A stretch of DNA of 64,000 nt from Amycolatopsis sp. EV170708-02-1. Lineage in GTDB: Bacteria > Actinomycetota > Actinomycetes > Mycobacteriales > Pseudonocardiaceae. The stretch covers positions 5,890,001-5,954,000 of the forward strand of contig NZ_CP092497.1 of the NCBI RefSeq assembly GCF_022479115.1, given 5' to 3'. The position numbers and the translations under genes were made by a program. The stretch's first letter is position 1, and each line of letters begins with the position of its first letter. This document shows, one piece after another, positions 1 to 64,000 of the stretch. A model generated the notes under the pieces. The model did no database searches. It worked only from the letters and a program-made list of their open reading frames with translations, and was not told the origin of the DNA.

Positions 1-1
1 G

Positions 2-322
2 CGCCTCGAACGGGACACGCGGGTGCCCATGTACCCGGTGCCGCAGACGTTCCGCGGAATGACCCACGGCATGACCGAACTCATGACGCTCACCCGCTCC
101 CGCTCATGGTCGCACCACGGCAACCCCGTGGCGGCCTTCTGCTTCGACTCGGCGGAAGTGCGCCATCCACCCGGAGAACCCGACCTCATCCGACCCGACA
201 AACCCCTACGCGGGAAGACCGGCAAGCGCATCGACGCGGTACCCACCGCCGCTATGGCGGTCTCGGGCTGGCGGTTACGTGGTCAGAAGCCGAAGAAGTC
301 TGGCGCGATGGTCGTAATGTGA
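2..322 (+). CDS. Phage terminase large subunit, C-terminal part (cut by window edge)
   Basis: The reading frame is open from the left edge and ends at 322, so only the last 106 codons are visible and the true start lies outside the window. The block GNPVAAFCFDSAEVR followed by KRIDAVPTAAMAVSGWR is typical of the nuclease-domain end of actinophage large terminases, the ATPase/nuclease that packages phage DNA. A truncated portal gene on the same strand follows at 919, the normal order in a phage packaging module, which supports the call. Two small minus-strand genes interrupt the module. I read the segment as the edge of a degraded prophage. Sequence left of the window is needed to know whether the ATPase domain survives. 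Confidence 0.75.
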   Translation, partial: RLERDTRVPMYPVPQTFRGMTHGMTELMTLTRSRSWSHHGNPVAAFCFDSAEVRHPPGEPDLIRPDKPLRGKTGKRIDAVPTAAMAVSGWRLRGQKPKKSGAMVVM

Positions 323-324
323 GG

Positions 325-627
325 CTACGAATACACTTGAGATTCGACACCAGACAAACCTAGGTCCATTCTAAAGCAGATCTCCAATGCCTGGCGCCCA
401 GTATATATTTCCTGTGCAACCTCGCTGATTTCCTCAACAGTTTGCTTCCTCTTGATTCTGGAATAGTGCTTATAGACAAGTCCGAGCAGTCGGTCCGCGG
501 CATCTTCAGTCTCGCGGCTGCCAACTACTCGAATTCGCGAAACAAGCTTGCGTAGCCTAGCGGCACGTTCGTCCATGCTGTCTATCTCCTTGGAAAATTC
601 CACATCAGTCGCGTCCATGACCTTCAA
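325..627 (-). CDS. Small hypothetical protein, possibly the second half of the preceding ORF
   Basis: This 100-residue product is helical and charged, with no recognised catalytic motif. The likely start is the TTG at 627, overlapping the TGA of the gene upstream on the same strand. The DNA is visibly more AT-rich than the rest of the window, which suggests import with the phage. Actinobacterial proteins with one N-terminal membrane helix, a basic linker and a helical tail of about 190 residues are common. Joined to the upstream ORF, this one would give exactly that shape. A -1 slip or one-base indel in the GGGG run just before the junction would fuse them. Translational coupling of two separate genes is the alternative. 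Confidence 0.45.
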   Translation of the reverse strand: MKVMDATDVEFSKEIDSMDERAARLRKLVSRIRVVGSRETEDAADRLLGLVYKHYSRIKRKQTVEEISEVAQEIYTGRQALEICFRMDLGLSGVESQVYS

Positions 628-893
628 GGCCCCTCTAGCCAGACCATGAGGGCATCGTGCAGGTCTGAGTACGCTTCAACGCGGCGATCTCGCCAGTTCA
701 TGCGAGACTCGTGACTAAGGTCTTGGCGCCTCTTGTCATCTTCCCTTTGCCAGCGCTCACGCTCTCTCGCCAGCTCCCGAGACCAACGTTTGTCGTCCCT
801 TTTTGTTGTAATCCAGGCCGCGCCCAATGGTCCAATGAGTGCGATTCCAGCTAATAGCATCGATACCCAAAGCGGCGTCTGACTGTTCGGCAT
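624..893 (-). CDS. Small membrane-anchored, coiled-coil protein
   Basis: I chose the ATG at 893 because the protein then starts directly with a short polar leader and one hydrophobic segment, residues about 8-28, with a Gly-Pro-Leu-Gly centre. A strongly charged helix rich in Arg, Glu, Asp and Trp follows, predicted to be a coiled coil in the cytoplasm. The product is 89 residues and ends in DALMVWLEGP. Its stop overlaps the start of the next gene by four bases. No function is recognised. Its position between a terminase and a portal fragment, on the opposite strand and in AT-richer DNA, fits a phage moron or a later insertion. Confidence 0.5.
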   Translation of the reverse strand: MPNSQTPLWVSMLLAGIALIGPLGAAWITTKRDDKRWSRELARERERWQREDDKRRQDLSHESRMNWRDRRVEAYSDLHDALMVWLEGP

Positions 894-918
894 GCATGAA
901 TGATAGCCGTGGTTATGG

Positions 919-1449
919 ATGGCAGTAGACTTCGCCACACTGAGCTCCGAGCAGTGGATCACTCGACAACACGATGCGCAGATCCCTGGGCTGGAAATAC
1001 TCGATGCCTACTACGAGGGCGAACAGTCGCTGTCGTACATGCACCCGGAGCTGCTGCGCCGCCTGGACACCCGCGTGCGGCAGGTCGTGATCAACTGGCC
1101 TGAGCTGGTCGTGGACTCGCTGGATGAGCGCCTCGACGTGACCGGGTTCCGGCTCGGCGGTGAGCAGGCCGCCGACCGGGAGCTGTGGAACATCTGGGCG
1201 GCGAACGAGCTGGGCCTGCACTCCGAGCAGGCCCACATCGACGCCCTGGTGCTCGGCCGGTCCTTCGCGATCATCGGCACGAACGAGGCCCGGCCGTCGG
1301 TACCGCTGGTGACGGTCGAGTCCCCGTTCGACGTCCACGTGGACATTGACCCGCGCACTCGCGAGCTCCGGGCCGCGCTGAAGCGGCAGTTCTCCGAGGA
1401 CGGCGACGGGAACCAGTCCGAGGCATACGCCACGCATACGTGCCCATGA
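919..1449 (+). pseudogene. Phage portal protein, N-terminal fragment
   Basis: The first 170 or so residues match the start of SPP1 gp6-type portal proteins: a PGLEILDAYYEGEQ-like opening, a VINWPELVVDSLDERL block and VLGRSFAIIGTNE. Portal proteins form the dodecameric channel at the capsid vertex and normally exceed 400 residues. Here the similarity stops near 1434 and the frame ends at 1449. The DNA that follows belongs to a minus-strand amidohydrolase fragment, so the gene was cut by a deletion or rearrangement. It cannot make a working portal. The original start at 919 is retained. Confidence 0.75.
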
Positions 1450-1509
1450 CGGCGGCTCCGACGATGGTCGCCGTGCCCACGCGTCCTTGCGCCACCCCCA
1501 CTCCCCCTT

Positions 1510-1815
1510 GCCTTTGGCGGCTGCCTCAGCGTAGGCGCGCTCGATCGGCATGAGCCCGGCTTCGAGGTCGAGTGCTGTGGTGACACCGTCCATCGCTTGC
1601 AGCCGCCGGCCGGCGATGGTGTGGACGTGGCTGTGCAGGTCGACGAACCCGGGCCCGACGACATACCCGGAAACATCGATCTCCACCTGGTCCGCGGCAG
1701 CGGGCAACCTTGGCCCGACCGCGGCGACCGCGCCCTCCACGATCAGTACGTCGGCAGGCCCGTCGAACCCCGTCGCCGGGTCGACGCCGCGGCCGCCCCG
1801 CAGCAGTGTCCTCAT
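1510..1815 (-). pseudogene. Truncated N-acyl-D-amino-acid deacylase-like amidohydrolase (N-terminal third)
   Basis: The start at 1815 has a strong ribosome binding site, AGGAGGAC. About 102 residues of amidohydrolase follow, including the metal-binding DLHSH motif at residues 59-63 and DGVTTALDLEAG. These residues closely resemble the intact deacylase at 3339-4874, so this is a decayed paralogue of it. Similarity ends near 1510. The frame then runs through unrelated DNA and antisense to the phage portal fragment. The catalytic barrel beyond the first metal ligands is lost, so the product would be inactive. The junction with phage DNA lies between about 1434 and 1510. Confidence 0.7.
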
Positions 1816-2113
1816 CCTTGTCCTCCTAGCCTCACTGCTGGCGGCCCTAGGAGGTTTTGCCTCCCGGTCCGTTCGTCCCAGCCGACGAATCCGAGGGCGC
1901 AGGACTATCCGATCCCACATTTGCGGCCGGGATCGAGATCGCCCGAAGGGCACTGCCAGCCGCACGATCAGCGGGTACTGCCTGAACCGGGCTGACGTCT
2001 TGACGCCCAACAAGGGGTCCAGTTCGATCCACACCGGCCGCGGCTCGTCCTGAGCTGCGAGCGTTCACGTTCATGGTGGCGTCGGCACATCCGGAGACGT
2101 CGGGTTCTCCGAT
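1816..2113. other. Gene-free stretch
   Basis: Between the truncated amidohydrolase and the Lrp-type gene I see no convincing coding frame. Several overlapping frames are open but none matches a family. It should hold the promoter of the truncated gene. A small hairpin (GGAGG, TTTTG loop, CCTCC) lies near 1851-1865. Confidence 0.4.
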
Positions 2114-3153
2114 TCACGGTCGCGGTCGTTCCAGGACCCATGGGTCGAGCGGAACGGCTTGCACTGAGCAACCGTGAGAGTCGAGTACTCTGCCGGAGAG
2201 TTTGAACTGCTGTAGCACGACTTGCCGGTCGGTGACCGTGGCCTGCGGGCCATACGAGCGAGCCGGGCGACGAGCTCGTCAAGTTCACCGACTGAGCGCA
2301 ATCCCCATGCAGCAACGAGGTTGGTATTGCCGACCACTTGGACGCACAGCCGCGATTCCGTCCACGCCGCAAGGCAGTGTCCCACCTGGGACAGTTGGTC
2401 GTCGGGGACCACGAGCCAGAGGAGGGCGAGCAGCGGCCATCCAGCCAGTGGCCGCGCCAGGTCGCATCTGAAGGCAATGTCCCCACTGCGCTGCAGGGTC
2501 GACAATCGGCGTTTGACGGCTTGCGGTGTGGTTCCCAGCCTGGCCGCGAGGTCGACGAATCGTTGTCGTCCGTCGACGGCCAAGGCGAGCAGCAAATCAC
2601 GGTCTGCAGGTCCGAACGGGCGGGCCGTTTCTGCGCTCGGTTCTGGAGTGTCGTCGGCGATTCCTGCCGCCTGCGCGTCGCCGATGGCGCCCAGACGCCA
2701 GGAGATCGTTCCGAATAGCCGTCCACACACGACCGTGCGTACCGCCAGGACGGGCAGATCCTGTGGTATCGGGTCGATGAGCAGCCGCGACAACGTCGGC
2801 AGGCTGGGCGCGACGACTATGACGAACAACTCGTAGTCGCCCGTGGTGTGCTCGACGGTCGCGACGTATGGCAGGTGGGCCAGTGCGGTCGCCACGGCGC
2901 CCACGGCAGATGGGGCACAACGAACCTGGAGCAGTGCAGTGCTGAACAGTTGCCACTGCCTCATCCCGGGCCACGCGATGACCCAGGCGTACCCGGACCG
3001 CTCCAGCCGGGCCCACCGCCGGGCGAGGGTAACGGGCGCAACGTCCAGCTGGCGGCCCAGCCGTTCCCATGAGATCCGCGGTGAGATCTGCAGCGAGTCC
3101 ACGAGCGCAAGGTCCAGCTCGTCGATCGGGTGGTCCACCGGCATCGTTGACAT
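2114..3153 (-). pseudogene. Lrp/AsnC-family regulator with two HTH domains, one frameshift
   Basis: The protein has the double architecture of a subgroup of actinobacterial AsnC regulators. It has one winged HTH at residues about 10-55, a ligand-binding half, a second HTH at about 180-225, and a second ligand half. From residue 301 (codon 2251-2253) the frame is wrong: the annotated frame gives an unlike tail, whereas the next frame gives the usual C-terminus (RQVVLQQFKLSGRVLDSHG) and stops at 2114. One lost G around 2247-2250 explains this. I chose the ATG at 3153 because the first HTH begins ten residues later; no clear ribosome binding site precedes it. It is divergent from the deacylase at 3339 and probably controls it in response to an amino acid. 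Confidence 0.7.
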
Positions 3154-3194
3154 CACGGTCACATGATGCGGCGGCGCCCGGGTTCGGTCGAGTG

Positions 3195-3232
3195 GGAATC
3201 CTGCCCGACGGCGCGTCGCCGGGCAGGATTCC
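3195..3232. promoter_or_regulatory. Long inverted repeat between divergent Lrp and deacylase genes
   Basis: The arms 3195-3207 (GGAATCCTGCCCG) and 3220-3232 are perfect inverted complements of 13 bases around a 12-base centre. The element lies 42 bases upstream of the Lrp start and about 107 upstream of the deacylase start. AsnC-family proteins bind imperfect palindromes in such divergent regions, so an operator is the first guess. As RNA it would form a strong hairpin and could also act as an attenuator. No U-run follows. Confidence 0.5.
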
Positions 3233-3338
3233 ATCATCGGACGGCGCTCGAGGACGATTATCCGTAAGAACGGGCAGAGCTGCCGTAAGTCGCGGGAGCC
3301 TGTGGGCACTACTTCCGTTGACTATCGAAGGGTTCACC

Positions 3339-4874
3339 GTGCGACGTGGGCAGCTTGACGAACGGACCCTCGCCCCGGGTACTCCCACCCGTCCGTGTGA
3401 CCTCGTGCTCCGTGGCGGGCGCGTCCTCGACCCCGAGACCGGCCTGGATGCAGTGCGGCATGTCGGTATTGCCGATGGTCGGATCACGGTGGTGAGCGAT
3501 GAGTTGCCGGAGAGCGACGTCGTTCTGGACGTGACGGGCCAGGTTGTCGCGCCGGGGTTCATCGACTTGCACAGTCACGCACAGAGTGTTACCGGTCTGC
3601 GGCTGCAGGCCCTCGACGGAGTCACGACCGCGTTGGAGCTGGAGGCAGGGGTGGCGCCGTTCACTCGTACTCGTGAGACAGCCACCGAAGAGGGCCGGCC
3701 CATCAACTTCGGATACTCGGCTTCGTGGGCACTGGCACGGATGCAGATGCTCGCTCACGTTCGGCTCGATGGGGCGGAAGACCCGATCACTACGACCGTG
3801 CGCCTGATGGGAGATTCTCGCTGGCGCCGGCCGGCCACGCCGGCTGAGGTCGAGGCAATCCTCGACCTTCTCGAAGAAGAAGTAGCCGCCGGGGCTTTGG
3901 GAATTGGCGTGCTCCTCGGGTATGCCCCGGAGAGCGGCCGATCCGAATACGTCCGGATCGCTGCGCTGGCTGAACATCTCGGTGTCCCGACGTTCACCCA
4001 CTCGCGCTTCATCTCCCGGCGGGAGCCACACACCTCGCTCGAAGGAGCCGCCGAAGTGCTGGCGGCAGCCGCGGGAACGGGTGCGCACATGCACCTGTGC
4101 CACCTCAACAGCACATCCAACTGGATGATCGATCAGATCGCCCAGATGGTCGCCACCGCACAACGGCTTGGCGTCCGGCTCACCACTGAGGCCTATCCCT
4201 ACGGCTCGGCCGCCACCGGCATCGGAGCAGCGTTCCTCGACCCGGACAAGCTCGACCGCATCGGGATCACTCCCACGGATATCGTCTTTCTTCCGACCGG
4301 GGAACGCGTGGCTGACGCCGATCGGCTGCTGGAATTGCGCGAACAGGATCCCGGCGGGCTGGTCGTCTACGATTGGCTGAACGAGGCTGATGAGCGCCAG
4401 CGCGCCGTTCTCGAACGGTCGCTGCTGCTGACGGACACCGCTATCGCGTCCGACGCCACTCCACTGGTCAACGCCGCCGATCCCAACCTGCACGATCGGT
4501 GGCCGGTGCCACCGCACACGGTCACTCATCCACGCACCGCAGGGTGCTACGGCAAGTTGCTGCGCTGGGCAGTGCGGGAAACGCGGATTCTGTCCCTGGC
4601 CGAGGCTGTGCGACGATGCACGATCGTCCCGGCACAGGTTCTCGAACAGGTGGCACCGTCGATGGCCTGCAAGGGCCGGGTCCAGGTGGGCGCCGACGCC
4701 GACCTGGCGATATTCGACCCGGCGACAGTCAGCGACCGCTCGACGTACCACGACTCGGCACGGCCATCGGCCGGCTTCCGGCACGTCCTCGTCGGCGGCA
4801 CCTTCGTGGTACGCGACGGTCAGCTGCTGCCCGACCGCCGACCAGGCCGATGCGTGCACAGCAAGTTCATCTGA
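3339..4874 (+). CDS. N-acyl-D-amino-acid deacylase / D-aminoacylase family amidohydrolase
   Basis: This 511-residue protein belongs to the zinc amidohydrolases that release free amino acids from N-acylated, often D-configured, amino acids in the cytoplasm. The metal-binding DLHSH motif is at residues 76-80, followed by LDGVTTALELEAG. The later segments GALGIGVLLGYAPESG, HLCHLNSTSNW and IASDATPLV fit the barrel's remaining metal and substrate positions. The GTG at 3339 is preferred because GAAGGG lies six bases upstream; a TTG at 3318 is possible. Divergent transcription from an Lrp-type regulator and nearby dipeptidase and amidohydrolase genes point to scavenging of peptides or modified amino acids. 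The exact substrate is unknown. A truncated paralogue lies at 1510-1815. Confidence 0.8.
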   Translation: MRRGQLDERTLAPGTPTRPCDLVLRGGRVLDPETGLDAVRHVGIADGRITVVSDELPESDVVLDVTGQVVAPGFIDLHSHAQSVTGLRLQALDGVTTALELEAGVAPFTRTRETATEEGRPINFGYSASWALARMQMLAHVRLDGAEDPITTTVRLMGDSRWRRPATPAEVEAILDLLEEEVAAGALGIGVLLGYAPESGRSEYVRIAALAEHLGVPTFTHSRFISRREPHTSLEGAAEVLAAAAGTGAHMHLCHLNSTSNWMIDQIAQMVATAQRLGVRLTTEAYPYGSAATGIGAAFLDPDKLDRIGITPTDIVFLPTGERVADADRLLELREQDPGGLVVYDWLNEADERQRAVLERSLLLTDTAIASDATPLVNAADPNLHDRWPVPPHTVTHPRTAGCYGKLLRWAVRETRILSLAEAVRRCTIVPAQVLEQVAPSMACKGRVQVGADADLAIFDPATVSDRSTYHDSARPSAGFRHVLVGGTFVVRDGQLLPDRRPGRCVHSKFI

Positions 4875-4937
4875 TCAGCGCTACCCGTGTGTCATCCGAC
4901 TGCCGAGAGGTGGACCACGGCATCGATAGTTTGCCGC

Positions 4938-5247
4938 GACGGTCGTCGAATATGTCGACCGCTTCGGCGCCAAGCGAATGATCCTGTTCGCGCTCGTGGC
5001 CCGAGCGCCTGCGTCCCCAGCCGCTGCGCCAAACCGCTGCCCAGCGCCGTCGCTGCCAGCTGGCTTGAGCCAGCGACCTGTCTCGTTGCTGCGAATCGGG
5101 TTACTCTGGCGCCTCGCCGCGCTGAACATCGTCACCTACGGCATGCCTCGATCTCGTGCGCTCGCCGTCGCGATCAGCTGCACCAGCCCACTCAGCGCCG
5201 ACCACTTCCCGTCACAATTCGCCAGAGCTACGACTGCCGGTTCCGCT
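4938..5247 (+). pseudogene. Decayed MFS transporter fragment
   Basis: In the gap after the deacylase one frame reads YVDRFGAKRMILFALVA, which resembles the first cytoplasmic loop and second helix of major facilitator transporters. Further scraps (YGMPRSRALAVAIS) resemble a later loop. The parts are too short and too close together for a working carrier, and no start with a ribosome binding site is present. It may once have carried the deacylase's substrate. The call is tentative. Confidence 0.35.
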
Positions 5248-5336
5248 TGAGTTCTCGAGGCGGTCGCAACACCGGCTGTGAAAGGTGTTGCTGTGGCTGG
5301 ACTCCGGCGGAACATCCCCAGGCACGGTGCCGAGTC

Positions 5337-6092
5337 TCAAGTGGCCATGGCCTTTTCGAGGTGGCTGGTGGCGGTGTGAAGGGTGGTGGCGAGTTCGGCG
5401 AACCGGGTGTCGGGCAGTTCGGCGTCGAGGCCGACGAGGGTAAGTGCGCAGACGGGCGTTCCGGTGGTGGGATGGCGGACCGCGCGGGCGATGGAGGCGA
5501 CGATGCTGTCGTTGCGGCCGCGGATGAGGGCATAGCCGTGGTGTTCGGTGGTGGTGATGTCCGCGTGCAAGCCATCTGGGCCGTCGAGCGGGTGCCCGGC
5601 ATGCTCGGCGGCGAGCAGGTAGGGCGTGCGCGCGTCGCGGGAGAGCGCGGCGACGAGTGCGAGCGGTCCGGCGAAGCGATGGACTTGCAGCAGTTCCCCG
5701 AGCAGGTCTTTGATCATTTCCAGCCGGGCGGGGCGAGCGACGTCCACGACGCGGGAGCCGCCGGGTTCGAGGACCTGGAGGTTGGCCATCAGACCGGTGG
5801 TTCGGGCCAGGTTGTCGAGGGTGGGGCGGGCGAGGGCGATGATCGCATCGGGGGTCCGCAGGCGGGTCATCCGCATGATGACCGAGCCGGGGAGGTAAGC
5901 GTCGTCGGTGCGGGCGATCCAGTCGCGCCGCACGAGGTCGACCAGTACCCGGTAGGCGGTGGCCCGGTGCAGGCCGACGGCGCGGGCGACCTCGGCCAGT
6001 CGCACGGGCTGCCCTGCGTCGACGACGGCTTCGATGAGGTCGAGGGCCTTGTCGACGGCCGAGCTGGCCGGTTTCGGGTCGGGTTCGCCCAT
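5337..6092 (-). CDS. IclR-family transcriptional regulator
   Basis: This 251-residue protein has an N-terminal winged HTH (SSAVDKALDLIEAVV and ARAVGLHRATAYRVLVDL) at about residues 10-70. A C-terminal IclR effector domain follows, with GLMANLQVLEPG, a RFAGPLALVAALSRDAR block and PVCALTLVGLDAELP. The ATG at 6092 has AAGGAG eight bases upstream; a longer in-frame start at 6158 would run through the putative operators and is rejected. The gene is divergent from the amidohydrolase-dipeptidase-MFS-cyclodeaminase operon starting at 6205. IclR proteins typically control adjacent catabolic operons, so that operon is its likely target. The intergenic palindromes at 6131-6180 are candidate binding sites. 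Confidence 0.85.
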   Translation of the reverse strand: MGEPDPKPASSAVDKALDLIEAVVDAGQPVRLAEVARAVGLHRATAYRVLVDLVRRDWIARTDDAYLPGSVIMRMTRLRTPDAIIALARPTLDNLARTTGLMANLQVLEPGGSRVVDVARPARLEMIKDLLGELLQVHRFAGPLALVAALSRDARTPYLLAAEHAGHPLDGPDGLHADITTTEHHGYALIRGRNDSIVASIARAVRHPTTGTPVCALTLVGLDAELPDTRFAELATTLHTATSHLEKAMAT

Positions 6093-6130
6093 CGCGTGCG
6101 CTCCTTGTTCTTGCTGCTGACTGGCCGCCT

Positions 6131-6180
6131 TGCTACCGTGTAGCAGATACTGTAACACATGTTACCCCCACTGTAACAGT
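6131..6180. promoter_or_regulatory. Clustered palindromes, putative IclR operators
   Basis: Three symmetric elements lie in the divergent region. TGCTAC-CGT-GTAGCA (6131-6145) has perfect six-base arms. GTAACA-CA-TGTTAC starts at 6152. ACTGT-A-ACAGT (6170-6180) has perfect five-base arms. The nonamer ACTGTAACA occurs directly at 6149 and 6170, exactly 21 bases apart, about two helical turns. This is how two regulator dimers on one DNA face would be arranged. The site is 25-74 bases upstream of the amidohydrolase start and next to the IclR start, so it could serve both promoters. Confidence 0.55.
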
Positions 6181-6204
6181 CGACCTGGGGAACGAGGATG
6201 GACT

Positions 6205-7584
6205 ATGGCAAAGCAGTTACCGGCACAGCCGGACCTGGCAGCCGAGGAGCGGTTCCGGGCCGCGGTCACCGGCACGGAACGTGCGCCGGCGCCGGTGCCG
6301 TACGCCGAGCCGGCGTCAGGTGAGCGGGTGGTGTACCGGAATGCGACGGTGTTCGACGGCCGAGGTGGTCCGGCCCGGCCGCGTACCTCTGTCGTGGTGG
6401 ACGGTCCGCTGATCGTGGGGGTGGAACCGGACGCGGCGGTGGACGCCGAGGCGCTGGTGGGCGTGGAGGTGGTCGAGCTGGGCGGGCGCTTCCTGCTGCC
6501 CGGGTTGATCGACACGCATCAGCATTTGAATACTCCGCCAAACAGGCAATGGGCCGAGCGGGTGTTGCGGCGCGCGGTCTACGGCGGGGTGACCGCGGTG
6601 CGGGACATGGCGGGCGATCTTCGTCAGACCGCCGACCTCGCCCGCGTCGCGCTGGTCGGGGAGACCGCGTCCCCGGACATCTTCTACGCCGCGCTGATGG
6701 CCGGTCCCGCGTTCTTCACTGATCCTCGGACCTGGTCCGTGGCCGCCGGGGCACAGCCAGGAGCGGTGCCATGGATGCAGGCGATCACCCCGGACACCGA
6801 CCTGCCCCTGGCTGTGGCGAGAGCGAAAGGGACCGGCGCGGTCGCGATCAAGATCTATGCCGAACTGCCCGCCGAGCTGATCACGGCGATCACCGCCGAG
6901 GCGCACCGGCAGGACATGCAGGTCTGGGCACACGCCACGGTGTACCCGACCCCGCCGTCGCAGGTGGTCGCCGCGGGGGTGGACGTGATCTCCCATACCA
7001 CCCTCCTGGTGCATGATCTGGACGGTTTTCCGCCCCCGGCGACGTTCGGCGACGCGATGCTCGAGCGGGATGCCCTGGACTGGTCGAGTGTCGGGGACAG
7101 CGATTGGTCGTCGCTGCGGGAGCTGTTCGCGCGGATGCACGGCCAGGGAACCATCCTCGACGCGACGATCGGCATGCTCACCACCAGCGGGACCTCCCCG
7201 CAGCGGGAGGCTGCGGTGACGGCCCGGCTGACGGCTGAGGCGTACCGGGCGGGGGTGACGATCTGCACCGGAACCGATGGGGAGAACGCGCTTGCGGACG
7301 AGTTCCCGGCGCTGCATCACGAGATGCGTGCCCTGGCCGAGGCCGGGGTGCCCGCTGCTCAGGTGATCCGTGCTGCGACTCAGGGCGGCGCGAGGGCGAT
7401 GGGCCAGCAGCACCGGATGGGGACGATCACGCCCGGTCTCCTCGCCAACTTGGTGATCCTGGCCGAGGACCCGCTCGCGGACCTGGCCAACCTCTCGAGC
7501 GTGACATGCACGATCAAACGAGGCCGCCGCTTTCCCCGCGAGATCCGCATGCCCGCCGCGGCCGCGTCGGAGCCGCGGCCATGA
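6205..7584 (+). CDS. Amidohydrolase family protein (imidazolonepropionase/prolidase-like)
   Basis: This 459-residue metal-dependent hydrolase has an N-terminal beta-sandwich (VVYRNATVFDGRGG) and then the metal ligands THQH at residues about 104-107. It also has AIKIYAE (candidate carboxylated lysine), WAHATVYP, ISHTTLLVHD and a TGTDGE motif with the catalytic Asp. This pattern fits the subgroup that includes Xaa-Pro and Xaa-Arg dipeptidases and cyclic amide hydrolases. The ATG at 6205 follows GAGGATGG. Its stop overlaps the start of the M19 dipeptidase by four bases, so the two are translationally coupled. The first gene of an operon facing an IclR regulator, it probably opens an amide or dipeptide bond of an imported compound. 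Confidence 0.75.
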   Translation: MAKQLPAQPDLAAEERFRAAVTGTERAPAPVPYAEPASGERVVYRNATVFDGRGGPARPRTSVVVDGPLIVGVEPDAAVDAEALVGVEVVELGGRFLLPGLIDTHQHLNTPPNRQWAERVLRRAVYGGVTAVRDMAGDLRQTADLARVALVGETASPDIFYAALMAGPAFFTDPRTWSVAAGAQPGAVPWMQAITPDTDLPLAVARAKGTGAVAIKIYAELPAELITAITAEAHRQDMQVWAHATVYPTPPSQVVAAGVDVISHTTLLVHDLDGFPPPATFGDAMLERDALDWSSVGDSDWSSLRELFARMHGQGTILDATIGMLTTSGTSPQREAAVTARLTAEAYRAGVTICTGTDGENALADEFPALHHEMRALAEAGVPAAQVIRAATQGGARAMGQQHRMGTITPGLLANLVILAEDPLADLANLSSVTCTIKRGRRFPREIRMPAAAASEPRP

Positions 7585-8651
7585 CCGGGAAGCCGCGGCC
7601 GTTGATCATCAACGCGCTCGGCGCGTTGGCGGATCCGAACACCCCTCCGGCGGACCGCGCCGGCGCCGACGATCCGGGCTCCGGCCAGACCGGACTCAGT
7701 GACCGGGTCCTGCGCGACGCACACGCCAGTGGGCTGACCGCGGTCAACGTCACCATCGGCGCGGTCACCGACCTCGGCGACCCGTTTCAGGACACCATGG
7801 CCGACCTCGCGGCCTGGGACACCGCTCTGTGCCGCCATTCCGGTGACTTGCTGCAGGTTCGCGAGGCCGCGGATCTCTCCCGGGCCCGCGACACCGGCCG
7901 GATCGGCGTGATCTACGGCGTGCAGAACACCACGATGCTGGGTGCCGACGCGTCCCGGGTCGCGGTGTTCGCCGAGCGGGGGGTGCGGATCGTGCAGCTC
8001 ACCTACAACCCCGCCAACCGGGTGGGTGGTGGCTCGCAGGCACCCGCTGATCGCCCGCTCACCGACTTCGGCCAGGAGGTCGTCGCCCAGCTCAATCATC
8101 ACCACCTGATGGTCGATCTGTCCCACAGCGGTACTCAGACCTGCCTCGACGCCATCCATGCGTCGACTCGGCCGGTGTCGATCAACCACACCGGCTGCCG
8201 TGCCCTGGTGGACCTGCCCCGCAACAAGACCGACGCCGAGCTGCGCCTGGTTGCCGAACAGGGCGGATTCATCGGCATCTACTCCATGCCCTTTCTCTCC
8301 ACCTCGGGTTCCGCGACCGCCGAGGATGTGGTCGAGCACATCAGGCACGCGCTGAACGTGTGCGGCGAGGACCATGTCGGCATCGGCACCGACGGGACCA
8401 CCACGCCCGTTGACGACCTCGCCGCCTTCCGCCGCCACATCGCCGTCGCCGTGGCGCGGCGCCGGAACCAGGGCATCGGCGCCGCCGGGGAAACCCCCGA
8501 CACCCTCCCGTTCGTCGCCGACCTTTCCGGTCCCGGGCAGTTCACCCGGCTCGCCACCCTGCTGGCCGGACGGGGCGTGCGCTCCTCGGTGATCGACAAG
8601 GTCCTCGGGGCGAATTTCCTGCGCTACGCCCACGACATCTGGGACCACTGA
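7581..8651 (+). CDS. Membrane-dipeptidase family (peptidase M19) protein
   Basis: This 356-residue product matches the renal-dipeptidase fold: GIGTDG near the C-terminus, a central VDLSHSG, SINHTGCRALVDLPRNK and NPANRVGGG. M19 enzymes are binuclear zinc dipeptidases that often accept dipeptides with a C-terminal D-residue. No signal peptide is seen, so it probably acts in the cytoplasm on imported dipeptides. The usual N-terminal HxD zinc motif is not obvious; the protein starts LIINALGALADPN, where D may be the only early ligand. That is typical of a distinct actinobacterial/proteobacterial branch. It overlaps the upstream amidohydrolase by four bases. Confidence 0.75.
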   Translation: MTGKPRPLIINALGALADPNTPPADRAGADDPGSGQTGLSDRVLRDAHASGLTAVNVTIGAVTDLGDPFQDTMADLAAWDTALCRHSGDLLQVREAADLSRARDTGRIGVIYGVQNTTMLGADASRVAVFAERGVRIVQLTYNPANRVGGGSQAPADRPLTDFGQEVVAQLNHHHLMVDLSHSGTQTCLDAIHASTRPVSINHTGCRALVDLPRNKTDAELRLVAEQGGFIGIYSMPFLSTSGSATAEDVVEHIRHALNVCGEDHVGIGTDGTTTPVDDLAAFRRHIAVAVARRRNQGIGAAGETPDTLPFVADLSGPGQFTRLATLLAGRGVRSSVIDKVLGANFLRYAHDIWDH

Positions 8652-8713
8652 CCCGGCCCGCACGCACCTCCCTTTCCTCTGCACTCCCCTGTCACCGTGG
8701 ACAAGGAGCAGAC

Positions 8714-10153
8714 ATGCCAACACAGACCATCCCGGGCCGCTTCGGTCCACTGGCCGTGACCACGGTCGGGCTGACCGTCGTTCTCCTCTATGCGCTGGAG
8801 GCAGTGATCGGCCCGGCCCTGCCGGAGCTGCAGCGGGCTCTGGAATTGCTCCCCAGCGAGGGAGCGCTGCTGATGGCTGCCAAAGGCCAGGCCGCCGCCG
8901 TCGCGACAGCGATCATGGGCCCGCTCGGGGACCGCTACGGACCCCGCCGGACTCTGGTGCTGCTGCTGGGCACCGTCGTCATCGGCGGCGCGATCTCCGC
9001 GACGGCCGCGTCGTTCCCGATGCTGCTGGCCGGGCAGATCCTGGAAGGCCTGGGAATCGGCGCCATCCCACTGGTCTTCGCTCTGACCCGTCAGCATACG
9101 ACCCCCGACCGGATGAAAGTCCTGGTCGGCATGATCGGCGGAGCCGTGGTCGCCGGCGGCGTGGTGGGCAACCTGCTCGCCGGGCCGATCGCCGGCGCCT
9201 GGGGCTGGCGCTGGATATTCGGCGTGCCCGCATTGGCGGTCGCGGCGATCATCCCGGTGATCGTGGGGGTGCTTCCGGCAGCCGCTCCGCGCACGCGCAG
9301 CGGCATCCGGCTCAACTGGGGGAGCGCCCTGGTCTTGAGTGCCGCCCTGATCGCGCTGACCTACTGGATTTCCTCGCTGGCGGACTGGCCCGTCCTTCTC
9401 GTCCTCGGCGGCGCCGCCGTGGTGGTGGTCCTGGCTCTGCTCTGGATCCGGGTGGAGCGCCGCGGCCGCGGTTCCCTGGTCGACCTGCGCCTGCTGGCCA
9501 TCCGCGGCATGCGCGGTACCACCCTGGCCGCCGTCGCCGTGTCCACCGGCGTCGGCATCACCAGCTTCCTCGTCCCGCAAATGCTGGCCGCCCCCGCCGC
9601 CTCCGGCATCGGGTTCGACGCGTCCACCACCCAGATCGGCCAGTACCTGCTCCCCGGCACCCTCGCTGCGGTCGCGGCCGGTCCGCTGGCCGGCTGGTGC
9701 CTGCGCCGCTGGGGGCCGCGCCTGGTGATCGTGTACTCCAGCCTCCTGCTGGTCGCCTCGTCGCTGATCGTACTGGTGCTCCATGACGCGGTGTGGCAGA
9801 TCATCGCCGCGCAGGTCCTCGCAAATTTCGCGACCAACGGCGCCATCACCGCTCTCTACGGCTCCACAATCGCGCTCGCGCCAGCCTCCAGTACCGGCAC
9901 TGCCACCGGGATGATCGGGGTCTTGCGCATCATCGGCATGAGCGCCGGCGCCCAGGTCGCTGCGCTCATCCTGACCTTCGGCCTGGTGTCCGCCACCCAC
10001 AGCCCCAGCGAACACGCCTTCATGCTCATCCTCCTGGTCGGCGCGGTCATCTCCGCCTTCCCGCTGGTGTTCGCCCGCCTGCTCCCCCGACAGGACGCCA
10101 CCCCGCCCACCTCCACTGGCGCGGCAAAGGACAGCGGGGCACCCGCCCGATGA
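8714..10153 (+). CDS. MFS transporter
   Basis: This 479-residue integral membrane protein has many hydrophobic segments and the MFS loop signature GDRYGPRR between helices 2 and 3 (about residues 74-81). A second-half equivalent, CLRRWGPR, lies near 330. Spacing suggests 12-14 helices, as in the DHA2-like group. The ATG at 8714 follows AAGGAG. It lies in the operon after the amidohydrolase and dipeptidase, and its stop overlaps the start of the cyclodeaminase-like gene. It may import the peptide or amide substrate or export a product; the sequence does not decide the direction. Confidence 0.8.
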   Translation: MPTQTIPGRFGPLAVTTVGLTVVLLYALEAVIGPALPELQRALELLPSEGALLMAAKGQAAAVATAIMGPLGDRYGPRRTLVLLLGTVVIGGAISATAASFPMLLAGQILEGLGIGAIPLVFALTRQHTTPDRMKVLVGMIGGAVVAGGVVGNLLAGPIAGAWGWRWIFGVPALAVAAIIPVIVGVLPAAAPRTRSGIRLNWGSALVLSAALIALTYWISSLADWPVLLVLGGAAVVVVLALLWIRVERRGRGSLVDLRLLAIRGMRGTTLAAVAVSTGVGITSFLVPQMLAAPAASGIGFDASTTQIGQYLLPGTLAAVAAGPLAGWCLRRWGPRLVIVYSSLLLVASSLIVLVLHDAVWQIIAAQVLANFATNGAITALYGSTIALAPASSTGTATGMIGVLRIIGMSAGAQVAALILTFGLVSATHSPSEHAFMLILLVGAVISAFPLVFARLLPRQDATPPTSTGAAKDSGAPAR

Positions 10154-11120
10154 CTATCGCCCGGCCGACCTCCGCCCCGCACGGCACCCTCATACTCGAC
10201 CGCGCCCACACCCGCGCCGCCCTCGACCCCACCCAGGTCATCGCCGCGGTGCGAACAGCGCTGATCGCGATCAGCCGCGACGAAGTGTCCGCTCCGCCCC
10301 GCATCGCCGCGCACACCCCCACCGGGCTCGTCGGCGCCATGCCCGCCTGGCTTCCCGGCACCGGGCTCGGCGCCAAACTCATCTCCGTGTTCCCTCAGCC
10401 CGCAGCCCCCGGGCGCAGCGCCCACGAAGGCGTCGTCGCGCTCTTCGACGACAAAACCGGGCGCCTGCAGGCACTGATCAACGCCTCCGAGATCACCGCC
10501 GCCCGCACTGCCGCCACCGCGACCCTGAGCATGCACGCCCTGGCCTCCCCGCACCCGCATCAGATCGCCGTCATCGGCACCGGCACCCAAGCCACCGCCC
10601 AGCTTGCGATGCTCGCCGCCCTCGACGACACCATCCCGGTCACCGTCGCCGGACGCGACCCGGCCCGCACCGCACACGCCGCCACGACCCACCCGCACAG
10701 CACCACCGACACCATCGAGAACGCCGTCCGCGGCGCCGACGTCATCTTCTGCTGCACCGGCGCCCGCGCCCCGGTCATCCACCGATCCTGGATCCGCGAC
10801 GGCACCCACATCAGCTCCATCGGCGGATCCGACGGGCCTGAAATCGACCCCGGCACCATCGCCGACGCCACCCTCTTCACCGAATGGACCGGTGCCGCAC
10901 ACCATCCGCCCCCGCCGGAGCCCACGAACTCCACGGCCTGCCACACACCAAGCTCACCCTGCTCGGCCGCGTCCTCGACCACCACCACCCCGGCCGCCGG
11001 ACCCCCACCGAAACAACCCTGTTCAAATCCACCGGTCATGGCGCCCTCGACATCGCCACCGCCGCCATCATCTACACCACGGCCCGCACCCGCGGCCTCG
11101 GAACCCACCTCGACCTCTAG
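10150..11120 (+). pseudogene. Ornithine cyclodeaminase / mu-crystallin family protein, one frameshift
   Basis: The first 250 residues show the family's pattern: a substrate-binding N-terminus (PPRIAAHTPTGLVGAMPAWL), GAKLISVFP, INASEITAARTAATATL and the NAD(P)-binding GTGTQATAQL. Members include ornithine cyclodeaminase, alanine dehydrogenase and ketimine reductase. After TEWTG the annotated frame becomes unlike the family, while the -1 frame gives the expected end (GRVLDHHH..., TLFKSTGHGALD, IIYTTARTRGLG) and stops at 11120. One C lost from the CCCCC run at 10908-10912 restores the gene to about 323 residues. The ATG overlaps the MFS stop (ATGA). It would be the last gene of the IclR-linked operon, acting on the released amino acid. 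Confidence 0.75.
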
Positions 11121-11139
11121 CCACAACGACAAACACACA

Positions 11140-11359
11140 CATCGACTGAGCTTGGCCCCCTGGTCCGGACGCATTGGCGGTCCTCCGGGCTTCCCGCCCG
11201 GGACCGTTCCAAGATCGGTGTTTCTGGCCCGACACCAGCGTAAGACGGATTTTGTCAAGTGGGATCGGGGGCTCGCCGGCTCCTCGACTCTACGCAGCTG
11301 GCAAGGGGGTTGTTGGCCCGACAGCGTGGCTTCAAGTCCGCCACGAAGCACCGGTCGAG
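11140..11359. other. Non-coding debris resembling the end of an IS110-type element
   Basis: No gene is seen here. On the minus strand it contains TTGACAAAATCCGTCTTACG and, at 11179-11205, a compact hairpin with CGGGC/GCCCG and GGTCC/GGACC pairing around a five-base loop. From memory, actinobacterial IS110 elements carry similar structured non-coding flanks, which encode the guide (bridge) RNA in active copies. The decamer TGGCCCGACA occurs twice, about 90 bases apart. No transposase remains, so this is at most a remnant. The assignment rests on resemblance only. Confidence 0.3.
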
Positions 11360-11363
11360 CTAG

Positions 11364-12787
11364 TACTCCAGCCGGACTTCGTGATGTCGCTGGTGGGCTG
11401 CCTGAAAACAGGTGCGGCCACCAGTTGATCATGGTCGGTTGTGTGGACTAACCCTGATCGGCTGGTGGCCGCAGACCCTAGCGGAAACCCTGACCGATGG
11501 CGTGTGATGTTCGAGGAGTTGATCAGCCGGATCTCCGGCCGGTTCACCCGCGTCGAACCCCGTAGGAGAGCGCGGGCGTTGCTGCTGGGGTTGTTGTCGG
11601 ACCTGCCTGCCAAGAATTGCTGGACGATGTCCGAACATGCCGGCGAGGACACCCCCGACGGGATGCAACACCTGCTGCGTAAGGCAGTCTGGGCCGCGGA
11701 CCAGGTCCGCGACGACCTGCGTGAGTACGTCACGGAACACCTCGGTGACGCCGGTGCGGTGCTGGTCGTCGACGAGACCGGCGATCTGAAGAAAGGTGTT
11801 CACACCGTCGGGGTGCAACGCCAATACACCGGCACCGCTGGGCGGATCGAGAACGCCCAGGTCGCGGTGCATCTGACCTACGCCACCGACGCGGGGCACG
11901 CGTTCATCGACCGGGCGCTGTATCTGCCGAAATCCTGGACCGGCGATCCCGGCCGGTCCGCGGACGCCGGAATACCCACGGACACTGTGTTCGCGACGAA
12001 ACCGGCCTTGGCGAAAACCATGATCGGCCGTGCACTCGACGCCGGGGTGAGGGCAGCGTGGGTAGCTGGCGACGAGGTCTACGGCGCCGACCCTGGCCTG
12101 CGCGAGGACCTCGAAACCCGGGGCGTCGGATACGTGCTCGCCATCGGCTGTGCCCGCAGAGTCGCCACCCCTGCGGGCATGTTGCGCGCCGACGTCGTCG
12201 CCGCACACCTGCCGAAACACGTGTGGCAACGGCTTTCCGCAGGCGCTGGGGCGAAAGGGCACCACTACTACGACTGGGCCTGGATCGACATCGATACCGA
12301 GGAGCCCGACGGGCATCGGTGGATGCTGATCCGCCGCAACCGCACCACCGGTGAACTGGCGTTCTACCGTTGCTACGCACACCACCCGGTTCCACTGCGC
12401 ATCCTGGTCGGCGTCGCGGGCAGGCGGTGGACCGTCGAAGAATCCTTCCAGACCAGCAAAGGACTCACTGGTCTCGACCAGCACCAGGTCCGCACATGGA
12501 CCTCCTGGCACCGCTGGACGATCATGGCGATGCTCGCCCACGCCTTCCTCGCCGCCGTCGCCACTACCGAACGAACCGACGAAACCACACCGAACGGATG
12601 GATTGCGTTGACCTGCAACGAAATCCGCCACCTGTTCACCACTCTGATCAGCCAGCACACGATGCCGCCCACCGGCTCCGCTGCTCGAAGTGGCGCAGAC
12701 GCCACCAACACCGCGCCCAGCAAGGCCACTACCAGCGACAATCCACCCGCGAACCATAGACATCACAAACCACGGCGAGGTGGAAGA
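11364..12787 (+). mobile_element. IS701-family insertion sequence with CTAG/CGAG flanks
   Basis: The element carries one transposase of the IS701 family. IS701 elements are about 1.4 kb and duplicate a four-base CTAG-like target. Immediately left of 11364 is CTAG (11360-11363) and right of 12787 is CGAG (12788-12791), one mismatch from a target duplication. The ends share similar terminal sequence: TACTCC...GTGATGTC on the left against an imperfect complement, GACATCAC...GGTGGAAGA, on the right. The proposed length is 1424 bases. Ends are set by eye and could be off by several bases. It inserted between the cyclodeaminase-like gene and the SnoaL-like gene. Confidence 0.5.
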
Positions 12788-12799
12788 CGAGCGGGGTGA
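11441..12799 (+). CDS. IS701-family DDE transposase, C-terminal frame change
   Basis: The protein is 452 residues in the annotated frame. DDE residues are likely D111 (VVDETGDLKKG), D211 (WVAGDEVYG) and E333 (RRWTVEESFQTSKG). This matches the IS701/DDE_5 transposases that cut and join the element's ends. Near 12650-12660 the frame appears to slip by -1: the alternative frame gives the family's usual basic tail (SKWRRRHQHRAQQGHY) and stops at 12759, inside the element. The read frame instead runs past the right end. The catalytic core is unaffected. The start is the GTG at 11441; an ATG at 11507 is an alternative. Confidence 0.8.
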   Translation: MWTNPDRLVAADPSGNPDRWRVMFEELISRISGRFTRVEPRRRARALLLGLLSDLPAKNCWTMSEHAGEDTPDGMQHLLRKAVWAADQVRDDLREYVTEHLGDAGAVLVVDETGDLKKGVHTVGVQRQYTGTAGRIENAQVAVHLTYATDAGHAFIDRALYLPKSWTGDPGRSADAGIPTDTVFATKPALAKTMIGRALDAGVRAAWVAGDEVYGADPGLREDLETRGVGYVLAIGCARRVATPAGMLRADVVAAHLPKHVWQRLSAGAGAKGHHYYDWAWIDIDTEEPDGHRWMLIRRNRTTGELAFYRCYAHHPVPLRILVGVAGRRWTVEESFQTSKGLTGLDQHQVRTWTSWHRWTIMAMLAHAFLAAVATTERTDETTPNGWIALTCNEIRHLFTTLISQHTMPPTGSAARSGADATNTAPSKATTSDNPPANHRHHKPRRGGRRAG

Positions 12800-12893
12800 T
12801 GAGCTGGATCGTGCAGGCGATGGCGCGGGTAGGCCGCTGTCCGATGACGTTGACCCGCGTCGACCCGCGCGGAGACGACGCGTTCGCCAGGTA

Positions 12894-13387
12894 TCAGCGC
12901 TCGTTTGTGGACCGAGCTAGGGTGTGCACGTAGAGGTTCTTGAGTCGTCGGTGCACGATCCGCCAGCCCTCGGGGCGCCGCTCCAAGGTGTCGTAGAACA
13001 TGCCTGCGGCGATGACGTTGGCCGGCTCGCCAGACTTTGTCTCGTGAGTGTGCAGGTGCGGTGAAACGGCGGTGGCCCGGTCCCGTCGATCGTCACGGTG
13101 GCGTGTCCTTCGACGTGCTGCCATACGGTGTAGATGTTGGCCATGCCGCCATCGCGGTGGGGGCCGCGCATGAGGTCGGCGAGGTCCTCGCGGCTCATCG
13201 CTGCAGGCATCCCGGCCTCGGAGTAGTCGAGTACGGCATCCTGGGCGAACACGTCCGCCCAGTGCGCCAGTACATCGAGGTTCTCGTCGTGGGGCTGATG
13301 CACGTCCTGACCGAGACCGTAGCGCGCGATCACGTCCTGGATCTCGAGACGATCCAGGAGGTAGCGGACGTCTGACTCGAGTGACAT
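12894..13387 (-). pseudogene. SnoaL-like (NTF2-fold) protein, one frameshift
   Basis: The ATG at 13387 opens a small NTF2-fold protein: LDRLEIQDVIARYG, then WADVFAQDAVLDYSEAG, MSREDLADLM and a VWQHVEGHATVTIDG strand. From there the frame is wrong. The next frame continues RATAVSPHLHTHET and ends with ERRPEGWRIVHRRLKNLYV, the normal C-terminal strand and helix. One lost base in the CCC run at 13082-13084 explains the break. The full product would be about 165 residues. SnoaL-like proteins act as small cyclases, isomerases or ring hydroxylase partners; the role here is unknown. Confidence 0.65.
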
Positions 13388-13571
13388 CGGGTCCCTTCGT
13401 TTCCTGGGTGGTTTCCGCCGTACCGAGCCGAGCAGTGGGGACGCCCACGGCGTCGCGGCGTCGTCGGCGGTGGTCACGACGCCGCGAGCGATGACGACTC
13501 CGGAGCCGAGCCCACCGGGGCCGTCGGTGGGAGTGTAAGTCTCAGGGTAGCGCCCAAACGCGGGCGGCGCC

Positions 13572-13714
13572 TTATTGCAGCGCGTCTACCTGGGCTTGCC
13601 ACTTGTCACCGATGGCGCGGCCCGCGGTTGCTAGGAAGTCCCGCCCCACCGGGGCAACTCCAGCGGCCCACCTTCCTGTTCGGTAGCTGTCGCTCGCCTC
13701 GCTTCGGCGCTCAT
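13572..13714 (-). pseudogene. Very small ORF coupled to the acyl-CoA ligase, frameshifted
   Basis: An ATG at 13714 overlaps the ligase stop codon by four bases (ATGA), the usual sign of translational coupling. The frame reads 27 residues ending LELPRWGGTS and stops at 13631. If one G is restored in the run at 13640-13642 it continues DFLATAGRAIGDKWQAQVDAL and stops at 13572, giving about 48 residues. Both halves look like protein with normal codon use. I do not recognise the family. It may be a short accessory gene of the propionate-like operon or chance. Confidence 0.35.
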
Positions 13715-15635
13715 GACGATTCTCGGCGAGCGCCCCGGCCGTTGAGGATGTCCCTGATCCGATCGAGCGCCGTGGCGTCCTCGATCGTCGAAGGGACCGG
13801 TTCGTCCCGGCCTTCCGCGATACCCCGCATCGTCTTCCGGAGGATCTTGCCCGACCGGGTCTTCGGCAGCGCGCTCGTGACGGACACCTGACGGAACGCC
13901 GCCACCGGGCCGATGTCCCGGCGCACGGCCGCGATCAGTTCGGCTTTCAGCGTCTCCTCGTCGACCTCCACACCGGCCTTGAGCACGACCAGCCCGTGCG
14001 GCAGCTGCCCCTTGAGCCGGTCGTGCACCCCGATCACCGCGCATTCGGCCACGGCCGGGTGGGCGGCCAGCACGGCCTCCATCGATCCGGTGGAAAGGCG
14101 ATGGCCGGCGACGTTGATGACGTCGTCGGTGCGGCCCATGACGAACAGGTAGCCGTCTTCATCGAAATAGCCCGAATCACCGGTGAGGTAATGGCCCTCG
14201 TACCGCGACAGGTACGCCTGGACGTAGCGCTCGTCGTCGCCCCACAGTGTCGACAGCGTGCCCGGCGGCATCGGCAGCCTGATGCAGATCGCTCCCTCTT
14301 TCCCGGCGGGCAGTGGATTTCCGGCCCGATCCAGGATCCGCACGTCGTAGCCGGGCATCGGCTTGGTCGCGGAACCGGGCTTGACCGGCATCGGTTCGAG
14401 ACCGCGCGGGTTCGCGGCGATCGGCCAGCCGCTCTCGGTCTGCCACCAGTGGTCGATCACCGGGACGCCGAGCTTGTCCACGGCCCAGTTCAGGGTCTCC
14501 GGGTCGAGCCGCTCACCGGCCATGAACAGAGTCCGGAACGCGGAGAGGTCGTACTTCGCCGACTCCGTGCCGTCCGGGTCGGCTCGCCTGATCGCCCTCA
14601 GCGCGGTCGGTGCGGTGAACAACGCCTTCACCCTGTGCTCGGCGATCACCCGCCAGAACGCGCCGGCGTCCGGAGTACCGACGGGCTTGCCCTCGTACAT
14701 CACCGTCGTCGCGCCGACGAGCAACGGCGCGTACACGATGTAGGAATGTCCGACCACCCAGCCGACGTCGGAGGCGGTCCACCAGATGTCTCCAGGCCCG
14801 ATGTCGTAGATCGCGCCCATGGACCAGGCCAGCGCGACCGCGTGCCCGCCCGTGTCACGCACCACGCCCTTGGGTTTCCCTGTCGTGCCGGAGGTGTAGA
14901 GGATGTACAACGGATCGGTGGCGGCGACCGGCACCGGGTCGGCCATCGGAGCGGCCGCGACCAGCTCTCTCCAGTCCACGTCCCGCTCGCCCAGCGTCGC
15001 GCGCGCCTCGTCGCGTTGCAGCATCACGACTTTCTCCGGCTGGTGGCCGGTCGCCGCGAGCGCCTCGTCGAGGATCGGCTTGTACTCGACGACCCGGTTC
15101 GGCTCGATGCCGCAGGACGCGGCGACGATGACCTTCGGCTTCGCGTCCTCGATCCGGGCCGCGAGCTCCTTCGGCGCGAATCCGCCGAAGACCACTGAAT
15201 GCACCGCCCCAGCCGCGCGCAGGCCAACATCGCCACGACCGCCTCGGGCACCATCGGCAGGTACACGATCACCCGGTCGCCCTTGCCGACTCCGAGCGAG
15301 CGCAGCGCCCCCGCGAACCGCGCGACCTCGTCCCGCAACCGCGCGTAGGTGAAAGTGCGGTTGGCACCGGTCACCGGCGAGTCCCAGATCAGGGCGGGCT
15401 GCTCGCCGCGACCGCGCTCCACGTGCCGGTCGAGCGCGTTGTAGGCGGTGTTCAGCTCACCGTCGGCGAACCAGCGGTACAGCGGGGGCTCGGCCGGGTC
15501 CAAGGCGCCGGACGGTGCGCGCGTCCAGTCGATCGCCTTGGCCGCGGCGAGCCAGAACTCTTCCGGATCGGCGAGACTGCGCCGGTGTTCCTCCTCGTGC
15601 CGGCCATGGTGACGGGCTCCCCTACCGCCCTTCAT
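13711..15635 (-). pseudogene. Acetyl/propionyl-CoA synthetase-like acyl-CoA ligase, one frameshift
   Basis: This adenylate-forming enzyme activates a short carboxylic acid with ATP and CoA. The P-loop YTSGTTGKPKG, the MGRTDDVINVAGHRLSTGSMEA block and the acetylatable lysine motif KTRSGKILRK near the end place it in the Acs/PrpE group. The N-terminal part (EEEHRRSLADPEEFWLAAA to VVAMLACARLG) is in one frame and the rest, starting HSVVFGGFAPKELA, in another. A C missing from the run at 15207-15210 restores a protein of about 641 residues. The start at 15635 overlaps the PrpF-like gene's stop (ATGA) and has GGAGGGG just upstream. It is the third gene of a PEP mutase-PrpF-ligase operon and probably activates propionate or a similar acid. 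Confidence 0.75.
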
Positions 15636-16795
15636 CGCCCCTCCATGGCGAGTTCGGCGGGATAGAAAGCGTGCCCGGCCATCAACCGCCGCGCCGTGCG
15701 GCTGATGCCGAGCAGGCGGAACCCCGCATCCGAACCCTTCGCGACGTCGCGGGCCACCACGGACACCGTGGTGACACCCGACGGATGACCGATCAGGACC
15801 TCGTGCGAACCACGGTCGCGCGTCACCTCGGACACCGTCGTCCCCGGAATCCGGGACGCGGCGGCCAGGCTGATCGAGGCCGTGCCCGCCACACTTTCGT
15901 GCAAGCGGTTCATGAACATGAGGTGCAGCCGCAGGTCCATCTCCGCCGCGTCGACTTGCCGGCCGTTCAAAGTCCGGTACTCGACCGGAGGTGCGACGAA
16001 ACCGATGATCGGAACCGCGGGAACAGTCGCCTCGCAACTCCGCCAGTCATCACACAGGCCCATCATGACGCAGGCCTTCCCTCGTGTTTCCCGTACGAGG
16101 CCGAGGAAGCGGTGATCCTCGTTGATCTCGCTCCGCGCGCTGGCGTCCAGGCCGAAGTCACCGGAATGAAGCCAGATCACGGGATTACCGGCGTCGACGA
16201 TCGAAGCCGGGACGGTACGGCCGTCCTCCAGCGTGATCTTGTCGACGGCGGCGCCCGTCGGCAGGAGACGTCCGGTCATGGCGCCGACGGTGGCCGACCA
16301 GTCCATGACAATTTCCGCCCCGGTTCCCGGGACACCGGGGATCGCCAGGTCGCCTTCCACTTCGGCCACCCCACCCGAGACCGGTACAGCCGCCGTGAGG
16401 ATCTTGCCGGTGTTCGTGTTGTGGATGCGTACCGTGGTGACACCGTCGTGTGCCGGCACGAGTCCTTCGTCGATCGCGAAAGGTCCCACACCGGACGAGA
16501 TGTTGCCGCAGTTGCCGTTGTAGCTGACTTGCCGGCTTTCGATATCGACCTGTGCGAAGGTGTAGTCGACGTCCGCGTCCTCGCGTGCCGACGGCCCGAC
16601 GATGGCGACCTTGGACGTGATCGGACGCGAACCGCCCAGCCCGTCGATCTGCAGAATGTCCGGAGATCCCATGAGCCTGCTCAGGAGCGCGTCCCGAACC
16701 GGCCCCACCGGCGGCAGATCGCGGTCGTGGAAGTAGAGCCCTTTGCTCGTGCCACCCCGCATGAGGACGAGCGGAATCGACGCCTGGCCTCCCAT
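15632..16795 (-). CDS. PrpF-like / 4-oxalomesaconate tautomerase-like isomerase
   Basis: This 387-residue protein opens IPLVLMRGGTSKGLYFHDRDLP and contains GLGGSRPITSKVA, SYNGNCGNISSGVGPFA and VIWLHSGDFG-type strands, typical of the two-domain diaminopimelate-epimerase-like fold of PrpF and GalD. PrpF converts the trans/cis forms of methylaconitate in the 2-methylcitrate pathway; GalD acts on oxalomesaconate. The conserved Cys in the NGNCGN motif is present. Start and stop overlap its neighbours, so it is cotranscribed with the lyase-like gene upstream and the ligase downstream. Together with the PrpD-like gene at 18814 it suggests handling of a tricarboxylic acid of the methylaconitate kind. 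Confidence 0.8.
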   Translation of the reverse strand: MGGQASIPLVLMRGGTSKGLYFHDRDLPPVGPVRDALLSRLMGSPDILQIDGLGGSRPITSKVAIVGPSAREDADVDYTFAQVDIESRQVSYNGNCGNISSGVGPFAIDEGLVPAHDGVTTVRIHNTNTGKILTAAVPVSGGVAEVEGDLAIPGVPGTGAEIVMDWSATVGAMTGRLLPTGAAVDKITLEDGRTVPASIVDAGNPVIWLHSGDFGLDASARSEINEDHRFLGLVRETRGKACVMMGLCDDWRSCEATVPAVPIIGFVAPPVEYRTLNGRQVDAAEMDLRLHLMFMNRLHESVAGTASISLAAASRIPGTTVSEVTRDRGSHEVLIGHPSGVTTVSVVARDVAKGSDAGFRLLGISRTARRLMAGHAFYPAELAMEGR

Positions 16796-17700
16796 CAGAC
16801 CGCACTCCCCTTCCCGGCGTGCGCCGGGCTCGACGGCGGCACGAGGCCGAGGCGATCGGGCCAGCGCAGCCAGTCGTCGAGACCGACGACGCCGAACAGC
16901 TCGGCCGGGCCCATCGCGTCCTGCGGTGGCAGCCCGGTTTCCCGTAACCCGGCCAGCGCCGAACCGACGACCGCGGTCACCGCGGCGATGTTCATGATCG
17001 GGTAGATCGCCAGGCGATATCCGAGCTCGGAATAGTCCGAAGACTTCAGCACCGGGGTCCGGGAATTCGCCAGCACGTTCACGACGAGCGGTACGTCGAT
17101 GCTCCGCGCGATCCGCTCGAGCTGCCGGACGTCTTCTGGCGCCTCGACGAAGACCATGTCGGCGCCCGCGTCGGCGAAGCGACGACCACGGTCGATCGCC
17201 TCGTCGAGGCCGAGCGGGGTCAAGGCATCGGTGCGGGCGATGATCACGAGTTCCTCGGACCCGCGGGCGGCGACGGCGGCCCGGACCTTCGCGACCGCCT
17301 GGTCGGCGTCGACCACCGTCTTGCCGGCGAGGTGTCCACACCGTTTCGGGAAGACCTGGTCTTCGATGTGGACGGCGGCCGCACCCAGCCGGACGTACGT
17401 CTCGATCGTGTGGCGGACGTTGAGCTCGTTGCCATAGCCGGTGTCGATGTCCACGATCAGCGGCAACGAGGTGGCCCCTCGCAACCGGAAGACCTGTCCG
17501 GCGACCTCACCCGCGGTCATCAGGCCGATGTCGGGCCTGCCGAGGAGGCTGATCGACGCCGACGCGCCGCTGACGTACGCCGCGGGGAACCCGGCGTGCT
17601 CGACCAGCGTGGCGGTCAGGCCGTCGTAAACCCCTGGAGCGATCACCAAATCGTCGCCGTCGATGAGGTCACGCAACACACGCGCGCGATCAATGGTCAC
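16795..17700 (-). CDS. Isocitrate lyase/PEP mutase superfamily protein, methylisocitrate-lyase-like
   Basis: This 301-residue TIM barrel has the superfamily motifs: GVYDGLTATLVEHAGF, YVSGASAS, the metal-binding VDIDTGYGN and the loop FPKRCGHLAGK with C121. The Cys in the KRCGH loop distinguishes C-C lyases such as methylisocitrate lyase from the mutases. IIARTDAL and FVEAPED follow as expected. The reaction would yield pyruvate or glyoxylate plus a dicarboxylate. The GTG at 17700 is preceded by AAGGGAG at good spacing. It is the first gene of a three-gene operon and sits divergent from the PrpD-like gene, with a LysR gene between. The precise substrate cannot be fixed from sequence. Confidence 0.8.
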   Translation of the reverse strand: MTIDRARVLRDLIDGDDLVIAPGVYDGLTATLVEHAGFPAAYVSGASASISLLGRPDIGLMTAGEVAGQVFRLRGATSLPLIVDIDTGYGNELNVRHTIETYVRLGAAAVHIEDQVFPKRCGHLAGKTVVDADQAVAKVRAAVAARGSEELVIIARTDALTPLGLDEAIDRGRRFADAGADMVFVEAPEDVRQLERIARSIDVPLVVNVLANSRTPVLKSSDYSELGYRLAIYPIMNIAAVTAVVGSALAGLRETGLPPQDAMGPAELFGVVGLDDWLRWPDRLGLVPPSSPAHAGKGSAV

Positions 17701-17805
17701 TCGTCGCTCCCTTGCGTCCTTGTCCCGCGATCCGCCCGCGGGAACTCGTCCCGTCAGTCTGTGTACGGGCCGGCGGATAAGGGAAATGACCGTCCTTCAG
17801 GCACC

Positions 17806-18699
17806 TTATGCGTCGCGCGTATGAAGCGTGTCCGTCACGAACGTGAAGAAGCGGCGGGCCGCGGGCGCGGCCGGCCCACCCGCGGCGGTCAGCATCCCGA
17901 TCTCCCGCCTCGCCTTGGCGTCGGTCAACGCCAGTTCCACCGTGCCCGGATGGTGGGCGGCCCCCGGTCGCGATTCCGGCACGATCGCGATACCCGCCTC
18001 CGCCGCGACCAGGGCACGCACCGTGCCGATCTCGGTACCCTCGATGACCGCATCGGGAGTGAATCCCGCTTCGCCGCACACGCGGTCGAAGATCTGCCGC
18101 ACTCCGAACACGCGCGGGAAAGCGACGAAGGACTCGGCCGCGAGTTCGGCGGCCGCGACCGACTCCCGCACGGCCAGCGGATGGTTCGCCGGGACGAGGA
18201 CGTTGAGCCGTTCCTCCAGCAACGGGTACCAGCGAACGTCTTCCCCGGCGGGCCGGGGGCTGGTGACCCCGATGTCCAGGCGCCGGTGGCGAACCTCGTC
18301 CACCACGACGTCGGCCGCGTTGCCCCGCAGCTGGAAGGTGGTGGACGGCGCGACTTCCCGGTATTTCCGGATCAGGTCCGGGATGAGCCAGCCGCCGAGG
18401 GAATGAAGGAATCCCAACGCGACGGTGCCCGCGGCCGGGTCGAGCAGTGCGGTGATCCGCTGTTCGGCCGAAGCGACCTCGCCGATCGCTCGCAGCGCGT
18501 GCGCCCGCAGCACCTCGCCGTAGCGATTGAGGTGCAGCCGGTTCTGCCGCCGGTCGAACAGCCGCACACCCAGTTGCCGTTCGAGCCGCGCCACCGCGCG
18601 GGAGAGAGTCGGCTGCGAGATGTTCAGCTGCTGCGAGGCCGCGGTGACATGCTCGCACTCGGCGAGCGTGACGAACCATTGCAGCTCACGAAGCTCCAT
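17806..18699 (-). CDS. LysR-family transcriptional regulator
   Basis: The product is 297 residues from the ATG at 18699, where MELRELQWFVTLAE starts the canonical HTH (AASQQLNISQPTLSRAVARLE). The C-terminal domain shows the LysR co-inducer fold (GTVALGFLHSLGGWLIPDLI, FVAFPRVFGVRQI, AGIAIVPES). An upstream ATG at 18723 would add eight residues; neither start has a clear ribosome binding site. It lies between the lyase-PrpF-ligase operon on its own strand and the divergent PrpD-permease operon. It probably activates one or both in response to the pathway acid. Confidence 0.85.
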   Translation of the reverse strand: MELRELQWFVTLAECEHVTAASQQLNISQPTLSRAVARLERQLGVRLFDRRQNRLHLNRYGEVLRAHALRAIGEVASAEQRITALLDPAAGTVALGFLHSLGGWLIPDLIRKYREVAPSTTFQLRGNAADVVVDEVRHRRLDIGVTSPRPAGEDVRWYPLLEERLNVLVPANHPLAVRESVAAAELAAESFVAFPRVFGVRQIFDRVCGEAGFTPDAVIEGTEIGTVRALVAAEAGIAIVPESRPGAAHHPGTVELALTDAKARREIGMLTAAGGPAAPAARRFFTFVTDTLHTRDA

Positions 18700-18813
18700 C
18701 CAGCGACTATACGTCTCACGCATGATCCGGTCGATATGTGTTCATTTCACAAGCACCTCCCGGCCGCCGATCCTTGGGCGAACACCAGCCGATCGAGCAA
18801 AGGAGCAGTCGGG

Positions 18814-20208
18814 ATGACCATCGAAAGCCAGCGTGGCGAATCATTGGCTGGACGGGTAGGCGAGTTCGTCGCGCGAACAGGTTTCGGAGACATCCCCGAC
18901 GAGGTACTCGTCCGGGCTCGCCACCTCATCCTCGACGCCGTCGGCATCGCCTTCGCATCCACGACGTTCCCTTTCGCCGACGTCGCACGCGACGCGCTGA
19001 CTTCCTTCGAATCCGGGGAGCACGTGGTACTCGGCATGAAGGACCGGCTCAGCGCACGAGACGCCGCCTTGCTGAACGGAATCCTGATTCACGGTCTCGA
19101 CTTCGACGACACCCACCTGCCCGCGGTCGCTCACGTCACCGCGGCGGTCCTTCCCGCCGCGCTCTCCACGGCGGTCGCTTCGAACGCCACGACGCGTGAC
19201 CTCCTCCTCGCCTATGTCCTCGGCGTCGAGGTGATGGCGCGAGTCGGCATGGGCGGCGCCGGTGGACTACACGATGTCGGTTTCCATCCGACCGCTGTCG
19301 CCGGAGCGTTCGGTGCCGCCGTCGCCGCCGGCAAGGTCATGGGCCTCGACGCCACCGGATTGGCCGCCGCGCAAGGCATCGCCGGGTCGCAGGCAGCGGG
19401 CCTGATGGAGTTCCTGGAGGACGGCGCCTGGACGAAGCGCTTCCATCCTGGCTGGGCGGCCGCGAGCGGATTGACCGCCGCGAGCTTCGCCAGGGCCGGC
19501 TGGACCGGACCGCCCGCCGTTTACGAGGGTCGCTTCGGCCTCTACAACACCCACCTGGCCACCAGGGTCACCCGCCCGGACGCCGTCGTCGAGGGCCTCG
19601 GCTCGAGCTGGGAACTGCTTCGCACCGCGGTGAAACCGTTCCCCGTGTGCCACTTCAACCACGCCTTCGCCGATGCCGCACTGATTCTTCGCGAACGGCA
19701 CGCCGTGCGGGCCGAAGACATCGCCGAGATCCGCTGCGCCATCCATCCTGTCCCGCGCAAGGTGGTGTGCGAGCCCGTCGAAGCGAAATGGGCACCGCGA
19801 GACGAGTACGACGCCAAGTTCAGCCTTCCGTTCGCCATCGCCGCTTCCCTGGTGCGTGGCCGATTCACCCTCGACGAACTCGAATCGGATGCCCGCGCCG
19901 ACTCCCGGATCCGGGAGCTGTCCCGCAAGGTCGTCGTGCGAGACGATCCCGAGAGCGCGTTCCCCGCGGCCTATTCCGGCTTCGTGGAGATCGAGCTTCT
20001 CGACGGACAGGTGTTCAGCCATCGGGAGCAGTACAACCGCGGCCACGAGGAGCGGCCGCTCTCCGATGACGAAATCGTCCGGAAGTTCCGCGGCACGATC
20101 GGGCGGGTCGCCGATAGCGAAGAGGCGGACCGTGTGCGGCGCGCCGTGCTCGAGCTCCCCGTAGACCGTCCGGCCGCCGAATTCGCCGAGGCCTGCGGCG
20201 CCCGATAG
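18814..20208 (+). CDS. MmgE/PrpD family dehydratase-like protein
   Basis: This 464-residue protein matches the MmgE/PrpD family, which includes 2-methylcitrate dehydratase and cis-aconitate decarboxylase. The early helical domain (RARHLILDAVGIAFAS), LNGILIHGLDFDDTH, the HPTAVAGAFGAA strand and the KPFPVCHFNHAFADA segment of the lid domain are all present. The ATG at 18814 follows AAAGGAG. Paired with the permease 14 bases downstream and facing a LysR gene, it is likely to dehydrate or decarboxylate an imported citrate-like acid. The operon on the other side of the LysR gene could finish the degradation. Confidence 0.85.
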   Translation: MTIESQRGESLAGRVGEFVARTGFGDIPDEVLVRARHLILDAVGIAFASTTFPFADVARDALTSFESGEHVVLGMKDRLSARDAALLNGILIHGLDFDDTHLPAVAHVTAAVLPAALSTAVASNATTRDLLLAYVLGVEVMARVGMGGAGGLHDVGFHPTAVAGAFGAAVAAGKVMGLDATGLAAAQGIAGSQAAGLMEFLEDGAWTKRFHPGWAAASGLTAASFARAGWTGPPAVYEGRFGLYNTHLATRVTRPDAVVEGLGSSWELLRTAVKPFPVCHFNHAFADAALILRERHAVRAEDIAEIRCAIHPVPRKVVCEPVEAKWAPRDEYDAKFSLPFAIAASLVRGRFTLDELESDARADSRIRELSRKVVVRDDPESAFPAAYSGFVEIELLDGQVFSHREQYNRGHEERPLSDDEIVRKFRGTIGRVADSEEADRVRRAVLELPVDRPAAEFAEACGAR

Positions 20209-20222
20209 AGAGGTGAGGAGCA

Positions 20223-21590
20223 ATGTCGCTCGAACTCATCGGTGTCCTGATCCTTGTCGTCCTGTTCGCGCTGTCCGGTCTGCGCGGTCTCAATCTCGGA
20301 ATCCTGGCCTTCGTCGCGACGTTTCTCTTCGGAACTGTCGCATTGGGACGAAGCACGAAGGAAATCCTGGCCGGTTTCCCTGGAGAACTGTTCATCGTCC
20401 TGCTCGCCGTGACGTTCCTGTTCGGCATCGCACGGGTCAACGGGACGGTCGACCTCCTCGTCCACCACGTCATGCGGCTGGCGGGCAAGCGCGTCGCCGT
20501 CATCCCGTGGGCGCTGTTCCTGATCACGGCCGGGCTGTGCGCCGCGGGAGCGGCCTCACCCGCGGCGATCGCGATCGTCGCGCCGATCGGCATCACCTTC
20601 GCCATCCGCAACGGCATCAAGCCACTGTATGCCGGCTTGATGGCGGCCAACGGCGCCGCGGCCGGCGCTTTCGCACCGAGCGGCATCCTCGGCGGGATCG
20701 TGCTCGCCTCCGTCGAGTCACAAGGCCTGCCCGTCGACCGCGCCCTGCTGTTCGGCGGGACATTCGCCTTCAACGTGGCCGTGGCGTTGTGCAGCTGGGT
20801 GCTGTTCGGCCGCAAACGTGATCCGAATCCACCACGGCCGACGGAATCGGCCGCCGAGGAAGCCACCGGTGGTACGGCGGCGGGTCGACCGGCAGGCGAT
20901 TTGCCCGCCGGGGCAACGAGGTCGGGCACCGAGGTCGTCGCAGCGCCGACGGCGACCAAGGTGGGTGCACGCCCTGATCCCGACGAGCCGGAGGACACGC
21001 GGATGACCCCCGAGCGCATCGCCACGATGCTCGGGGTGGTCTTGCTCGTCGTCGGCGCGGCATTGGCGGGCCTCGACACGGGCTTCACGGCGCTGACGAT
21101 CGCGACCGTGCTCGCCCTGGCGTTCCCGAAAACCGCCGCGCGTGCCGTCTCCGAGATCGCGTGGCCGGTGATCCTGCTGGTGTGCGGGATCGTCACGTAT
21201 GTCTCGCTGCTCACCGCGCTGGGGGTGATCGACTCGCTCGGCGCCGCGATCGCGACGATCGGCGCACCACTGCTCGCGGCGTTGGTCATCTGTTACACCG
21301 GTGGAGTGGTGTCGGCGTTCGCCTCGACGACAGCCATCCTGGGAGCACTCATTCCGCTGTCGATGCCGTTTCTCACGACAGGCGCGCTTCCGGTCACCGC
21401 TGTGCTGATCGCCGTGTGCACCGCGTCCACCATCGTCGACGCGAGCCCGTTCTCCACGGGTGGGGCGCTCATCATCGCGAGCGCGCCCCACGAGCAACGG
21501 GCCCGTACCTATCGCGGGCTCCTGCTGTGGGGCGCGGGCGTCTGCGCCATCGGGCCGGCGGCGGGCTGGCTCCTTTTCGTCGCCCTGTGA
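20223..21590 (+). CDS. SLC13/CitM-MatC type dicarboxylate permease
   Basis: This 455-residue membrane protein starts LILVVLFALSGLRGLNLGIL and has a GFPGELFIVLLAVTFLFGIAR block, the pattern of the MatC-type malonate/dicarboxylate carriers in the ion-transporter superfamily. Both halves carry inward re-entrant motifs (GAASPAAIAIVAPIG; STIVDASPFSTGGAL). A charged, low-complexity linker of about 80 residues separates the halves, longer than usual. GAGGTGAGGAG sits directly before the ATG. It most likely imports the di- or tricarboxylate handled by the adjacent PrpD-like enzyme. A hairpin terminator follows at 21595-21632. Confidence 0.75.
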   Translation: MSLELIGVLILVVLFALSGLRGLNLGILAFVATFLFGTVALGRSTKEILAGFPGELFIVLLAVTFLFGIARVNGTVDLLVHHVMRLAGKRVAVIPWALFLITAGLCAAGAASPAAIAIVAPIGITFAIRNGIKPLYAGLMAANGAAAGAFAPSGILGGIVLASVESQGLPVDRALLFGGTFAFNVAVALCSWVLFGRKRDPNPPRPTESAAEEATGGTAAGRPAGDLPAGATRSGTEVVAAPTATKVGARPDPDEPEDTRMTPERIATMLGVVLLVVGAALAGLDTGFTALTIATVLALAFPKTAARAVSEIAWPVILLVCGIVTYVSLLTALGVIDSLGAAIATIGAPLLAALVICYTGGVVSAFASTTAILGALIPLSMPFLTTGALPVTAVLIAVCTASTIVDASPFSTGGALIIASAPHEQRARTYRGLLLWGAGVCAIGPAAGWLLFVAL

Positions 21591-21594
21591 GAGA

Positions 21595-21632
21595 CCGGTG
21601 CCCGTCGCCGGCTCCCACGGGACGGGCACCGG
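21595..21632 (+). terminator. Hairpin terminator after the permease gene
   Basis: Arms 21595-21606 (CCGGTGCCCGTC) and 21621-21632 are perfect 12-base complements with a 14-base loop. It starts four bases after the permease stop. No T-run follows, as is common for actinobacterial terminators. Confidence 0.65.
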
Positions 21633-21644
21633 ATCCACAGCTGC

Positions 21645-21927
21645 CTATTGAGGGGTAAGGCAAATATGGCGTGTCCGACACCTCTGCGGCGAGCCTTCTC
21701 TCGAAGCCGGCGCCCGGTACTCGTGTCGCGAAAGCCACTTTCGGGACACCAGACGTCGCGAAAGTGGCTTTCGCGACACACCCGATCGCACCAGGACGTC
21801 GCACGCCACAATCGACCCTGCCTGACCGGCCACCCACCCCCGCCGACGTTGCGAAAGCCTCTTTCGCAACGTTGAAGGTTGCGAAAGAGGCTTCGCAACA
21901 CGCCACCTTTGCCTTACTCCTCAATAG
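21645..21927. repeat. MITE-like element: 30-bp inverted ends around four internal palindromes
   Basis: The ends 21645-21674 and 21898-21927 are inverted repeats matching at 27 of 30 positions, beginning CTATTGAGG on each outer side. Inside lie four palindromes built on one theme. 21723-21749 and 21755-21777 are of the GTCGCGAAAG/CTTTCGCGAC type. 21846-21872 and 21878-21899 are of the GTTGCGAAAG/CTTTCGCAAC type. Each can form a hairpin. The element has no coding capacity and sits between converging genes. The inverted ends suggest a non-autonomous transposed unit; the inner palindromes are reminiscent of intergenic repeats I recall from Amycolatopsis genomes. It could also terminate transcription from both sides. 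Confidence 0.6.
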
Positions 21928-21961
21928 TGAGTCGCACGCGACAGCATCCGAGGGGCCGGGT

Positions 21962-24043
21962 TCACCGGACTCCGCCTTCTTCGCGTGGCGCCATGTTCAG
22001 GCGCTGCATCAGGAAGGCCAGCCAGTGGGTCGCGTGGGTGACGGCTTCGGACCTACTGGTAGCCGTTCCGTGTCCGACGCCGTCCCAGACGCGCAGTAAC
22101 ACCGGAGCCGGGCCCGCCGTGGCTTGCGCTCGAGCGATGAACTTGCGGACAGGCCCTGGAGGACACGCGACGTCCGCTCCACCCGCGTGCACGTAGAGCG
22201 CCGGGTAGACCGTGTCTCCCTCGATGAGCTGATAGGGCGACATCCCGGAGAGGCGCGCGATGTCGTCCGGGTCGCCGAGGTCGCCGTATTCCGCGGTGAT
22301 GGCGAACCGGCCGTAGGGATGCCGGTGGCATCCGATGATGTCGAGGACAGGGCACTGGGAGACCACCGCCGTCCACAGGTCCGGGCGCTGGGCGAAGGCG
22401 ACACCTGCCATGATCCCGCCATTGCTCCACCCGGTCACCGCGAGCCGTTCGGCTGTGGTCACCCCGCTGTCGACGAGATGTCCGGCAATGGCGTAGAGGT
22501 CGTCGAAGCTGTTCTGCTTGTTCCGGACGCGCCCGGCGTCGGCCCAGCCGGAACCGAGGTCACCGCCGCCGCGCTGGTGCGAGATGACCAGGGCTCCGCC
22601 GGCGGCGACGAAAGCCGCGACGGGGCCTGGGTACTGAGCCGGCCAGGCGACCCGGCCGCCACCGTAAGCGGTGATGAGGGTCGGGAGGGCGCGGGTTCCG
22701 TCCGCGCCGTCCGGCAGGACGAGGTGGTAGGGCACCCTGGTGCCGTCCGCGGACCGCGCCCAGCGGAGTGAAGAAGTCGCTCCCGGGAGATGAACGCGCG
22801 GCGCGCGGAGCGTGTCGACCCGCCCGGAGCCCGGGCGGTAGCGGTACAAGCCCGGTGACGAGGTCGGGGTGGAGAACAGGAAGACGAACTCCTCCGGGTG
22901 GCCGGTGGGAGTCAGAGCGGCATTGGGGAGCACGTCGAGCGGCAAGGCGCCCCGGCCGGGCAGCGGTACCTCCTCCAGTTCCCGTCCGTCGCGGTCGAAC
23001 ACCCAGGCGCGCGCCTCGGTGTCGACCGATCCGGTCACCACCAGACGCTCGCCGACCAGCCTGACGTGGCTGAGCACCCGCCCGGACTCAGGAACCAGTT
23101 CCCGCCAGGTGGCCGGGTCCGAGGGAGCAGGCTCGTCGAACGGGATCGCGATCACCCGCCCGCGAGGGGCTCCGTGGTCGGTGACCGCGATGTACCGGTC
23201 CCCATCGATCACCCCGGCGACGGACGAGCCGAGCCCCTGGACGAACGGCCGCCACGCTCGCTCCGGGAGATCACATACGTACTGCGGGAGCGGCCAGACA
23301 CCGGAAACCACGGCACGTTTGCCGTCCACCGAGACCTGGACGGTCGCCCCGTGGGCGACATCGACCGGTTCGGGTTCGGTGGCGGGCGCGCCGCCGACCG
23401 CGTGGAAGTACACCCGGAAGGCGAACGACTCCGACGACAGGTCACCGGCCGTGTAGAAGAACCCGGAACTGTCGGGCAGCCAGTGCGGAGTGACCAACGG
23501 CCCCATCGTCCGCTGCGGGATCCGGTCCGGCAGGCGATCACCGGTTTCCGCGTCCAGCAACCAGATCTCGCCGAGTTCGGAACCGTCTTCGCAGACCCCG
23601 AAAGCGGCGATCCGCCCGTCCGGGGACGGGGCGAGCCACGAGATCTGCCGGGTTCCGTCGTCGTTCGGGTCATAGAGCGCGCGTCCAGGCCCGTCCGGCG
23701 CATCGGAGACCACGAGGACCGCCCGTTCCGGATAGTCCGGCGCGGGAGTCCGATCGAGGCGGAACCACCGGCCGCCGGCGAAGCGCGGCGCCGGGTCGAC
23801 CATCCAGTTCGGCGAACCGGTGCCGTCCGTGACGCACCGGTCGACCGAGGCGCGGAGGGCCGCCATGTGCGGCCACCCTCCGACGAAGGCGTCGGTGAGG
23901 GAGTTCTGCGCCCGCTGCCACGCTTCCGTTTCGCCGGAATCGTCCTCCAGCCAACGGTAAGGATCGGGAAAGCTGATGTCCATGACGGTGTCCTGGGCAT
24001 CGACAGTTCTCGCCGCCGGGTAATCCAAGCGTTCACCGACCAT
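21962..24043 (-). CDS. S9 family prolyl oligopeptidase
   Basis: This 693-residue protein has an N-terminal beta-propeller (starting at PDPYRWLEDDSGE) and a C-terminal alpha/beta-hydrolase domain. The nucleophile is in TGWSNGG; the acid and base are probably Asp in HAGGADVACPPG and His in WDGVGHG. S9A enzymes cleave short, proline-containing peptides in the cytoplasm. The oxyanion/QRGGGDLGSGWADAG region is well conserved. The ATG at 24043 is preceded by GGAAGGAC. It is divergent from the FAD oxidase and second oligopeptidase operon. The shared intergenic region is rich in palindromes, so the three genes may be co-regulated. Confidence 0.85.
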   Translation of the reverse strand: MVGERLDYPAARTVDAQDTVMDISFPDPYRWLEDDSGETEAWQRAQNSLTDAFVGGWPHMAALRASVDRCVTDGTGSPNWMVDPAPRFAGGRWFRLDRTPAPDYPERAVLVVSDAPDGPGRALYDPNDDGTRQISWLAPSPDGRIAAFGVCEDGSELGEIWLLDAETGDRLPDRIPQRTMGPLVTPHWLPDSSGFFYTAGDLSSESFAFRVYFHAVGGAPATEPEPVDVAHGATVQVSVDGKRAVVSGVWPLPQYVCDLPERAWRPFVQGLGSSVAGVIDGDRYIAVTDHGAPRGRVIAIPFDEPAPSDPATWRELVPESGRVLSHVRLVGERLVVTGSVDTEARAWVFDRDGRELEEVPLPGRGALPLDVLPNAALTPTGHPEEFVFLFSTPTSSPGLYRYRPGSGRVDTLRAPRVHLPGATSSLRWARSADGTRVPYHLVLPDGADGTRALPTLITAYGGGRVAWPAQYPGPVAAFVAAGGALVISHQRGGGDLGSGWADAGRVRNKQNSFDDLYAIAGHLVDSGVTTAERLAVTGWSNGGIMAGVAFAQRPDLWTAVVSQCPVLDIIGCHRHPYGRFAITAEYGDLGDPDDIARLSGMSPYQLIEGDTVYPALYVHAGGADVACPPGPVRKFIARAQATAGPAPVLLRVWDGVGHGTATSRSEAVTHATHWLAFLMQRLNMAPREEGGVR

Positions 24044-24145
24044 CGTTCCGTCCTTCCGCTGCCGCTTCCACTGTGGACAAGCACCGTATTTCCCGGTGCC
24101 CGCCACCGCCACCGACGATTGCCGGGCGATTCGCGCCGCAGGTCA

Positions 24146-24235
24146 GACATCTGTCGAACGACTCCGGCGCAGGCGATCGCTTTCGACAGATGTCGTGTTC
24201 GCCGACGCCGGCTTCCGCTGGAAGCATGATGCTTC
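24146..24235. promoter_or_regulatory. Palindrome-rich shared control region of divergent peptidase/oxidase genes
   Basis: Arms 24146-24158 (GACATCTGTCGAA) and 24182-24194 are perfect 13-base inverted complements. Each arm contains its own smaller palindrome (GACA-TC-TGTC and GACA-GA-TGTC), so they may be two operator sites. Downstream, GCTTCC-GCT-GGAAGC (24211-24225) overlaps GAAGCAT-G-ATGCTTC (24221-24235), both perfect. Only one of those two hairpins could form at a time. The region lies between the oligopeptidase start at 24043 and the oxidase start at 24320. Confidence 0.55.
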
Positions 24236-24319
24236 GCGGGCACTCCGGCGCCGACAATGTCACTGTCCATTGTGGCCGGTGCGGGGACGCGCGCGGCCGA
24301 GCCTGGGAGGGAGCGAACC

Positions 24320-25603
24320 ATGGCCACGGACGTCGTGGTGATCGGTGCGGGAGTCATGGGCGCGTCGATCGCATGGGAACTGGCCCGGAGGGGCCGGCGC
24401 GTGACGGTCGTCGACAAGGCAGGAGGAGCAGGGCACGGCTCCACGAGCGCGTCGAGCGCGGTGGTGCGGTTCAACTTCTCCACACTGGCCGGCGTCACCG
24501 CCGCCTGGGAGGCGCAGTTCGGCTGGCGGTCGTGGCCCGAGCACCTCGGTCATGACGTCGGCGAACCGGCCCGGTTCGTGCGGTGCGGGATCGCGTTGCT
24601 GGACGTGGACATCATGCCGCGGCAGGCTTTCCTGCCCCTGTTCGCCAAGGTCGGCGTCCCGTTCGAGGAGTGGTCCGACACGCAGCTGCGGGAGCGGATC
24701 CCGGGTATCGACGTGGGTAGGTACTGGCCGCCCAAACGCATCGACGACGAAGGATTCTGGCGGGAGACCGAAGGCACCCTCGGCGCGGTCTACACACCGG
24801 ACGCCGGCTTCGTCAGCGACCCGCAACTGGCCGCGCAGAACCTCGCCGACGCGGCGCGGGCGCACGGCGCCGAGTTCAGGTTCCACGCCACCGTCAGCCA
24901 CATCGAGCGGACGAACGACCGCGTGACCGCGGTGACGCTGGCGGACGGCACCCGGCTCCCCTGCGCCGTCGTGGTCAACGCCGCGGGCCCGTGGTCGGGC
25001 CGGATCAACGAACTCGCCGGGGTCGGCGCCGACTTCACGGTGCGCTCGCGACCGCTGCGCCAGGAGGTCGCGCACATGCCCGCCCCGCCCGGCGGGCTCG
25101 GCATCGCCGTCGCGGATCTGGACCTCGGGACGTATCTGCGCGGCGATACCGGCGGCGGGCTGCTGATCGGCGGGACCGAGCCGGACTGCGATCCGCTCCA
25201 GTGGATCGAAGACCCCGACGCCCTCACCCAGCATCCCACCATGGCCGTGTTCGAGGCACAGGTGACGCGCGCCGCGCGCCGGTTCCCGGAGCTCACGATC
25301 CCCAACCGTGCCCGAGGGGTGGCCGGGGTCTACGACGTCACCGACGACTGGACCCCGGTCTACGACCGCACCGACCTGGACGGCTTCTACGTCGCCATGG
25401 GAACAAGCGGCAACCAGTTCAAGAACGCCCCCGTCGTCGGCGGATTCCTGGCCGCGATCATCGAGCACACCGAGCGCGGTGCCGACCACGACGAACGGCC
25501 CGCGCGGTACGTCGGCGAGCACACCGGTCTGGAGATCGACCTGTCCGCGTTCTCCCGCAAACGTCCGCTCACGGCCGGGAACTCGGGCACGGTGCTGGGA
25601 TGA
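24320..25603 (+). CDS. FAD-dependent oxidoreductase of the DAO family
   Basis: This 427-residue flavoprotein opens with the dinucleotide-binding motif VVVIGAGVMGASIAWELARRG (GxGxxG at residues about 8-13). It continues STSASSAVVRFNFS, VVNAAGPWSG and, near the end, YVAMGTSGNQFKNAPVVGG. This is the D-amino-acid oxidase/sarcosine oxidase superfamily, which oxidises an amine or amino acid at the alpha carbon. The ATG at 24320 has GGGAGGGAG upstream. Its stop overlaps the start of the second oligopeptidase by four bases. The pair suggests cleavage of an unusual peptide followed by oxidation of a released D- or N-methyl amino acid. Substrate assignment is inference. Confidence 0.8.
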   Translation: MATDVVVIGAGVMGASIAWELARRGRRVTVVDKAGGAGHGSTSASSAVVRFNFSTLAGVTAAWEAQFGWRSWPEHLGHDVGEPARFVRCGIALLDVDIMPRQAFLPLFAKVGVPFEEWSDTQLRERIPGIDVGRYWPPKRIDDEGFWRETEGTLGAVYTPDAGFVSDPQLAAQNLADAARAHGAEFRFHATVSHIERTNDRVTAVTLADGTRLPCAVVVNAAGPWSGRINELAGVGADFTVRSRPLRQEVAHMPAPPGGLGIAVADLDLGTYLRGDTGGGLLIGGTEPDCDPLQWIEDPDALTQHPTMAVFEAQVTRAARRFPELTIPNRARGVAGVYDVTDDWTPVYDRTDLDGFYVAMGTSGNQFKNAPVVGGFLAAIIEHTERGADHDERPARYVGEHTGLEIDLSAFSRKRPLTAGNSGTVLG

Positions 25604-27663
25604 GCGCCATCGAACCCCCGGGCACCCGCACCGGCGACGACATCGACGAGGCGGCCGGGGTCCGGTTCGCCGACCCCTACCGATGGCTGGAGGCGAACAC
25701 CGACGAGGTCCGCGCCTGGCAGGACGAACAGGGCGAGGCGGCCGCCGCCTACGTCCGGGACTGGCCGCATTTCGATCGGTTGCGCGAACTGGTGGCGCAC
25801 TACGACACCGAGCGGTTCCCCGCGGTGCCGACGGTCGCCGGCGGCCGCTGGTTCCGGATCGACGCGGGGACTGGCAGGCCGAGCGCGCTGGTGGCCGACG
25901 AACCCTACGGCGAAGGCCGGGTGCTGTTCGATCCGGCGTCGGAGAACTCCGGGAAACCGCCGTTCCTCTCGTGGATCTCGCCGTCACCGGATGGCACGCT
26001 GCTCGCGCTCGGCGTATGCACCGACGGCAGCGAGCGGAACACGATCCGGCTCGTCGACGTGGCCACCGGCCTACTGGTGCCGTCCCCGCCGACGCAGATC
26101 CTCAAGGACAACTGGACCGGCGGGGCGAGCTGGCTCCCCGACTCGTCCGGGTTCTACTTCACCGCCACCGACGACGATCCCGCCGGGCTCGCGCACCAGG
26201 TGTACCTGCACTCGCGGGGCCTCTCCCCCTCGACGGTCCCGGTCGAGGTGCCATGGTCGCCCGGTGACGACTACCGCGCCGTCGTGGCTTCGGCCGACGG
26301 CCGGCATGTGGTGGCGGTGCAGGGAATGCTCGACCCCGTACCGGTGGCCGTCGCGGCACTGGCCGACCCGGCGGCCCCGGCCTGGCGCGACTTCGTCACC
26401 GACGTTTCGCTGAACCTCGCGGGCTTCCTCGTCGGTGACGAGTGGATCGCCGTCACCGACGCCGACGCACCACGCGGCCGGGTGGTGGCGGTCAGTTTGG
26501 ACAGCGCGACCCCGAACGAACCCGCTTCGTGGCGCACGATCGTGCCGGAGTCCGGCGCGACGATCCGGTCCGTGCGGCCGGTTGGTGACGTCCTGTACCT
26601 GTCGGAGCTCATCGACACCTGCGCTGGGCTCCGGATCGTCGGCCACGACGGGGCACCACGCGGGACCGTTCCGTTGCCGGGCAAGGGCGCGCTGGGCGAG
26701 CTGCCGCTGGCGATGATGAAGATCCTCCGGCCGACGGACGGGAACGACATGGTGTTCGGGTTCTCGACGCTGACCAGCGGCTGGGGCGTCTACCGCCACC
26801 GGCCGGGCGAATCACGCCTGGAGACGTTACGGGAACCCTCGGTGCGGCTCGAGGACTGCGTTGTCGAGGACGGCTGGGCCACCTCCGAAGACGGCACCCG
26901 GGTGCCGTACCACCTGGTGCGGCACCGGAGCGTCCCGCTGGACCGGCCGCGTCCGGTGTTGCTCTGGGGATACGGCGGTTTCGGCGCGCCATGGGTCCCG
27001 CAGTTCCCCGGCTCGATGGCGGCCTTCGTCGCGTCCGGCGGCGTGTTCGGGCACGTACACCTGCGAGGCGGCGGCGAACTCGGCCACGACTGGTGGGACG
27101 ACGGCAGGCTCGAAAACAAACAGAACGGCTACGCCGACCTCTACGCGATCGCCGAGAACCTCATCGCCACCAAGGTCACCAGTCCGGACCTGCTCGCGCT
27201 GACCGGCGCGTCGGGTGGTGGACTGCTGTGCGGAGTCGCCGCCACGCAGCGGCCGGACCTCTGGCGGGTCGTGGCGCCACGCGTGCCGCTCCTCGACCTC
27301 ATCGGCGCTTGCCGCGAGGGCTACGGCCGGTTCGTCGTCCAGTCGGAATTCGCGCGGATCGACGATCCGGACGAGGTCCGGCGGCTCGCCGGGTTCTCGC
27401 CCTACCAACTGGTGCGTGACGGAACCGGTTACCCCGCGATGTTCATCGAGGCAGGCGACACGGACCCCCGGTGCCCGCCATGGCACGCTCGCAAGTTCGC
27501 GGCCCGGATGCAGGCGGCCACCGGGTCCGGTGCACCCGTGTTCCTCCACGTCTGGCACGAGTCCGGGCACGGCTGGGCCACCGACAAGGAGCGCCAGCTC
27601 GCCCAGGCGACCGAATGGCTCGCCTTCGTCGAGAAAACACTCGGCATGACGCCGCCGGAGTGA
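25600..27663 (+). CDS. S9 family prolyl oligopeptidase
   Basis: This 687-residue protein shares its architecture with the divergent one at 21962-24043 (opening FADPYRWLEANTDEV, propeller, then hydrolase). The nucleophile elbow reads TGASGGG, the Asp is in EAGDTDPRCPPWHARK and the His in HESGHGW. VLLWGYGGFG and LRGGGELGHDWWDDG form the usual oxyanion region. It is translationally coupled to the FAD oxidase upstream (ATGA overlap). It would cut short peptides in the cytoplasm. Two divergent paralogues in one locus imply different side-chain preferences. A strong bidirectional hairpin follows at 27667. Confidence 0.85.
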   Translation: MSAIEPPGTRTGDDIDEAAGVRFADPYRWLEANTDEVRAWQDEQGEAAAAYVRDWPHFDRLRELVAHYDTERFPAVPTVAGGRWFRIDAGTGRPSALVADEPYGEGRVLFDPASENSGKPPFLSWISPSPDGTLLALGVCTDGSERNTIRLVDVATGLLVPSPPTQILKDNWTGGASWLPDSSGFYFTATDDDPAGLAHQVYLHSRGLSPSTVPVEVPWSPGDDYRAVVASADGRHVVAVQGMLDPVPVAVAALADPAAPAWRDFVTDVSLNLAGFLVGDEWIAVTDADAPRGRVVAVSLDSATPNEPASWRTIVPESGATIRSVRPVGDVLYLSELIDTCAGLRIVGHDGAPRGTVPLPGKGALGELPLAMMKILRPTDGNDMVFGFSTLTSGWGVYRHRPGESRLETLREPSVRLEDCVVEDGWATSEDGTRVPYHLVRHRSVPLDRPRPVLLWGYGGFGAPWVPQFPGSMAAFVASGGVFGHVHLRGGGELGHDWWDDGRLENKQNGYADLYAIAENLIATKVTSPDLLALTGASGGGLLCGVAATQRPDLWRVVAPRVPLLDLIGACREGYGRFVVQSEFARIDDPDEVRRLAGFSPYQLVRDGTGYPAMFIEAGDTDPRCPPWHARKFAARMQAATGSGAPVFLHVWHESGHGWATDKERQLAQATEWLAFVEKTLGMTPPE

Positions 27664-27666
27664 GCG

Positions 27667-27705
27667 CGGCCGGGCGGGCGCGCCCATCGTGCGCCCGCCC
27701 GGCCG
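27667..27705. terminator. Bidirectional terminator between convergent genes
   Basis: Arms 27667-27681 and 27691-27705 are perfect 15-base complements (CGGCCGGGCGGGCGC on the left) with a nine-base loop. The hairpin fills nearly the entire 43-base gap between the oligopeptidase stop and the stop of the minus-strand amidohydrolase, so it can serve both. Confidence 0.8.
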
Positions 27706-27706
27706 G

Positions 27707-28933
27707 TCAGCGACGATCCTTGACGATCCGTCCGTTCTGGACGACCAGGACCACGGCGTCCCGGTCGGCGAACAGTTCCGGCGCGGACAGCGGATCACCG
27801 GCGAACGCGACGAGATCGGCCCGCTTGCCCACCTCGATCGTGCCCACCTCGTCGGCGATCCCGAGGATCCCCGCGTTCACCGAAGTGGCGGCGACGAGCG
27901 CCGCCATCGGCGATTCGACCTCCGCCCTCAACACCAGCTCGTCGCCGCGGTGGCCCTGGTCCGGCCCGATGAGGTCGGCCCCGAGCCCGACCCGGACGCC
28001 CGCCGCACGGGACGCGTGGATCGCGTCGATCTGTCCTTGCCACGCGCCCTGCGCGCGCTGCGCGAGTTCGGCGGGCAGGCCGTGGCGGGTCGCGTCGTCA
28101 AGCAGGTCCCTGACCACGGTCAAGGTCGGAACGTGCGCCACGTCGCGCTCAGCCATCAACGCGGCCATCTCGTCGTCGATCTCGGTGCCGTGCTCCACAC
28201 AGCGGGCACCGGCCTCGATCGCGTTGCGCAGACCGGCGTTGTTGTGGGCGTGCACGGTCACGTACGTGCCGCGCGCGGTGGCTTCCTCCACCGCGACGCG
28301 GATCTCGTCCACGGTGAACTGGGTGTCGGAAAGTTCGTCGTGGTAGGACACGACACCGCCGGTCACGCACAGCTTGAGGAAGTCCGCGCCGCGGCGGAAC
28401 GCTTCCCGGACGTTGCCGCGCATCTGATCCGGGCTGTCGGAGAGCATGGCCAAGTGCCGCAGTCCGGGAATGCCGTGGCCGTCCCAGAGGTGCGTCGGCT
28501 CCCAGGCCGCTGCCAGATGACCGTGCCCGCCGGTCTGGCAGTGCACCGGACCGCATTGCAGGATGCGCGGTCCCGGGATCTTGCCCTTGGCCACCACCCC
28601 GGCCAGCCCGCCGTCGATACCGCCCGTGTCCCGGACGGTCGTGAACCCCGCGTCCAGCGTCTGCGCGCAGTTGGCGAACATGTCCGCGGCGATTTCGGCG
28701 ACCGGCAACCCGTATCCGGTGTCGGCCCCGATGTCGCTGGAGATGCCCAGGTGGACATGAGCGTCGATCAAGCCGGGCAGGAGCGTCATCCCGCCCGAAA
28801 GGTCGACGACCTCAGCGCCGGCGGGCGGTTCCCCACCGAGCCGCGCGATCCTGCCGTCTTCGATGAACACGGTCTGCCCGATGACGGGGTCCGCGCCCGT
28901 CCCGTCGGCCACGGTCGCTCCTACCAGCCACAT
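27707..28933 (-). CDS. Amidohydrolase family protein (Xaa-Pro/Xaa-Arg dipeptidase-like)
   Basis: This 408-residue metal-dependent hydrolase has LLPGLIDAHVHLG for the first metal ligands, then ADFLKLCVTGGV with a candidate carboxylated lysine. It also has VHAHNNAGLRNAI, CVEHGTEIDDEM, GLGADLIGPDQ and a closing VGKRADLVAFAGDPL. This matches amidohydrolases that act as dipeptidases or cyclic-amide hydrolases. The ATG at 28933 follows AGGGAG. The PucR-family gene upstream on the same strand ends 142 bases before it and may regulate it. It extends the peptide and amide degradation theme of the flanking oligopeptidases. Confidence 0.8.
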   Translation of the reverse strand: MWLVGATVADGTGADPVIGQTVFIEDGRIARLGGEPPAGAEVVDLSGGMTLLPGLIDAHVHLGISSDIGADTGYGLPVAEIAADMFANCAQTLDAGFTTVRDTGGIDGGLAGVVAKGKIPGPRILQCGPVHCQTGGHGHLAAAWEPTHLWDGHGIPGLRHLAMLSDSPDQMRGNVREAFRRGADFLKLCVTGGVVSYHDELSDTQFTVDEIRVAVEEATARGTYVTVHAHNNAGLRNAIEAGARCVEHGTEIDDEMAALMAERDVAHVPTLTVVRDLLDDATRHGLPAELAQRAQGAWQGQIDAIHASRAAGVRVGLGADLIGPDQGHRGDELVLRAEVESPMAALVAATSVNAGILGIADEVGTIEVGKRADLVAFAGDPLSAPELFADRDAVVLVVQNGRIVKDRR

Positions 28934-29074
28934 ACTCGCGTCGCTCCCTACTGTCCTGCGTCGGAGATCCTTGGTGCGCAACAGCTTTCCGGTCCGCGGC
29001 GCACTCGGGCCAGTGAGTGACCGTCGGGCATCGCCTGGCCGCCGTGCGACGTTCGTCGCGACGGTGGTGTCCGA

Positions 29075-30355
29075 TCAGGACACCGAGCGGATCCTTGGCG
29101 GCTCACCCGTGGTGGCCGCCGCGGCGGTTTCGGAGCGGTAGCCCGCGGCCAGCGCCCGCATCTTCAGGCCGAGGTGCAGGGTCAGCCGATCCTCGCCCCG
29201 ATTCAGCGCGCAGCCCGTGAGCTGCTCGATCCGCTTCAACCGGTGGTACAGCGTCGCGCGGTGGATGTTGAGTTCCTGTGCGGTGCCGGCGACATCGCCC
29301 GCGTTGTCGAGGAATTTCTCCAGAGTGGTGACGAGTCCACGGCTCCCCGCCTCGCGCTCCAGCGCCTCGAGCGCGGGTGTGCGCGACGCGGCGATCAGGG
29401 CGTCCGCCGGCATCTGCAGCAGTAGTTCGTAAGGACCCAGTTCACCCCACTGGGCGACCGGCCCGAGCGAGGGCACGAGTCGCGCCGCACGAGCCGCGAG
29501 AAAGGCCTGCCGATAGGAATCGACGACGTGTTCGATGCGCTCGACGACCGTGCCGGCGCCGAATACGAGCTGCCCGCCGTCACCGGTGAACCGGTCGAAC
29601 CGCGCGACGAGCCGTGCGCAGGTCGCGTCGAGCTCCTTACGGGAAAGCGGTTCGCGCCGGACGAACAGAAGCCACGCCCTGGCCTTGTTGGCGGCCATCA
29701 GCGAGCACCCCGCGGACGCGGACCCCTGGGCCGGCGGGTCGATGGCGTCCCCGACCGCCACCTCGAGCGCCGCGTGCTGTGGTGCGGTGGCACCGTCCAC
29801 ACCGGGATGCTGCACGCCGAGGACCTGGAATCGCATCGCGCCCGCCGGGAAGAGCTGCTCGGCCCGCAAGTCTTCCACGGCCTGGGAGCGGATGGCACGA
29901 TCGGCGGAGACCAGCTCCCACAGGATCGCCTCGTGCCGCGCCTTGGTGCGCTCGTGCACGACGAGCCGCCGGTAGAGGATCACTCCGGCGCGTTCGGCGG
30001 CCTCACGAACCAGTTCCCGGTGCGGCTCGTCCAGCGGGATGCCGGCGTCGATGAGCCACAGGTAACCCAGCAGCAGCCCGGCGCAGCGCACCGGCGTGCA
30101 CAACCTGGGGCGCGCTCCCTCCACCGGCGCCGGTACCCGGCCGGGCCTTGTCCACTGTGCGATGCCCAGCGCGAGGATCTTCTCCCGGATGTCCGCGTCG
30201 ATCGAACGGTTGAGCACCGACGACACCCGGATCTCGTCCTCGTCCCCGAAGTGACGGCTCGCCGCGAGCAGCCGGATCGCGGGATCGTCGATCGCCACCG
30301 ATCGCCGCAGCCGTTCGGCAAGGTCGTCGACGATGTCCTGCAGATCGTCAGCCAC
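29075..30355 (-). CDS. PucR-family transcriptional regulator
   Basis: The product is 426 residues from the GTG at 30355, chosen because GGGAAGG lies eight bases upstream and VADDLQDIVDDLAERL is a normal PucR opening. A longer frame to 30511 would run through a perfect palindrome. The middle is a GGDEF-like/effector region. The C-terminus carries the PucR HTH with NIHRATLYHRLKRIEQLTG. PucR proteins control purine or amino-acid catabolic genes. Here the likely targets are the amidohydrolase downstream on the same strand and perhaps the oligopeptidase-oxidase genes beyond. Confidence 0.8.
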   Translation of the reverse strand: MADDLQDIVDDLAERLRRSVAIDDPAIRLLAASRHFGDEDEIRVSSVLNRSIDADIREKILALGIAQWTRPGRVPAPVEGARPRLCTPVRCAGLLLGYLWLIDAGIPLDEPHRELVREAAERAGVILYRRLVVHERTKARHEAILWELVSADRAIRSQAVEDLRAEQLFPAGAMRFQVLGVQHPGVDGATAPQHAALEVAVGDAIDPPAQGSASAGCSLMAANKARAWLLFVRREPLSRKELDATCARLVARFDRFTGDGGQLVFGAGTVVERIEHVVDSYRQAFLAARAARLVPSLGPVAQWGELGPYELLLQMPADALIAASRTPALEALEREAGSRGLVTTLEKFLDNAGDVAGTAQELNIHRATLYHRLKRIEQLTGCALNRGEDRLTLHLGLKMRALAAGYRSETAAAATTGEPPRIRSVS

Positions 30356-30447
30356 GGCGCCCGCCTTCCCGTCGTCCGGACCTGCCTCCACTGTGCCTCG
30401 GCAGCCCTCGAATAGCGAGCGACGTATGACGCGCCGCAGGCGCACTA

Positions 30448-30467
30448 CCTGCGACAGCTGTCGCAGG
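30448..30467. promoter_or_regulatory. Perfect 20-bp palindrome upstream of PucR gene
   Basis: CCTGCGACAG joined directly to CTGTCGCAGG forms a perfect inverted repeat with no spacer. It is 93 bases upstream of the PucR start and 130 upstream of the divergent SCP2-like gene. Its symmetry and place suggest a dimeric regulator's operator, possibly autoregulation by PucR. Confidence 0.5.
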
Positions 30468-30596
30468 GCCGGGATCTCCTGACGGGCGACATCCGTCGCA
30501 AGGCCGCCCACGTACTTCCCGACTCCTGTGTGAAGCGCGAGCGGGGCCGGCTGTCCGATACTTGACGATCAGCGAACGACGAGGAAGGAAACTCTC

Positions 30597-30998
30597 CTGA
30601 ACACGCCGGAATTCATGTCCTCCGCACACGTCGACCGGATGAACCGGCTTCTCGCGGAGTCGGCCGAAGTGCGCGACGCGTCCGCGGCGTTGGGCGGGAT
30701 CTACACCATGACCTTCCAGCTCGACAACGCTCCCGCGGGCACCGAGTACTGGACGACGATCTTCGGCCCGACCGGAATGCGCTTCGCCTTGACGGCTCCG
30801 CGAACGCACCCGGACGTCCTGGTCCGAGCGGACTGGACCACGACGATGCGCGCGTTGCACGCACAAAAGGAAGGGCGCGAAGCTCAGCCCGTGGCAGAGG
30901 AAACCACCGGCGACAAGGCGCTGGTGGAACGGCTCGAGCAGGTTCTGGCGATCGGCAGGCGCGTCGCGACGATCGACACCCGCCTTCCTCCCGTATGA
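30597..30998 (+). CDS. SCP2-like small protein, probable CTG start
   Basis: The protein is about 133 residues. The segment GIYTMTFQLDNAPAGTEYW and the strand-rich middle (RFALTAPRTHPDVLVRADWTT) resemble the SCP2/sterol-carrier fold, a small lipid-binding pocket; the match is by pattern only. GAGGAAGGAA ends six bases before a CTG at 30597 in the same frame. The ATG at 30615 has no ribosome binding site, so the CTG is preferred although it is a rare start. The N-terminus then reads LNTPEFMSSAHVDRMNRLL. It is divergent from the PucR gene, with an ACT-domain gene downstream. Confidence 0.5.
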   Translation: MNTPEFMSSAHVDRMNRLLAESAEVRDASAALGGIYTMTFQLDNAPAGTEYWTTIFGPTGMRFALTAPRTHPDVLVRADWTTTMRALHAQKEGREAQPVAEETTGDKALVERLEQVLAIGRRVATIDTRLPPV

Positions 30999-31107
30999 AA
31001 CGCTTCGCCGGGCGATCGCACAGCGCTCGAGCGTGCCGTTCGCCGCGCCATCCGGGACCTGGTCCGGATCTCATGCCCGCTTGGCTCCGAAACCAAGGAG
31101 ATCTGTG

Positions 31108-31383
31108 ATGACCGAACCCGTCCACGCTCCACGATCACACCGAGGTTTTCCCGCCTATCGGTCGTTGACCGTGCACGTCACCGACAGGCTCGACGGAGCC
31201 GCACGGGTGGTGATGCTGTTGCGGGCCCGCAGCTATCGGGTTCGCGACATGACCGTGGAAGTGCGCGAAGGAGTCGTCGAGAGCCGCGTCCAGTGCACGG
31301 TTTGGCTCGGCCGGGACGACGTGGAACTGTTGCTGTGCCGGCTACGGCGGATGCCCGGCGTGGTGTCGGCGGAGAAACGGTGA
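31108..31383 (+). CDS. Small ACT-domain protein, IlvM-like
   Basis: This 91-residue protein consists of a single ACT-like fold: LTVHVTDRLDGAARVVMLLR, a basic turn (ARSYRVRDMTVEV), then VQCTVWLGRDDVELLLCRL and MPGVVSAE. This resembles the small regulatory subunit of acetolactate synthase isozyme II, which binds the catalytic subunit. No catalytic subunit gene is nearby. CAAGGAG precedes the ATG. It may be an orphan amino-acid-sensing subunit. The match is at family level only. Confidence 0.6.
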   Translation: MTEPVHAPRSHRGFPAYRSLTVHVTDRLDGAARVVMLLRARSYRVRDMTVEVREGVVESRVQCTVWLGRDDVELLLCRLRRMPGVVSAEKR

Positions 31384-31619
31384 CGCATCGAGACCTCGCC
31401 AGTGGTTCAGGACGGCGCGCAACGTCGGCTGGAGGCTCGCCGTCCGCACGACAAGGTCATCGACGCTCAAGTAGGTCCGGTCGATCGCGGCCGCTGCTGC
31501 GGCAGCACCGATAGCGCCGCGCGGTCAGGGCAAGCATTCCCTCAAGCTCGGCGTCCTTCCGCACCCGAGGCACGGCAGCACTGTCGCGTATTTGCCACAT
31601 CGTGTCAAGTTCTTGCATG
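31342..31619 (-). pseudogene. Small unrecognised ORF with a probable frameshift
   Basis: An ATG at 31619 has CAGGAG in good position and opens MQELDTMWQIRDSAAVPRV. The frame stops at 31457. From about 31511-31527 the neighbouring frame gives a more protein-like continuation (IDRTYLSVDDLVVRTASLQP, then LNHWRGLDASPFL) and stops at 31342, overlapping the end of the ACT-domain gene on the other strand. The whole would be about 92 residues. No family is recognised. It could be chance. Confidence 0.3.
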
Positions 31620-31776
31620 ACATCTCCTGTCTGTTGCATGCTCGTACCGGCAGGTGGCATTCCGCCGCGGTTGCTCCCATCCCACGGCCAGTGGCCTGTC
31701 CACTGACTGCCGCTGCCGTTCAAGCCAGACCGGATCCACGCTGATCGACCACGTTCGACGACGAGGAGGTCGTTGT

Positions 31777-33906
31777 ATGCGTTCCGTTCACGGCAAGGTC
31801 CCTCGGCTCCTGAGCATCGGGCTATCGGCCGCACTGGGGCTCACCCTGGTGACGGGGGCCGAGGCAACAGCCGTCTCCTCCACCGACGCCACCCCCGGGG
31901 AAGGCCGCACCGTGCTCCTGGTGACGGGTGACCGGGTCGACGTGCGCGAAGCCGCCGGACGGCAGACCGCCGTCGTCCGGCCGCGCGACGGTTCGACAGA
32001 AGCCTTCCTTACCCAGCAAGAGAAAGACGGCTCGCTGTATGTGATCCCGTCCAGCGCGCTGCCGTATCTCGGCACCACGCTGGACCGTTCGCTGTTCGAC
32101 GTCTCGGCGTTGGCGCGCGCCGGTCTCACCGACAGCGTGCCTGTCGACATCACGGGAACCGCCCCCGGAGTCGTCGGCGGCAAGATCACCGCCGCCACCG
32201 CACCCGCCTTTGGGGCCGCGCTCGCCGCACAGGCCGCCGCAGACGGAGACCGTCCCGGCCGCGGGAAGCTCTTCGGCACGGCCGATCACATCCGGCGGGC
32301 GGGCACGAACGCACCGGCCGCTGTGACGCCGCGAGCCGAAACACACGCCGTCGGGTTGCTGAGTTACGACGACACCGGTGCCCCGAACAACGTCACGGTC
32401 GGAATCACCAACCTGGACGACGTGAGTCGGTACCGGCAGTTCGTGAACACCGTCGACGGCAAGGTCGGGCTCAACCTCCCCGCGGGGCGTTACGAGGCCG
32501 CCGCGATCATGCCCCGCTTCGTCGATGGCCGGTTCAGGGTCCGGTTCGTCATCCGGAACTTCACCGTCACCGGGAACCGGACCGTGGTGGTCGACGGGCG
32601 CACCGCGACCGTACCGGCGAAGAGCAGCACTCCCGAACCGGCGGACCTGGTCGGCAACTCCGCCCACTACTCCTCCGAGGACGCCGGCGGAATCCTGGGG
32701 CTCAACATCGGGTTCAACGCGAAGGACTGGGCCGACTACTATTTCTCGCCGGCACCCGCTCCCGAGGTCGGCACCCGCCATGTCGCCATCGGCGAGCACA
32801 AAGTGTCGCCGGTGAATGTCAAGGAGCCGTACACCTACGACCTGAAATTCAGGGTTGAAGGCGCCCTCGGCGACAACCTTCGGCACACCTACCGGAAGCG
32901 CGAACTGGCCTCCTTACGCGTGGCCTACTACGGTGACGTGCCCCACGACGCCGGGCAGGCCCGGGTGTCCCTCTTCGATTTCGAGGGCGTGGGCGTCGCC
33001 TTCTACCGCTACTTCCCAGCACCGGTGCGCCGAACCGAATACGTGGTGGGCTCACCCGATCTGTCCTACCAGGACACGGTCGTCGCCACCAGACAGGGCG
33101 GCGGGACGACCCGTGGACATCTCCAGACCTACCGGCCGGGCAGCACCGAGACGAAGGACTATCACCGCGGTCCGCTGGCGCCAGGGATCGCCACGCCGCC
33201 GCCGGGCGACGCACCCTGGGTCTGCGCGGGCTGCCGTCAAGGCGACTCGATGCTGTTCTACCTTGCCCCGCTCCAGAGCGCGGACGGGCGCGTGTACCTG
33301 TGGGACCGGCCCGGAACCTCCGCCCGCCTGCAACTACTGAAAGAGGACGGAACCAGCCTCATGGACATCGCGGACACCTACGCCGGAGAAGCCGCCGTCC
33401 CCGCCGAGAAGGGGCGCTACCGCGCCGTCATCGACGTCAACCGGGACGGGCCGTGGTTCCGGCATTCCACCGCCAGCCACACCGAATGGACCTTCACCTC
33501 CGGCCACTCGGACACCCAGACGGTGCCGGACAACTGGGCCTGCTCCGACAACACGCCGACGAACTGCTCGGCACTGCCGTTGATCACCGCGGCGGCCAAG
33601 CTGGACACCGGACTCGACGGGACATTGCCCGTCGGCCTGGCACAGCTGGGCGTCACCTTCGGCCACGCACCCGGCGCGCCGAAGCCCGCCATCACCAAAG
33701 CCTCGGCCGAGGTCTCCTTCGACAACGGAAAATCCTGGCGCAAAACGGTCATGATCCCGATCGGCGAAGGCCGCTACACCGCCTACTGGATCAATCCGTC
33801 GTCCGCCCAAGGGAACGACGTCGCTTTGCGCTTGAGCGCGACGGACGCCGGCGGCAGCTCGATCACGCAGTCCATCACCGCCGCCTACAGCGTCGCCAAG
33901 CGCTGA
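31777..33906 (+). CDS. Large secreted protein resembling subtilase flanking domains without the protease
   Basis: The product is 709 residues with a Sec signal peptide (basic MRSVHGKVPR, then hydrophobic LLSIGLSAALGLTLVTG, cleavage probably after AEA or ATA). The region after the signal (TVLLVTGDRVDV, LYVIPSSALPYL, LDRSLFDVSALARAG) is like the prodomain of large actinobacterial S8 peptidases. The rest (GLLSYDDTGAPNNVTVGI, AEVSFDNGKSWRK, YWINPSSAQGNDV) is like their C-terminal beta-rich region. The Asp, His and Ser protease motifs are not seen, so the catalytic domain is absent. GAGGAGG precedes the ATG. Two Cys pairs lie near CAGC and CSDN...NCS. A 15-bp terminator follows. It may be a binding or inhibitor-like protein. 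Confidence 0.65.
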   Translation: MRSVHGKVPRLLSIGLSAALGLTLVTGAEATAVSSTDATPGEGRTVLLVTGDRVDVREAAGRQTAVVRPRDGSTEAFLTQQEKDGSLYVIPSSALPYLGTTLDRSLFDVSALARAGLTDSVPVDITGTAPGVVGGKITAATAPAFGAALAAQAAADGDRPGRGKLFGTADHIRRAGTNAPAAVTPRAETHAVGLLSYDDTGAPNNVTVGITNLDDVSRYRQFVNTVDGKVGLNLPAGRYEAAAIMPRFVDGRFRVRFVIRNFTVTGNRTVVVDGRTATVPAKSSTPEPADLVGNSAHYSSEDAGGILGLNIGFNAKDWADYYFSPAPAPEVGTRHVAIGEHKVSPVNVKEPYTYDLKFRVEGALGDNLRHTYRKRELASLRVAYYGDVPHDAGQARVSLFDFEGVGVAFYRYFPAPVRRTEYVVGSPDLSYQDTVVATRQGGGTTRGHLQTYRPGSTETKDYHRGPLAPGIATPPPGDAPWVCAGCRQGDSMLFYLAPLQSADGRVYLWDRPGTSARLQLLKEDGTSLMDIADTYAGEAAVPAEKGRYRAVIDVNRDGPWFRHSTASHTEWTFTSGHSDTQTVPDNWACSDNTPTNCSALPLITAAAKLDTGLDGTLPVGLAQLGVTFGHAPGAPKPAITKASAEVSFDNGKSWRKTVMIPIGEGRYTAYWINPSSAQGNDVALRLSATDAGGSSITQSITAAYSVAKR

Positions 33907-33912
33907 GCCGAC

Positions 33913-33947
33913 GGGCGGCGGGAGCCCTGGCCGGGCTCCCGCCGCCC
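33913..33947 (+). terminator. Strong hairpin terminator
   Basis: Arms 33913-33927 (GGGCGGCGGGAGCCC) and 33933-33947 pair perfectly over 15 bases with a five-base loop, seven bases after the secreted-protein stop. Confidence 0.8.
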
Positions 33948-33950
33948 GAT

Positions 33951-34404
33951 TCAAGCGGATACCTCGACGAGATCCGGCATTGTCGCGCCCGCAGGCTTGG
34001 TGGCCGCGACCGCCGTCGCGCTCGAAGTGATCAGACGGCTGTGCACCCCGACCGCAGCCCAGGCTGGGCACAGCGTTTTGTGTGGTGCCGGCGCGTCATC
34101 CGGCTCAGTATCGGTGTGACACTTCGGCTCGGCATCGGTGTGGTTGCGGCAGGCGGAAGCAGCCCGGCGTCCGCACGGATGATGCGTTCGGGTCGTAGTG
34201 GCGCAGACGAAAGGGCTCGCCGTCTTGCACGTACCGTGCTCCGACATCGCCTGACGGCCGACCGTTGTACCGCCGACGGCAGCACTCGACAGAAGCAGCT
34301 GGCAACTCTTCCTGGCCAGCCGTCCGCTCATGACGCTCCCGCGGGCGACACGATCGAATCGGTCGAGCGCGACGTGAGGAACGCATCTTCAATCTGACGC
34401 CCGC
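33951..34404. other. Gene-free stretch with a short tandem repeat
   Basis: No convincing gene is seen on either strand, although several frames are open. A 24-base near-direct repeat beginning CGGCTC at 34101 and again at 34125 reads (A/G)(G)(T/C)ATCGGTGTG. Its function is unknown; it could be slippage. Confidence 0.35.
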
Positions 34405-35016
34405 TTACGTGGAGGCCGTCGCACGTTCGGCGGACCCGGCGGTGGTTGCCGCGCGCTGCCTGAGGATCAGCGCGCCGTGCTCACCCCACCTGAGGTTTTC
34501 CTGCTCGAACGAGATCCCACGCAGCAGCGTCAGATAGGGGCCGACCCGGTCGTTATCGCGCAGATTCTCGCCTTCCGGCCGACCCCCCAGCATGCGCTCA
34601 CGCAGCCGCTCGAAGCGAGAAAGCTTAGCGCGGCTCCACGCCATGCGTTCTTCAATGGCGGCGATCACACCTTCGACGTCACCGACGTCACAGCCCTGCA
34701 CCTTGATCAGCAGCTCGTCCCGGATGGTGACGGGTTGGGCCGATTCGGCGGTGAACTCGCGCAGTGCGCGTCGCCCGGCGGAGGTGATGCTGAGCATCCG
34801 CTTGTTGGGACGGCGCTCCTGCTCGACGACTCGCGCAGTAACCAACCCGTCGGCCGACAGACGCTCCAGTTCACGGTAGAGCTGCTGGGGTGTCGGCTGC
34901 CAGAAGTCGACGACCGACGCGTCGAACGACTTGGCCAGGTCGTAGCCGGAGAACTCCCCCTCCGGCAGAGCTGCTAGCACCGCGAACTTCAAGGATACCT
35001 GGACACGGTAGCACAT
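34405..35016 (-). CDS. PadR-family transcriptional regulator
   Basis: This 203-residue protein has an N-terminal winged HTH: LKFAVLAALPEGEFSGYDLAK, then QLYRELERLSADGLVTARVVEQ and NKRMLSITSAGRRALREF. The Vir-type C-terminal helical domain (EERMAWSRAKLSRFERLRE) mediates dimerisation. The ATG at 35016 is used; no ribosome binding site is obvious, so a leaderless transcript or a slightly later start is possible. The 50-base gap to the divergent SnoaL-like gene contains the palindrome GATTAATC and a second GATTA half-site, a plausible autoregulatory operator. PadR proteins usually repress a neighbouring stress or efflux gene. Confidence 0.8.
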   Translation of the reverse strand: MCYRVQVSLKFAVLAALPEGEFSGYDLAKSFDASVVDFWQPTPQQLYRELERLSADGLVTARVVEQERRPNKRMLSITSAGRRALREFTAESAQPVTIRDELLIKVQGCDVGDVEGVIAAIEERMAWSRAKLSRFERLRERMLGGRPEGENLRDNDRVGPYLTLLRGISFEQENLRWGEHGALILRQRAATTAGSAERATAST

Positions 35017-35066
35017 CAGCGATTAATCTCATCCGCACCTAATCAACAAAGTTACTAGGAGCCTGT

Positions 35067-35456
35067 ATGCACCCCCTTCGCCTCGCCGTGGAGTGCGGTG
35101 AACACACGGCAGTTGAGGCCCTACTCGCGGATGACGTCGTATTCACCAGCCCGGTCGCCTACAGGCCGTACCCCGGCAAGCCGATCACCGCGGCCATCCT
35201 GCGCGCCGTGAGCGGCGTCTTCAGCAACTTTCGCTACGTCCGCGAGATCACCAGCGCCGACGGGCACGACCACGCTCTGATCTTCACGGCACAGGTCGGG
35301 GACAAGGAGGTCAACGGCTGCGACTTCGTACACACCGATGAGGATGGGCTGATCGACGACTTCATGGTCATGGTGCGTCCGCTGTCCGCAGCGAACGCTC
35401 TGGCCGAAGCGATGGCCGCCCGATTCGAGCAAATCAAACAGGAGGCTGGCGCGTGA
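35067..35456 (+). CDS. NTF2-like/SnoaL-like protein
   Basis: This 129-residue protein has the NTF2 fold pattern: HTAVEALLADDVVFTSPVAY near the start, PITAAILRAVSGVFSNFRY and the closing strands GCDFVHTDEDGLIDDFMVMV. These proteins form a conical pocket and act as small hydrolases, isomerases or binding proteins. TAGGAG lies upstream of the ATG. Its stop overlaps the GTG start of the SGNH hydrolase. It is divergent from the PadR regulator, which probably controls both genes. Confidence 0.75.
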   Translation: MHPLRLAVECGEHTAVEALLADDVVFTSPVAYRPYPGKPITAAILRAVSGVFSNFRYVREITSADGHDHALIFTAQVGDKEVNGCDFVHTDEDGLIDDFMVMVRPLSAANALAEAMAARFEQIKQEAGA

Positions 35457-36211
35457 CCATCCGCTACGTCGCCCTGGGCGACAGCCAGAGTGAAGGCATC
35501 GGCGACGGTGACGAGACCACCGGCTACCGAGGGTGGGCGGACCGGTTCGCTGAACAGCTCGCCGCCACTGGGGAACCGGTCCTGTACGCCAACCTCGCGG
35601 TCCGGGGACGCCTCGCCGGCCAGATACACGCCGAACAGCTCGGCCCGGCCGTCGCTCTGCGCCCGACGCTCGCCACCGTCGTCGCGGGAATGAACGACCT
35701 AATCCGACCAAATTACGACGCCGAGGCGGTAGCCGGACACCTGGAAGCCATGTTTGCCGCACTTACCGCGGCTGGTGCCACAGTGGCCACCGTCGCCTTC
35801 CCGGATATCGGCCGGATCGCGCCGATCGCGGCGCCGCTGCGGCGGCGCGTCGCCGATCTCAACGGCCGTATCCGGAACGCGGCCGCCCGGCTCGGGGTGA
35901 CCGTGGTCGACGGCGACCGGTACGAAGTCACCAGCGACCCACGCCTGTGGTGTGCGGATCGTCTGCACGCCAACCCTAGCGGCCACGCCCGCATCGCGGC
36001 CGCCGTCGCGCACGGCCTCGGCATCCCCGGCAGCGACGACAGCTGGACCCGCCCGCTGCCGTCAGCCACCGGCAGGACGGGATGGCAGTCGGCAAGCACC
36101 GAACTTCTCTGGCTTGCCGAATTCCTCGGCCCATGGCTGGTCCGCCGACTCCTCGGTAAGTCCTCCGGCGACGGCCGCACCGCGAAACGCCCTTCCCTGC
36201 TGCCCGTGTGA
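35453..36211 (+). CDS. SGNH/GDSL-family hydrolase
   Basis: The product is 252 residues from a GTG that overlaps the previous stop (GTGA). Block I GDSQSEG carries the nucleophilic Ser, block II shows Gly in RGRLAGQ, block III is GMNDL and block V is CADRLHANPSGH with the Asp-x-x-His pair. Such enzymes remove acyl or acetyl groups from lipids, sugars or polyketides. No signal peptide is present, so it acts in the cytoplasm. Ribosome binding sequence AGGAGG lies within the end of the preceding gene. Confidence 0.8.
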   Translation: MTIRYVALGDSQSEGIGDGDETTGYRGWADRFAEQLAATGEPVLYANLAVRGRLAGQIHAEQLGPAVALRPTLATVVAGMNDLIRPNYDAEAVAGHLEAMFAALTAAGATVATVAFPDIGRIAPIAAPLRRRVADLNGRIRNAAARLGVTVVDGDRYEVTSDPRLWCADRLHANPSGHARIAAAVAHGLGIPGSDDSWTRPLPSATGRTGWQSASTELLWLAEFLGPWLVRRLLGKSSGDGRTAKRPSLLPV

Positions 36212-36882
36212 ACCGAGTAACCCTGCATCCGGATGCGCAGCGTCGCCGACCACCGGGCGGAAGCACACCACCGTCGTCTCCGACGGCGACACCGCGTACC
36301 CGCCACGCTCTGTCCGGGAAACACGACCTGCTGCTGCTCGACATCGGCCTACCCGCCAAGGACGGGTTCGCCGTGCTTCACCAACTGCGCCAGCAGCTTT
36401 GTACGATCCCGGTCATCATCCTCACCGCCCGCGGCGGAGTAGCCGACACGGTCGCCGGCCTCGACGGCGGCGCCGACGACTACCTCAGCAAACCTTTCCG
36501 GTTCACCGAACTGCTCGCCCGCATCCGCAGGCGGGTACGTGACGACCACGGCCCCAGCGCCCACCAGCTCCGCCACGGCCGAATCACCTTGGACCTACAC
36601 TCCCGCGTGATCGAAGTGGACGGTCGCACCATCGAATTGACAGCCCGCGAGTTCACCCTGGCGGAAACCTTTCTCCGCAGCGACGGCGAGGTACTCACCC
36701 GGGAACACCTGCTGGCGACCATCTGGGGTCCCGCCTACGACGGCGAATCCAACATCGTCGACGTCTATGTCCGCTACCTGCGACGCAAAGTCAGCACCGC
36801 CTGGATCACCACCGTCCGCGGTAAGGGCTACCGGCTGAACAACCCCGTGACAGCTCTCCCCGCCCATCACGACAGCCCCTGA
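36208..36882 (+). pseudogene. OmpR-type response regulator with damaged receiver N-terminus
   Basis: From about residue 32 the product is a normal OmpR/PhoB regulator. The phosphoacceptor is D45 (LLLLDIGLPAKDG), with T73 (ILTAR), K95 (LSKPF) and a complete winged-helix domain (LTAREFTLAETFL, VDVYVRYLRRKV, TVRGKGYRL). The first beta strand and the acidic Asp pair that bind Mg2+ are missing. A neighbouring frame reads GRKHTTVVSDGDTAY just upstream, which looks like the next receiver segment shifted out of frame. The 5' end therefore appears truncated and frameshifted after the SGNH gene. No histidine kinase gene follows. Confidence 0.65.
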
Positions 36883-37222
36883 GGTTCCTGCGCCCGCCCC
36901 GGGGTGAAGATCGACTTCCGGCACCGGCACCGGCGCCTACGCCCGGAGCGAGCCGGGAATCGTCATGACGTCGGACGCGAGTGGTAATGGACGGTCCGGC
37001 GACGTCGGCGGGGGCTTCCGTCTACGGAGGTCGCACTCTTTAGTGCGCCACCTAGCAGTACAAGTGCTACCTACGCCGCAGGGAGGTCAGGCGGCTGACC
37101 GGCTCCACAGTCACGCGGTCCGTCCTGATACTGATGGGCAGCTCGGCATACTTGGTACATGGGAGTCGTGGGCTGGACGCTGACCGGAATCGTTCCCTTG
37201 GGGCCGTGTTGCTGTTTACGGT
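36883..37222. other. Gene-free stretch
   Basis: I see no gene. A small symmetric element TAGCA...TGCTA lies near 37046-37062. The stretch lies downstream of both the response-regulator remnant and the LUD gene, which converge here. No strong terminator hairpin was found. Confidence 0.35.
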
Positions 37223-37852
37223 TCAGAACCCTGTGGCTTCGCGGAGGAGCAGGACGGTGCTGCGCCCCGGAAAGGGTTCCGCGTTCAGGACGAGCAGGCG
37301 GTTGACGGCACTGGGCCACCCGTAGACGGCCTTGGCGCGGGCGCTTTCCAGCGGGAGGCAGTGGTCTTCGACGCGGCGCAGCGCGGTGCTCAGATCCGGC
37401 ACCACCTTCTGCGCCCCGACGATCCAGATCGCGCGGGCGGCACCGCCGGAGTAACTGGGCAGCTGGCTACCGCTGCCGGAAGCGGCTACGAGTGAACCCG
37501 TTTCGGTGACCGCGGCGACGCTGCCCACGACGACGTCGGGGCTGGCGCGCAGCCGCCGGATCTCATCCATCTGACTGGCGCGATCCATGGCCAACGTGCT
37601 TGCCTTGATGGACCGGTACCGTCCGCCGGCGTTGATGTCATCGTCGATGCCGGACAGGCGGAGAGTTTCGCTGGCCGCGGTGAGCACGCTGGCACCCTCC
37701 GGGATCAGCTCGTTGACGCGGGCGCGCGCGGCGGCGGCGTCGTCGAGGATCTCGACGGTGAAACCGTGGTCCGTCAGAGCGGCGGCAGCCAGCTCCAGGC
37801 GGTGTGCGGGCACCGGGTCGGTGAACGAGGGTGCCGGTGTCGAGGTGGTCAT
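37223..37852 (-). CDS. LUD-domain (LutC/YkgG-like) protein
   Basis: This 209-residue protein has the LUD-domain pattern: LAAAALTDHGFTVEILDD, the LIPEGASVLTAASETLRLSG core, VVVGSVAAVTETGSLVAASG and the closing VVPDLSTALRRVEDHCLP. In LutABC systems the LUD subunit joins two iron-sulphur subunits to oxidise L-lactate; solo LUD proteins are also common. No lutA or lutB is nearby. The ATG at 37852 has AGGAGA upstream. It is divergent from the SigJ gene, which may control it. Redox role is inference. Confidence 0.75.
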   Translation of the reverse strand: MTTSTPAPSFTDPVPAHRLELAAAALTDHGFTVEILDDAAAARARVNELIPEGASVLTAASETLRLSGIDDDINAGGRYRSIKASTLAMDRASQMDEIRRLRASPDVVVGSVAAVTETGSLVAASGSGSQLPSYSGGAARAIWIVGAQKVVPDLSTALRRVEDHCLPLESARAKAVYGWPSAVNRLLVLNAEPFPGRSTVLLLREATGF

Positions 37853-38036
37853 GGTGTCTCCTGGGCTTGTCTTGTCGCGGGTGGTGGGCGCAGCGCCGGT
37901 CCGTCGAACGTCGGCGTGTCCCGGTAGTCCGACAACACGGCCGCTCGGAATGTGAGGCGGCACGCCGGCCTGACGTTCTGGTGCGTTGTCTTGTCGAACC
38001 AGTGAGGAAGATGCGACCGAGGGAGCCTCCGACACC

Positions 38037-38948
38037 ATGCCCACCCCCGCCGCGCCGGGCACGAGCGCGATCCTGAGCGAACGACGTCAGCTGGTCAATC
38101 TCGCCTACCGGCTACTGGGCTCGCTGGCCGAGGCGGAAGATGTCGTCCAGGAAACCTACGCCCGCTGGTACGCCCAGCCCCGGGAACAGCAGGAAACCAT
38201 CGAAAATCCCGGCGCCTGGCTGACGACGGTAGCCGGACGCGTCTGCCTCAACCTGCTCAACTCGGCACGGGTCCGACGAGAGACCTACGTGGGCGATTGG
38301 CTGCCCGAACCCCTACCCGAACCGTGCCGGCCCCACGGCAGCACCACGGACCCCGCCGACCGCGTCACCTTGGACGAGTCGGTCGACATGGCCCTTCTCG
38401 TCATACTCGAGTCGATGACCCCGGCCGAGCGCGTCGCGTTCGTCCTGCACGACGTCTTCCGATACTCCTTCGCCGAAATAGCCCAGATCGTCGGTCGTAC
38501 CCCGGCGGCATCCCGCCAGCTGGCCTCCTCAGCCCGCCGCCGCATCAGGGCCGCACGACCCTCCACGACTCCCCCCGCACAGCGCGCCATCATCGTCAAA
38601 GACTTCAGACAGGCATGGGAGGCCAAGGACATCAAGGCACTCCTTGGCCTCCTCGACCCCAACGCCACAGCGACCGCCGACAGCGGCGGGCTCGTCACCA
38701 GCTTCCTGCACCCCATCGAAGGCCGGGAGCAGATCGCCCGCGCCTGGATAGAACTCACCCGCCGGAAGCCGGACAACATGACCTTCCGGGAACGTACGGT
38801 CAACGGGCAACCCGGACTGGTGGCCGAACAAGACGGCATCGCCGTGACCGTGTTCGCGTTCGCATTCACCGACGACCGGATCAAGCACATCTGGGTAGTA
38901 CGCAATCCCGAGAAACTCCGCCACTGGACAACGGATCAAGTCACTTGA
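38037..38948 (+). CDS. ECF41-group (SigJ-like) RNA polymerase sigma factor
   Basis: This 303-residue protein has sigma region 2 (RRQLVNLAYRLLGSLAEAED, VVQETYARW), region 4 (LVILESMTPAERVAFVLHDVF, YSFAEIAQIVGRTPAASRQL) and a C-terminal SnoaL-like domain. The end VRNPEKLRHW matches the ECF41 NPDKL-type signature. In this group the fused C-terminal domain, not an anti-sigma factor, controls activity. ECF41 genes normally neighbour a carboxymuconolactone decarboxylase or oxidoreductase; none is present here. The divergent LUD gene is the only candidate partner. The ATG at 38037 is used. Confidence 0.85.
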   Translation: MPTPAAPGTSAILSERRQLVNLAYRLLGSLAEAEDVVQETYARWYAQPREQQETIENPGAWLTTVAGRVCLNLLNSARVRRETYVGDWLPEPLPEPCRPHGSTTDPADRVTLDESVDMALLVILESMTPAERVAFVLHDVFRYSFAEIAQIVGRTPAASRQLASSARRRIRAARPSTTPPAQRAIIVKDFRQAWEAKDIKALLGLLDPNATATADSGGLVTSFLHPIEGREQIARAWIELTRRKPDNMTFRERTVNGQPGLVAEQDGIAVTVFAFAFTDDRIKHIWVVRNPEKLRHWTTDQVT

Positions 38949-38959
38949 CCCTGAAACAT

Positions 38960-39135
38960 CCGCCAACCGATCTCGTGGAGCGCAGGGATCAACAGATCGA
39001 CATCGGCCTACGACGGCTCGCCGACCTGGCCCCAGCAGCCCAAGGTGGTGTGCGTGGATCCGATCAAGACATCCCAGCAACCGGCCTCGTCGTAGACGGC
39101 GACCTCACCGTCGAGGACGGCGCGCCGTCCATTCC
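38960..39135 (-). pseudogene. Possible remnant of an ATP-dependent DNA ligase
   Basis: In the gap before the methyltransferase the minus strand reads AVLDGEVAVYDEAG. This resembles the LDGE-V motif region of ATP-dependent DNA ligases. Surrounding frames are broken, with scraps such as APRDRLADV that could be the following arginine-rich segment. It is too short for function. The call rests on one motif and is tentative. Confidence 0.25.
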
Positions 39136-39193
39136 GCTGATCAGTGAAACACCAAGGAGGCCTGCCAATTCGTCGGTGAATACTGATGAGCGG

Positions 39194-40015
39194 CTAACGC
39201 TTGATCGCGACGCCTCCGGTCATGAAGCGCACCCCGATGGTGGTCGCGTCGGTGACAACCTTTTCGGGCCGCCAGAGCGCCAGAGGCACGATGCCGGGCA
39301 GCAGGATCTCCAGCCCGTCGAAGAAGCCCTTCAGCTCCGCCGGAGTCCGGACCCTGCCTGTGCCGAGCTGGGACAGCAGCACGCGCTCCAGCTCCTCACT
39401 CTCCGAAGAATCGCTCAAGCGCGTGAAGTTCGTGATGAAGAAGTACGAACCGGCCGGAACGGCGTCGCGAAGCTTCGCGACGATGCCGTTCGGGTCCTCC
39501 TCGTCGAGGATGTGGTGCAGGATGCCGCACAGCATCACGCACACCGGCTTGCCGAAGTCGATCATCTCCCGCACGTCGGGGTGTGCGATGACCTCTTCCG
39601 GCTCGCGAATATCGGCGGTGACGACCCTCGTGTTCGCGTTGTCCTGCAGCAACGCCCTGCCATGCGCGAGCACGATCGGGTCGATGTCGACGTAGACGAC
39701 CTTCGCGTCCGGATTCACCTCCTGCGCCACCTCGTGAGTGTTGCGCACGGTCGGCAGCCCGGAGCCCAGGTCCAAGAACTGCGTGATGCCCTCGTCGGCG
39801 GCGAGCTGCCGCACCACACGATGCAGCATCGCCCGGTTGTGCAACGCGATCTCTTTCAGCTCCGGCATCACCTCGAGGCTCGCCGCGGCAACCTTCCGGT
39901 CAGCCGCGTAGTTGTCCTTACCATTCAGCATCACGTCATAGACGCGTGCCGCGGTGGGGACCCCGTCGTCGAGAATGACGACATCGGACCCAGGATATGC
40001 ACTGTCGGAGGACAT
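39194..40015 (-). CDS. DUF574/SAM-dependent methyltransferase-like protein
   Basis: This 273-residue protein belongs to a family abundant in actinomycetes. RVYDVMLNGKDNYAADR opens the domain, and FLDLGSGLPTVRNTHEVAQ is the SAM-binding glycine motif. VVYVDIDPIVLAHGRALL gives the acidic residue after strand 2, and VMLCGILHHILDEED is the post-motif. The substrate is unknown for the family. The ATG at 40015 has GAGGAG about nine bases upstream. The protein is cytosolic. It does not seem to be in an operon. Confidence 0.8.
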   Translation of the reverse strand: MSSDSAYPGSDVVILDDGVPTAARVYDVMLNGKDNYAADRKVAAASLEVMPELKEIALHNRAMLHRVVRQLAADEGITQFLDLGSGLPTVRNTHEVAQEVNPDAKVVYVDIDPIVLAHGRALLQDNANTRVVTADIREPEEVIAHPDVREMIDFGKPVCVMLCGILHHILDEEDPNGIVAKLRDAVPAGSYFFITNFTRLSDSSESEELERVLLSQLGTGRVRTPAELKGFFDGLEILLPGIVPLALWRPEKVVTDATTIGVRFMTGGVAIKR

Positions 40016-40258
40016 CGGAAGCAACTCTCCTCGCCGATCGTCAAGAACACCCGGCATCGTAGCGGTTCCGGCACCGCGCGTCACCGGGCCACCCGCGGTC
40101 TCACGGCGTCGCGTCTCGACCGAATCAACGAATATGAAGAGGTGCTGAAAGGGTAGACCGCTAGCGGACGGCCACCGCGACCGCGGCGCGGAGACAAAGA
40201 GGCCGGGCGTTGCGTCGTCGGCGACCCAACGCGGTACAAATGGCGCGCGTCTGAGTCG

Positions 40259-40560
40259 TTACACCGCTCCCCCGGCGGCTGCGCGCCGGCACTTCTTCGC
40301 CTCGTCCTTCTTACCGCCCTCTTCCTTGTCCTTGCGTTCCTGCGTCATTGTCGGTCGTTGCGCAGGTGTGCTGGTCACACTTCTGGTGACAGAGTCACCG
40401 TTGATCAACAGACCACGGTCACCGGGGATCTGCGTGAGCACGTGGGTCTCGCGGATGGTCCGGCCGTCCGGGAGCGCGATCTCGAGTCCGGCGGACACGG
40501 AGTCGACCGCACTGACGACGGGTCGCGTGGTGACCTTGAGACCACGCCGACCTTCATGGC
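40259..40560 (-). pseudogene. Unrecognised gene fragment with lysine-rich end
   Basis: The minus frame reads TTRPVVSAVDSVSAGLEIAL, then DGRTIRETHVLTQIPGD and ends in a lysine/glutamate-rich tail. It looks like real protein, but no start with a ribosome binding site is present in this part. The frame farther upstream is antisense to a TetR fragment. I infer that the gene has lost its 5' end at about 40560-40590. The family is not recognised. Confidence 0.35.
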
Positions 40561-40593
40561 GAACCCGCCGTCGAGACGAGCCGGGGGCGAAGG

Positions 40594-40757
40594 ACTGGGC
40601 CGGCGCAGGCGTCGTACGCCCGGAAGTGACCGCCGCGGACATTTTCGCCCTTATGACCGCAAGCGCGTGGACGCGGAGGCACGCATCCACCGGCCAGGCG
40701 AACAACCTGGTCGGCTATGTCATAGACGGACTGCTGAAGACCCGTCAAGGATCGTGA
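40594..40757 (+). pseudogene. C-terminal fragment of a TetR-family regulator
   Basis: VVRPEVTAADIFALMTASAW and NNLVGYVIDGLLKTRQGS are typical of the last two helices of TetR ligand-binding domains. The HTH and the rest of the domain are absent. The sequence upstream belongs to the minus-strand fragment. It ends inside the 3' end of the convergent hypothetical gene at 40720. Confidence 0.5.
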
Positions 40758-41088
40758 ATCCCTTGCGCTCCTCCTTGCCGCCTTCAGTCGTCCGGCCGTC
40801 TGTGAGCAGCACGAGAAGATGACGGGAGGCGTCGAGAAGATCGCTTCTCAGCTCATCGGTCCGGCCCACGGCCGCGTGCGAGAAGGCCGCTCGCAAGTAG
40901 ACGAGAATCACCGGTTCCTCGACCGCGAGCAGCCGCTCGAGGCTGATCGCCGTGCCCGCGAGCCGCTGCATCAGTATCCGCACGTCGGCCGGGCCGGACG
41001 CGACGGTCAGCATCACCACCAGTTCCTGCAGTTGTTTGTGCAGGAGGGAGAGACTGTCCAGTGTCAACCTGCCGTCGAGCTGGTTCAT
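40720..41088 (-). CDS. Hypothetical helical protein
   Basis: This 122-residue protein is almost entirely helical: LSLLHKQLQELVVMLTVASG, ILMQRLAGTAISLERLLAVE and ELRSDLLDASRHLLVLL. GAGGAAGGA precedes the ATG at 41088 at good spacing. I recognise no family. No membrane segment or signal peptide is seen. Its last residues overlap the TetR fragment on the other strand, so the C-terminus may not be original. Confidence 0.5.
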   Translation of the reverse strand: MNQLDGRLTLDSLSLLHKQLQELVVMLTVASGPADVRILMQRLAGTAISLERLLAVEEPVILVYLRAAFSHAAVGRTDELRSDLLDASRHLLVLLTDGRTTEGGKEERKGFTILDGSSAVRL

Positions 41089-41106
41089 GTCGCCGTCCTT
41101 CCTCAC

Positions 41107-42124
41107 CGCAGTTCTCGGAGGGTACGTACGAGATGACGAACACGTCGTCGGCTCATGACGGGAAAGTAGACAGAGCCGGGCCGAACACGCACCGGCCGGA
41201 CAAAAATGCGAGTGCTCAACTCGATCGAGTGAAGATCAGTTCATAACACGGTTCCACATAGGTGGCTCTCGACACATTTGCCTGCTGGGACTGTCACCGT
41301 GGTCCAGCACATTGGCTCGGGTACTTCACAAACAGCGATGCGCTTGCGGCCCAGGTTCGGCCAACGCGTCGCCGCCCAGGTAGAACCCGCGCCGCCGTAC
41401 GACGCGCTGCCCGGGATGATCCGCGTCCGGTGGGTGTCCCCAGCGTGGGCGCGATCAAGCCGCGCGATACACCCGGCACCGGGCACTCACCGGCGAGCAC
41501 CGCGCCCGAGCGCTGCACCTCCGGCCGGCCGCGCCTACCTGGCACGCCACGCCCTCGCCGGCACGCTCGGTTCCCCTGGCGCCGGAGCCGGGGTTGGCCC
41601 CCTTAGCTGGCTGCTGACCCTCGTCGGCGAATACCTCACCGTCGCCCGCTTGAGCGGCATCCTGGACCTGCTGTCCAGCCCACTTCAGATTCCTCTGACG
41701 ACGAACACTGATGTCTGATCGGAACACCTGTCAATGCGTTGACGGGCAGGTGAGCTCGGCCGCCATGAGTGAGACAAGGCGTTCGACGGCGCTGTCGACT
41801 GCGCCGATGGCAACCGTGCCGCGTCTGGCGGCGCGCGAGCCGGGCGCGGAGATCATCTGTTGGTTCATGCGCTGCCGCCGCTTCGAGTACCCGGGCCCAC
41901 GGAGGTGCGTCGCTGTATATGGGCCCGGTCGCCGCGAGGCTGATACCGAGCTACAGTTGCGGAGTCGCGAAAAACGATGCTCCGCGGTTCAGCCGCCGAG
42001 CTTCGCGCATACATCGATGCGGACAGTTCTGATCGATGAGCGTCTCCTTGCCGAGATCGGACGTCCCGTTCGCTCACGGCGCTGACCACCGCTGGCGCGT
42101 GCCGGCGCAACAGAGGAGCGTCTC
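41107..42124. other. About 1 kb without a convincing gene
   Basis: Several frames are open on both strands but none resembles a family or has a credible start. On the minus strand GTVAIGAVDSAVERLVSLMA near 41740-41840 looks protein-like and may be the C-terminus of a lost gene. The region is part of a stretch of remnants between 40.2 and 44.2 kb. Confidence 0.4.
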
Positions 42125-43246
42125 ATGCAGAAGACTGTCGCCATCGTCGGAGCAGGACTGGGCGGGCTGATGCTCGCCCGGGTGCTTCAAACTCATGGCG
42201 TCGCCACGATGATCTACGAGGGTGAGGCGTCGGCGACGAGCCGCGGGCAGGGTGGGCTGCTCGACATCCATGAAGAGACCGGACAGGCCGCGCTCCGCGC
42301 AGCCGGTCTGTACGACGAGTTCCTCACTCTGGTCCGTCCGGGCGAGGACGCCAAGCGCGTGGTCGACCGCCACGGCACGCTTCTGCTCGACAAGCCCGCC
42401 GGCCCTGGTTCGCCCCGACCGGAAGTGGACCGAGGCGAACTGCGGCGCCTGCTCATCGACTCGCTGGCGCCCGGAACGATCTGGTGGGACCACAAGCTCA
42501 CCTTGATCCGGCATCACCCGGCTGGTGGCCTCGACCTCACCTTCGCGGCAGGATCCCCGGCCCACGCCGACATCGTCGTCGGCGCCGACGGCGCCTGGTC
42601 GAAGGTGCGTCCACTGCTCACCTCCGCAGAGCCTCGCTACAGCGGAACCTGCTTCGTCGAGATCGCGCTGACCTCAAGCGGCCGCACCCATCAGGAGAGT
42701 GTGGCCGCGATCGGCAGCGGCACGCTGATGGCGGTTGCGCCTGGCAAGGGCATTATCGTCCACCGCTACGCCGACGGGCGGGTACGCGGATATGTGGCGC
42801 TGAACCGGCCCGAGGAGTGGATGAGGTCGATCGATTTCGACGACCCGTCCGCAGGGCTCCGCCGGCTCAGCCGCGAGTTCGACGGCTGGTCGCCGCTGCT
42901 CACCGCGTTCGTGACCGAGAGTGATGCGGACCCGTGGCTGCGGCCGATCCACGCCCTACCTGTCGGGTTGCGCTGGGACAGGCTGCCCGGTGTGACGCTC
43001 GTCGGCGACGCCGCGCACCTGATGTCGCCCTTCGCCGGGGAGGGCGCGAACCTCGCGATGTATGACGGTGCCGAACTGGCGGCCGAACTGGCCGCGCACT
43101 CCGACGTCGAGGCCGCACTTGCCACATTCGAAGAGCGGCTATTTACGCGCAGCCGCGAGGTCGCCGACCGCTCGGCGCAAAACCTCGAAGTCTTCTTCGG
43201 CGAAAAGGCGCCACAGAGCGTCGTCGCGTTGTTCGACCATTCCTGA
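42125..43246 (+). CDS. FAD-dependent monooxygenase, TetX-like
   Basis: This 373-residue class A flavoprotein hydroxylase has VAIVGAGLGGLMLARVLQTHG (GxGxxG), then DIHEETGQAALRAAGLYDEF. It also has the DG motif ADIVVGADGAWSKVRPLL and the second FAD motif VTLVGDAAHLMSPFAGEGAN. The combination, especially the ARVLQ and SPFAGEGAN stretches, is closest to the TetX branch, whose members hydroxylate aromatic or tetracycline-type compounds with NADPH and O2. Activity on tetracyclines cannot be claimed. AGAGGAGC precedes the ATG. No regulator gene is intact nearby. Confidence 0.8.
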   Translation: MQKTVAIVGAGLGGLMLARVLQTHGVATMIYEGEASATSRGQGGLLDIHEETGQAALRAAGLYDEFLTLVRPGEDAKRVVDRHGTLLLDKPAGPGSPRPEVDRGELRRLLIDSLAPGTIWWDHKLTLIRHHPAGGLDLTFAAGSPAHADIVVGADGAWSKVRPLLTSAEPRYSGTCFVEIALTSSGRTHQESVAAIGSGTLMAVAPGKGIIVHRYADGRVRGYVALNRPEEWMRSIDFDDPSAGLRRLSREFDGWSPLLTAFVTESDADPWLRPIHALPVGLRWDRLPGVTLVGDAAHLMSPFAGEGANLAMYDGAELAAELAAHSDVEAALATFEERLFTRSREVADRSAQNLEVFFGEKAPQSVVALFDHS

Positions 43247-43679
43247 GCGGCCGTCTCTCACCACGGTTAGCCTCATCGCTGCGGAGACGGCCTATGACGG
43301 AGACGTGCGGGGTCGGCCGGACAAGTCGGCGTAGCTGACGACGCCATCCGGGGCGCGCTTGTCCGTGACCGACAGGCCGCCGCCGTTTGCGTGAATCGCG
43401 TTGCCCTCGTGCTTCTGGGCTTCGTCTGCTGCCGTTCGACGCTGACGTCGCAGGCTGCGCTGTAACCGGCTGTGGACCTGGTCTAATACGAACCGGACCT
43501 TGGACGATTTGCTGCACGGCAACGGCTTCGGAACATTCACGGACGTATCGCGCCAGCTCAGGACCCCAGGAAGCTGGGCCCTTAGCTTGACAGCCGAAAT
43601 TCGGCCCGACCAGGAGTGCCACGGATGACCGCTACCGGCACCGTGTCGCGGTCACCGACCGACCTTCAGGTACGAGGAG
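43247..43679. other. Gap with one weak small ORF
   Basis: A minus-strand ORF at 43292-43540 (about 82 residues, containing NAIHANGGGLSVTDKRAPDG) has protein-like composition but no recognised family. Nothing else is supported. Confidence 0.3.
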
Positions 43680-44060
43680 TTGCACCATGCCCTCCTCCTC
43701 CCCGGGCCGCATGTGGGAGCCCGGGTTCTGCTGCTCGATGCCCAGGATCGTGTCCTGCTCATTCACGCGTGCGATCCCGACGTTCCCGCTCATCGCTGGT
43801 GGGAACTCCCCGGCGTCGGCGTGGAAACTGGCGAGACGCTCGCCCACGCTGCGTACCGGGAGATCATTGAAGAGTCCGGCATCATCCTGTCCGGACTCAA
43901 CCGGAAATTGTGGACTCGTGGGCGGTGCTGCGGATCGAGACCTAGCCAGGACGCCACGACCTACCGGAGGATGGCGGGCATCGGAGCGACTACGTCCGAG
44001 GCGGAGCTGCAACCACGGTGCCGTGTCCGCACGACCAGCCCGACCCCGAAAATCGCCTAA
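43680..44060 (+). pseudogene. NUDIX hydrolase with broken C-terminus
   Basis: The first 80 residues are a NUDIX domain: HVGARVLLLDAQDRVLLIHA, HRWWELPGVGV and a complete NUDIX box (GVETGETLAHAAYREIIEES plus G). After LNRKLWTR the frame no longer resembles the family, and the other frames only give scraps. The catalytic helix is intact but the remaining strands are missing, so function is doubtful. The visible start is a TTG at 43680; protein-like sequence continues upstream (RPTFRYEEL), so the real N-terminus may be longer. NUDIX enzymes remove nucleotide diphosphate derivatives. Confidence 0.6.
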
Positions 44061-44182
44061 TCCTCGTCACCGACCTGGAGGGGTGCGCCGCGCCCTACCA
44101 GAGCACCAATGATCGGCTTTCGCTTCGCCAAGGGCTGTACGACATCCTGCAGCAGGCATTCGACGCCGTGGCCCTGCCCTAG
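44042..44182 (+). pseudogene. Remnant of an actinobacterial cyclase-like/NTPase-like regulatory protein
   Basis: The frame reads RLILVTDLEGCAAP and LRQGLYDILQQAFDAV, then stops at a TAG. This resembles the opening of a common actinomycete protein of the nucleotide-cyclase-like group, whose next motif would be EDRGDG. That motif is absent here. It is 46 codons long and has no start of its own. Confidence 0.35.
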
Positions 44183-44298
44183 GAGAAGACCCGCACGCTC
44201 AGGAACGGTTCTTCATCCAGATCAACCCCTGACGAGAACCTGTAACGACACCATGGTGGTCAGCCGGGGACGAACGCCCCCGGCGGACCACCGCTGGC

Positions 44299-44931
44299 AT
44301 GGATGACCGGGAGGAGCCCGTGACGGTGAGCGGCGTCGTCGACGCGGCCTGGGAACGGATCACAACCTGGCTGCAGAGCCATACGCCGGTCACCGCGGCC
44401 ACCCTCCGGCCTCCGGCACCGGCCGACGACATCCACGCGGTGCAGGACACAGCGGGCCGGCCGTTCCCGGACGATCTGCTGGTGTGGTGGCGGCTGATGG
44501 ACGGTGTCGACGACGAGGCCGACTACCGCACCGCCTTCACCCTGCCTGGGGTGTACATGCCGCTGTCGGTCGCTCGCGTGCGGGAGGAGTGGGCCAGCCT
44601 CAGCGCCTACCCCGACCAGGACTGCTGCCGCCCCGACGGACACCACCGACGTGCCGCAGGCGACGCCACCTTCGGATACTGCACCGCGCTGCTGCCCGTC
44701 TGCCGCGCCGTCGATGGCGCCGTCCTCGCCCTCGACCTGCGCCCCGGCCCCGACCACGGCTGTGTGATGGACTGGATGGCGCAAGCAAGCGCCCACCACA
44801 CCAGCTGGACCAGCATCGGCGGCATGCTCACCGACACCGCCGAACGCCTCGACCGCCACACCACACCCACGACCCCACCGCGGCCAGGCGAGCCGACTGT
44901 CCGCGACGACGGAGCACTGACCTGGACGTGA
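44299..44931 (+). CDS. SMI1/KNR4 (SUKH) family protein
   Basis: The protein is about 210 residues. PADDIHAVQDTAGRPFPDDL followed by LVWWRLMDGVDDEAD is the SUKH signature, and GVYMPLSVARVREEWASL and FGYCTALLPVCRAVDG complete the domain. SUKH proteins are frequent immunity proteins against polymorphic toxins and also occur as intracellular adaptors. No toxin gene is adjacent, but the caspase-NACHT module lies directly downstream on the other strand. The ATG at 44299 is in frame; GTG codons at 44320 or 44326 sit after GGGAGGAG and may be the true start. Confidence 0.7.
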   Translation: MDDREEPVTVSGVVDAAWERITTWLQSHTPVTAATLRPPAPADDIHAVQDTAGRPFPDDLLVWWRLMDGVDDEADYRTAFTLPGVYMPLSVARVREEWASLSAYPDQDCCRPDGHHRRAAGDATFGYCTALLPVCRAVDGAVLALDLRPGPDHGCVMDWMAQASAHHTSWTSIGGMLTDTAERLDRHTTPTTPPRPGEPTVRDDGALTWT

Positions 44932-45003
44932 ATCTCAGCCGCGGACGCGGGACCCGCTGACCACGGTGGGCCGTGAGGCCCATTCGGGTTCGGCTGTCCT
45001 GGG

Positions 45004-45837
45004 TCAGGCTTCCTCCGCCAGTGAGGCGATGGCGGCCGAGGTCACCGGGCTGGCGAGATAGTTCGTGACCTTGTGGAAGTCGAACAGGCCGATCTGGTCG
45101 GTGAGATCTGCGGCGATGCCGGTGAACCGCTCAGGCAGGCCATGCGGGACCGCGACGATGTCGCCGCTGTCGGCGACGTTGATCCATCTCCGCACACCCG
45201 GCGGCCGGCTCCCTTGTCCGTTGTCCGGCACAGGATCCAGCCTGTCGAAGATCACGTCGGGAAGACCTAGAGGAGAGCCGAGCGTGACGAGCAGCTCCAC
45301 GTCGAGGTCCGGCAGTCGCCACAGTGCCTCATAGGCGAGTACGGATCCGAGCGAGTGCCCGATCACCACCTTGGGCCGAGCGTCGGTGAGCAGCCCGGTG
45401 ACCCGTCCGCGGGCAGCGTCGCGGCGTTCCGGTTCCTCGAAGTAAGTGGATACCTCACGGCAGAACCGGCTCACGAAGATCCGCACCATTCGGGAGTCGA
45501 GCCCGAATTTCTGGGCGATCCAGCTCGCGGCTACGCGGGCTGGGGCGGTGAGACGACCTTGCGCGACCTCGGCCGGCGCGCCAAGCTGGCCCGCCCAGGC
45601 CAGCAGCAGTTCCCGCTCGGGTTCGGTCAGCGTCTCCAGATCATCCACCGCGCCCTGCGCAGTGCCTCGGTCGAGCCGGTCCGCGTAGTAGGCCACGCGA
45701 AGGTCGAGTCCGACGTTCCCACCCAGCCGCCGCCGCATCGCGGCGAGCCACCGTCTACTCACGAGAGCCGCGGCTTGGTCGGCTGTGAGACCCGATTCAT
45801 GGTTACCGATCCCATGCACACCAACGATCCGGGTCAT
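45004..45837 (-). CDS. Alpha/beta hydrolase coupled to the caspase-NACHT gene
   Basis: This 277-residue hydrolase has an oxyanion motif near the start (VGVHGIGNHESG), nucleophile Ser162 in VIGHSLGSVLAYEAL, probable acid D226 (SGDIVAVPHG) and probable base H255 (FDFHKVTNYL). There is no signal peptide or membrane segment. It is thus a cytosolic lipase or esterase-like enzyme. Its ATG overlaps the stop of the 1418-residue caspase-NACHT-WD40 gene by four bases, so the two are made together. Hydrolases of this type occur beside STAND ATPases in predicted bacterial conflict systems, where they are thought to damage lipids or to process another effector. Its exact role here is inference. Confidence 0.75.
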   Translation of the reverse strand: MTRIVGVHGIGNHESGLTADQAAALVSRRWLAAMRRRLGGNVGLDLRVAYYADRLDRGTAQGAVDDLETLTEPERELLLAWAGQLGAPAEVAQGRLTAPARVAASWIAQKFGLDSRMVRIFVSRFCREVSTYFEEPERRDAARGRVTGLLTDARPKVVIGHSLGSVLAYEALWRLPDLDVELLVTLGSPLGLPDVIFDRLDPVPDNGQGSRPPGVRRWINVADSGDIVAVPHGLPERFTGIAADLTDQIGLFDFHKVTNYLASPVTSAAIASLAEEA

Positions 45838-48800
45838 TCAGTCTCCCTGTGTTCCAGCATCACCACATCGTTGCCGCAGCTGACCACGAGCCGGCCATCG
45901 GCTGTACCCGCCACCGCGCCGACCCAGCCCGGAATCAGGATCTCGTCCAGTACCCGGTGTTCTCGCAGGTCGTATCGCGCGACGAAGCCGTGCATCACGT
46001 CCTGAGATCCCGGGACTCCGCCCAAGATCAGCGTCTCTCCGACGGAGGCGACGGGAATGCATGCCCAGCTGTCCGGCCAGTGCGTCGGCAGTCGTTCGCG
46101 GGTGGCCAGATCGAAAAGAAGCGCGCTGAATCTCGGGGACTCGCCGGAGGCCCACCGCGTCGTGATGGCCAGCACAGCTCGGCCTTGGACGTTAGTCATG
46201 GCCAGCCGGATCAGGTCCCAGTCCGATCGGCGCCCGGGCGTCGGTAACGGTACAGGGTCTGTAGCCGGATGGTTGAGATCCCAGACAAGCACTGTCTCCA
46301 TATCGGCGATCGCGACCAGGGAGCCACAGCAGACGACCGTGCCTGCGTTGTAACCCGGCACGGTGGTCGAGCCGATCACGACCTCGCTCTCCACATCGAG
46401 GATGCCCCAGCCTGTGCCGTCTGCGCGCTCGCCGATCACCACGGCGAGGGGCCGTCCACCGACCACAGTGGCCAGGACGACATCCTTCTTTCCCTGCGCC
46501 CACGGCGGTGTGCTCACGCGTCCATCTGCGAGGTACCGGATTGCGTGCCCGTCAAGAATCATGGGCACCTCGCCCATCAGTGTGGTCGTGGATCTCCGCC
46601 ACGCCATGGCCGATCGGATCGGCGGCCCGAACGGTGCACCGTCCGCCAGCCTCCAGGAGCGGACCTCGTAGTCGTCCCAGGTAACGACAAGTGGTTCCGG
46701 TGCTTCGTCGAGGATGTCGATCCGTCGGACGGGCTCGTCGTGCGCGCCTGAATGACGTGGCGTGGCCAGGTGCGCGGCCAGATCCCAGATGCGAATTCTC
46801 GTGCCGTCCACGGCGACCAGGCGGACGTCGCCGCCATCGGCCACCGTGGTCACGGCAGAGGGGAAAGCCCTTGCGAGCAGGCGCTGACCGACTGGTTTGC
46901 GTCGGGCGAGATCCCACAGTTGGATTCCTCCCGTCTCCAGACTGATCGCCGCGATAACCAGCTCACCCCAGTGGACGCAGTGGATGGCGGAGGCGTTTCC
47001 GACGCAGGGAACCGGGTCACCGACGCTGTCCCCTGTCACGAGATCAATCACGGCCAGAGTGCTCCCACCTACGATGACCAACACTGTGCGCTTGTCGAGC
47101 TCGGTGACGGCGAGGGTGAACTGCAGGTTCCCGTACCTGTCCGGCCGGCGTATCAGCTCGGCCAGCTCGCGGCCCGTGTCCGAGGAGCAGATCCAGATCG
47201 ACGACGAACCACCCAGTAGCGGCCCCTTTTTGCCGCTGACGATCAGCACATCCCGATCAGAGACGGTGGCACACGCAACCTCGCGGACGTTCAGATACAG
47301 TGGCGGCTCCAGCGGTTCGCCGGTGGCGAGGTCCAGGATTTGGGGTTGGTTCGTTCGTTTCCCCACGCGGATCGCGACCGTGCCGCCGGCCCAGGGGGCA
47401 CAGCTCAACCCGTGGTGTGGGAATCGCTTCGTCGGGTCGCCCCATCTACCCAGCCAACGCAGGGTCCGTAGATCCCACAAATCGACCGCATCGGTGTGAC
47501 CGGCGCTGACCACGATCTGCCGACCCGCCACCGTGGCACAGGCGATCTCCAGGCCGTAGGTCTCGGTGTCCACCTCGGCGATCTGCTTGTGCTCACGCAC
47601 GTCCCACAGCCGCAGCTTGCGGTCCGTGCTCGCGGTAACGACCACTGGATGGCCATCCAGCGTCGCACAATCAAGGCCGGTAATGATGCCTGTCTTCCCG
47701 ACACCACCGATCGTGGCAACTAAGGCAGGGTTGACCTGGCCATCCGTGGCCCAGCGCGGCACCCAGTCCAAGGCGGGCAGCCCGGCAGGGTTGGCCAGCC
47801 GGCGAGTCAAGTCGACGTGATGGTGCCTGGCGGCGTCGATGGCGAGGAGCTGGCGACGTTCTGCCGGGCTCACGCGGCGGTGCTGGTCAACCGAGGTGTG
47901 GTAGATCGCGGAGGCCCACCATCCAGCTCGGGATTGCGCTCGCGAAAGGTCGGGGCCGAGCCATTCTGGCTCAGCGTGGACGAGGAACTCGGCATCGTCG
48001 AGCAGTTCGTCCAGGCGGCCCGCATCGATCGCGTGTTGGCTGGCGTGCCGGAGCATGTAGGGCTCGGCCAGGTGCCATCGTCGACTCCGACCGGCTGGTG
48101 TGGACAGTGGCGGCAAGATTCGGTCCAGCAGCGCACCACGATCGGCTTCGGGGTGAAGGTGATCGGCGAGCGCTTGGTGGAAGAGCCGGTAGAGCGTGGT
48201 GCCGTCGTCGTCGGCCATGCTGCGCAGGTAGTACCGGCAGCGACGCAAGGTCTCGCGTACCTCGGCCTGGCTCGGCTCCGTGCCGTCGAGCAGGGCGGCG
48301 ACCGCGCGGGTCGCGACGTCGAGCGGCATCCCTTCGCCTCGCGCGCAGGCGAGCGTGACCATCAACGGCCGTCCGAGCGGTCCGACACGCGCCGGTGCCA
48401 GCTCGGCTTCGAACAGGTCGGGCAGCGTGAACGCCAGGTTCTTCACCAGCCAGGCGGTAATCGCATCGGGGTCGCGCGGCAGGCCCGACTTGAGCGCGTA
48501 GTGCGTGATCATACCCGCGCGCAGGAACCCGCCCCACGGTCCAGCTTCGGTGGTGACGAGCCGCTCGGCGACGGTGTCCGCGAACAGTTCCCGCAAGGGC
48601 CGGAACGCGACCTCACCGAACTCCGGTGAGAGTTCGAGCAGTTCGGTCAGGTAGGCGGCCAGATCACTGCGCAGCTGACCCGGGACCACAGCATCCAGGT
48701 CGATCACGAGCCCGCCTCGGTCCGCCGCCGTGCGCAGGTCGCCCAGCTCGGGCCACGGGCGCGTACCCACAAGTACCCGGGCGCGACCGCGCTCGGCCAG

Positions 48801-50090
48801 CGGCAGCACTAGGTCCCGCAGCACATTCTCCGGATCAATCGCTTCGTCCAGGGCGTCCAGCACAATCACCGGGCTCAGTCCCGGCCGATCGTCGAACTCG
48901 GAGCACAGTTTGGCCGGCGGCAGTGCGCCGATCCCGAGCTGTCGCCCGATTGAGGCGGCGATCTCGTCCACGTCGCACTGGCGGCCGTGCACCGCGACCA
49001 GGTTTCCGTTCGCGGATGGGCGATGGGCGACATGCCGCCACAGATCCATGGTCGACGACCGCAGAACCGGATGGGCCGCGCAGACAAGCACACCCAGCAG
49101 AGCCGACTTACCCGACCCCGGGCCACCCGCGACCATCGCCAGCGGGCTGTGTCCTCGGTCGAGCCAGTCCGACAGCGCGGCCAGTTCCTCGGCGCGACCG
49201 CTGAAGCAGCCGGCCCGGATCCGGCCTCGCAGTGGCCCCAGGCCCGAGGCACGATCGCGAAAGTGGTCGGCATCCAGCCGCACATCCACGAACGGCTCCA
49301 CCCGGACATCCACCGCGGACAGCGCCCGCCGGACCGGGTCGTCGTGGAAGTTCGGATTCGCGAAGAACGGCAGGTCCGGGTATTCACCGCTCACCGGTGT
49401 GGCCTGCACCCGCTGGCCGAACCCGGCCGCGCCGAGCCGCTCTACCTCGCGGCCGATCCGTGTGATCACCGTGCCCAGCGGCACGTGTCGCAGGTTCGGG
49501 TGCACGTCCAGCTCACCGCGTCGGATCGCTCCCAGCACCTCCACCACTGCCTGGCTGAAGTACCCGTTATAGGCGGGATCGCGGGGTCCGGTCGCCGCGA
49601 TCACCCAGGCACGGGCGGTCTCGGCGGCGACTTCCAACCGCCAGCCATGCCGGGTCGCCGAGCCCGAATAGCACAGATCCAGCAGGAACAGCGTCGGCGG
49701 ACGATCCGGGAAATCCTCGACCCACGACAGCCAGTTCTCCACCCTCGTGTCCAGGTCATGGACACCGTCAGCGCCGATCGCGTACAGACCCGATGGCAGT
49801 ACCTCGCCATGGCTGAGCAGGTGTACCACCAGCACGTCCTCCGGCCCGGCCGACGTGATCATCGATCGCAGCCGCCCGGCGAGCTCAGCGGCCCCCAGAA
49901 AATCAGCGTCCACGGTGAGACAGCGATATCCGTGCTCGGCCAATTCGGCACCCAGAGCCGACGATCGCTCGCCCGCGAAGGGCAACGCTGGCCAACGATC
50001 CAGCTCGGGCTCGCATTCAGGATCAGGCGGAGGTGAGAATGACTCGACGCCAAGGCAGAGTGCCTGCCGCTGTCCGGTCTCGCTCACCAC
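45834..50090 (-). CDS. Caspase-like peptidase - NACHT/STAND ATPase - WD40 protein
   Basis: The product is 1418 residues from GTG 50090, which has GGGGGAG seven bases upstream (a second GTG follows at 50087). Residues about 10-250 form a caspase-like C14 domain: His94 in VHLLSHGEV and Cys140 in LLDLCYSGS. Residues about 295-640 are a NACHT/STAND ATPase with Walker A GGPGSGKS (322-329) and Walker B VIVLDALDEA (about 409-417). A helical region follows (about 640-790). From about 796 to the end lie degenerate WD40 repeats (ASTDRKLRLWDV, GGIQLWDLARR, TRIRIWDLAAH, ETVLVWDLNH), probably one or two propellers. This is the NLR-like design: sensor, switch and protease effector. The alpha/beta hydrolase gene downstream is translationally coupled. 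Likely role: regulated suicide or anti-phage response; that is inference. Confidence 0.85.
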   Translation of the reverse strand: MVSETGQRQALCLGVESFSPPPDPECEPELDRWPALPFAGERSSALGAELAEHGYRCLTVDADFLGAAELAGRLRSMITSAGPEDVLVVHLLSHGEVLPSGLYAIGADGVHDLDTRVENWLSWVEDFPDRPPTLFLLDLCYSGSATRHGWRLEVAAETARAWVIAATGPRDPAYNGYFSQAVVEVLGAIRRGELDVHPNLRHVPLGTVITRIGREVERLGAAGFGQRVQATPVSGEYPDLPFFANPNFHDDPVRRALSAVDVRVEPFVDVRLDADHFRDRASGLGPLRGRIRAGCFSGRAEELAALSDWLDRGHSPLAMVAGGPGSGKSALLGVLVCAAHPVLRSSTMDLWRHVAHRPSANGNLVAVHGRQCDVDEIAASIGRQLGIGALPPAKLCSEFDDRPGLSPVIVLDALDEAIDPENVLRDLVLPLAERGRARVLVGTRPWPELGDLRTAADRGGLVIDLDAVVPGQLRSDLAAYLTELLELSPEFGEVAFRPLRELFADTVAERLVTTEAGPWGGFLRAGMITHYALKSGLPRDPDAITAWLVKNLAFTLPDLFEAELAPARVGPLGRPLMVTLACARGEGMPLDVATRAVAALLDGTEPSQAEVRETLRRCRYYLRSMADDDGTTLYRLFHQALADHLHPEADRGALLDRILPPLSTPAGRSRRWHLAEPYMLRHASQHAIDAGRLDELLDDAEFLVHAEPEWLGPDLSRAQSRAGWWASAIYHTSVDQHRRVSPAERRQLLAIDAARHHHVDLTRRLANPAGLPALDWVPRWATDGQVNPALVATIGGVGKTGIITGLDCATLDGHPVVVTASTDRKLRLWDVREHKQIAEVDTETYGLEIACATVAGRQIVVSAGHTDAVDLWDLRTLRWLGRWGDPTKRFPHHGLSCAPWAGGTVAIRVGKRTNQPQILDLATGEPLEPPLYLNVREVACATVSDRDVLIVSGKKGPLLGGSSSIWICSSDTGRELAELIRRPDRYGNLQFTLAVTELDKRTVLVIVGGSTLAVIDLVTGDSVGDPVPCVGNASAIHCVHWGELVIAAISLETGGIQLWDLARRKPVGQRLLARAFPSAVTTVADGGDVRLVAVDGTRIRIWDLAAHLATPRHSGAHDEPVRRIDILDEAPEPLVVTWDDYEVRSWRLADGAPFGPPIRSAMAWRRSTTTLMGEVPMILDGHAIRYLADGRVSTPPWAQGKKDVVLATVVGGRPLAVVIGERADGTGWGILDVESEVVIGSTTVPGYNAGTVVCCGSLVAIADMETVLVWDLNHPATDPVPLPTPGRRSDWDLIRLAMTNVQGRAVLAITTRWASGESPRFSALLFDLATRERLPTHWPDSWACIPVASVGETLILGGVPGSQDVMHGFVARYDLREHRVLDEILIPGWVGAVAGTADGRLVVSCGNDVVMLEHRETE

Positions 50091-50787
50091 GCCCCCACTC
50101 CCCCGCTCGTATCCGACCACGGTAGCGAATGCCCGCAGCCGGCAGGACCCGCCGAGCACCGCTATCGGGGCGCAGGTGGTGCTATCTCGGCCGGTGGGCA
50201 TAGGGCGTTCGAGACACCGAAGGAAACCACAGGCGCGGTCGTGTAAGAGACGGCTGAGGAGTTCGGCGGCTCGTGAGTTGCCCTCGCGGCCTCGACCAGC
50301 AGGTGGGTGTCGAGACGAGTTTGAGTTCTTCGGCTGGGCTAGAGGAGTGTGCTGTCCTGCGGCGCCGGTCATGCATCACGTACGTGGAGGGCGGCGTTCG
50401 ACGGGACACGCCCACACAGCCGAGCCCCATCGTCGGGAACTCTCTTGGCCGATCAGAAGTCGGCCAACCCAGCGAGAGACGACGAAGATCACGTGCCCCT
50501 CAAGCCACTCGCGAAAGGCCCGGTGGACGCCGAGGCAACTCATCACCACTGCGGGATCGCCCATTCGTGTCGACCTCGATGCGGCTACGTTGACACTCTC
50601 CAAGCCGAGGGTTCCTCTCGCTCCGCGAGGTGGACGCCGCACGGATCAGCAGGAGACGAGGTGTCAGGAGTGCGCAGGAGCCGTCGACGACGGGACAAGC
50701 TGCGGGCCCGCCTGGGCGCCCCAGGGACGACGACTGCTCCTGAACAGGTGCCGCTGGTGGTCGGACCACTTCGAGCAGTTCCCGATC
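50091..50787. other. Divergent control region, about 700 bp
   Basis: This lies between the caspase-NACHT gene and the unrecognised plus-strand gene. No separate gene is convincing. The plus frame of the next gene stays open far upstream, and a TTG at 50590 could extend it to include a CQECAG...C cysteine cluster. Promoters for both directions should lie here. Confidence 0.4.
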
Positions 50788-51762
50788 ATGGTGCTGCACA
50801 GGGCCTTGCTTGGCCGCGGCTGGGTATGGAACTGGCCAGCGGGGCAATTCCCGCCGCCGGGAATGCGCCCCGAAGACGAGTGGGTCCGCTACATCCCCAC
50901 GGACTGCGCGTGGCGCTTTCCCGAATCCGTGGAGGGCCCGGGAGAAGAGGACCCGGCGGCACTTCAGTGGATCGCCGAGGCGGGGATCAGCTGGGACGCC
51001 CACCACGACAGCGAGGCGGAGATCGGTGTACATCCCGCCTACGTCGACTGCTGCGGCGACCACGAACTCCGGACCTACCGCAGCATGGTGTACCCCCCGA
51101 CCCGGGACGGTGTCCAGGCGCTGCTGGCCGAGCTCGAGCAGATCGAGCGGCAGGTTCTCCGTCCCGCGGAGTTCGCCGCCTGCCCAGGGACGAGCACCGC
51201 GACGCCGCGGACCGATGACATCGACTCTGCAGTACTGGTCGCGCCAGACCTGCTACCCGCGGATGCCGCGGACACGCCCCTGGTGTTCCGGTGCGCGCCC
51301 GCAGTGCTGACTCAGCCGCATGTCCTCGGGATGTCGCGTCCTGACTGGGAGCTCGTCTTCGGCCGCATCGATCAAGTGCGACGCAACGCCACCGGCAGAG
51401 TTGATGGGCAGTTCGGGCCGCGGCAGAAGATGTCCTCGGCCGACATCGTCCTCGCGGCCGCGCTGTCACGCCGCTTCCAGACGCCGCTCACAGCGATCGC
51501 CGAGTTGTACGGTCTTGCATACGAGACAGTGGTGCGGCGAGTTCAGCGAGAGAAACCGTGGCTTGAGGCCGTCCTTCCGGACCGCGCGATTGCCCGCGCT
51601 GACGTGACGCTCCGTACGGCCTCCGCAGTCCGGAACCACTGGGGACTCGACCGGCCGGTCGTGCAATCAGTGGTGGCGACCGACGACAGCTTCCCGCCTA
51701 GCCACGACCGCCCGTACTCCGAAGTGCCGCCGACAATGCCGGGTCAGGTGCCGTCCGCCTGA
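50788..51762 (+). CDS. Unrecognised protein with a possible C-terminal HTH
   Basis: The product is 324 residues from the ATG at 50788. The in-frame TTG at 50590 would add 66 residues with a Cys-x2-Cys pair (CQECAG). The sequence is rich in Trp and acidic residues at the start (GRGWVWNWPAGQFPPPG, EDEWVRYIPTDCAWRFP). A later helical segment, IVLAAALSRRFQTPLTAIAE followed by LYGLAYETVVRRVQREKPWL, has the spacing of a helix-turn-helix. Codon use is strongly actinobacterial, so the frame is real. I do not recognise the family. It is divergent from the caspase-NACHT module and could be its regulator or a third component, but that is only position-based. Confidence 0.55.
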   Translation: MVLHRALLGRGWVWNWPAGQFPPPGMRPEDEWVRYIPTDCAWRFPESVEGPGEEDPAALQWIAEAGISWDAHHDSEAEIGVHPAYVDCCGDHELRTYRSMVYPPTRDGVQALLAELEQIERQVLRPAEFAACPGTSTATPRTDDIDSAVLVAPDLLPADAADTPLVFRCAPAVLTQPHVLGMSRPDWELVFGRIDQVRRNATGRVDGQFGPRQKMSSADIVLAAALSRRFQTPLTAIAELYGLAYETVVRRVQREKPWLEAVLPDRAIARADVTLRTASAVRNHWGLDRPVVQSVVATDDSFPPSHDRPYSEVPPTMPGQVPSA

Positions 51763-51783
51763 GGACACAGACCGCCACGGTGA

Positions 51784-51966
51784 CTATCGCGTGTGCTCCC
51801 TCGCCCCTAGGAGTCGAGCAGATCTGCTCATACGCAGCTCATCGGATTGATACCGGGCACCGCTGACGTTGCTCCAGCCCGCCCCTGCTCGATCGAGATC
51901 TCGCCAGAACACCACGGTCTGCCGCAGGCTGGCGGACAACTTGGACATCGGGCGACCATACGGCAT
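51784..51966 (-). CDS. Very small ORF, doubtful
   Basis: The product is 60 residues from the ATG at 51966, with a weak AAAGGTC upstream. The frame contains LSASLRQTVVFWRDLDRAG. No family is recognised. It lies in a 435-base gap between a plus-strand gene and the convergent FBP-domain gene, which otherwise shows nothing. Confidence 0.25.
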   Translation of the reverse strand: MPYGRPMSKLSASLRQTVVFWRDLDRAGAGWSNVSGARYQSDELRMSRSARLLGAREHTR

Positions 51967-52197
51967 CGTTCATTCTGACCTTTCGGTTTCGGAATAGACG
52001 TATGCTCGTTGCCGAGGAATCCGCCTTCGAGAAGCGCGTCGACATTCCCCGCGGCTGGCGCCGACCCCGCCGCCGCCAATCGGGGCAAGACTCAGCGCCC
52101 GGTACCAGCACACCTGCGAGTCGGTGCCGGTACCGGACGCTCGTCAAAGGCCTTGCCAGTGTGTCACTCCGCGATGCGGCGTCCTGCGGTTCGCGCC

Positions 52198-52710
52198 TTA
52201 CAGCGTGGTCGGCTCAACGTCGGCTACCGATCGAATGAACGCGATCATGCGCGAGCGCAGACCCTCGCTGCGTTGCTTGATGGCGTCCTCGACCGACGAG
52301 TCGATGGGCCTGCGCACCGGCTTGCTGCGAATAATCGCCATGCAATCGAGATCAGTGCATAAGTGCAGACCGCGGGCGCTGAGCCGTTGACGCTTGTCCC
52401 GCGACGAGCGCTGAGCGGTGAAGAGCGAAACCTCGTTGAACCGGCGGCTGGACCGGCACAGGTCACACATCATCGCGCGCGACGCGAGAAACGCGTGATT
52501 CGGGGCCTGGCGCAGAAGCACGCCGAAAGCCTGATCATCGGTCGCGGTGACGAGATAAGCCCGTTTCGGGGCGCGCAGATCTCGCCATCCGAGGTAGTCG
52601 ATCTCGTGCCACGACACGTCGTCGAACCAGACCGGTAGCCGAACCTTCTTCTCAGCTGGTTCCAGGTTCACGATCGCACCGCGCACCTCGTCTCGGGTCA
52701 TGGGGCGCAT
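52198..52710 (-). CDS. FBP-domain zinc-finger protein (FusB C-terminal-like)
   Basis: This 170-residue protein has the opening TRDEVRGAIVNLEPAE and VWFDDVSWHEIDYLGWRD. A treble-clef zinc finger is formed by C82, C85 (MCDLC), C118 and C123 (LCTDLDC). This pattern is that of the FBP domain found in actinobacteria and in the C-terminal half of FusB, which binds elongation factor G. The ATG at 52710 has GAGGAG six bases upstream; the frame continues to 52845 but that part is unlikely to be coding. It probably acts on the ribosome or EF-G. Resistance cannot be inferred. Confidence 0.75.
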   Translation of the reverse strand: MRPMTRDEVRGAIVNLEPAEKKVRLPVWFDDVSWHEIDYLGWRDLRAPKRAYLVTATDDQAFGVLLRQAPNHAFLASRAMMCDLCRSSRRFNEVSLFTAQRSSRDKRQRLSARGLHLCTDLDCMAIIRSKPVRRPIDSSVEDAIKQRSEGLRSRMIAFIRSVADVEPTTL

Positions 52711-52845
52711 AGCGTTCTCCTCGCAGATCGCACCAGGGGTGCAGGAGTATTGGTATAGGTCAATGGCCCGAGCTCCTCGGCTTTCGATGACGAAGCCCCT
52801 CGGGACGGGAAACGGGTTACCGACGACTGTGCAGCCTCTGCACAC

Positions 52846-53589
52846 GGGCCGTCATCAGTCCGCAACTCGACACGCTGGCACCATTCGTCACGGGCGCGGA
52901 GTGGCAGCACTCCAAATGACTTGGAAATGCCCTCACGAACGATTCAGCGGCATGCATTCACACGAACGCGCATAAACGCCGAGAGCTGTGCACGTCAGCC
53001 AAGAACTGGCATACGTGGAAAGTCCTTACCAGGACATGTGGCTTTTCGATCCGGCGAGATGAACAGAACCGAACGATAGCCAAATCTCATGTCTCTGTAC
53101 GGATCACCGCCCCAAGCGACTCACACGATCGTGACGCGACTTGACGGCTGTCCGGGACATAATTCACCACTTTCCACCTGCGTCTCGTACACCACGCCAC
53201 CCCAACATCGAGCCTTGGTTCGCAATGCCCGACGTAACCACACCAGAGCGACCCGGCTCATACGAGGAGACTTCTGGCAGTGTACCGCAGCAGTCAATAT
53301 CGGCGTACGACCTCCGTGCTCGTGGAAAATCTTGCGCGGAACCCCCACCTTCGCGGCATGCGGCGTCTCCCATATCGTCTCCACGACGACTCAAAGACGA
53401 ACTCACCGACGGGCAACGACTGAGTCAAGCTGCGATCGCCACCGCAGCAGACGACTAGAGACGGCGACCTAATAAGGATCGCCCGTCGATCAGGCGAGCG
53501 CCATTGGGTCACCGGCCCGAGAGTGCTGCCGACGAGAGAGTTCTAGTCGGGAGCAGCCCTTGTCCCGACGTCCGGACACCGGCCGTAGT
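52846..53589. other. Low-GC stretch without a confident gene
   Basis: The stretch is visibly AT-richer than its neighbours between about 52.9 and 53.5 kb. A plus-strand frame at 53141-53458 (105 residues from a TTG, ending DGQRLSQAAIATAADD) is open and has a protein-like C-terminus, but it overlaps another equally long frame. Neither is recognised. It may be horizontally acquired. Confidence 0.35.
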
Positions 53590-53886
53590 TCACTCCGCCC
53601 GGCGGTCGTCGCGCGCCTTCTTGGTAAGCGACCTGCTGACGTAGACCAGCCCGCTGGCCAGGACCACGATGTCGTCGAAGTACACCGGGTCGGGCAACAA
53701 GTCGAACGGGAACACCGTGTAGGCCAGGGAAACCCAGTAGGCGGCCTTGGTCGGCACCGGCGTGCCCGGCTGATGGACCTGACGATGCTTCCGCACCAGC
53801 TTGACCACAAGGAACAACGCGACCAGAACGAGGACGATGGCCACCACCACGGCCACGACGCCGAGTGTCGTCCACAGAGACTCCAT
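53590..53886 (-). CDS. DUF1232/YkvA-like membrane protein
   Basis: This 98-residue protein has one long N-terminal hydrophobic helix (residues about 6-30). The DUF1232 signature follows: VSLAYTVFPFDLLPDPVYF followed by DDIVVLASGLVYV. The family is widespread and of unknown function, associated with the membrane. GCGAGGATTA lies upstream of the ATG. It stands 18 bases after the end of the MDMPI gene on the same strand and may be cotranscribed. Confidence 0.75.
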   Translation of the reverse strand: MESLWTTLGVVAVVVAIVLVLVALFLVVKLVRKHRQVHQPGTPVPTKAAYWVSLAYTVFPFDLLPDPVYFDDIVVLASGLVYVSRSLTKKARDDRRAE

Positions 53887-53904
53887 TAATCCTCGCTCAT
53901 CAGG

Positions 53905-54579
53905 TCACGCCGTGGCGGATGTCGAAAGACGAGCCGTGAGATCGCCGGCGCCGTCGCCGGACAGGCGAGGGAGAGCGGCCAGGCGGCCGGCGCAGACCAG
54001 CAGCAGTGCGCTCATCGGGCCGCAGACCTCCGGACCGGCGCCGGTGGACCAGGAGATGTCGGTGGCGGTCAGCCGGAACCCGGCCATCTTGCGCGCCGCC
54101 GGCAGCGGCGGCGGCCAGCGCATGGACAGCACTCGGTCCGCGGCGACGGCCGCCGCGTCCGGTGGCATCTCGTGGCGGAGGCCGAGGGGGATGGCGATGT
54201 CCTGGCCGTGGATGAGGATGTCGGTGAGCGTTTCCAGGTAGGTGACGCCGAGGGTGTGCCGCCGCGAGCCGGCCGTCGCGCGGATCTCGGCGGTGATCCG
54301 GGCGGTCGACAGTTCCGCGGCGCGCCGGCGGGCCGCGTCCTGGATGGTCCGGTCCATGCTGCCGCGCCAGTGGGCCATCGTCGCGATCAGGTCGCGGAGG
54401 CCGAGCTGTTGCAGCGTCAGGTGCGCGGCGACGTCGCGAACGGTCCAGCCGGCGCACAGCGACGGGTGCCGCCACTGGTCGTCGGACAGGTCGTCGAGCA
54501 GGTCTGCCAGGCTGGTCCGTTGGGCGGCGATGACCCGCCAGATCGCGTCGCGGTCCGGCGCCGGTCGTTTGCCGGTCAT
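53905..54579 (-). CDS. MDMPI-type mycothiol-dependent enzyme (maleylpyruvate isomerase family)
   Basis: This 224-residue protein has the DinB-like four-helix bundle of the MDMPI family: LCAGWTVRDVAAHLTLQQLG, TLTDILIHGQDIAIPLG and a beta-rich C-terminal half. The metal-binding histidines are those of AAHLT, HWRGS and HGQD. Related enzymes use mycothiol, the low-molecular-weight thiol of actinomycetes, as cofactor for isomerisation or detoxification. Its start overlaps the stop of the truncated TetR gene (54576-54579), so both were once one operon. The substrate is unknown. Confidence 0.75.
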   Translation of the reverse strand: MTGKRPAPDRDAIWRVIAAQRTSLADLLDDLSDDQWRHPSLCAGWTVRDVAAHLTLQQLGLRDLIATMAHWRGSMDRTIQDAARRRAAELSTARITAEIRATAGSRRHTLGVTYLETLTDILIHGQDIAIPLGLRHEMPPDAAAVAADRVLSMRWPPPLPAARKMAGFRLTATDISWSTGAGPEVCGPMSALLLVCAGRLAALPRLSGDGAGDLTARLSTSATA

Positions 54580-55088
54580 GTCGGGACCTCCTCGGAGCGG
54601 GGGCGGACGACGCTCGTCACGAGCGCCGCGATCTGCGGGTAGGGGTCGAAAGCCGGGTCCGGGATGGCCAGCTCGTGCAGCACGATCCCGGTCCAGTGGT
54701 TGGCGATGATGGGCGCGTGACGCTCGGGATCGGTGGAGCCGGCGGCGCGCAGCCAGTTCATGAACCAGGCGTTGACCCGGGCGCCGGTGGCCAGCAGCTG
54801 TGGCCGCAGCGTGGGATGGATGCCGGCCTCGACGAGGATCGCGTACCGGGCCAGGGTCAGCGTCCGGTTCGGGCCGGTCGCCTCACGGGCCAGCCCGGCC
54901 ATCGCCTGCGCCAGCTCCTCCGGCGTGACCGGGTAGTACGTCGTCGCGAGGGCCTCCCAGATCGCGCGCTCCCGGTCGGACGTGCGTTCCACGACCGCGT
55001 TGAGCAAGGCGTCCCGGGTGCGGAAGTGATTGGAGGCCGAGCCGGTGGGCAGCCCGGCAGCGGCGTCGATGGCGCGGTGGGTCAGGCG
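54576..55088 (-). pseudogene. TetR-family regulator lacking its N-terminus
   Basis: The frame reads LTHRAIDAAAGLPTGSASNH and FRTRDALLNAVVER, the second half of a TetR HTH, then a complete ligand-binding domain ending in PYPQIAALVTSVV. The first HTH helix and the start codon, about 25-30 residues, are missing. Directly upstream, from 55091, begins the C-terminal piece of a plus-strand NmrA-like gene. A deletion has therefore removed the divergent promoter and both N-termini. A TTG at 55007 could start a shortened protein without DNA-binding ability. Confidence 0.7.
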
Positions 55089-55090
55089 CG

Positions 55091-55327
55091 GAGTACGCCG
55101 CCGCGATCGGCAAAGCGATCGGCGAACCGGTGCGCTACCAGGCGGTACCCTTCGAACAGATGCGGGAGTCCTCGGTGGAGATGGCCAACATGATGCAGTT
55201 CTACGCCGAAAACGAGAAGCGGTTCGTCGGCGACCGCGACCTCGACGCCGTACGTGCGCTCAACCCGGATCTACAGTCTTTCGGCACTTGGCTCGCAGCC
55301 AACAAGGAAGCCCTTTCCGGCATCTGA
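55091..55327 (+). pseudogene. C-terminal fragment of an NmrA-like NAD(P)-binding protein
   Basis: EYAAAIGKAIGEPVRYQAVP and FEQMRESSVEMANMMQFYAE are typical of the C-terminal part of NmrA/SDR-atypical proteins, as is the ending LQSFGTWLAANKEAL. About 200 residues including the Rossmann fold are absent. The break point coincides with that of the divergent TetR gene. The fragment has no start of its own. Confidence 0.65.
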
Positions 55328-55411
55328 CCGGATCTGTCCGCGTCGGTGCTTCGACGTGGCCCGGCCGACTTGGCTGACACATCCTGGCGCCGATGGCGGC
55401 CCCGAGATGTG

Positions 55412-55774
55412 TCAGTGTCGGCGGCCGGCGTCGTCTGATCGCGATTCCAAGACTCTCGACCGTGCGAGTTGCAGCGTGAGGTAGGCGAGATCCGTTCCGA
55501 TCTGATCGGCTTCCGCGCTGGCTCGGCGCATCGCCCGGATCATCGCCGTGTTCGCTTCCTGGACGATAGCGACGACTGCCGCTGTGTCTTCGGACCGCGC
55601 GAGGGTGACCAGCCGGTCGAGCAGGGCCGTTCCGATCCGCCGCCCTTGCCACCGGTCCTCGACGAGGATGCCGACCTCCGCGCATCGGCCGCTTTTCCGC
55701 ACCGTCGCCACCGCGACCACCGCACCCGTCTGGGTCTCGGCGAGGTAGGTACGACTCCCCTTGTGTCCGAGCAA
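55412..55774 (-). CDS. GNAT-family N-acetyltransferase, short N-terminus
   Basis: The product is about 120 residues from a TTG at 55774. The acetyl-CoA-binding motif A is VEDRWQGRRIGTALLDRLV, preceded by the strands VVAVATVRKSGRCAEVGIL. GNAT domains usually have about 150 residues. The frame continues upstream (PGIERLLGHKGSRTYL) inside the ACT-domain gene, so the true start may be farther up or the N-terminus may be lost. It follows the ACT-domain gene within a few bases. The acetylated substrate is unknown. Confidence 0.65.
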   Translation of the reverse strand: MLGHKGSRTYLAETQTGAVVAVATVRKSGRCAEVGILVEDRWQGRRIGTALLDRLVTLARSEDTAAVVAIVQEANTAMIRAMRRASAEADQIGTDLAYLTLQLARSRVLESRSDDAGRRH

Positions 55775-55778
55775 ACGC

Positions 55779-56600
55779 TCAATGCCCGGCGGCCGGTGCG
55801 CCGGCGAGGCGGCGCTGGAGGTCGAGGACGGCCTTTACCCTCGCGAACTCCACCGGGGTGAACGGCAACAACGAACGCGTGATCACCATCAGACCACCGT
55901 CGGGATCGACCAGGCGCATCGACGTGCCCTCGACCTTCTCACCGAATTTCGCCTCCCGCCCCCTTCCTTCAGGCGGCTGCCAGGTGATGTCGCACTCGCC
56001 CAGCATGGCCTGGAGCAGCTGCGCCAAGCCGGCTTGCGAACCGGCCGATTGGGCCGCGATCGTCAGCACACGGGTGGGCAGGTCGACGAACTCGTGAACG
56101 TCCGCAGGTACGACCCGCACCTCCCGGCCACCGCCCAACTCGGTCACCTCCGCGATGTCCGCTGCCGTCGCGCCGGCCGGAGCGCGCACCAAGAACTCGT
56201 CGACCGCACCATCCGGCAGCGACAGAACCTGCATCGAGACGATGTCGTACCGGTGTGCCGCCAACGCGGCCGTCACACTCGCCAGACTCCCGGGCACGTC
56301 ACGCACGGTGGCGCGGATCCGCCACGCCACGCCCGGTTGCGGCGCGTCATCCTTCGGCGCCTCACGAGTCGCTTCCGCTTGCGGCCGGTGTACCCACCAT
56401 CGCCGCAGGGCGGCAGTGGCTATCAGGAGCAGGCCGAGCCCGAACAACACGACCGGTCCCACGCTGTTGAGCGACACCGTGCTGACGAACAGATGGGCGA
56501 CACCCGCAGCGATGAAGAGGGCCGCGAGCTCGATCAGCTCCCGGCCCATCGAGGTCTTCGCCCCCTTGGCGGTCTCCGACCGCACCTTCGATTCGCTCAT
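55779..56600 (-). CDS. Membrane-anchored ACT-domain protein
   Basis: This 273-residue protein has two hydrophobic helices (residues about 23-42 and 48-66), a charged loop and an ACT domain. The ACT domain begins RIRATVRDVPGSLASVTAAL and HRYDIVSMQVLSLPDGAV. The C-terminal part (VLTIAAQSAGSQAGLAQLL, GTSMRLVDPDGGLMVITR) is a conserved extension in actinobacteria. ACT domains bind amino acids as a regulatory signal. It is followed immediately by a GNAT acetyltransferase gene. In related genomes such ACT and acetyltransferase domains may be coupled; I recall this only loosely. No clear ribosome binding site precedes the ATG. Confidence 0.7.
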   Translation of the reverse strand: MSESKVRSETAKGAKTSMGRELIELAALFIAAGVAHLFVSTVSLNSVGPVVLFGLGLLLIATAALRRWWVHRPQAEATREAPKDDAPQPGVAWRIRATVRDVPGSLASVTAALAAHRYDIVSMQVLSLPDGAVDEFLVRAPAGATAADIAEVTELGGGREVRVVPADVHEFVDLPTRVLTIAAQSAGSQAGLAQLLQAMLGECDITWQPPEGRGREAKFGEKVEGTSMRLVDPDGGLMVITRSLLPFTPVEFARVKAVLDLQRRLAGAPAAGH

Positions 56601-57180
56601 GCAGACGAGCTTCGGCCGTTCCCTTTACCCCCAGCTTGTCCGCCTGTCACGATTCAGTTAACGCGGATCGGCCCCACAGCAGTGGGCGTCTCGAGCAGGC
56701 AGGTCGCCGGTAGCCAACCGCGTCCACAGCGGGCGGCGAGCACCCAGCCCCCTCCACACTCCGACCTCACACGAATCTTCCTGAGCAGATCTGAAGGGCG
56801 GCGTCGACCACGACTGCCGCGGCTCAGCGGGCCTGCTTGCCCTGAACCGCTTGGCACACAAGCGTTCTGTTCGAGCCGTGATACCGCCTTATGCCACAAC
56901 ACCGTGGCGGTATCGGAGTCCCGCTCAGTCCTGACGGTTCGCTGTCACACGACAAGATCACCAGTCAGCGATATGAAACCGGTTCGAACGATTACTCGTG
57001 GGACAGTCTCCAGGGGTTGATAAAGCAACCTTCACCGCCGGGAGAACAAGGCTGAGACAAAGTCAATGTGTGACCGTTGACGATCTTGCCCGGCTCAATA
57101 CAAAACCGGCGATGCCGGGCCGAGTCGAAACGGCGGCACTTCCGGCTCGACAGTGCGCAACGAACGAAAAGGAGACCATC
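56601..57180. other. Gene-free stretch before the secreted-protein gene
   Basis: No convincing gene is seen; a minus-strand frame at 56654-56902 is open but unlike protein. The 3' part holds the promoter of the secreted-protein gene at 57181 (see 57077-57104). Confidence 0.45.
57077..57104 (+). promoter_or_regulatory. Putative sigma-70-type promoter
   Basis: TTGACG (57077-57082) and TACAAA (57099-57104) are separated by 16 bases, about 77 bases upstream of the secreted-protein start. The match is close to the housekeeping consensus. A ribosome binding site (AAAGGAG) follows before the ATG. Confidence 0.45.
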
Positions 57181-57609
57181 ATGTCACGTAACTTGCCGAC
57201 CGACGCGCCACAACGAAAGACGAACCGGCCGAGCCGGCGAGCCGGCGGCGGCCGAGCCGTCACGGTCGCCGCAGCCACCGGCGCAATGATTCTCGCAAGC
57301 GCAGGCGCCGTCAGCGCCCAGCAAACGCCGGCAGTCCCAGGACCTCCGTCGCACACGGCCGGGTTGGACGTGGTCCCGTGCAACACCTGGGGGCATGTGG
57401 GCGTGTGGAACAACCAAGGCGAACACTGCTTCGATGGCTGGGGATCCAGGACCGTGTACCTCGACACGGTGCGCAGGGTATGTTCGGGGAACAAGAATCT
57501 CGCCTTCCGGATTTCCTGGCGCGGAGGTGGACCCGCCCTCCATACGATCCCGGTTTGGACGTGCCAGGACTACATCGACGGTGTCGTCACCGAACTCATC
57601 ACGCACTGA
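57181..57609 (+). CDS. Small secreted cysteine-containing protein
   Basis: This 142-residue protein has a long signal peptide: a basic stretch rich in Arg, then VTVAAATGAMILASAGAVSA, with cleavage likely after VSA. The mature part carries four cysteines (VVPCNTWGHVGVW, EHCFDGW, VRRVCSGNKN, VWTCQDYIDG), probably in two disulfides. I recognise no enzyme family. Size, secretion and cysteine pattern suggest a small extracellular binding protein or inhibitor. AAAGGAG precedes the ATG. It converges on the AfsR-like gene; the terminator at 57637-57663 lies between. Confidence 0.65.
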   Translation: MSRNLPTDAPQRKTNRPSRRAGGGRAVTVAAATGAMILASAGAVSAQQTPAVPGPPSHTAGLDVVPCNTWGHVGVWNNQGEHCFDGWGSRTVYLDTVRRVCSGNKNLAFRISWRGGGPALHTIPVWTCQDYIDGVVTELITH

Positions 57610-57636
57610 CCCTCGGGGAGCGGATCTCGTGGAGTC

Positions 57637-57663
57637 GCCGCCCTGGCTATTGGTCAGGGCGGC
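57637..57663. terminator. Hairpin between convergent genes
   Basis: GCCGCCCTG (57637-57645) pairs perfectly with CAGGGCGGC (57655-57663) around a nine-base loop. It starts 28 bases after the secreted-protein stop and lies 134 bases from the AfsR-like stop. Confidence 0.6.
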
Positions 57664-57797
57664 CCGCCGCGTCAGGCCGCTCCGGTCTCCGCGCCATACG
57701 AGGCGGGCCGACCTCAATGCGGTGATACCACGTTTTCGGCGTGCTACCGGATTCCCGCACTGACGGGACCTCGAGTCTCACAGACCTACCAGGAATG

Positions 57798-60704
57798 CTA
57801 TTCACCTGGCGCGCCGGCAATCCCGCGCAGCTCTGACGACGGCAGGCTGCCGAGTTCGGCATGCAAGGCGATCGCCTTTTCGGCGTGGTGCGCTGCATCA
57901 GCAGGTCTCTGAAGGTCGCGGTATACCTGGGCGAGCCCACCGCGTCCACGAGCTTCTTCATGTCGGAATCCGGTGTTTCTGGCGAGCGTGATGGCCTCCA
58001 GGTAATTGGAGATCGCCTCCTCCTGATAACCGAGGATTCGAGCCGTGCCCCCCAATCGGTTGAGCACCTCCACTTGGAGGCCGAGGTTGGCTCGTGCGCG
58101 CGCTATCACAAGCGCCTGACGATAGTTCTCAAACGCGTCTTGACATCGTCCGAGGCGTTCGTAGACCGTGGCCCGCGCGGACAGCAGCCAGTTGTCCAGC
58201 CCCGCTTCGGGAACGTCCCGTACGGCGTTCCCAGCCTGGTCAAGCGCTTCGAGCGCGGCTTCATAGTCACCGTTTTCCTCATGGTAGTAGGCAAGGTTAA
58301 GCAAGGCTGTGCCTTCTTCGGAGGGATGACCGGAACGCCGAGCCATATCCAGCGCATTCTCGATGTGGTGTAATTGCTCGTCGCTCCGACGGAGCTTGTC
58401 GGAAATCACTGCCAGCAGCATCGAGGCCGAGGTGCCCAGGACGAGGTCATCAGTCCTCGACGCGAAGTCGAGCACGCTCTGGCCGAGAGACTGGGCATGG
58501 GAATAGTCACCCAGGCGCACAAGTGCGTATGCGCGGTTCCACATGGTTCGATGGTAAGCACCCGGATCGTGTTCACGAACGGCTTCCATGGCGGCGGAAT
58601 GTAGTTCGAGAGCGTCGTGGTAGCGGCCCGAGTAGTCGAGATAGCGCATCAACGTACTCGACAGGTGGGCAGCGTGGTCTGGCATCCCACTTCTCGCTGT
58701 GTAAAGGCCGGCGGCGAGCAAGGTGGCGCATTCCCTGTCCAGCCATGCCCTGGCTGCGTCCTGATCCGGTAGCGCGGGGGCCGACTCGATCGGCTCAGGG
58801 ACCGGAGGCCGACGATATGGCTCCACCGGGTCGAGAAGGTCTGCCGCGATCGCGGCCGCGTAGCGATAATGGTCCATCAGGCGCAGCAGTCCCTCCTGAC
58901 GCTGGAGGTGGCTGGTCAGGCCTGAGGCGAGTTCAGTCGCGTACAGACGAACCAAGTCGTGCATGCGATAACGCCGTGGAGCGTGCTGCCGCACCACGTT
59001 CGCGGCCTCCAGCGCTCGCAGGTCTGATGCGGCCGAAACGACCGATCGATTGATGAGGGTTGCCACGGCGTCCGCGGTGAAGTCAGGTACGGGCGCGACC
59101 CCGAGCAGCGCGAACGTCCGTGCAGGGCCCCGGTCGAGTGCCCGGTAGGACGTGGCGAAAACCGCGCGCAGGCTGGCAGGAAGCTCGCCGAGGTCGAGAG
59201 CGTCCAAACGTCCGGCCTCGTCTCGGAGGTCGTGCGCGAGGGTTTCGAGCGGGAATTCGGGGTGCGCTGCCGCTCGGGCCGCCATGACGCTTAGCGCCAA
59301 TGGTAGTCCCGCGCATCGGCTGACCAGTTCGTCTGCGGCCTCTGATTCACGGCGCACGCGGTCATCGCCGATATGTCGTGTCAGCATCGTTCTCGCCGCG
59401 GCCGGAGGAAGGACATCCAGGATCAGCGTGTTGGCACCGTAGCCGGCTGTCAGGCCGCCGAGCCGATTCCGGCTCGTGATGAGCACAGCGACGCTGTCGG
59501 TTCCTGGCAGCAGCGGTATGACCTGGGCTGAGTCGCGTACGTCGTCAAGCAGCATCAGCACGCGCTTGTCAGCGAGTTGACTGCGATACAGGGCTGCGAG
59601 CGCGTCGAGGTCGCTGGGGATCGCTGATGCCGCCACGCCGAGGTCTCTGAGCACCCGTCGCAAGCAGGCCTGCGGTTCCAGCGGTTCACCAGCAGGGTCA
59701 AAGCCGCGCAGGTTCAGATAGAGTTGCCCGTCGGGGAACTCATCTGCGTGCTCGTGTGCCCAAAGTAGCGACAACGCGGTTTTGCCGATGCCTCCGACGC
59801 CGGTCACGATCGTGATCGGGGGCCCGTCTCCCCTGCCGGTGGCCGGTGAGAGAACCTTGGTCAGAACGGCGAGGTCCTGTTCTCTCCCGGTCAAGACGAG
59901 GCGGCGTGCCGGGAGCTGTCGCGGAACTATCGAGTGTGCCGATCCCGGATCTTTCTCTGGCGCGTTCAGCGTGGGGTCGAGGTTCAATATGCGCCTGTGC
60001 AGATCTTGGAGAGCCACGCCGGGGTCAGCGCCGAGTTCTTCCGCAAGCCGCAGGCGTAGCGTCTCGTACCGCGCGAGCGCGTCAGCCTGCCGCCCAGTTC
60101 TGTAGAGGGCGAGCATGATCAGTTCGGCAAGGCCCTCATGCAACGGATACTGCCCGGTCAACCTGCTGAGTTCGGGCAGAACGTCGGCATGTTCACCGTG
60201 ACGCAGACGCCAGGAGATCAACAGCCGGTAGGCGGCAAGCACGCGTTCTTCGCACGGCCACACGAACTCCCGCAGCGCTGCTTCACCATCGACGTCGCCG
60301 AACGCCCGGCCACGTCGGAGCGAAAGTGCCTGATCGAGCATCGCCACGACGTCGTGTCCGGCACCTCGACGATCGGCCTCTCGAGCTTTCGTGAACAAGT
60401 CGTCGAACTCCGCCAAGTCCAATTCGATCGCGTCGGCGACGAATTGGTATCCGCCGATGTCGGTGCGAATCCGTTCGTCTCCGAGGATGTCCCGCAATCG
60501 CCGAACGTAGGTCTGGATGGCCGCCTTCGGGTTCGCGGGTTCACCGTCGTCCCACAGCCAGCGTGCCAGCGTGGCTGTCGGCACCGTCTCATCCGCCCGC
60601 GAAATCAGCCCACAGAGCAACGTCCGTAGCTTTCCAGCGGGCACGGGCACCTCATGCCGGCCCTCCCAGACCCGCAGGACCCCCAGCACCGCAAATTCCG
60701 CCAC
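57798..60704 (-). CDS. AfsR-like regulator: SARP DNA-binding/BTAD, NB-ARC ATPase, TPR
   Basis: The product is 968 residues from a GTG. Residues about 1-95 form the OmpR-like SARP DNA-binding domain (FAVLGVLRVWEG, AIQTYVRRLRDIL). Residues 96-245 are the bacterial transcriptional activation domain (ELDLAEFDDLF, LPELSRLTGQYPLHEGL). The NB-ARC ATPase has Walker A GVGGIGKT (302-309) and LMLLDD (383-388). The rest is a TPR array (GDYSHAQSLGQSVLDFAS, GDYEAALEALDQAG, GYQEEAISNYLEAI). AfsR-type proteins activate secondary metabolism or development and are often phosphorylated by Ser/Thr kinases; a kinase gene lies at 61546, on the other strand. No biosynthetic cluster is visible in the window. Confidence 0.85.
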   Translation of the reverse strand: MAEFAVLGVLRVWEGRHEVPVPAGKLRTLLCGLISRADETVPTATLARWLWDDGEPANPKAAIQTYVRRLRDILGDERIRTDIGGYQFVADAIELDLAEFDDLFTKAREADRRGAGHDVVAMLDQALSLRRGRAFGDVDGEAALREFVWPCEERVLAAYRLLISWRLRHGEHADVLPELSRLTGQYPLHEGLAELIMLALYRTGRQADALARYETLRLRLAEELGADPGVALQDLHRRILNLDPTLNAPEKDPGSAHSIVPRQLPARRLVLTGREQDLAVLTKVLSPATGRGDGPPITIVTGVGGIGKTALSLLWAHEHADEFPDGQLYLNLRGFDPAGEPLEPQACLRRVLRDLGVAASAIPSDLDALAALYRSQLADKRVLMLLDDVRDSAQVIPLLPGTDSVAVLITSRNRLGGLTAGYGANTLILDVLPPAAARTMLTRHIGDDRVRRESEAADELVSRCAGLPLALSVMAARAAAHPEFPLETLAHDLRDEAGRLDALDLGELPASLRAVFATSYRALDRGPARTFALLGVAPVPDFTADAVATLINRSVVSAASDLRALEAANVVRQHAPRRYRMHDLVRLYATELASGLTSHLQRQEGLLRLMDHYRYAAAIAADLLDPVEPYRRPPVPEPIESAPALPDQDAARAWLDRECATLLAAGLYTARSGMPDHAAHLSSTLMRYLDYSGRYHDALELHSAAMEAVREHDPGAYHRTMWNRAYALVRLGDYSHAQSLGQSVLDFASRTDDLVLGTSASMLLAVISDKLRRSDEQLHHIENALDMARRSGHPSEEGTALLNLAYYHEENGDYEAALEALDQAGNAVRDVPEAGLDNWLLSARATVYERLGRCQDAFENYRQALVIARARANLGLQVEVLNRLGGTARILGYQEEAISNYLEAITLARNTGFRHEEARGRGGLAQVYRDLQRPADAAHHAEKAIALHAELGSLPSSELRGIAGAPGE

Positions 60705-60849
60705 GCCCGGACACGTTACCGAAGTCGGCCACCCGCAGTGGCCGATTCAGACGATGCTCGCTACCTTCAGGCGCAGAAGCGTTGCGATGAGACCATCGAA
60801 AATGCCCGCTGGTACGAGCACGTGTCGCCCGATCCGGTGCAGCAGTAAC

Positions 60850-61380
60850 TCACAATCGTGAAAGCTTAGCCGCTCCTGGCATTGTCGACGACCGGTGTGC
60901 GCCCGATTTCACCCAGACCGCGGTCGGCTTGACGAGGGCCAGCACCAGTGTGGCGATAGCGGGCAGCAGGGCGAGCAGGAATGTGAGGTAGTACCCGCCG
61001 AGTTCGACCCCCACGTGCAGATGCAGGCCAGCCGTGGCGGACAACAGTGGAGCCAGCACAAGATATCCGGCCGCCGTCCCGCTGCCGATGATCACCAACA
61101 CGCGCCCGGCTGGTTTGCGGGCGAACAGCAGGATGCCGCCGATCAAGAGCAGCACGGCCAGCACGGCGTACAGCACCAGCAGCGCCACCTCCTCCGCCGC
61201 GATGGGCGCGGACGCGACGAGGAGTACCGTGGTGACAACCGCGCCGGCCAGGTACCAGAGAGCGTTGACGACCGTGAGCACGCCCGCGACGATGGCGGTG
61301 GCTGGGCTCGGCGGGGCCGGATACCCGAGCGGATGACCTCCCTGATGCGGGTACCACTGATACGGCGGCCGGTGCCCCAT
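60850..61380 (-). CDS. Four-helix membrane protein with proline-rich N-terminus
   Basis: The product is 176 residues from the ATG at 61380, with GGGGGAG upstream. The first 25 residues are rich in Pro, Gly, His and Tyr (PPYQWYPHQGGHPLGYPAPP). Four hydrophobic segments follow, at about residues 27-50, 60-80, 88-112 and 120-145. No family beyond such actinobacterial membrane proteins is recognised. It lies between the AfsR-like gene and a kinase gene. Proline-rich leaders are common in proteins linked to kinase or ESX loci, but the role is unknown. Confidence 0.65.
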   Translation of the reverse strand: MGHRPPYQWYPHQGGHPLGYPAPPSPATAIVAGVLTVVNALWYLAGAVVTTVLLVASAPIAAEEVALLVLYAVLAVLLLIGGILLFARKPAGRVLVIIGSGTAAGYLVLAPLLSATAGLHLHVGVELGGYYLTFLLALLPAIATLVLALVKPTAVWVKSGAHRSSTMPGAAKLSRL

Positions 61381-61545
61381 GTGTTCTCCCCCGTGACGTG
61401 TTTTCCTGACTTCGCGGGCACTGTAGCGACGCCCCGCTGACAGATTGCTTTCAGTTCGCGCACATCCGGACGGGATCGTCGCCACATTGCGACGGTCACG
61501 ACGGCGTGACTAGATTGACGGCCCGGTCGGCGTCGGGGAGGGATT

Positions 61546-62997
61546 GTGGAAAGGCTCGCTGCGGGCGACCCCGTTGCCGTCGGCCAGTACAGGCTGGTCG
61601 GCTCGCTGGGCGAGGGCGGCATGGGGCGGGTGTGGCTCGGTGTCGCTCCGGACGGACGGCTGGCGGCGGTCAAGCTGGTCCACCCGCACCTTGCGCGCGA
61701 TCCGGGCTTCCGGTCCCGGTTCCGCCGCGAGGTCGAGGTGTCTCGGGCGGTGTCGGGCGCCTACACCGCTGCCGTACTGGACGCGGACACCGATGCCGCC
61801 GCGCCCTGGCTGGCTTCGGTGTACGTGCCGGGCCTGTCGTTGCGGCAGGCGGTCGACCTGGCGGGACCGCTGCCGGTGCATACGCTGCGCGTGCTCACCG
61901 CCGGTCTGGCCTCCGCACTTGCCGACATCCATCGGGCCGGGCTGATCCACCGCGACCTCAAGCCGTCCAACGTTCTCCTGGCCGAGGACGGGCCCAGGGT
62001 CATCGACTTCGGCATCGCCCGCGCGATCGAGGGCAATCACGAACTGACCTCGACGGGCTCGATCATCGGCTCGCCGGGTTTCATGTCGCCCGAGCAGGCT
62101 CTGGGTGCCGGCCTCACGCCGGCCAGCGACGTGTTCTCCCTGGGCGCGATGCTGGTGATGGCCGCCGTCGGCCACGGGCCGTTCGCTGGGAACTCGACAC
62201 CGCAGATCCTTTACAACGTCGTGCACGCCACGCCCCGGCTCGACGGCGTCCCGATGCCGTTGCGTGCCCTGCTGGGCGCCTGCCTCGACAAAACGCCGTC
62301 ACGTCGGCCGGAGCCGCGGCAGATCCTGGACGCGGTCGCGGGTGCGTCCACCGCGCTCGGCTGGCTACCGCCACCGGTCGCGATGGCCGCTGACCAGCAC
62401 CGCGCGCAGGCGCGCGCGTTGGTCACCGGAACTCCGGCTCCGAAGAAACGAATGCGCGCCACGAGATGGGTTCTCGCGGCCCTGCTCACGGTGCTGGTAG
62501 TGGCCGGTGGTGTGTTCACCGCCATCCAGCTCGGGTCACCGGGTGAGCTTCCCGCCGCCTCCTACGACCGGATGCCCGGCTGGTGCCGCAACTTCACCCC
62601 GGACGCGCTGCGCACCGTGTCGGTGGCGCATCCGTATCCCGAGGCCACCGGCGAACACGGCTCCACGGTCAGCTGCGAGTGGATCGGCGAGCCCAACGTG
62701 AACCACTTCTATGTCTCCCGTTCCGCCGTGGACGACGCGCCCGGCGAGTTCGAGCGCCGAGCGTCCAACGAAGGCTTTTACCAGGCCTCAGGCAGCACCG
62801 TCGGCACTGGCTGCCGGTGGAAGCACAGCGGCCGGGCCGGCGAACTGACCGTGGAACTGCTCGCCCACGACGCCCATGCGCTGGTCAACATCAAGTTCGC
62901 CAGCGACCGCCTCGACATGGGCAACGAGGCCGACATCGAAAAAGCACGCCAGCTCCTGCTCCCTCTCGCGAACACCGCGTTGACCAGCGGCAGTTGA
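61546..62997 (+). CDS. Receptor-type serine/threonine protein kinase
   Basis: The product is 483 residues from a GTG preceded by GGGAGGG. The kinase domain (about 13-270) has the glycine loop LGEGGMGRVWLG, K43 in AAVKLV, catalytic HRDLKPSN (135-142), DFG at 154-156 and SPEQ. The activation segment TSTGSIIGSPGFM carries several Thr and Ser for autophosphorylation. One transmembrane helix spans about 308-327. The external domain of about 150 residues contains Cys residues (GWCRNF, VSCEWIG, TGCRWK). This is the PknB-like architecture of actinomycetes with an unknown sensor. It may phosphorylate the nearby AfsR-like protein or ESX-like proteins; that is inference. Confidence 0.85.
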   Translation: MERLAAGDPVAVGQYRLVGSLGEGGMGRVWLGVAPDGRLAAVKLVHPHLARDPGFRSRFRREVEVSRAVSGAYTAAVLDADTDAAAPWLASVYVPGLSLRQAVDLAGPLPVHTLRVLTAGLASALADIHRAGLIHRDLKPSNVLLAEDGPRVIDFGIARAIEGNHELTSTGSIIGSPGFMSPEQALGAGLTPASDVFSLGAMLVMAAVGHGPFAGNSTPQILYNVVHATPRLDGVPMPLRALLGACLDKTPSRRPEPRQILDAVAGASTALGWLPPPVAMAADQHRAQARALVTGTPAPKKRMRATRWVLAALLTVLVVAGGVFTAIQLGSPGELPAASYDRMPGWCRNFTPDALRTVSVAHPYPEATGEHGSTVSCEWIGEPNVNHFYVSRSAVDDAPGEFERRASNEGFYQASGSTVGTGCRWKHSGRAGELTVELLAHDAHALVNIKFASDRLDMGNEADIEKARQLLLPLANTALTSGS

Positions 62998-63084
62998 CTG
63001 TCAGCCGAATGAAAGCGCTCTGTGAGCGGTCCTCGGTTAGCGTCGCGGCGTTGACAGTCCGTGAGTTTCAGGGGGAGCACGAAC

Positions 63085-63525
63085 GTGACACCATCGACGG
63101 CCAAGCCGGCCACCGGAAAAGGACCGGTCGGCGGCGGAAAGCAGTTCGGTACCGACCTGCACCGGCTCTACCGCGCGGGGCGAGTGCACCTGCCCGACTT
63201 CGCCATCAAGTACGCCGCCGGCACCGCACTGATCCATCAGGCGGGCCAGGGCTTGTCGGCTCTGCGCGAAACCTGCCCGAACCTGCTGGCCCTCACCTAC
63301 CTGAGGCAGCTTCAGGAGGAACTGCAGGAAGGGATGCGCGTCACCGCGATCAGCGTGCACGACGCCGGCGAAGCCCTGGTGAAAGCCGCCGAAGCCTACG
63401 CCAAGTCCGACGACGACGCGCAGGCCGAGTTCAAGAAGCTGATGGCCGATCCGGCCCACCGGGCGGTGCTCGACCGCGGTCCCGCGCCGGGACGCCAGTG
63501 GCAGGCCCCGCCGACGGCCCGGTGA
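63085..63525 (+). CDS. Small helical ESX-like protein
   Basis: The product is 146 residues from the GTG at 63085, which has AGGGGGAG upstream. After a Gly/Pro/Lys-rich leader the protein is helical: GTALIHQAGQGLSALRETC and LTYLRQLQEELQEG. The segment EALVKAAEAYAKSDDDAQAE contains a Tyr-x3-Asp motif, the type VII secretion signal pattern. A long basic and acidic tail follows. It is followed nine bases later by a second gene with a WxG-type motif. The pair suggests type VII secretion partners. No EccC or other core gene lies in the window. Confidence 0.5.
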   Translation: MTPSTAKPATGKGPVGGGKQFGTDLHRLYRAGRVHLPDFAIKYAAGTALIHQAGQGLSALRETCPNLLALTYLRQLQEELQEGMRVTAISVHDAGEALVKAAEAYAKSDDDAQAEFKKLMADPAHRAVLDRGPAPGRQWQAPPTAR

Positions 63526-63533
63526 GGACGGAA

Positions 63534-64000
63534 ATGTTCGGCGTAACCAGCCACGAGGCTTTTGTTGATTCCCTCGATCGACTTTCCGATTTGCTCCACG
63601 ATGTCCTGGTGATGGACGGTGCCGCCGAGGTGGTCAAGGAGCCGCCGTTCAACAAGGACGTCCTGGTCAAGAATTTCGCGCCGCAGAGCCGCAGCGGCTG
63701 CCAGTATCTGGTCAGGGCTCCGGGGCTGATGACGACCCGGATCGACGGAACCGATGCGCGCAAGGAGTTCGAAGAGGCCCTTTCGTGGGTCAGTGCCGTC
63801 GCGGACGGCAAAGCGGCCGCCGTGGTCCAGGAAGTCAAGGACACCCTGGAACCGATCATGCTGCTGGACTCCGCCCACGTCCAAGAGACCCATCGCCTGC
63901 TCACGGAGGCATGGGAGATATCCCGGTATCCACCGGAGGACTTCGCTGACCTGAAAACCCACGACGACGCCTGGAACGGCGACGCGGCCGACGAGTTCTT
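63534..64000 (+). CDS. Helical protein with WNG motif, cut by window edge
   Basis: The ATG at 63534 follows GAGGACGGA and the frame is open to the right edge, 155 codons with no stop. It starts TSHEAFVDSLDRLSDLLHD, then AAEVVKEPPFNKDVLVKNF. Near the edge it reads AWNGDAADEFF. Trp-Asn-Gly in that context is like the turn of WXG100 proteins. It is coupled with the small ESX-like gene upstream. The C-terminal part, which would define its class (substrate, LXG or toxin), lies outside the window. Confidence 0.5.
   Translation, partial: MFGVTSHEAFVDSLDRLSDLLHDVLVMDGAAEVVKEPPFNKDVLVKNFAPQSRSGCQYLVRAPGLMTTRIDGTDARKEFEEALSWVSAVADGKAAAVVQEVKDTLEPIMLLDSAHVQETHRLLTEAWEISRYPPEDFADLKTHDDAWNGDAADEF

What the first reader, a model, noticed from the sequence alone, without database searches (positions are those of the whole stretch)
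45004..50090. NLR-like caspase-NACHT-WD40 protein coupled to an alpha/beta hydrolase
Seen: one 1418-residue protein with a caspase dyad (His94, Cys140), a NACHT/STAND P-loop and Walker B, and a long WD40 tail. Its stop codon overlaps the start of an alpha/beta hydrolase with an apparently intact Ser-Asp-His triad. Known: STAND ATPases with effector and sensor domains act as bacterial NLR-like defence proteins, and bacterial caspases can act as death effectors. Inferred: a two-effector (protease plus lipase/esterase) conflict system in which WD40 sensing triggers the ATPase. The hydrolase could be the protease's substrate, a second effector or a proenzyme activated by it.
Basis: partly seen in the sequence, partly recalled or inferred. 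Interest (0 to 1): 0.85.

Follow-up and report, generated by a model that had tools for sequence, protein, structure and literature searches.

The report
One-chain bacterial apoptosome with hydrolase partner
An actinobacterium carries two overlapping genes, one joining a caspase-like protease to an apoptosis-type switch and a repeat tail, the other a lipase-like enzyme, and this pair is kept together across many bacteria, where it would likely act as a triggered defence or cell-suicide device.

Summary
In detail: a 1418-aa caspase–STAND–WD40 protein (45834-50090, minus strand) overlaps by 4 bp an alpha/beta-hydrolase gene (45004-45837). Caspase His/Cys and hydrolase Ser/Asp/His are invariant in the homologues aligned (67 and 76 rows). 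The pair is a real unit: the hydrolase lies at 62 of 78 related loci (the best-scoring 80 of 183 were kept), and 28 of 39 downstream same-strand pairs overlap. In 219 Streptomyces genomes it is within 8 kb of 29 of 37 caspase-STANDs but 0 of 11 trypsin-STANDs. Caspase + hydrolase pairs without a P-loop occur in Rhizobium and Leptolyngbya, so the hydrolase follows the caspase. Both ideas are known separately: metacaspase-NACHT-WD40 (2012) and caspase + hydrolase pairing inside VMAP ternary systems (Kaur 2020). Here MoxR and vWA genes are over 500 kb away: an autonomous two-gene variant. New details: eight loci split the NLR-like protein at one fixed point, one with the hydrolase gene between the halves, one with two tandem sensor halves; and a conserved linker Arg is a candidate self-cleavage site. 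No conserved cleavage site was found in the hydrolase and no defence-island enrichment. Anti-phage or suicide function is inference.

The parts
45834..50090 (-). caspase-STAND-WD40 protein (1418 aa, GTG start; stop codon TGA 45834-45836 overlaps the next gene's start)
49350..50069 (-). caspase-fold protease domain, residues 8-247
49809..49811 (-). catalytic His94 codon
49671..49679 (-). Asp138-x-Cys140: catalytic Cys and, two residues before it, an invariant Asp that (recalled from MALT1/metacaspases) predicts an Arg/Lys P1 preference
   Evidence: Asp138 and Cys140 in 67 of 67 rows and in 117 of 120 with 3 gapped; specificity is inference
49206..49349 (-). caspase-STAND linker, residues 248-295; residues 271-292 predicted disordered yet holding HFxxRAxG (residues 276-283)
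   Evidence: pLDDT <50 at 271-292; R/K280 in 61 of 67, R/K280 followed by A/S/G in 56 of 67
49251..49253 (-). Arg280, candidate self-cleavage site (inferred)
   Evidence: only position before the FxGR motif with K/R in at least 85% of 67 rows
47766..49205 (-). STAND NTPase core with winged-helix and helical region, residues 296-775
   Evidence: Foldseek top hit full-length Apaf-1, E 1e-9; Walker A 49104-49127, Walker B 48843-48869; P-loop Gly/Lys and Asp412/Asp415/Glu416 invariant in 67 rows
48138..48149 (-). point matching residues about 648-651 where eight other loci split the protein into two genes (window copy is unsplit)
45837..47765 (-). WD40-type tail, residues 776-1418, fastest-evolving part
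   Evidence: identity to P0123 56% against 73-79% for caspase and STAND, to P0124 25% against 53-64%
45004..45837 (-). alpha/beta-hydrolase, 277 aa, start codon overlapping the caspase gene's stop
   Evidence: AF2 pLDDT 94
45352..45354 (-). hydrolase nucleophile Ser162 (GHSLG)
   Evidence: 76 of 76 rows
45160..45162 (-). hydrolase acid Asp226 (assigned by conservation)
   Evidence: 76 of 76 rows
45073..45075 (-). hydrolase base His255
   Evidence: 76 of 76 rows

Best explanation
The two genes form one translationally coupled module, kept together across actinobacteria, in which a single chain laid out like a fused apoptosome (caspase, Apaf-1-like STAND switch, WD40 tail) is predicted to sense a trigger, oligomerise and switch on its caspase, which would then act with the separate serine hydrolase, likely a lipase/esterase-type second effector. 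Shown here: architecture, conserved active-site residues, overlapping genes, conserved linkage, linkage to the caspase type rather than the trypsin type of the same STAND family, and co-variation. Inferred: the WD40 tail as sensor, ATP-driven assembly (by analogy with Apaf-1), Arg-specific cleavage, self-cleavage at Arg280 in the disordered linker, and killing or arrest of the cell as outcome. How the hydrolase is engaged is open. I favour direct partnership with the caspase domain (complex or cleavage) because the hydrolase stays with caspases even where no P-loop or WD40 part is seen.
For: Hydrolase at 62 of 78 caspase-STAND loci; 10 of the 16 misses have at least 5.5 kb of downstream sequence, and 9 of those 10 are in organisms with another listed locus that has it (titles). 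28 of 39 downstream same-strand pairs overlap, 24 of them by 4 bp. In 219 Streptomyces genomes: 29 of 37 caspase-STAND places have it within 8 kb, 0 of 11 trypsin-STAND places (Fisher p 3e-6). Hydrolase distances track caspase (Mantel r 0.70) and STAND (0.72) nearly as well as these track each other (0.76) over 61 loci. In L020 the hydrolase gene lies between the two halves of a split NLR-like protein with 4-bp overlaps on both sides. Pairs without a P-loop motif: Rhizobium caspase + hydrolase (L199; Pfam caspase 20.6 of 21.4 bits, record name 'caspase family protein'), Leptolyngbya 2216-aa caspase protein overlapping the hydrolase (L200). Apaf-1 is the top fold match.
Against: No assay exists. 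Ten loci with room lack the hydrolase, and so do 8 of 37 caspase-STAND places in Streptomyces. A solo hydrolase clade (10 loci) without caspase keeps the triad, so the enzyme can work without a caspase. The hydrolase model is well folded (no stretch under pLDDT 50) and I found no flexible-loop Arg/Lys conserved in all caspase-linked forms, against a proenzyme. The linker control was not clean: the loose pattern R[AGS]xG is missing from 6 of 25 and 3 of 6 readable linkers of other caspase-STANDs and occurs in 3 of 5 readable non-protease STANDs. Co-variation does not separate caspase from STAND as the partner and was not corrected for species relatedness. No defence-island signal.
Confidence: 0.5

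Rival explanations
1. The hydrolase is a proenzyme or substrate cut by the caspase, as pro-nucleases are cut by partner proteases in Hachiman, AVAST and canu systems.
For: Close analogy reported by Tuck et al. 2025 (passages read), who expect further proteolytically activated enzyme classes; tight linkage to the caspase. In caspase-STAND-linked hydrolases two lower-confidence cap loops carry conserved Gln61 (92%) and Gln93 (89%), followed by Arg101 (93%).
Against: I found no site conserved through all caspase-linked forms: Arg101 is Glu in L085/L090 and mixed in the 12 other-caspase hydrolases; Arg211 is followed by Pro; solo relatives without caspase keep the triad; the model has no disordered active-site plug.
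Confidence: 0.25
2. The hydrolase is a brake or resetting enzyme (regulator or antitoxin-like partner) of the caspase rather than an effector.
For: Same linkage data; gene order and strand vary (40 downstream and 10 upstream on the same strand, 12 on the opposite strand, of 62), as also seen for regulators.
Against: Ten loci with room lack it (9 in organisms holding it elsewhere, so only weakly against); catalytic residues are invariant, so an enzymatic role is needed.
Confidence: 0.15
3. A regulatory or developmental NLR-like protein of actinobacteria, not a conflict system.
For: No defence-island enrichment; no PADLOC model; the solo hydrolase clade sits in a conserved chromosomal neighbourhood.
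Against: Patchy distribution (caspase type in 8, trypsin type in 2, of 296 class genomes); fast WD40 tail; a plasmid copy beside Tn3 transposase and recombinases; duplicated diverging sensor halves.
Confidence: 0.1

Closest known systems
Caspase + alpha/beta-hydrolase pairs of VMAP (MoxR-vWA) ternary systems, Kaur et al. 2020 (PMC7159879, passages read)
   Same: A caspase fused to the VMAP component is reported always neighboured by an alpha/beta-hydrolase gene; trypsin versions frequently pair with Trypco instead.
   Different: Here the caspase is fused to its own STAND-WD40 chain; no MoxR or vWA match within 500 kb in the genome. I did not search for the VMAP domain itself nor fetch a VMAP-associated hydrolase, so homology to that one is untested.
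Metacaspase-NACHT-WD40 proteins, Asplund-Samuelsson et al. 2012 (PMC3501461, passages read)
   Same: Same domain order, called widely distributed.
   Different: No alpha/beta-hydrolase partner in the passages read.
Protease-nuclease pairs and canu, Tuck et al. 2025 (PMC12799240, passages read)
   Same: Protease linked to a sensing system plus a separately encoded hydrolytic partner; MALT1-like caspase.
   Different: Partner there is an MBL-fold nuclease with gating insertions; here a serine alpha/beta-hydrolase without a disordered plug.
Avs / bNACHT antiviral STAND proteins (recalled; named in passages)
   Same: N-terminal effector, STAND core, C-terminal repeat sensor.
   Different: Caspase effector with a second enzyme gene; no PADLOC Avs match.
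Apaf-1 apoptosome
   Same: STAND core and WD40 tail; top fold match of the caspase-STAND model.
   Different: Apaf-1 recruits caspase-9 by CARD (recalled); here the caspase is in the same chain.

Membership tests
NLR-like STAND protein | N-terminal effector, central STAND NTPase with Walker A/B, C-terminal repeat tail | tested here: met
NLR-like STAND protein | experimentally shown antiviral activity | not testable with these tools
   none
Known PADLOC defence system (Avs and others) | match to a PADLOC model | tested here: not met
   one match at E 0.063 (mad8 P-loop)
Caspase superfamily (C14) | His-Cys dyad in caspase fold | tested here: met
Caspase superfamily (C14) | Pfam PF00656 over cut-off | tested here: not met
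   (25 of 27 families shown, PF00656 not among them); one search finds three other PF00656 proteins in this genome, not this one
VMAP ternary system | MoxR AAA+ and vWA genes in the neighbourhood | tested here: not met
   nearest MoxR (PF07726) 0.7 Mb away, nearest vWA (PF00092) 0.54 Mb away
VMAP ternary system | VMAP component | not tested
   no VMAP profile was run
VMAP ternary system | caspase neighboured by an alpha/beta-hydrolase gene | tested here: met
EACC1 two-gene system | EACC1-type caspase (NF047832) over cut-off | tested here: not met
   16.6 of 140 bits; up to 34 bits in 3 of 6 relatives scanned, none in the other 3
EACC1 two-gene system | 5' gene for EACC1 single-TM protein | tested here: inconclusive
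   ORFs 50500-51063 and 50349-51218 hit no NCBIfam family and 50500-51063 no Pfam family; I did not check that an EACC1 model exists in these libraries
canu / protease-nuclease pair | MBL-fold nuclease partner | tested here: not met
   partner is an alpha/beta-hydrolase
canu / protease-nuclease pair | disordered gating insertion at the partner's active site | tested here: not met
   no segment under pLDDT 50
alpha/beta-hydrolase, lipase/esterase type | HG oxyanion motif, GxSxG, Ser-Asp-His | tested here: met
alpha/beta-hydrolase, DDHD (Nir2-like) branch | closest fold | tested here: inconclusive
alpha/beta-hydrolase, lipase/esterase type | lipase or esterase activity | not testable with these tools
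   none

The most novel reading that the evidence does not exclude
A one-chain bacterial apoptosome whose Arg-specific caspase, once assembled, frees itself at Arg280 and turns on a partner serine lipase: a caspase-activated lipase death pathway, beside protease-activated gasdermins and nucleases. Its sensor half can be split off and multiplied as separate subunits, so that one caspase-switch serves several WD40 sensors.
Probability: 0.22. Interest if true: 0.82.

Novelty: new variant of a known kind. Interest (0 to 1): 0.55.

Why it matters
It shows that the caspase + alpha/beta-hydrolase partnership described inside large ternary systems also occurs as an autonomous two-gene NLR-like unit, and that the hydrolase follows the caspase and not the STAND or WD40 parts. 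That makes one question directly testable with two genes and two point mutants: do bacterial caspases execute through a lipase-like partner? The naturally split versions give a ready-made way to separate switch from sensor.

Tried and rejected
(1) Cleavage site in the hydrolase: columns compared between 61 caspase-STAND-linked, 12 other-caspase and 10 solo hydrolases. Candidates Gln93 and Arg101 are lost in all 10 solo rows and Gln61 in 9 of 10; the solo clade lies inside the linked clade on the tree (support 98/74 and 85/90). As a control I counted such losses in ten other subclades (one nested in another): 0 to 6 positions lost in all members, against 5 in the solo clade. So the losses are not special; no claim made. 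(2) Linker self-cleavage site: Arg280 kept as candidate only, because the loose-pattern control failed to separate and window 273-283 ranks only 127th of 749 for conservation. (3) Defence island: 140 neighbour genes (of 504 eligible from 58 loci, random) against 139 control genes, PADLOC E up to 1e-10: 47 families (25 shown) against 15, but almost all matched by a single gene, many being models of the same Septu proteins; commonest family 2 members against 3. Inconclusive. (4) Co-variation could not tell caspase from STAND as partner. (5) Hydrolase in phage records: no match; plasmids: 49 records. (6) Literature: eight searches. Among the titles and abstracts listed (searches list 20 of 27, 46 and 55 papers) I saw none on a caspase-STAND-WD40 + alpha/beta-hydrolase two-gene system; only an open-licence PMC library was searched. 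(7) A Pfam search for PF00656 missed the window's caspase. (8) Limits of counts: one search kept the best 80 of 183 loci, so its sample leans to close relatives; only a few first-look candidates per genome (at most 3, 8, 5 and 11 beyond the own genome) were scored, so misses are possible.

Full report

Is the pair a unit? One scan of GTDB contigs gave 78 distinct loci (best 80 of 183 confirmed, so a sample leaning to close relatives; all titles actinobacterial). A profile of the hydrolase finds it in the fetched stretch (up to 9 kb each side) of 62 of 78: 40 downstream and 10 upstream on the same strand, 7 downstream and 5 upstream on the opposite strand. Of 16 misses, 6 have less than 1.4 kb left after the STAND part. 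Of the other 10, nine are from organisms (Allorhizocola, Actinomadura craniellae, Actinomadura sp. HBU206391, Actinoplanes sp. DH11, Spongiactinospora, Acrocarpospora) that have another listed locus with the hydrolase; Sinosporangium (L073) is the exception (titles). Of 39 downstream same-strand pairs measured, 28 overlap, 24 of them by 4 bp; of 10 upstream pairs 3 overlap by 4 bp and one by 17. In 296 genomes drawn from the class, 10 gave a STAND match: 8 have a caspase-type N-terminus and 2 (G095, G101) a trypsin-like one (by eye for some). The hydrolase is adjacent in 7 of the 8 (the window's own included; not G111) and in neither of the 2. Conversely, of 41 hydrolase places in these genomes I examined 39: 15 are beside a caspase, 10 belong to a solo clade, 14 have no caspase that I called (mostly weak hits).

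What does the hydrolase follow? In 219 Streptomyces genomes I searched for the STAND family with a trypsin-STAND query (56 places) and for the hydrolase. Eleven places have a trypsin-like N-terminus; none has the hydrolase within 8 kb (two lie at contig ends; one, G428, has a hydrolase 11 kb off that overlaps a second STAND gene). Of the other 45, 37 have a caspase motif (three called by eye), and 29 of these have the hydrolase; one place is unresolved and 7 show no caspase motif. Of the 8 caspase-STANDs without it, none shows the hydrolase in an 18-kb stretch. Fisher p is 3e-6 for 29 of 37 against 0 of 11. Outside this family relatives of the hydrolase sit beside caspases that show no P-loop motif: a 641-aa protein in Rhizobium ruizarguesonis (2 bp apart; Pfam caspase 20.6 bits, just under the cut-off of 21.4, named a caspase in the record) and a 2216-aa caspase protein in Leptolyngbya boryana (4-bp overlap). 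A Sinorhizobium meliloti pair (L201) keeps an HG motif and a DxC motif but has no Pfam match. In the window's own genome a second locus has a hydrolase divergent from a caspase protein (over the PF00656 cut-off) with FHA- and TPR-like parts by eye (L007). So the constant partner is the caspase.

Co-variation. Over 61 loci hydrolase distances correlate with caspase (Mantel r 0.70) and STAND (0.72) distances almost as well as caspase with STAND (0.76), none reached in 999 permutations; partial correlations are 0.35 and 0.39, so they do not single out one domain, and shared ancestry of the species is not removed.

Split versions. In eight loci (L020, L086, L100, L105, L106, L110, L111, L112; L021 shows the same arrangement as L100 on a contig of the same length) the NLR-like protein is two ORFs in different frames. 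In all eight the first half's profile match ends at STAND-profile position 402-405 and the second half's begins at 403-406 (397 in L105), window residues about 648-651. In seven the second start overlaps the first stop by 4 bp. In the eighth, L020, the order is caspase-NTPase, hydrolase, helical-WD40, with 4-bp overlaps at both junctions. In L106 two helical-WD40 genes, 55% identical and more alike at the N-terminus, lie in tandem before the hydrolase, every junction a 4-bp overlap. Such a repeated split point with start codons is not what sequencing errors give. It puts the hydrolase inside the operon as an equal member and suggests that the sensor half is exchangeable. L102 also has the protein in two ORFs but elsewhere and without a start at the junction; it is not counted.

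Mechanism. WD40 tails diverge fastest (56% against 73-79% for P0123; 25% against 53-64% for P0124), as expected of a sensor. Asp at Cys-2 is invariant; from recalled MALT1 and metacaspase structures this predicts cleavage after Arg/Lys. The linker between caspase and STAND (271-292, pLDDT under 50) holds the only K/R-conserved position before the STAND FxGR motif: Arg280 (R or K in 61 of 67; with A/S/G next in 56 of 67). It is a candidate self-cleavage site. Trypsin-STANDs have an Arg-rich motif at the same place (8 of 8 read), but the loose pattern is missing from 6 of 25 and 3 of 6 readable linkers of other caspase-STANDs with and without hydrolase, and occurs in 3 of 5 readable non-protease STANDs; it may be a STAND element. 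In the hydrolase I found no site conserved through all caspase-linked forms. Two cap loops carry conserved Gln61 and Gln93, and Arg101 follows, but another caspase-linked subclade loses Arg101 and the control removes any special meaning of their loss in the solo clade. I therefore favour a caspase-coupled co-effector, likely lipase/esterase, with substrate and brake as rivals.

Defence? Not shown. Neighbour genes are not clearly richer in PADLOC families than control neighbours. Pointers: patchy distribution, a plasmid copy beside a Tn3 transposase and recombinases (L197; 49 plasmid records with some relative of the hydrolase), diversified tails.

Known and new. Kaur et al. 2020 state that caspase-bearing VMAPs always have an alpha/beta-hydrolase neighbour while trypsin ones frequently pair with Trypco (passages). 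Asplund-Samuelsson et al. 2012 call metacaspase-NACHT-WD40 widely distributed (passages). Tuck et al. 2025 show protease-activated nucleases, including a caspase one, and expect more enzyme classes (passages). New here, as far as my searches reach: the autonomous STAND-WD40 + hydrolase two-gene form with its numbers, the caspase-not-trypsin contrast inside one STAND family, the split forms, and the linker candidate. MoxR and vWA genes are more than 500 kb away in this genome.

Noticed in passing
L020, L086, L100, L105, L106, L110, L111, L112 (coordinates): The caspase-STAND-WD40 protein is naturally split into two genes at one fixed point; L020 has the hydrolase gene between the halves and L106 has two tandem sensor halves.
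   Followed up: partly
L007 4758-8486 (own genome, 0.69 Mb): Second caspase/hydrolase pair in the same genome, divergent: hydrolase opposite a caspase protein with FHA- and TPR-like parts (by eye).
   Followed up: partly
P0144, P0152, P0156, P0155, P0177, P0220, P0153: Caspase-STAND homologues carry extra modules after or before the core: DnaJ cysteine-rich/C-terminal domains, Hsp70, PP2C phosphatase, Ser/Thr kinase, Clp N domain. Chaperone parts on a caspase-NLR are odd.
   Followed up: no
L052 1029-15137 (Actinoplanes sp. DH11): Four tandem caspase-STAND genes without a hydrolase in the fetched stretch; the same contig has one with it (L066).
   Followed up: no
L029-L037, L135: A solo clade of the hydrolase, nested among caspase-linked ones, in a conserved neighbourhood (peptidyl-tRNA-hydrolase-like, HAD-like, MFS-like genes by eye) without caspase: possible release from the pair.
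   Followed up: partly
L198 1000-5664 (Streptomyces canus plasmid): Next to the caspase-STAND/hydrolase pair lies a CHAT-domain protein divergent from an alpha/beta-hydrolase (DUF900) without clear similarity to ours: perhaps a second, independent caspase-superfamily/hydrolase pairing.
   Followed up: partly
window 44299-44931 +: SUKH-1 (SMI1/KNR4) protein converging on the hydrolase gene; this family holds immunity proteins of toxin systems (recalled).
   Followed up: no
window 57798-60704 -: Ordinary SARP-type regulator (BTAD, NB-ARC, TPR), a second STAND protein in the window unrelated to the finding.
   Followed up: no
L199 7721-9420 (Rhizobium plasmid): Downstream of a caspase/hydrolase pair: C1-family peptidase overlapping the gene of an I42-type protease inhibitor (record annotation).
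   Followed up: no
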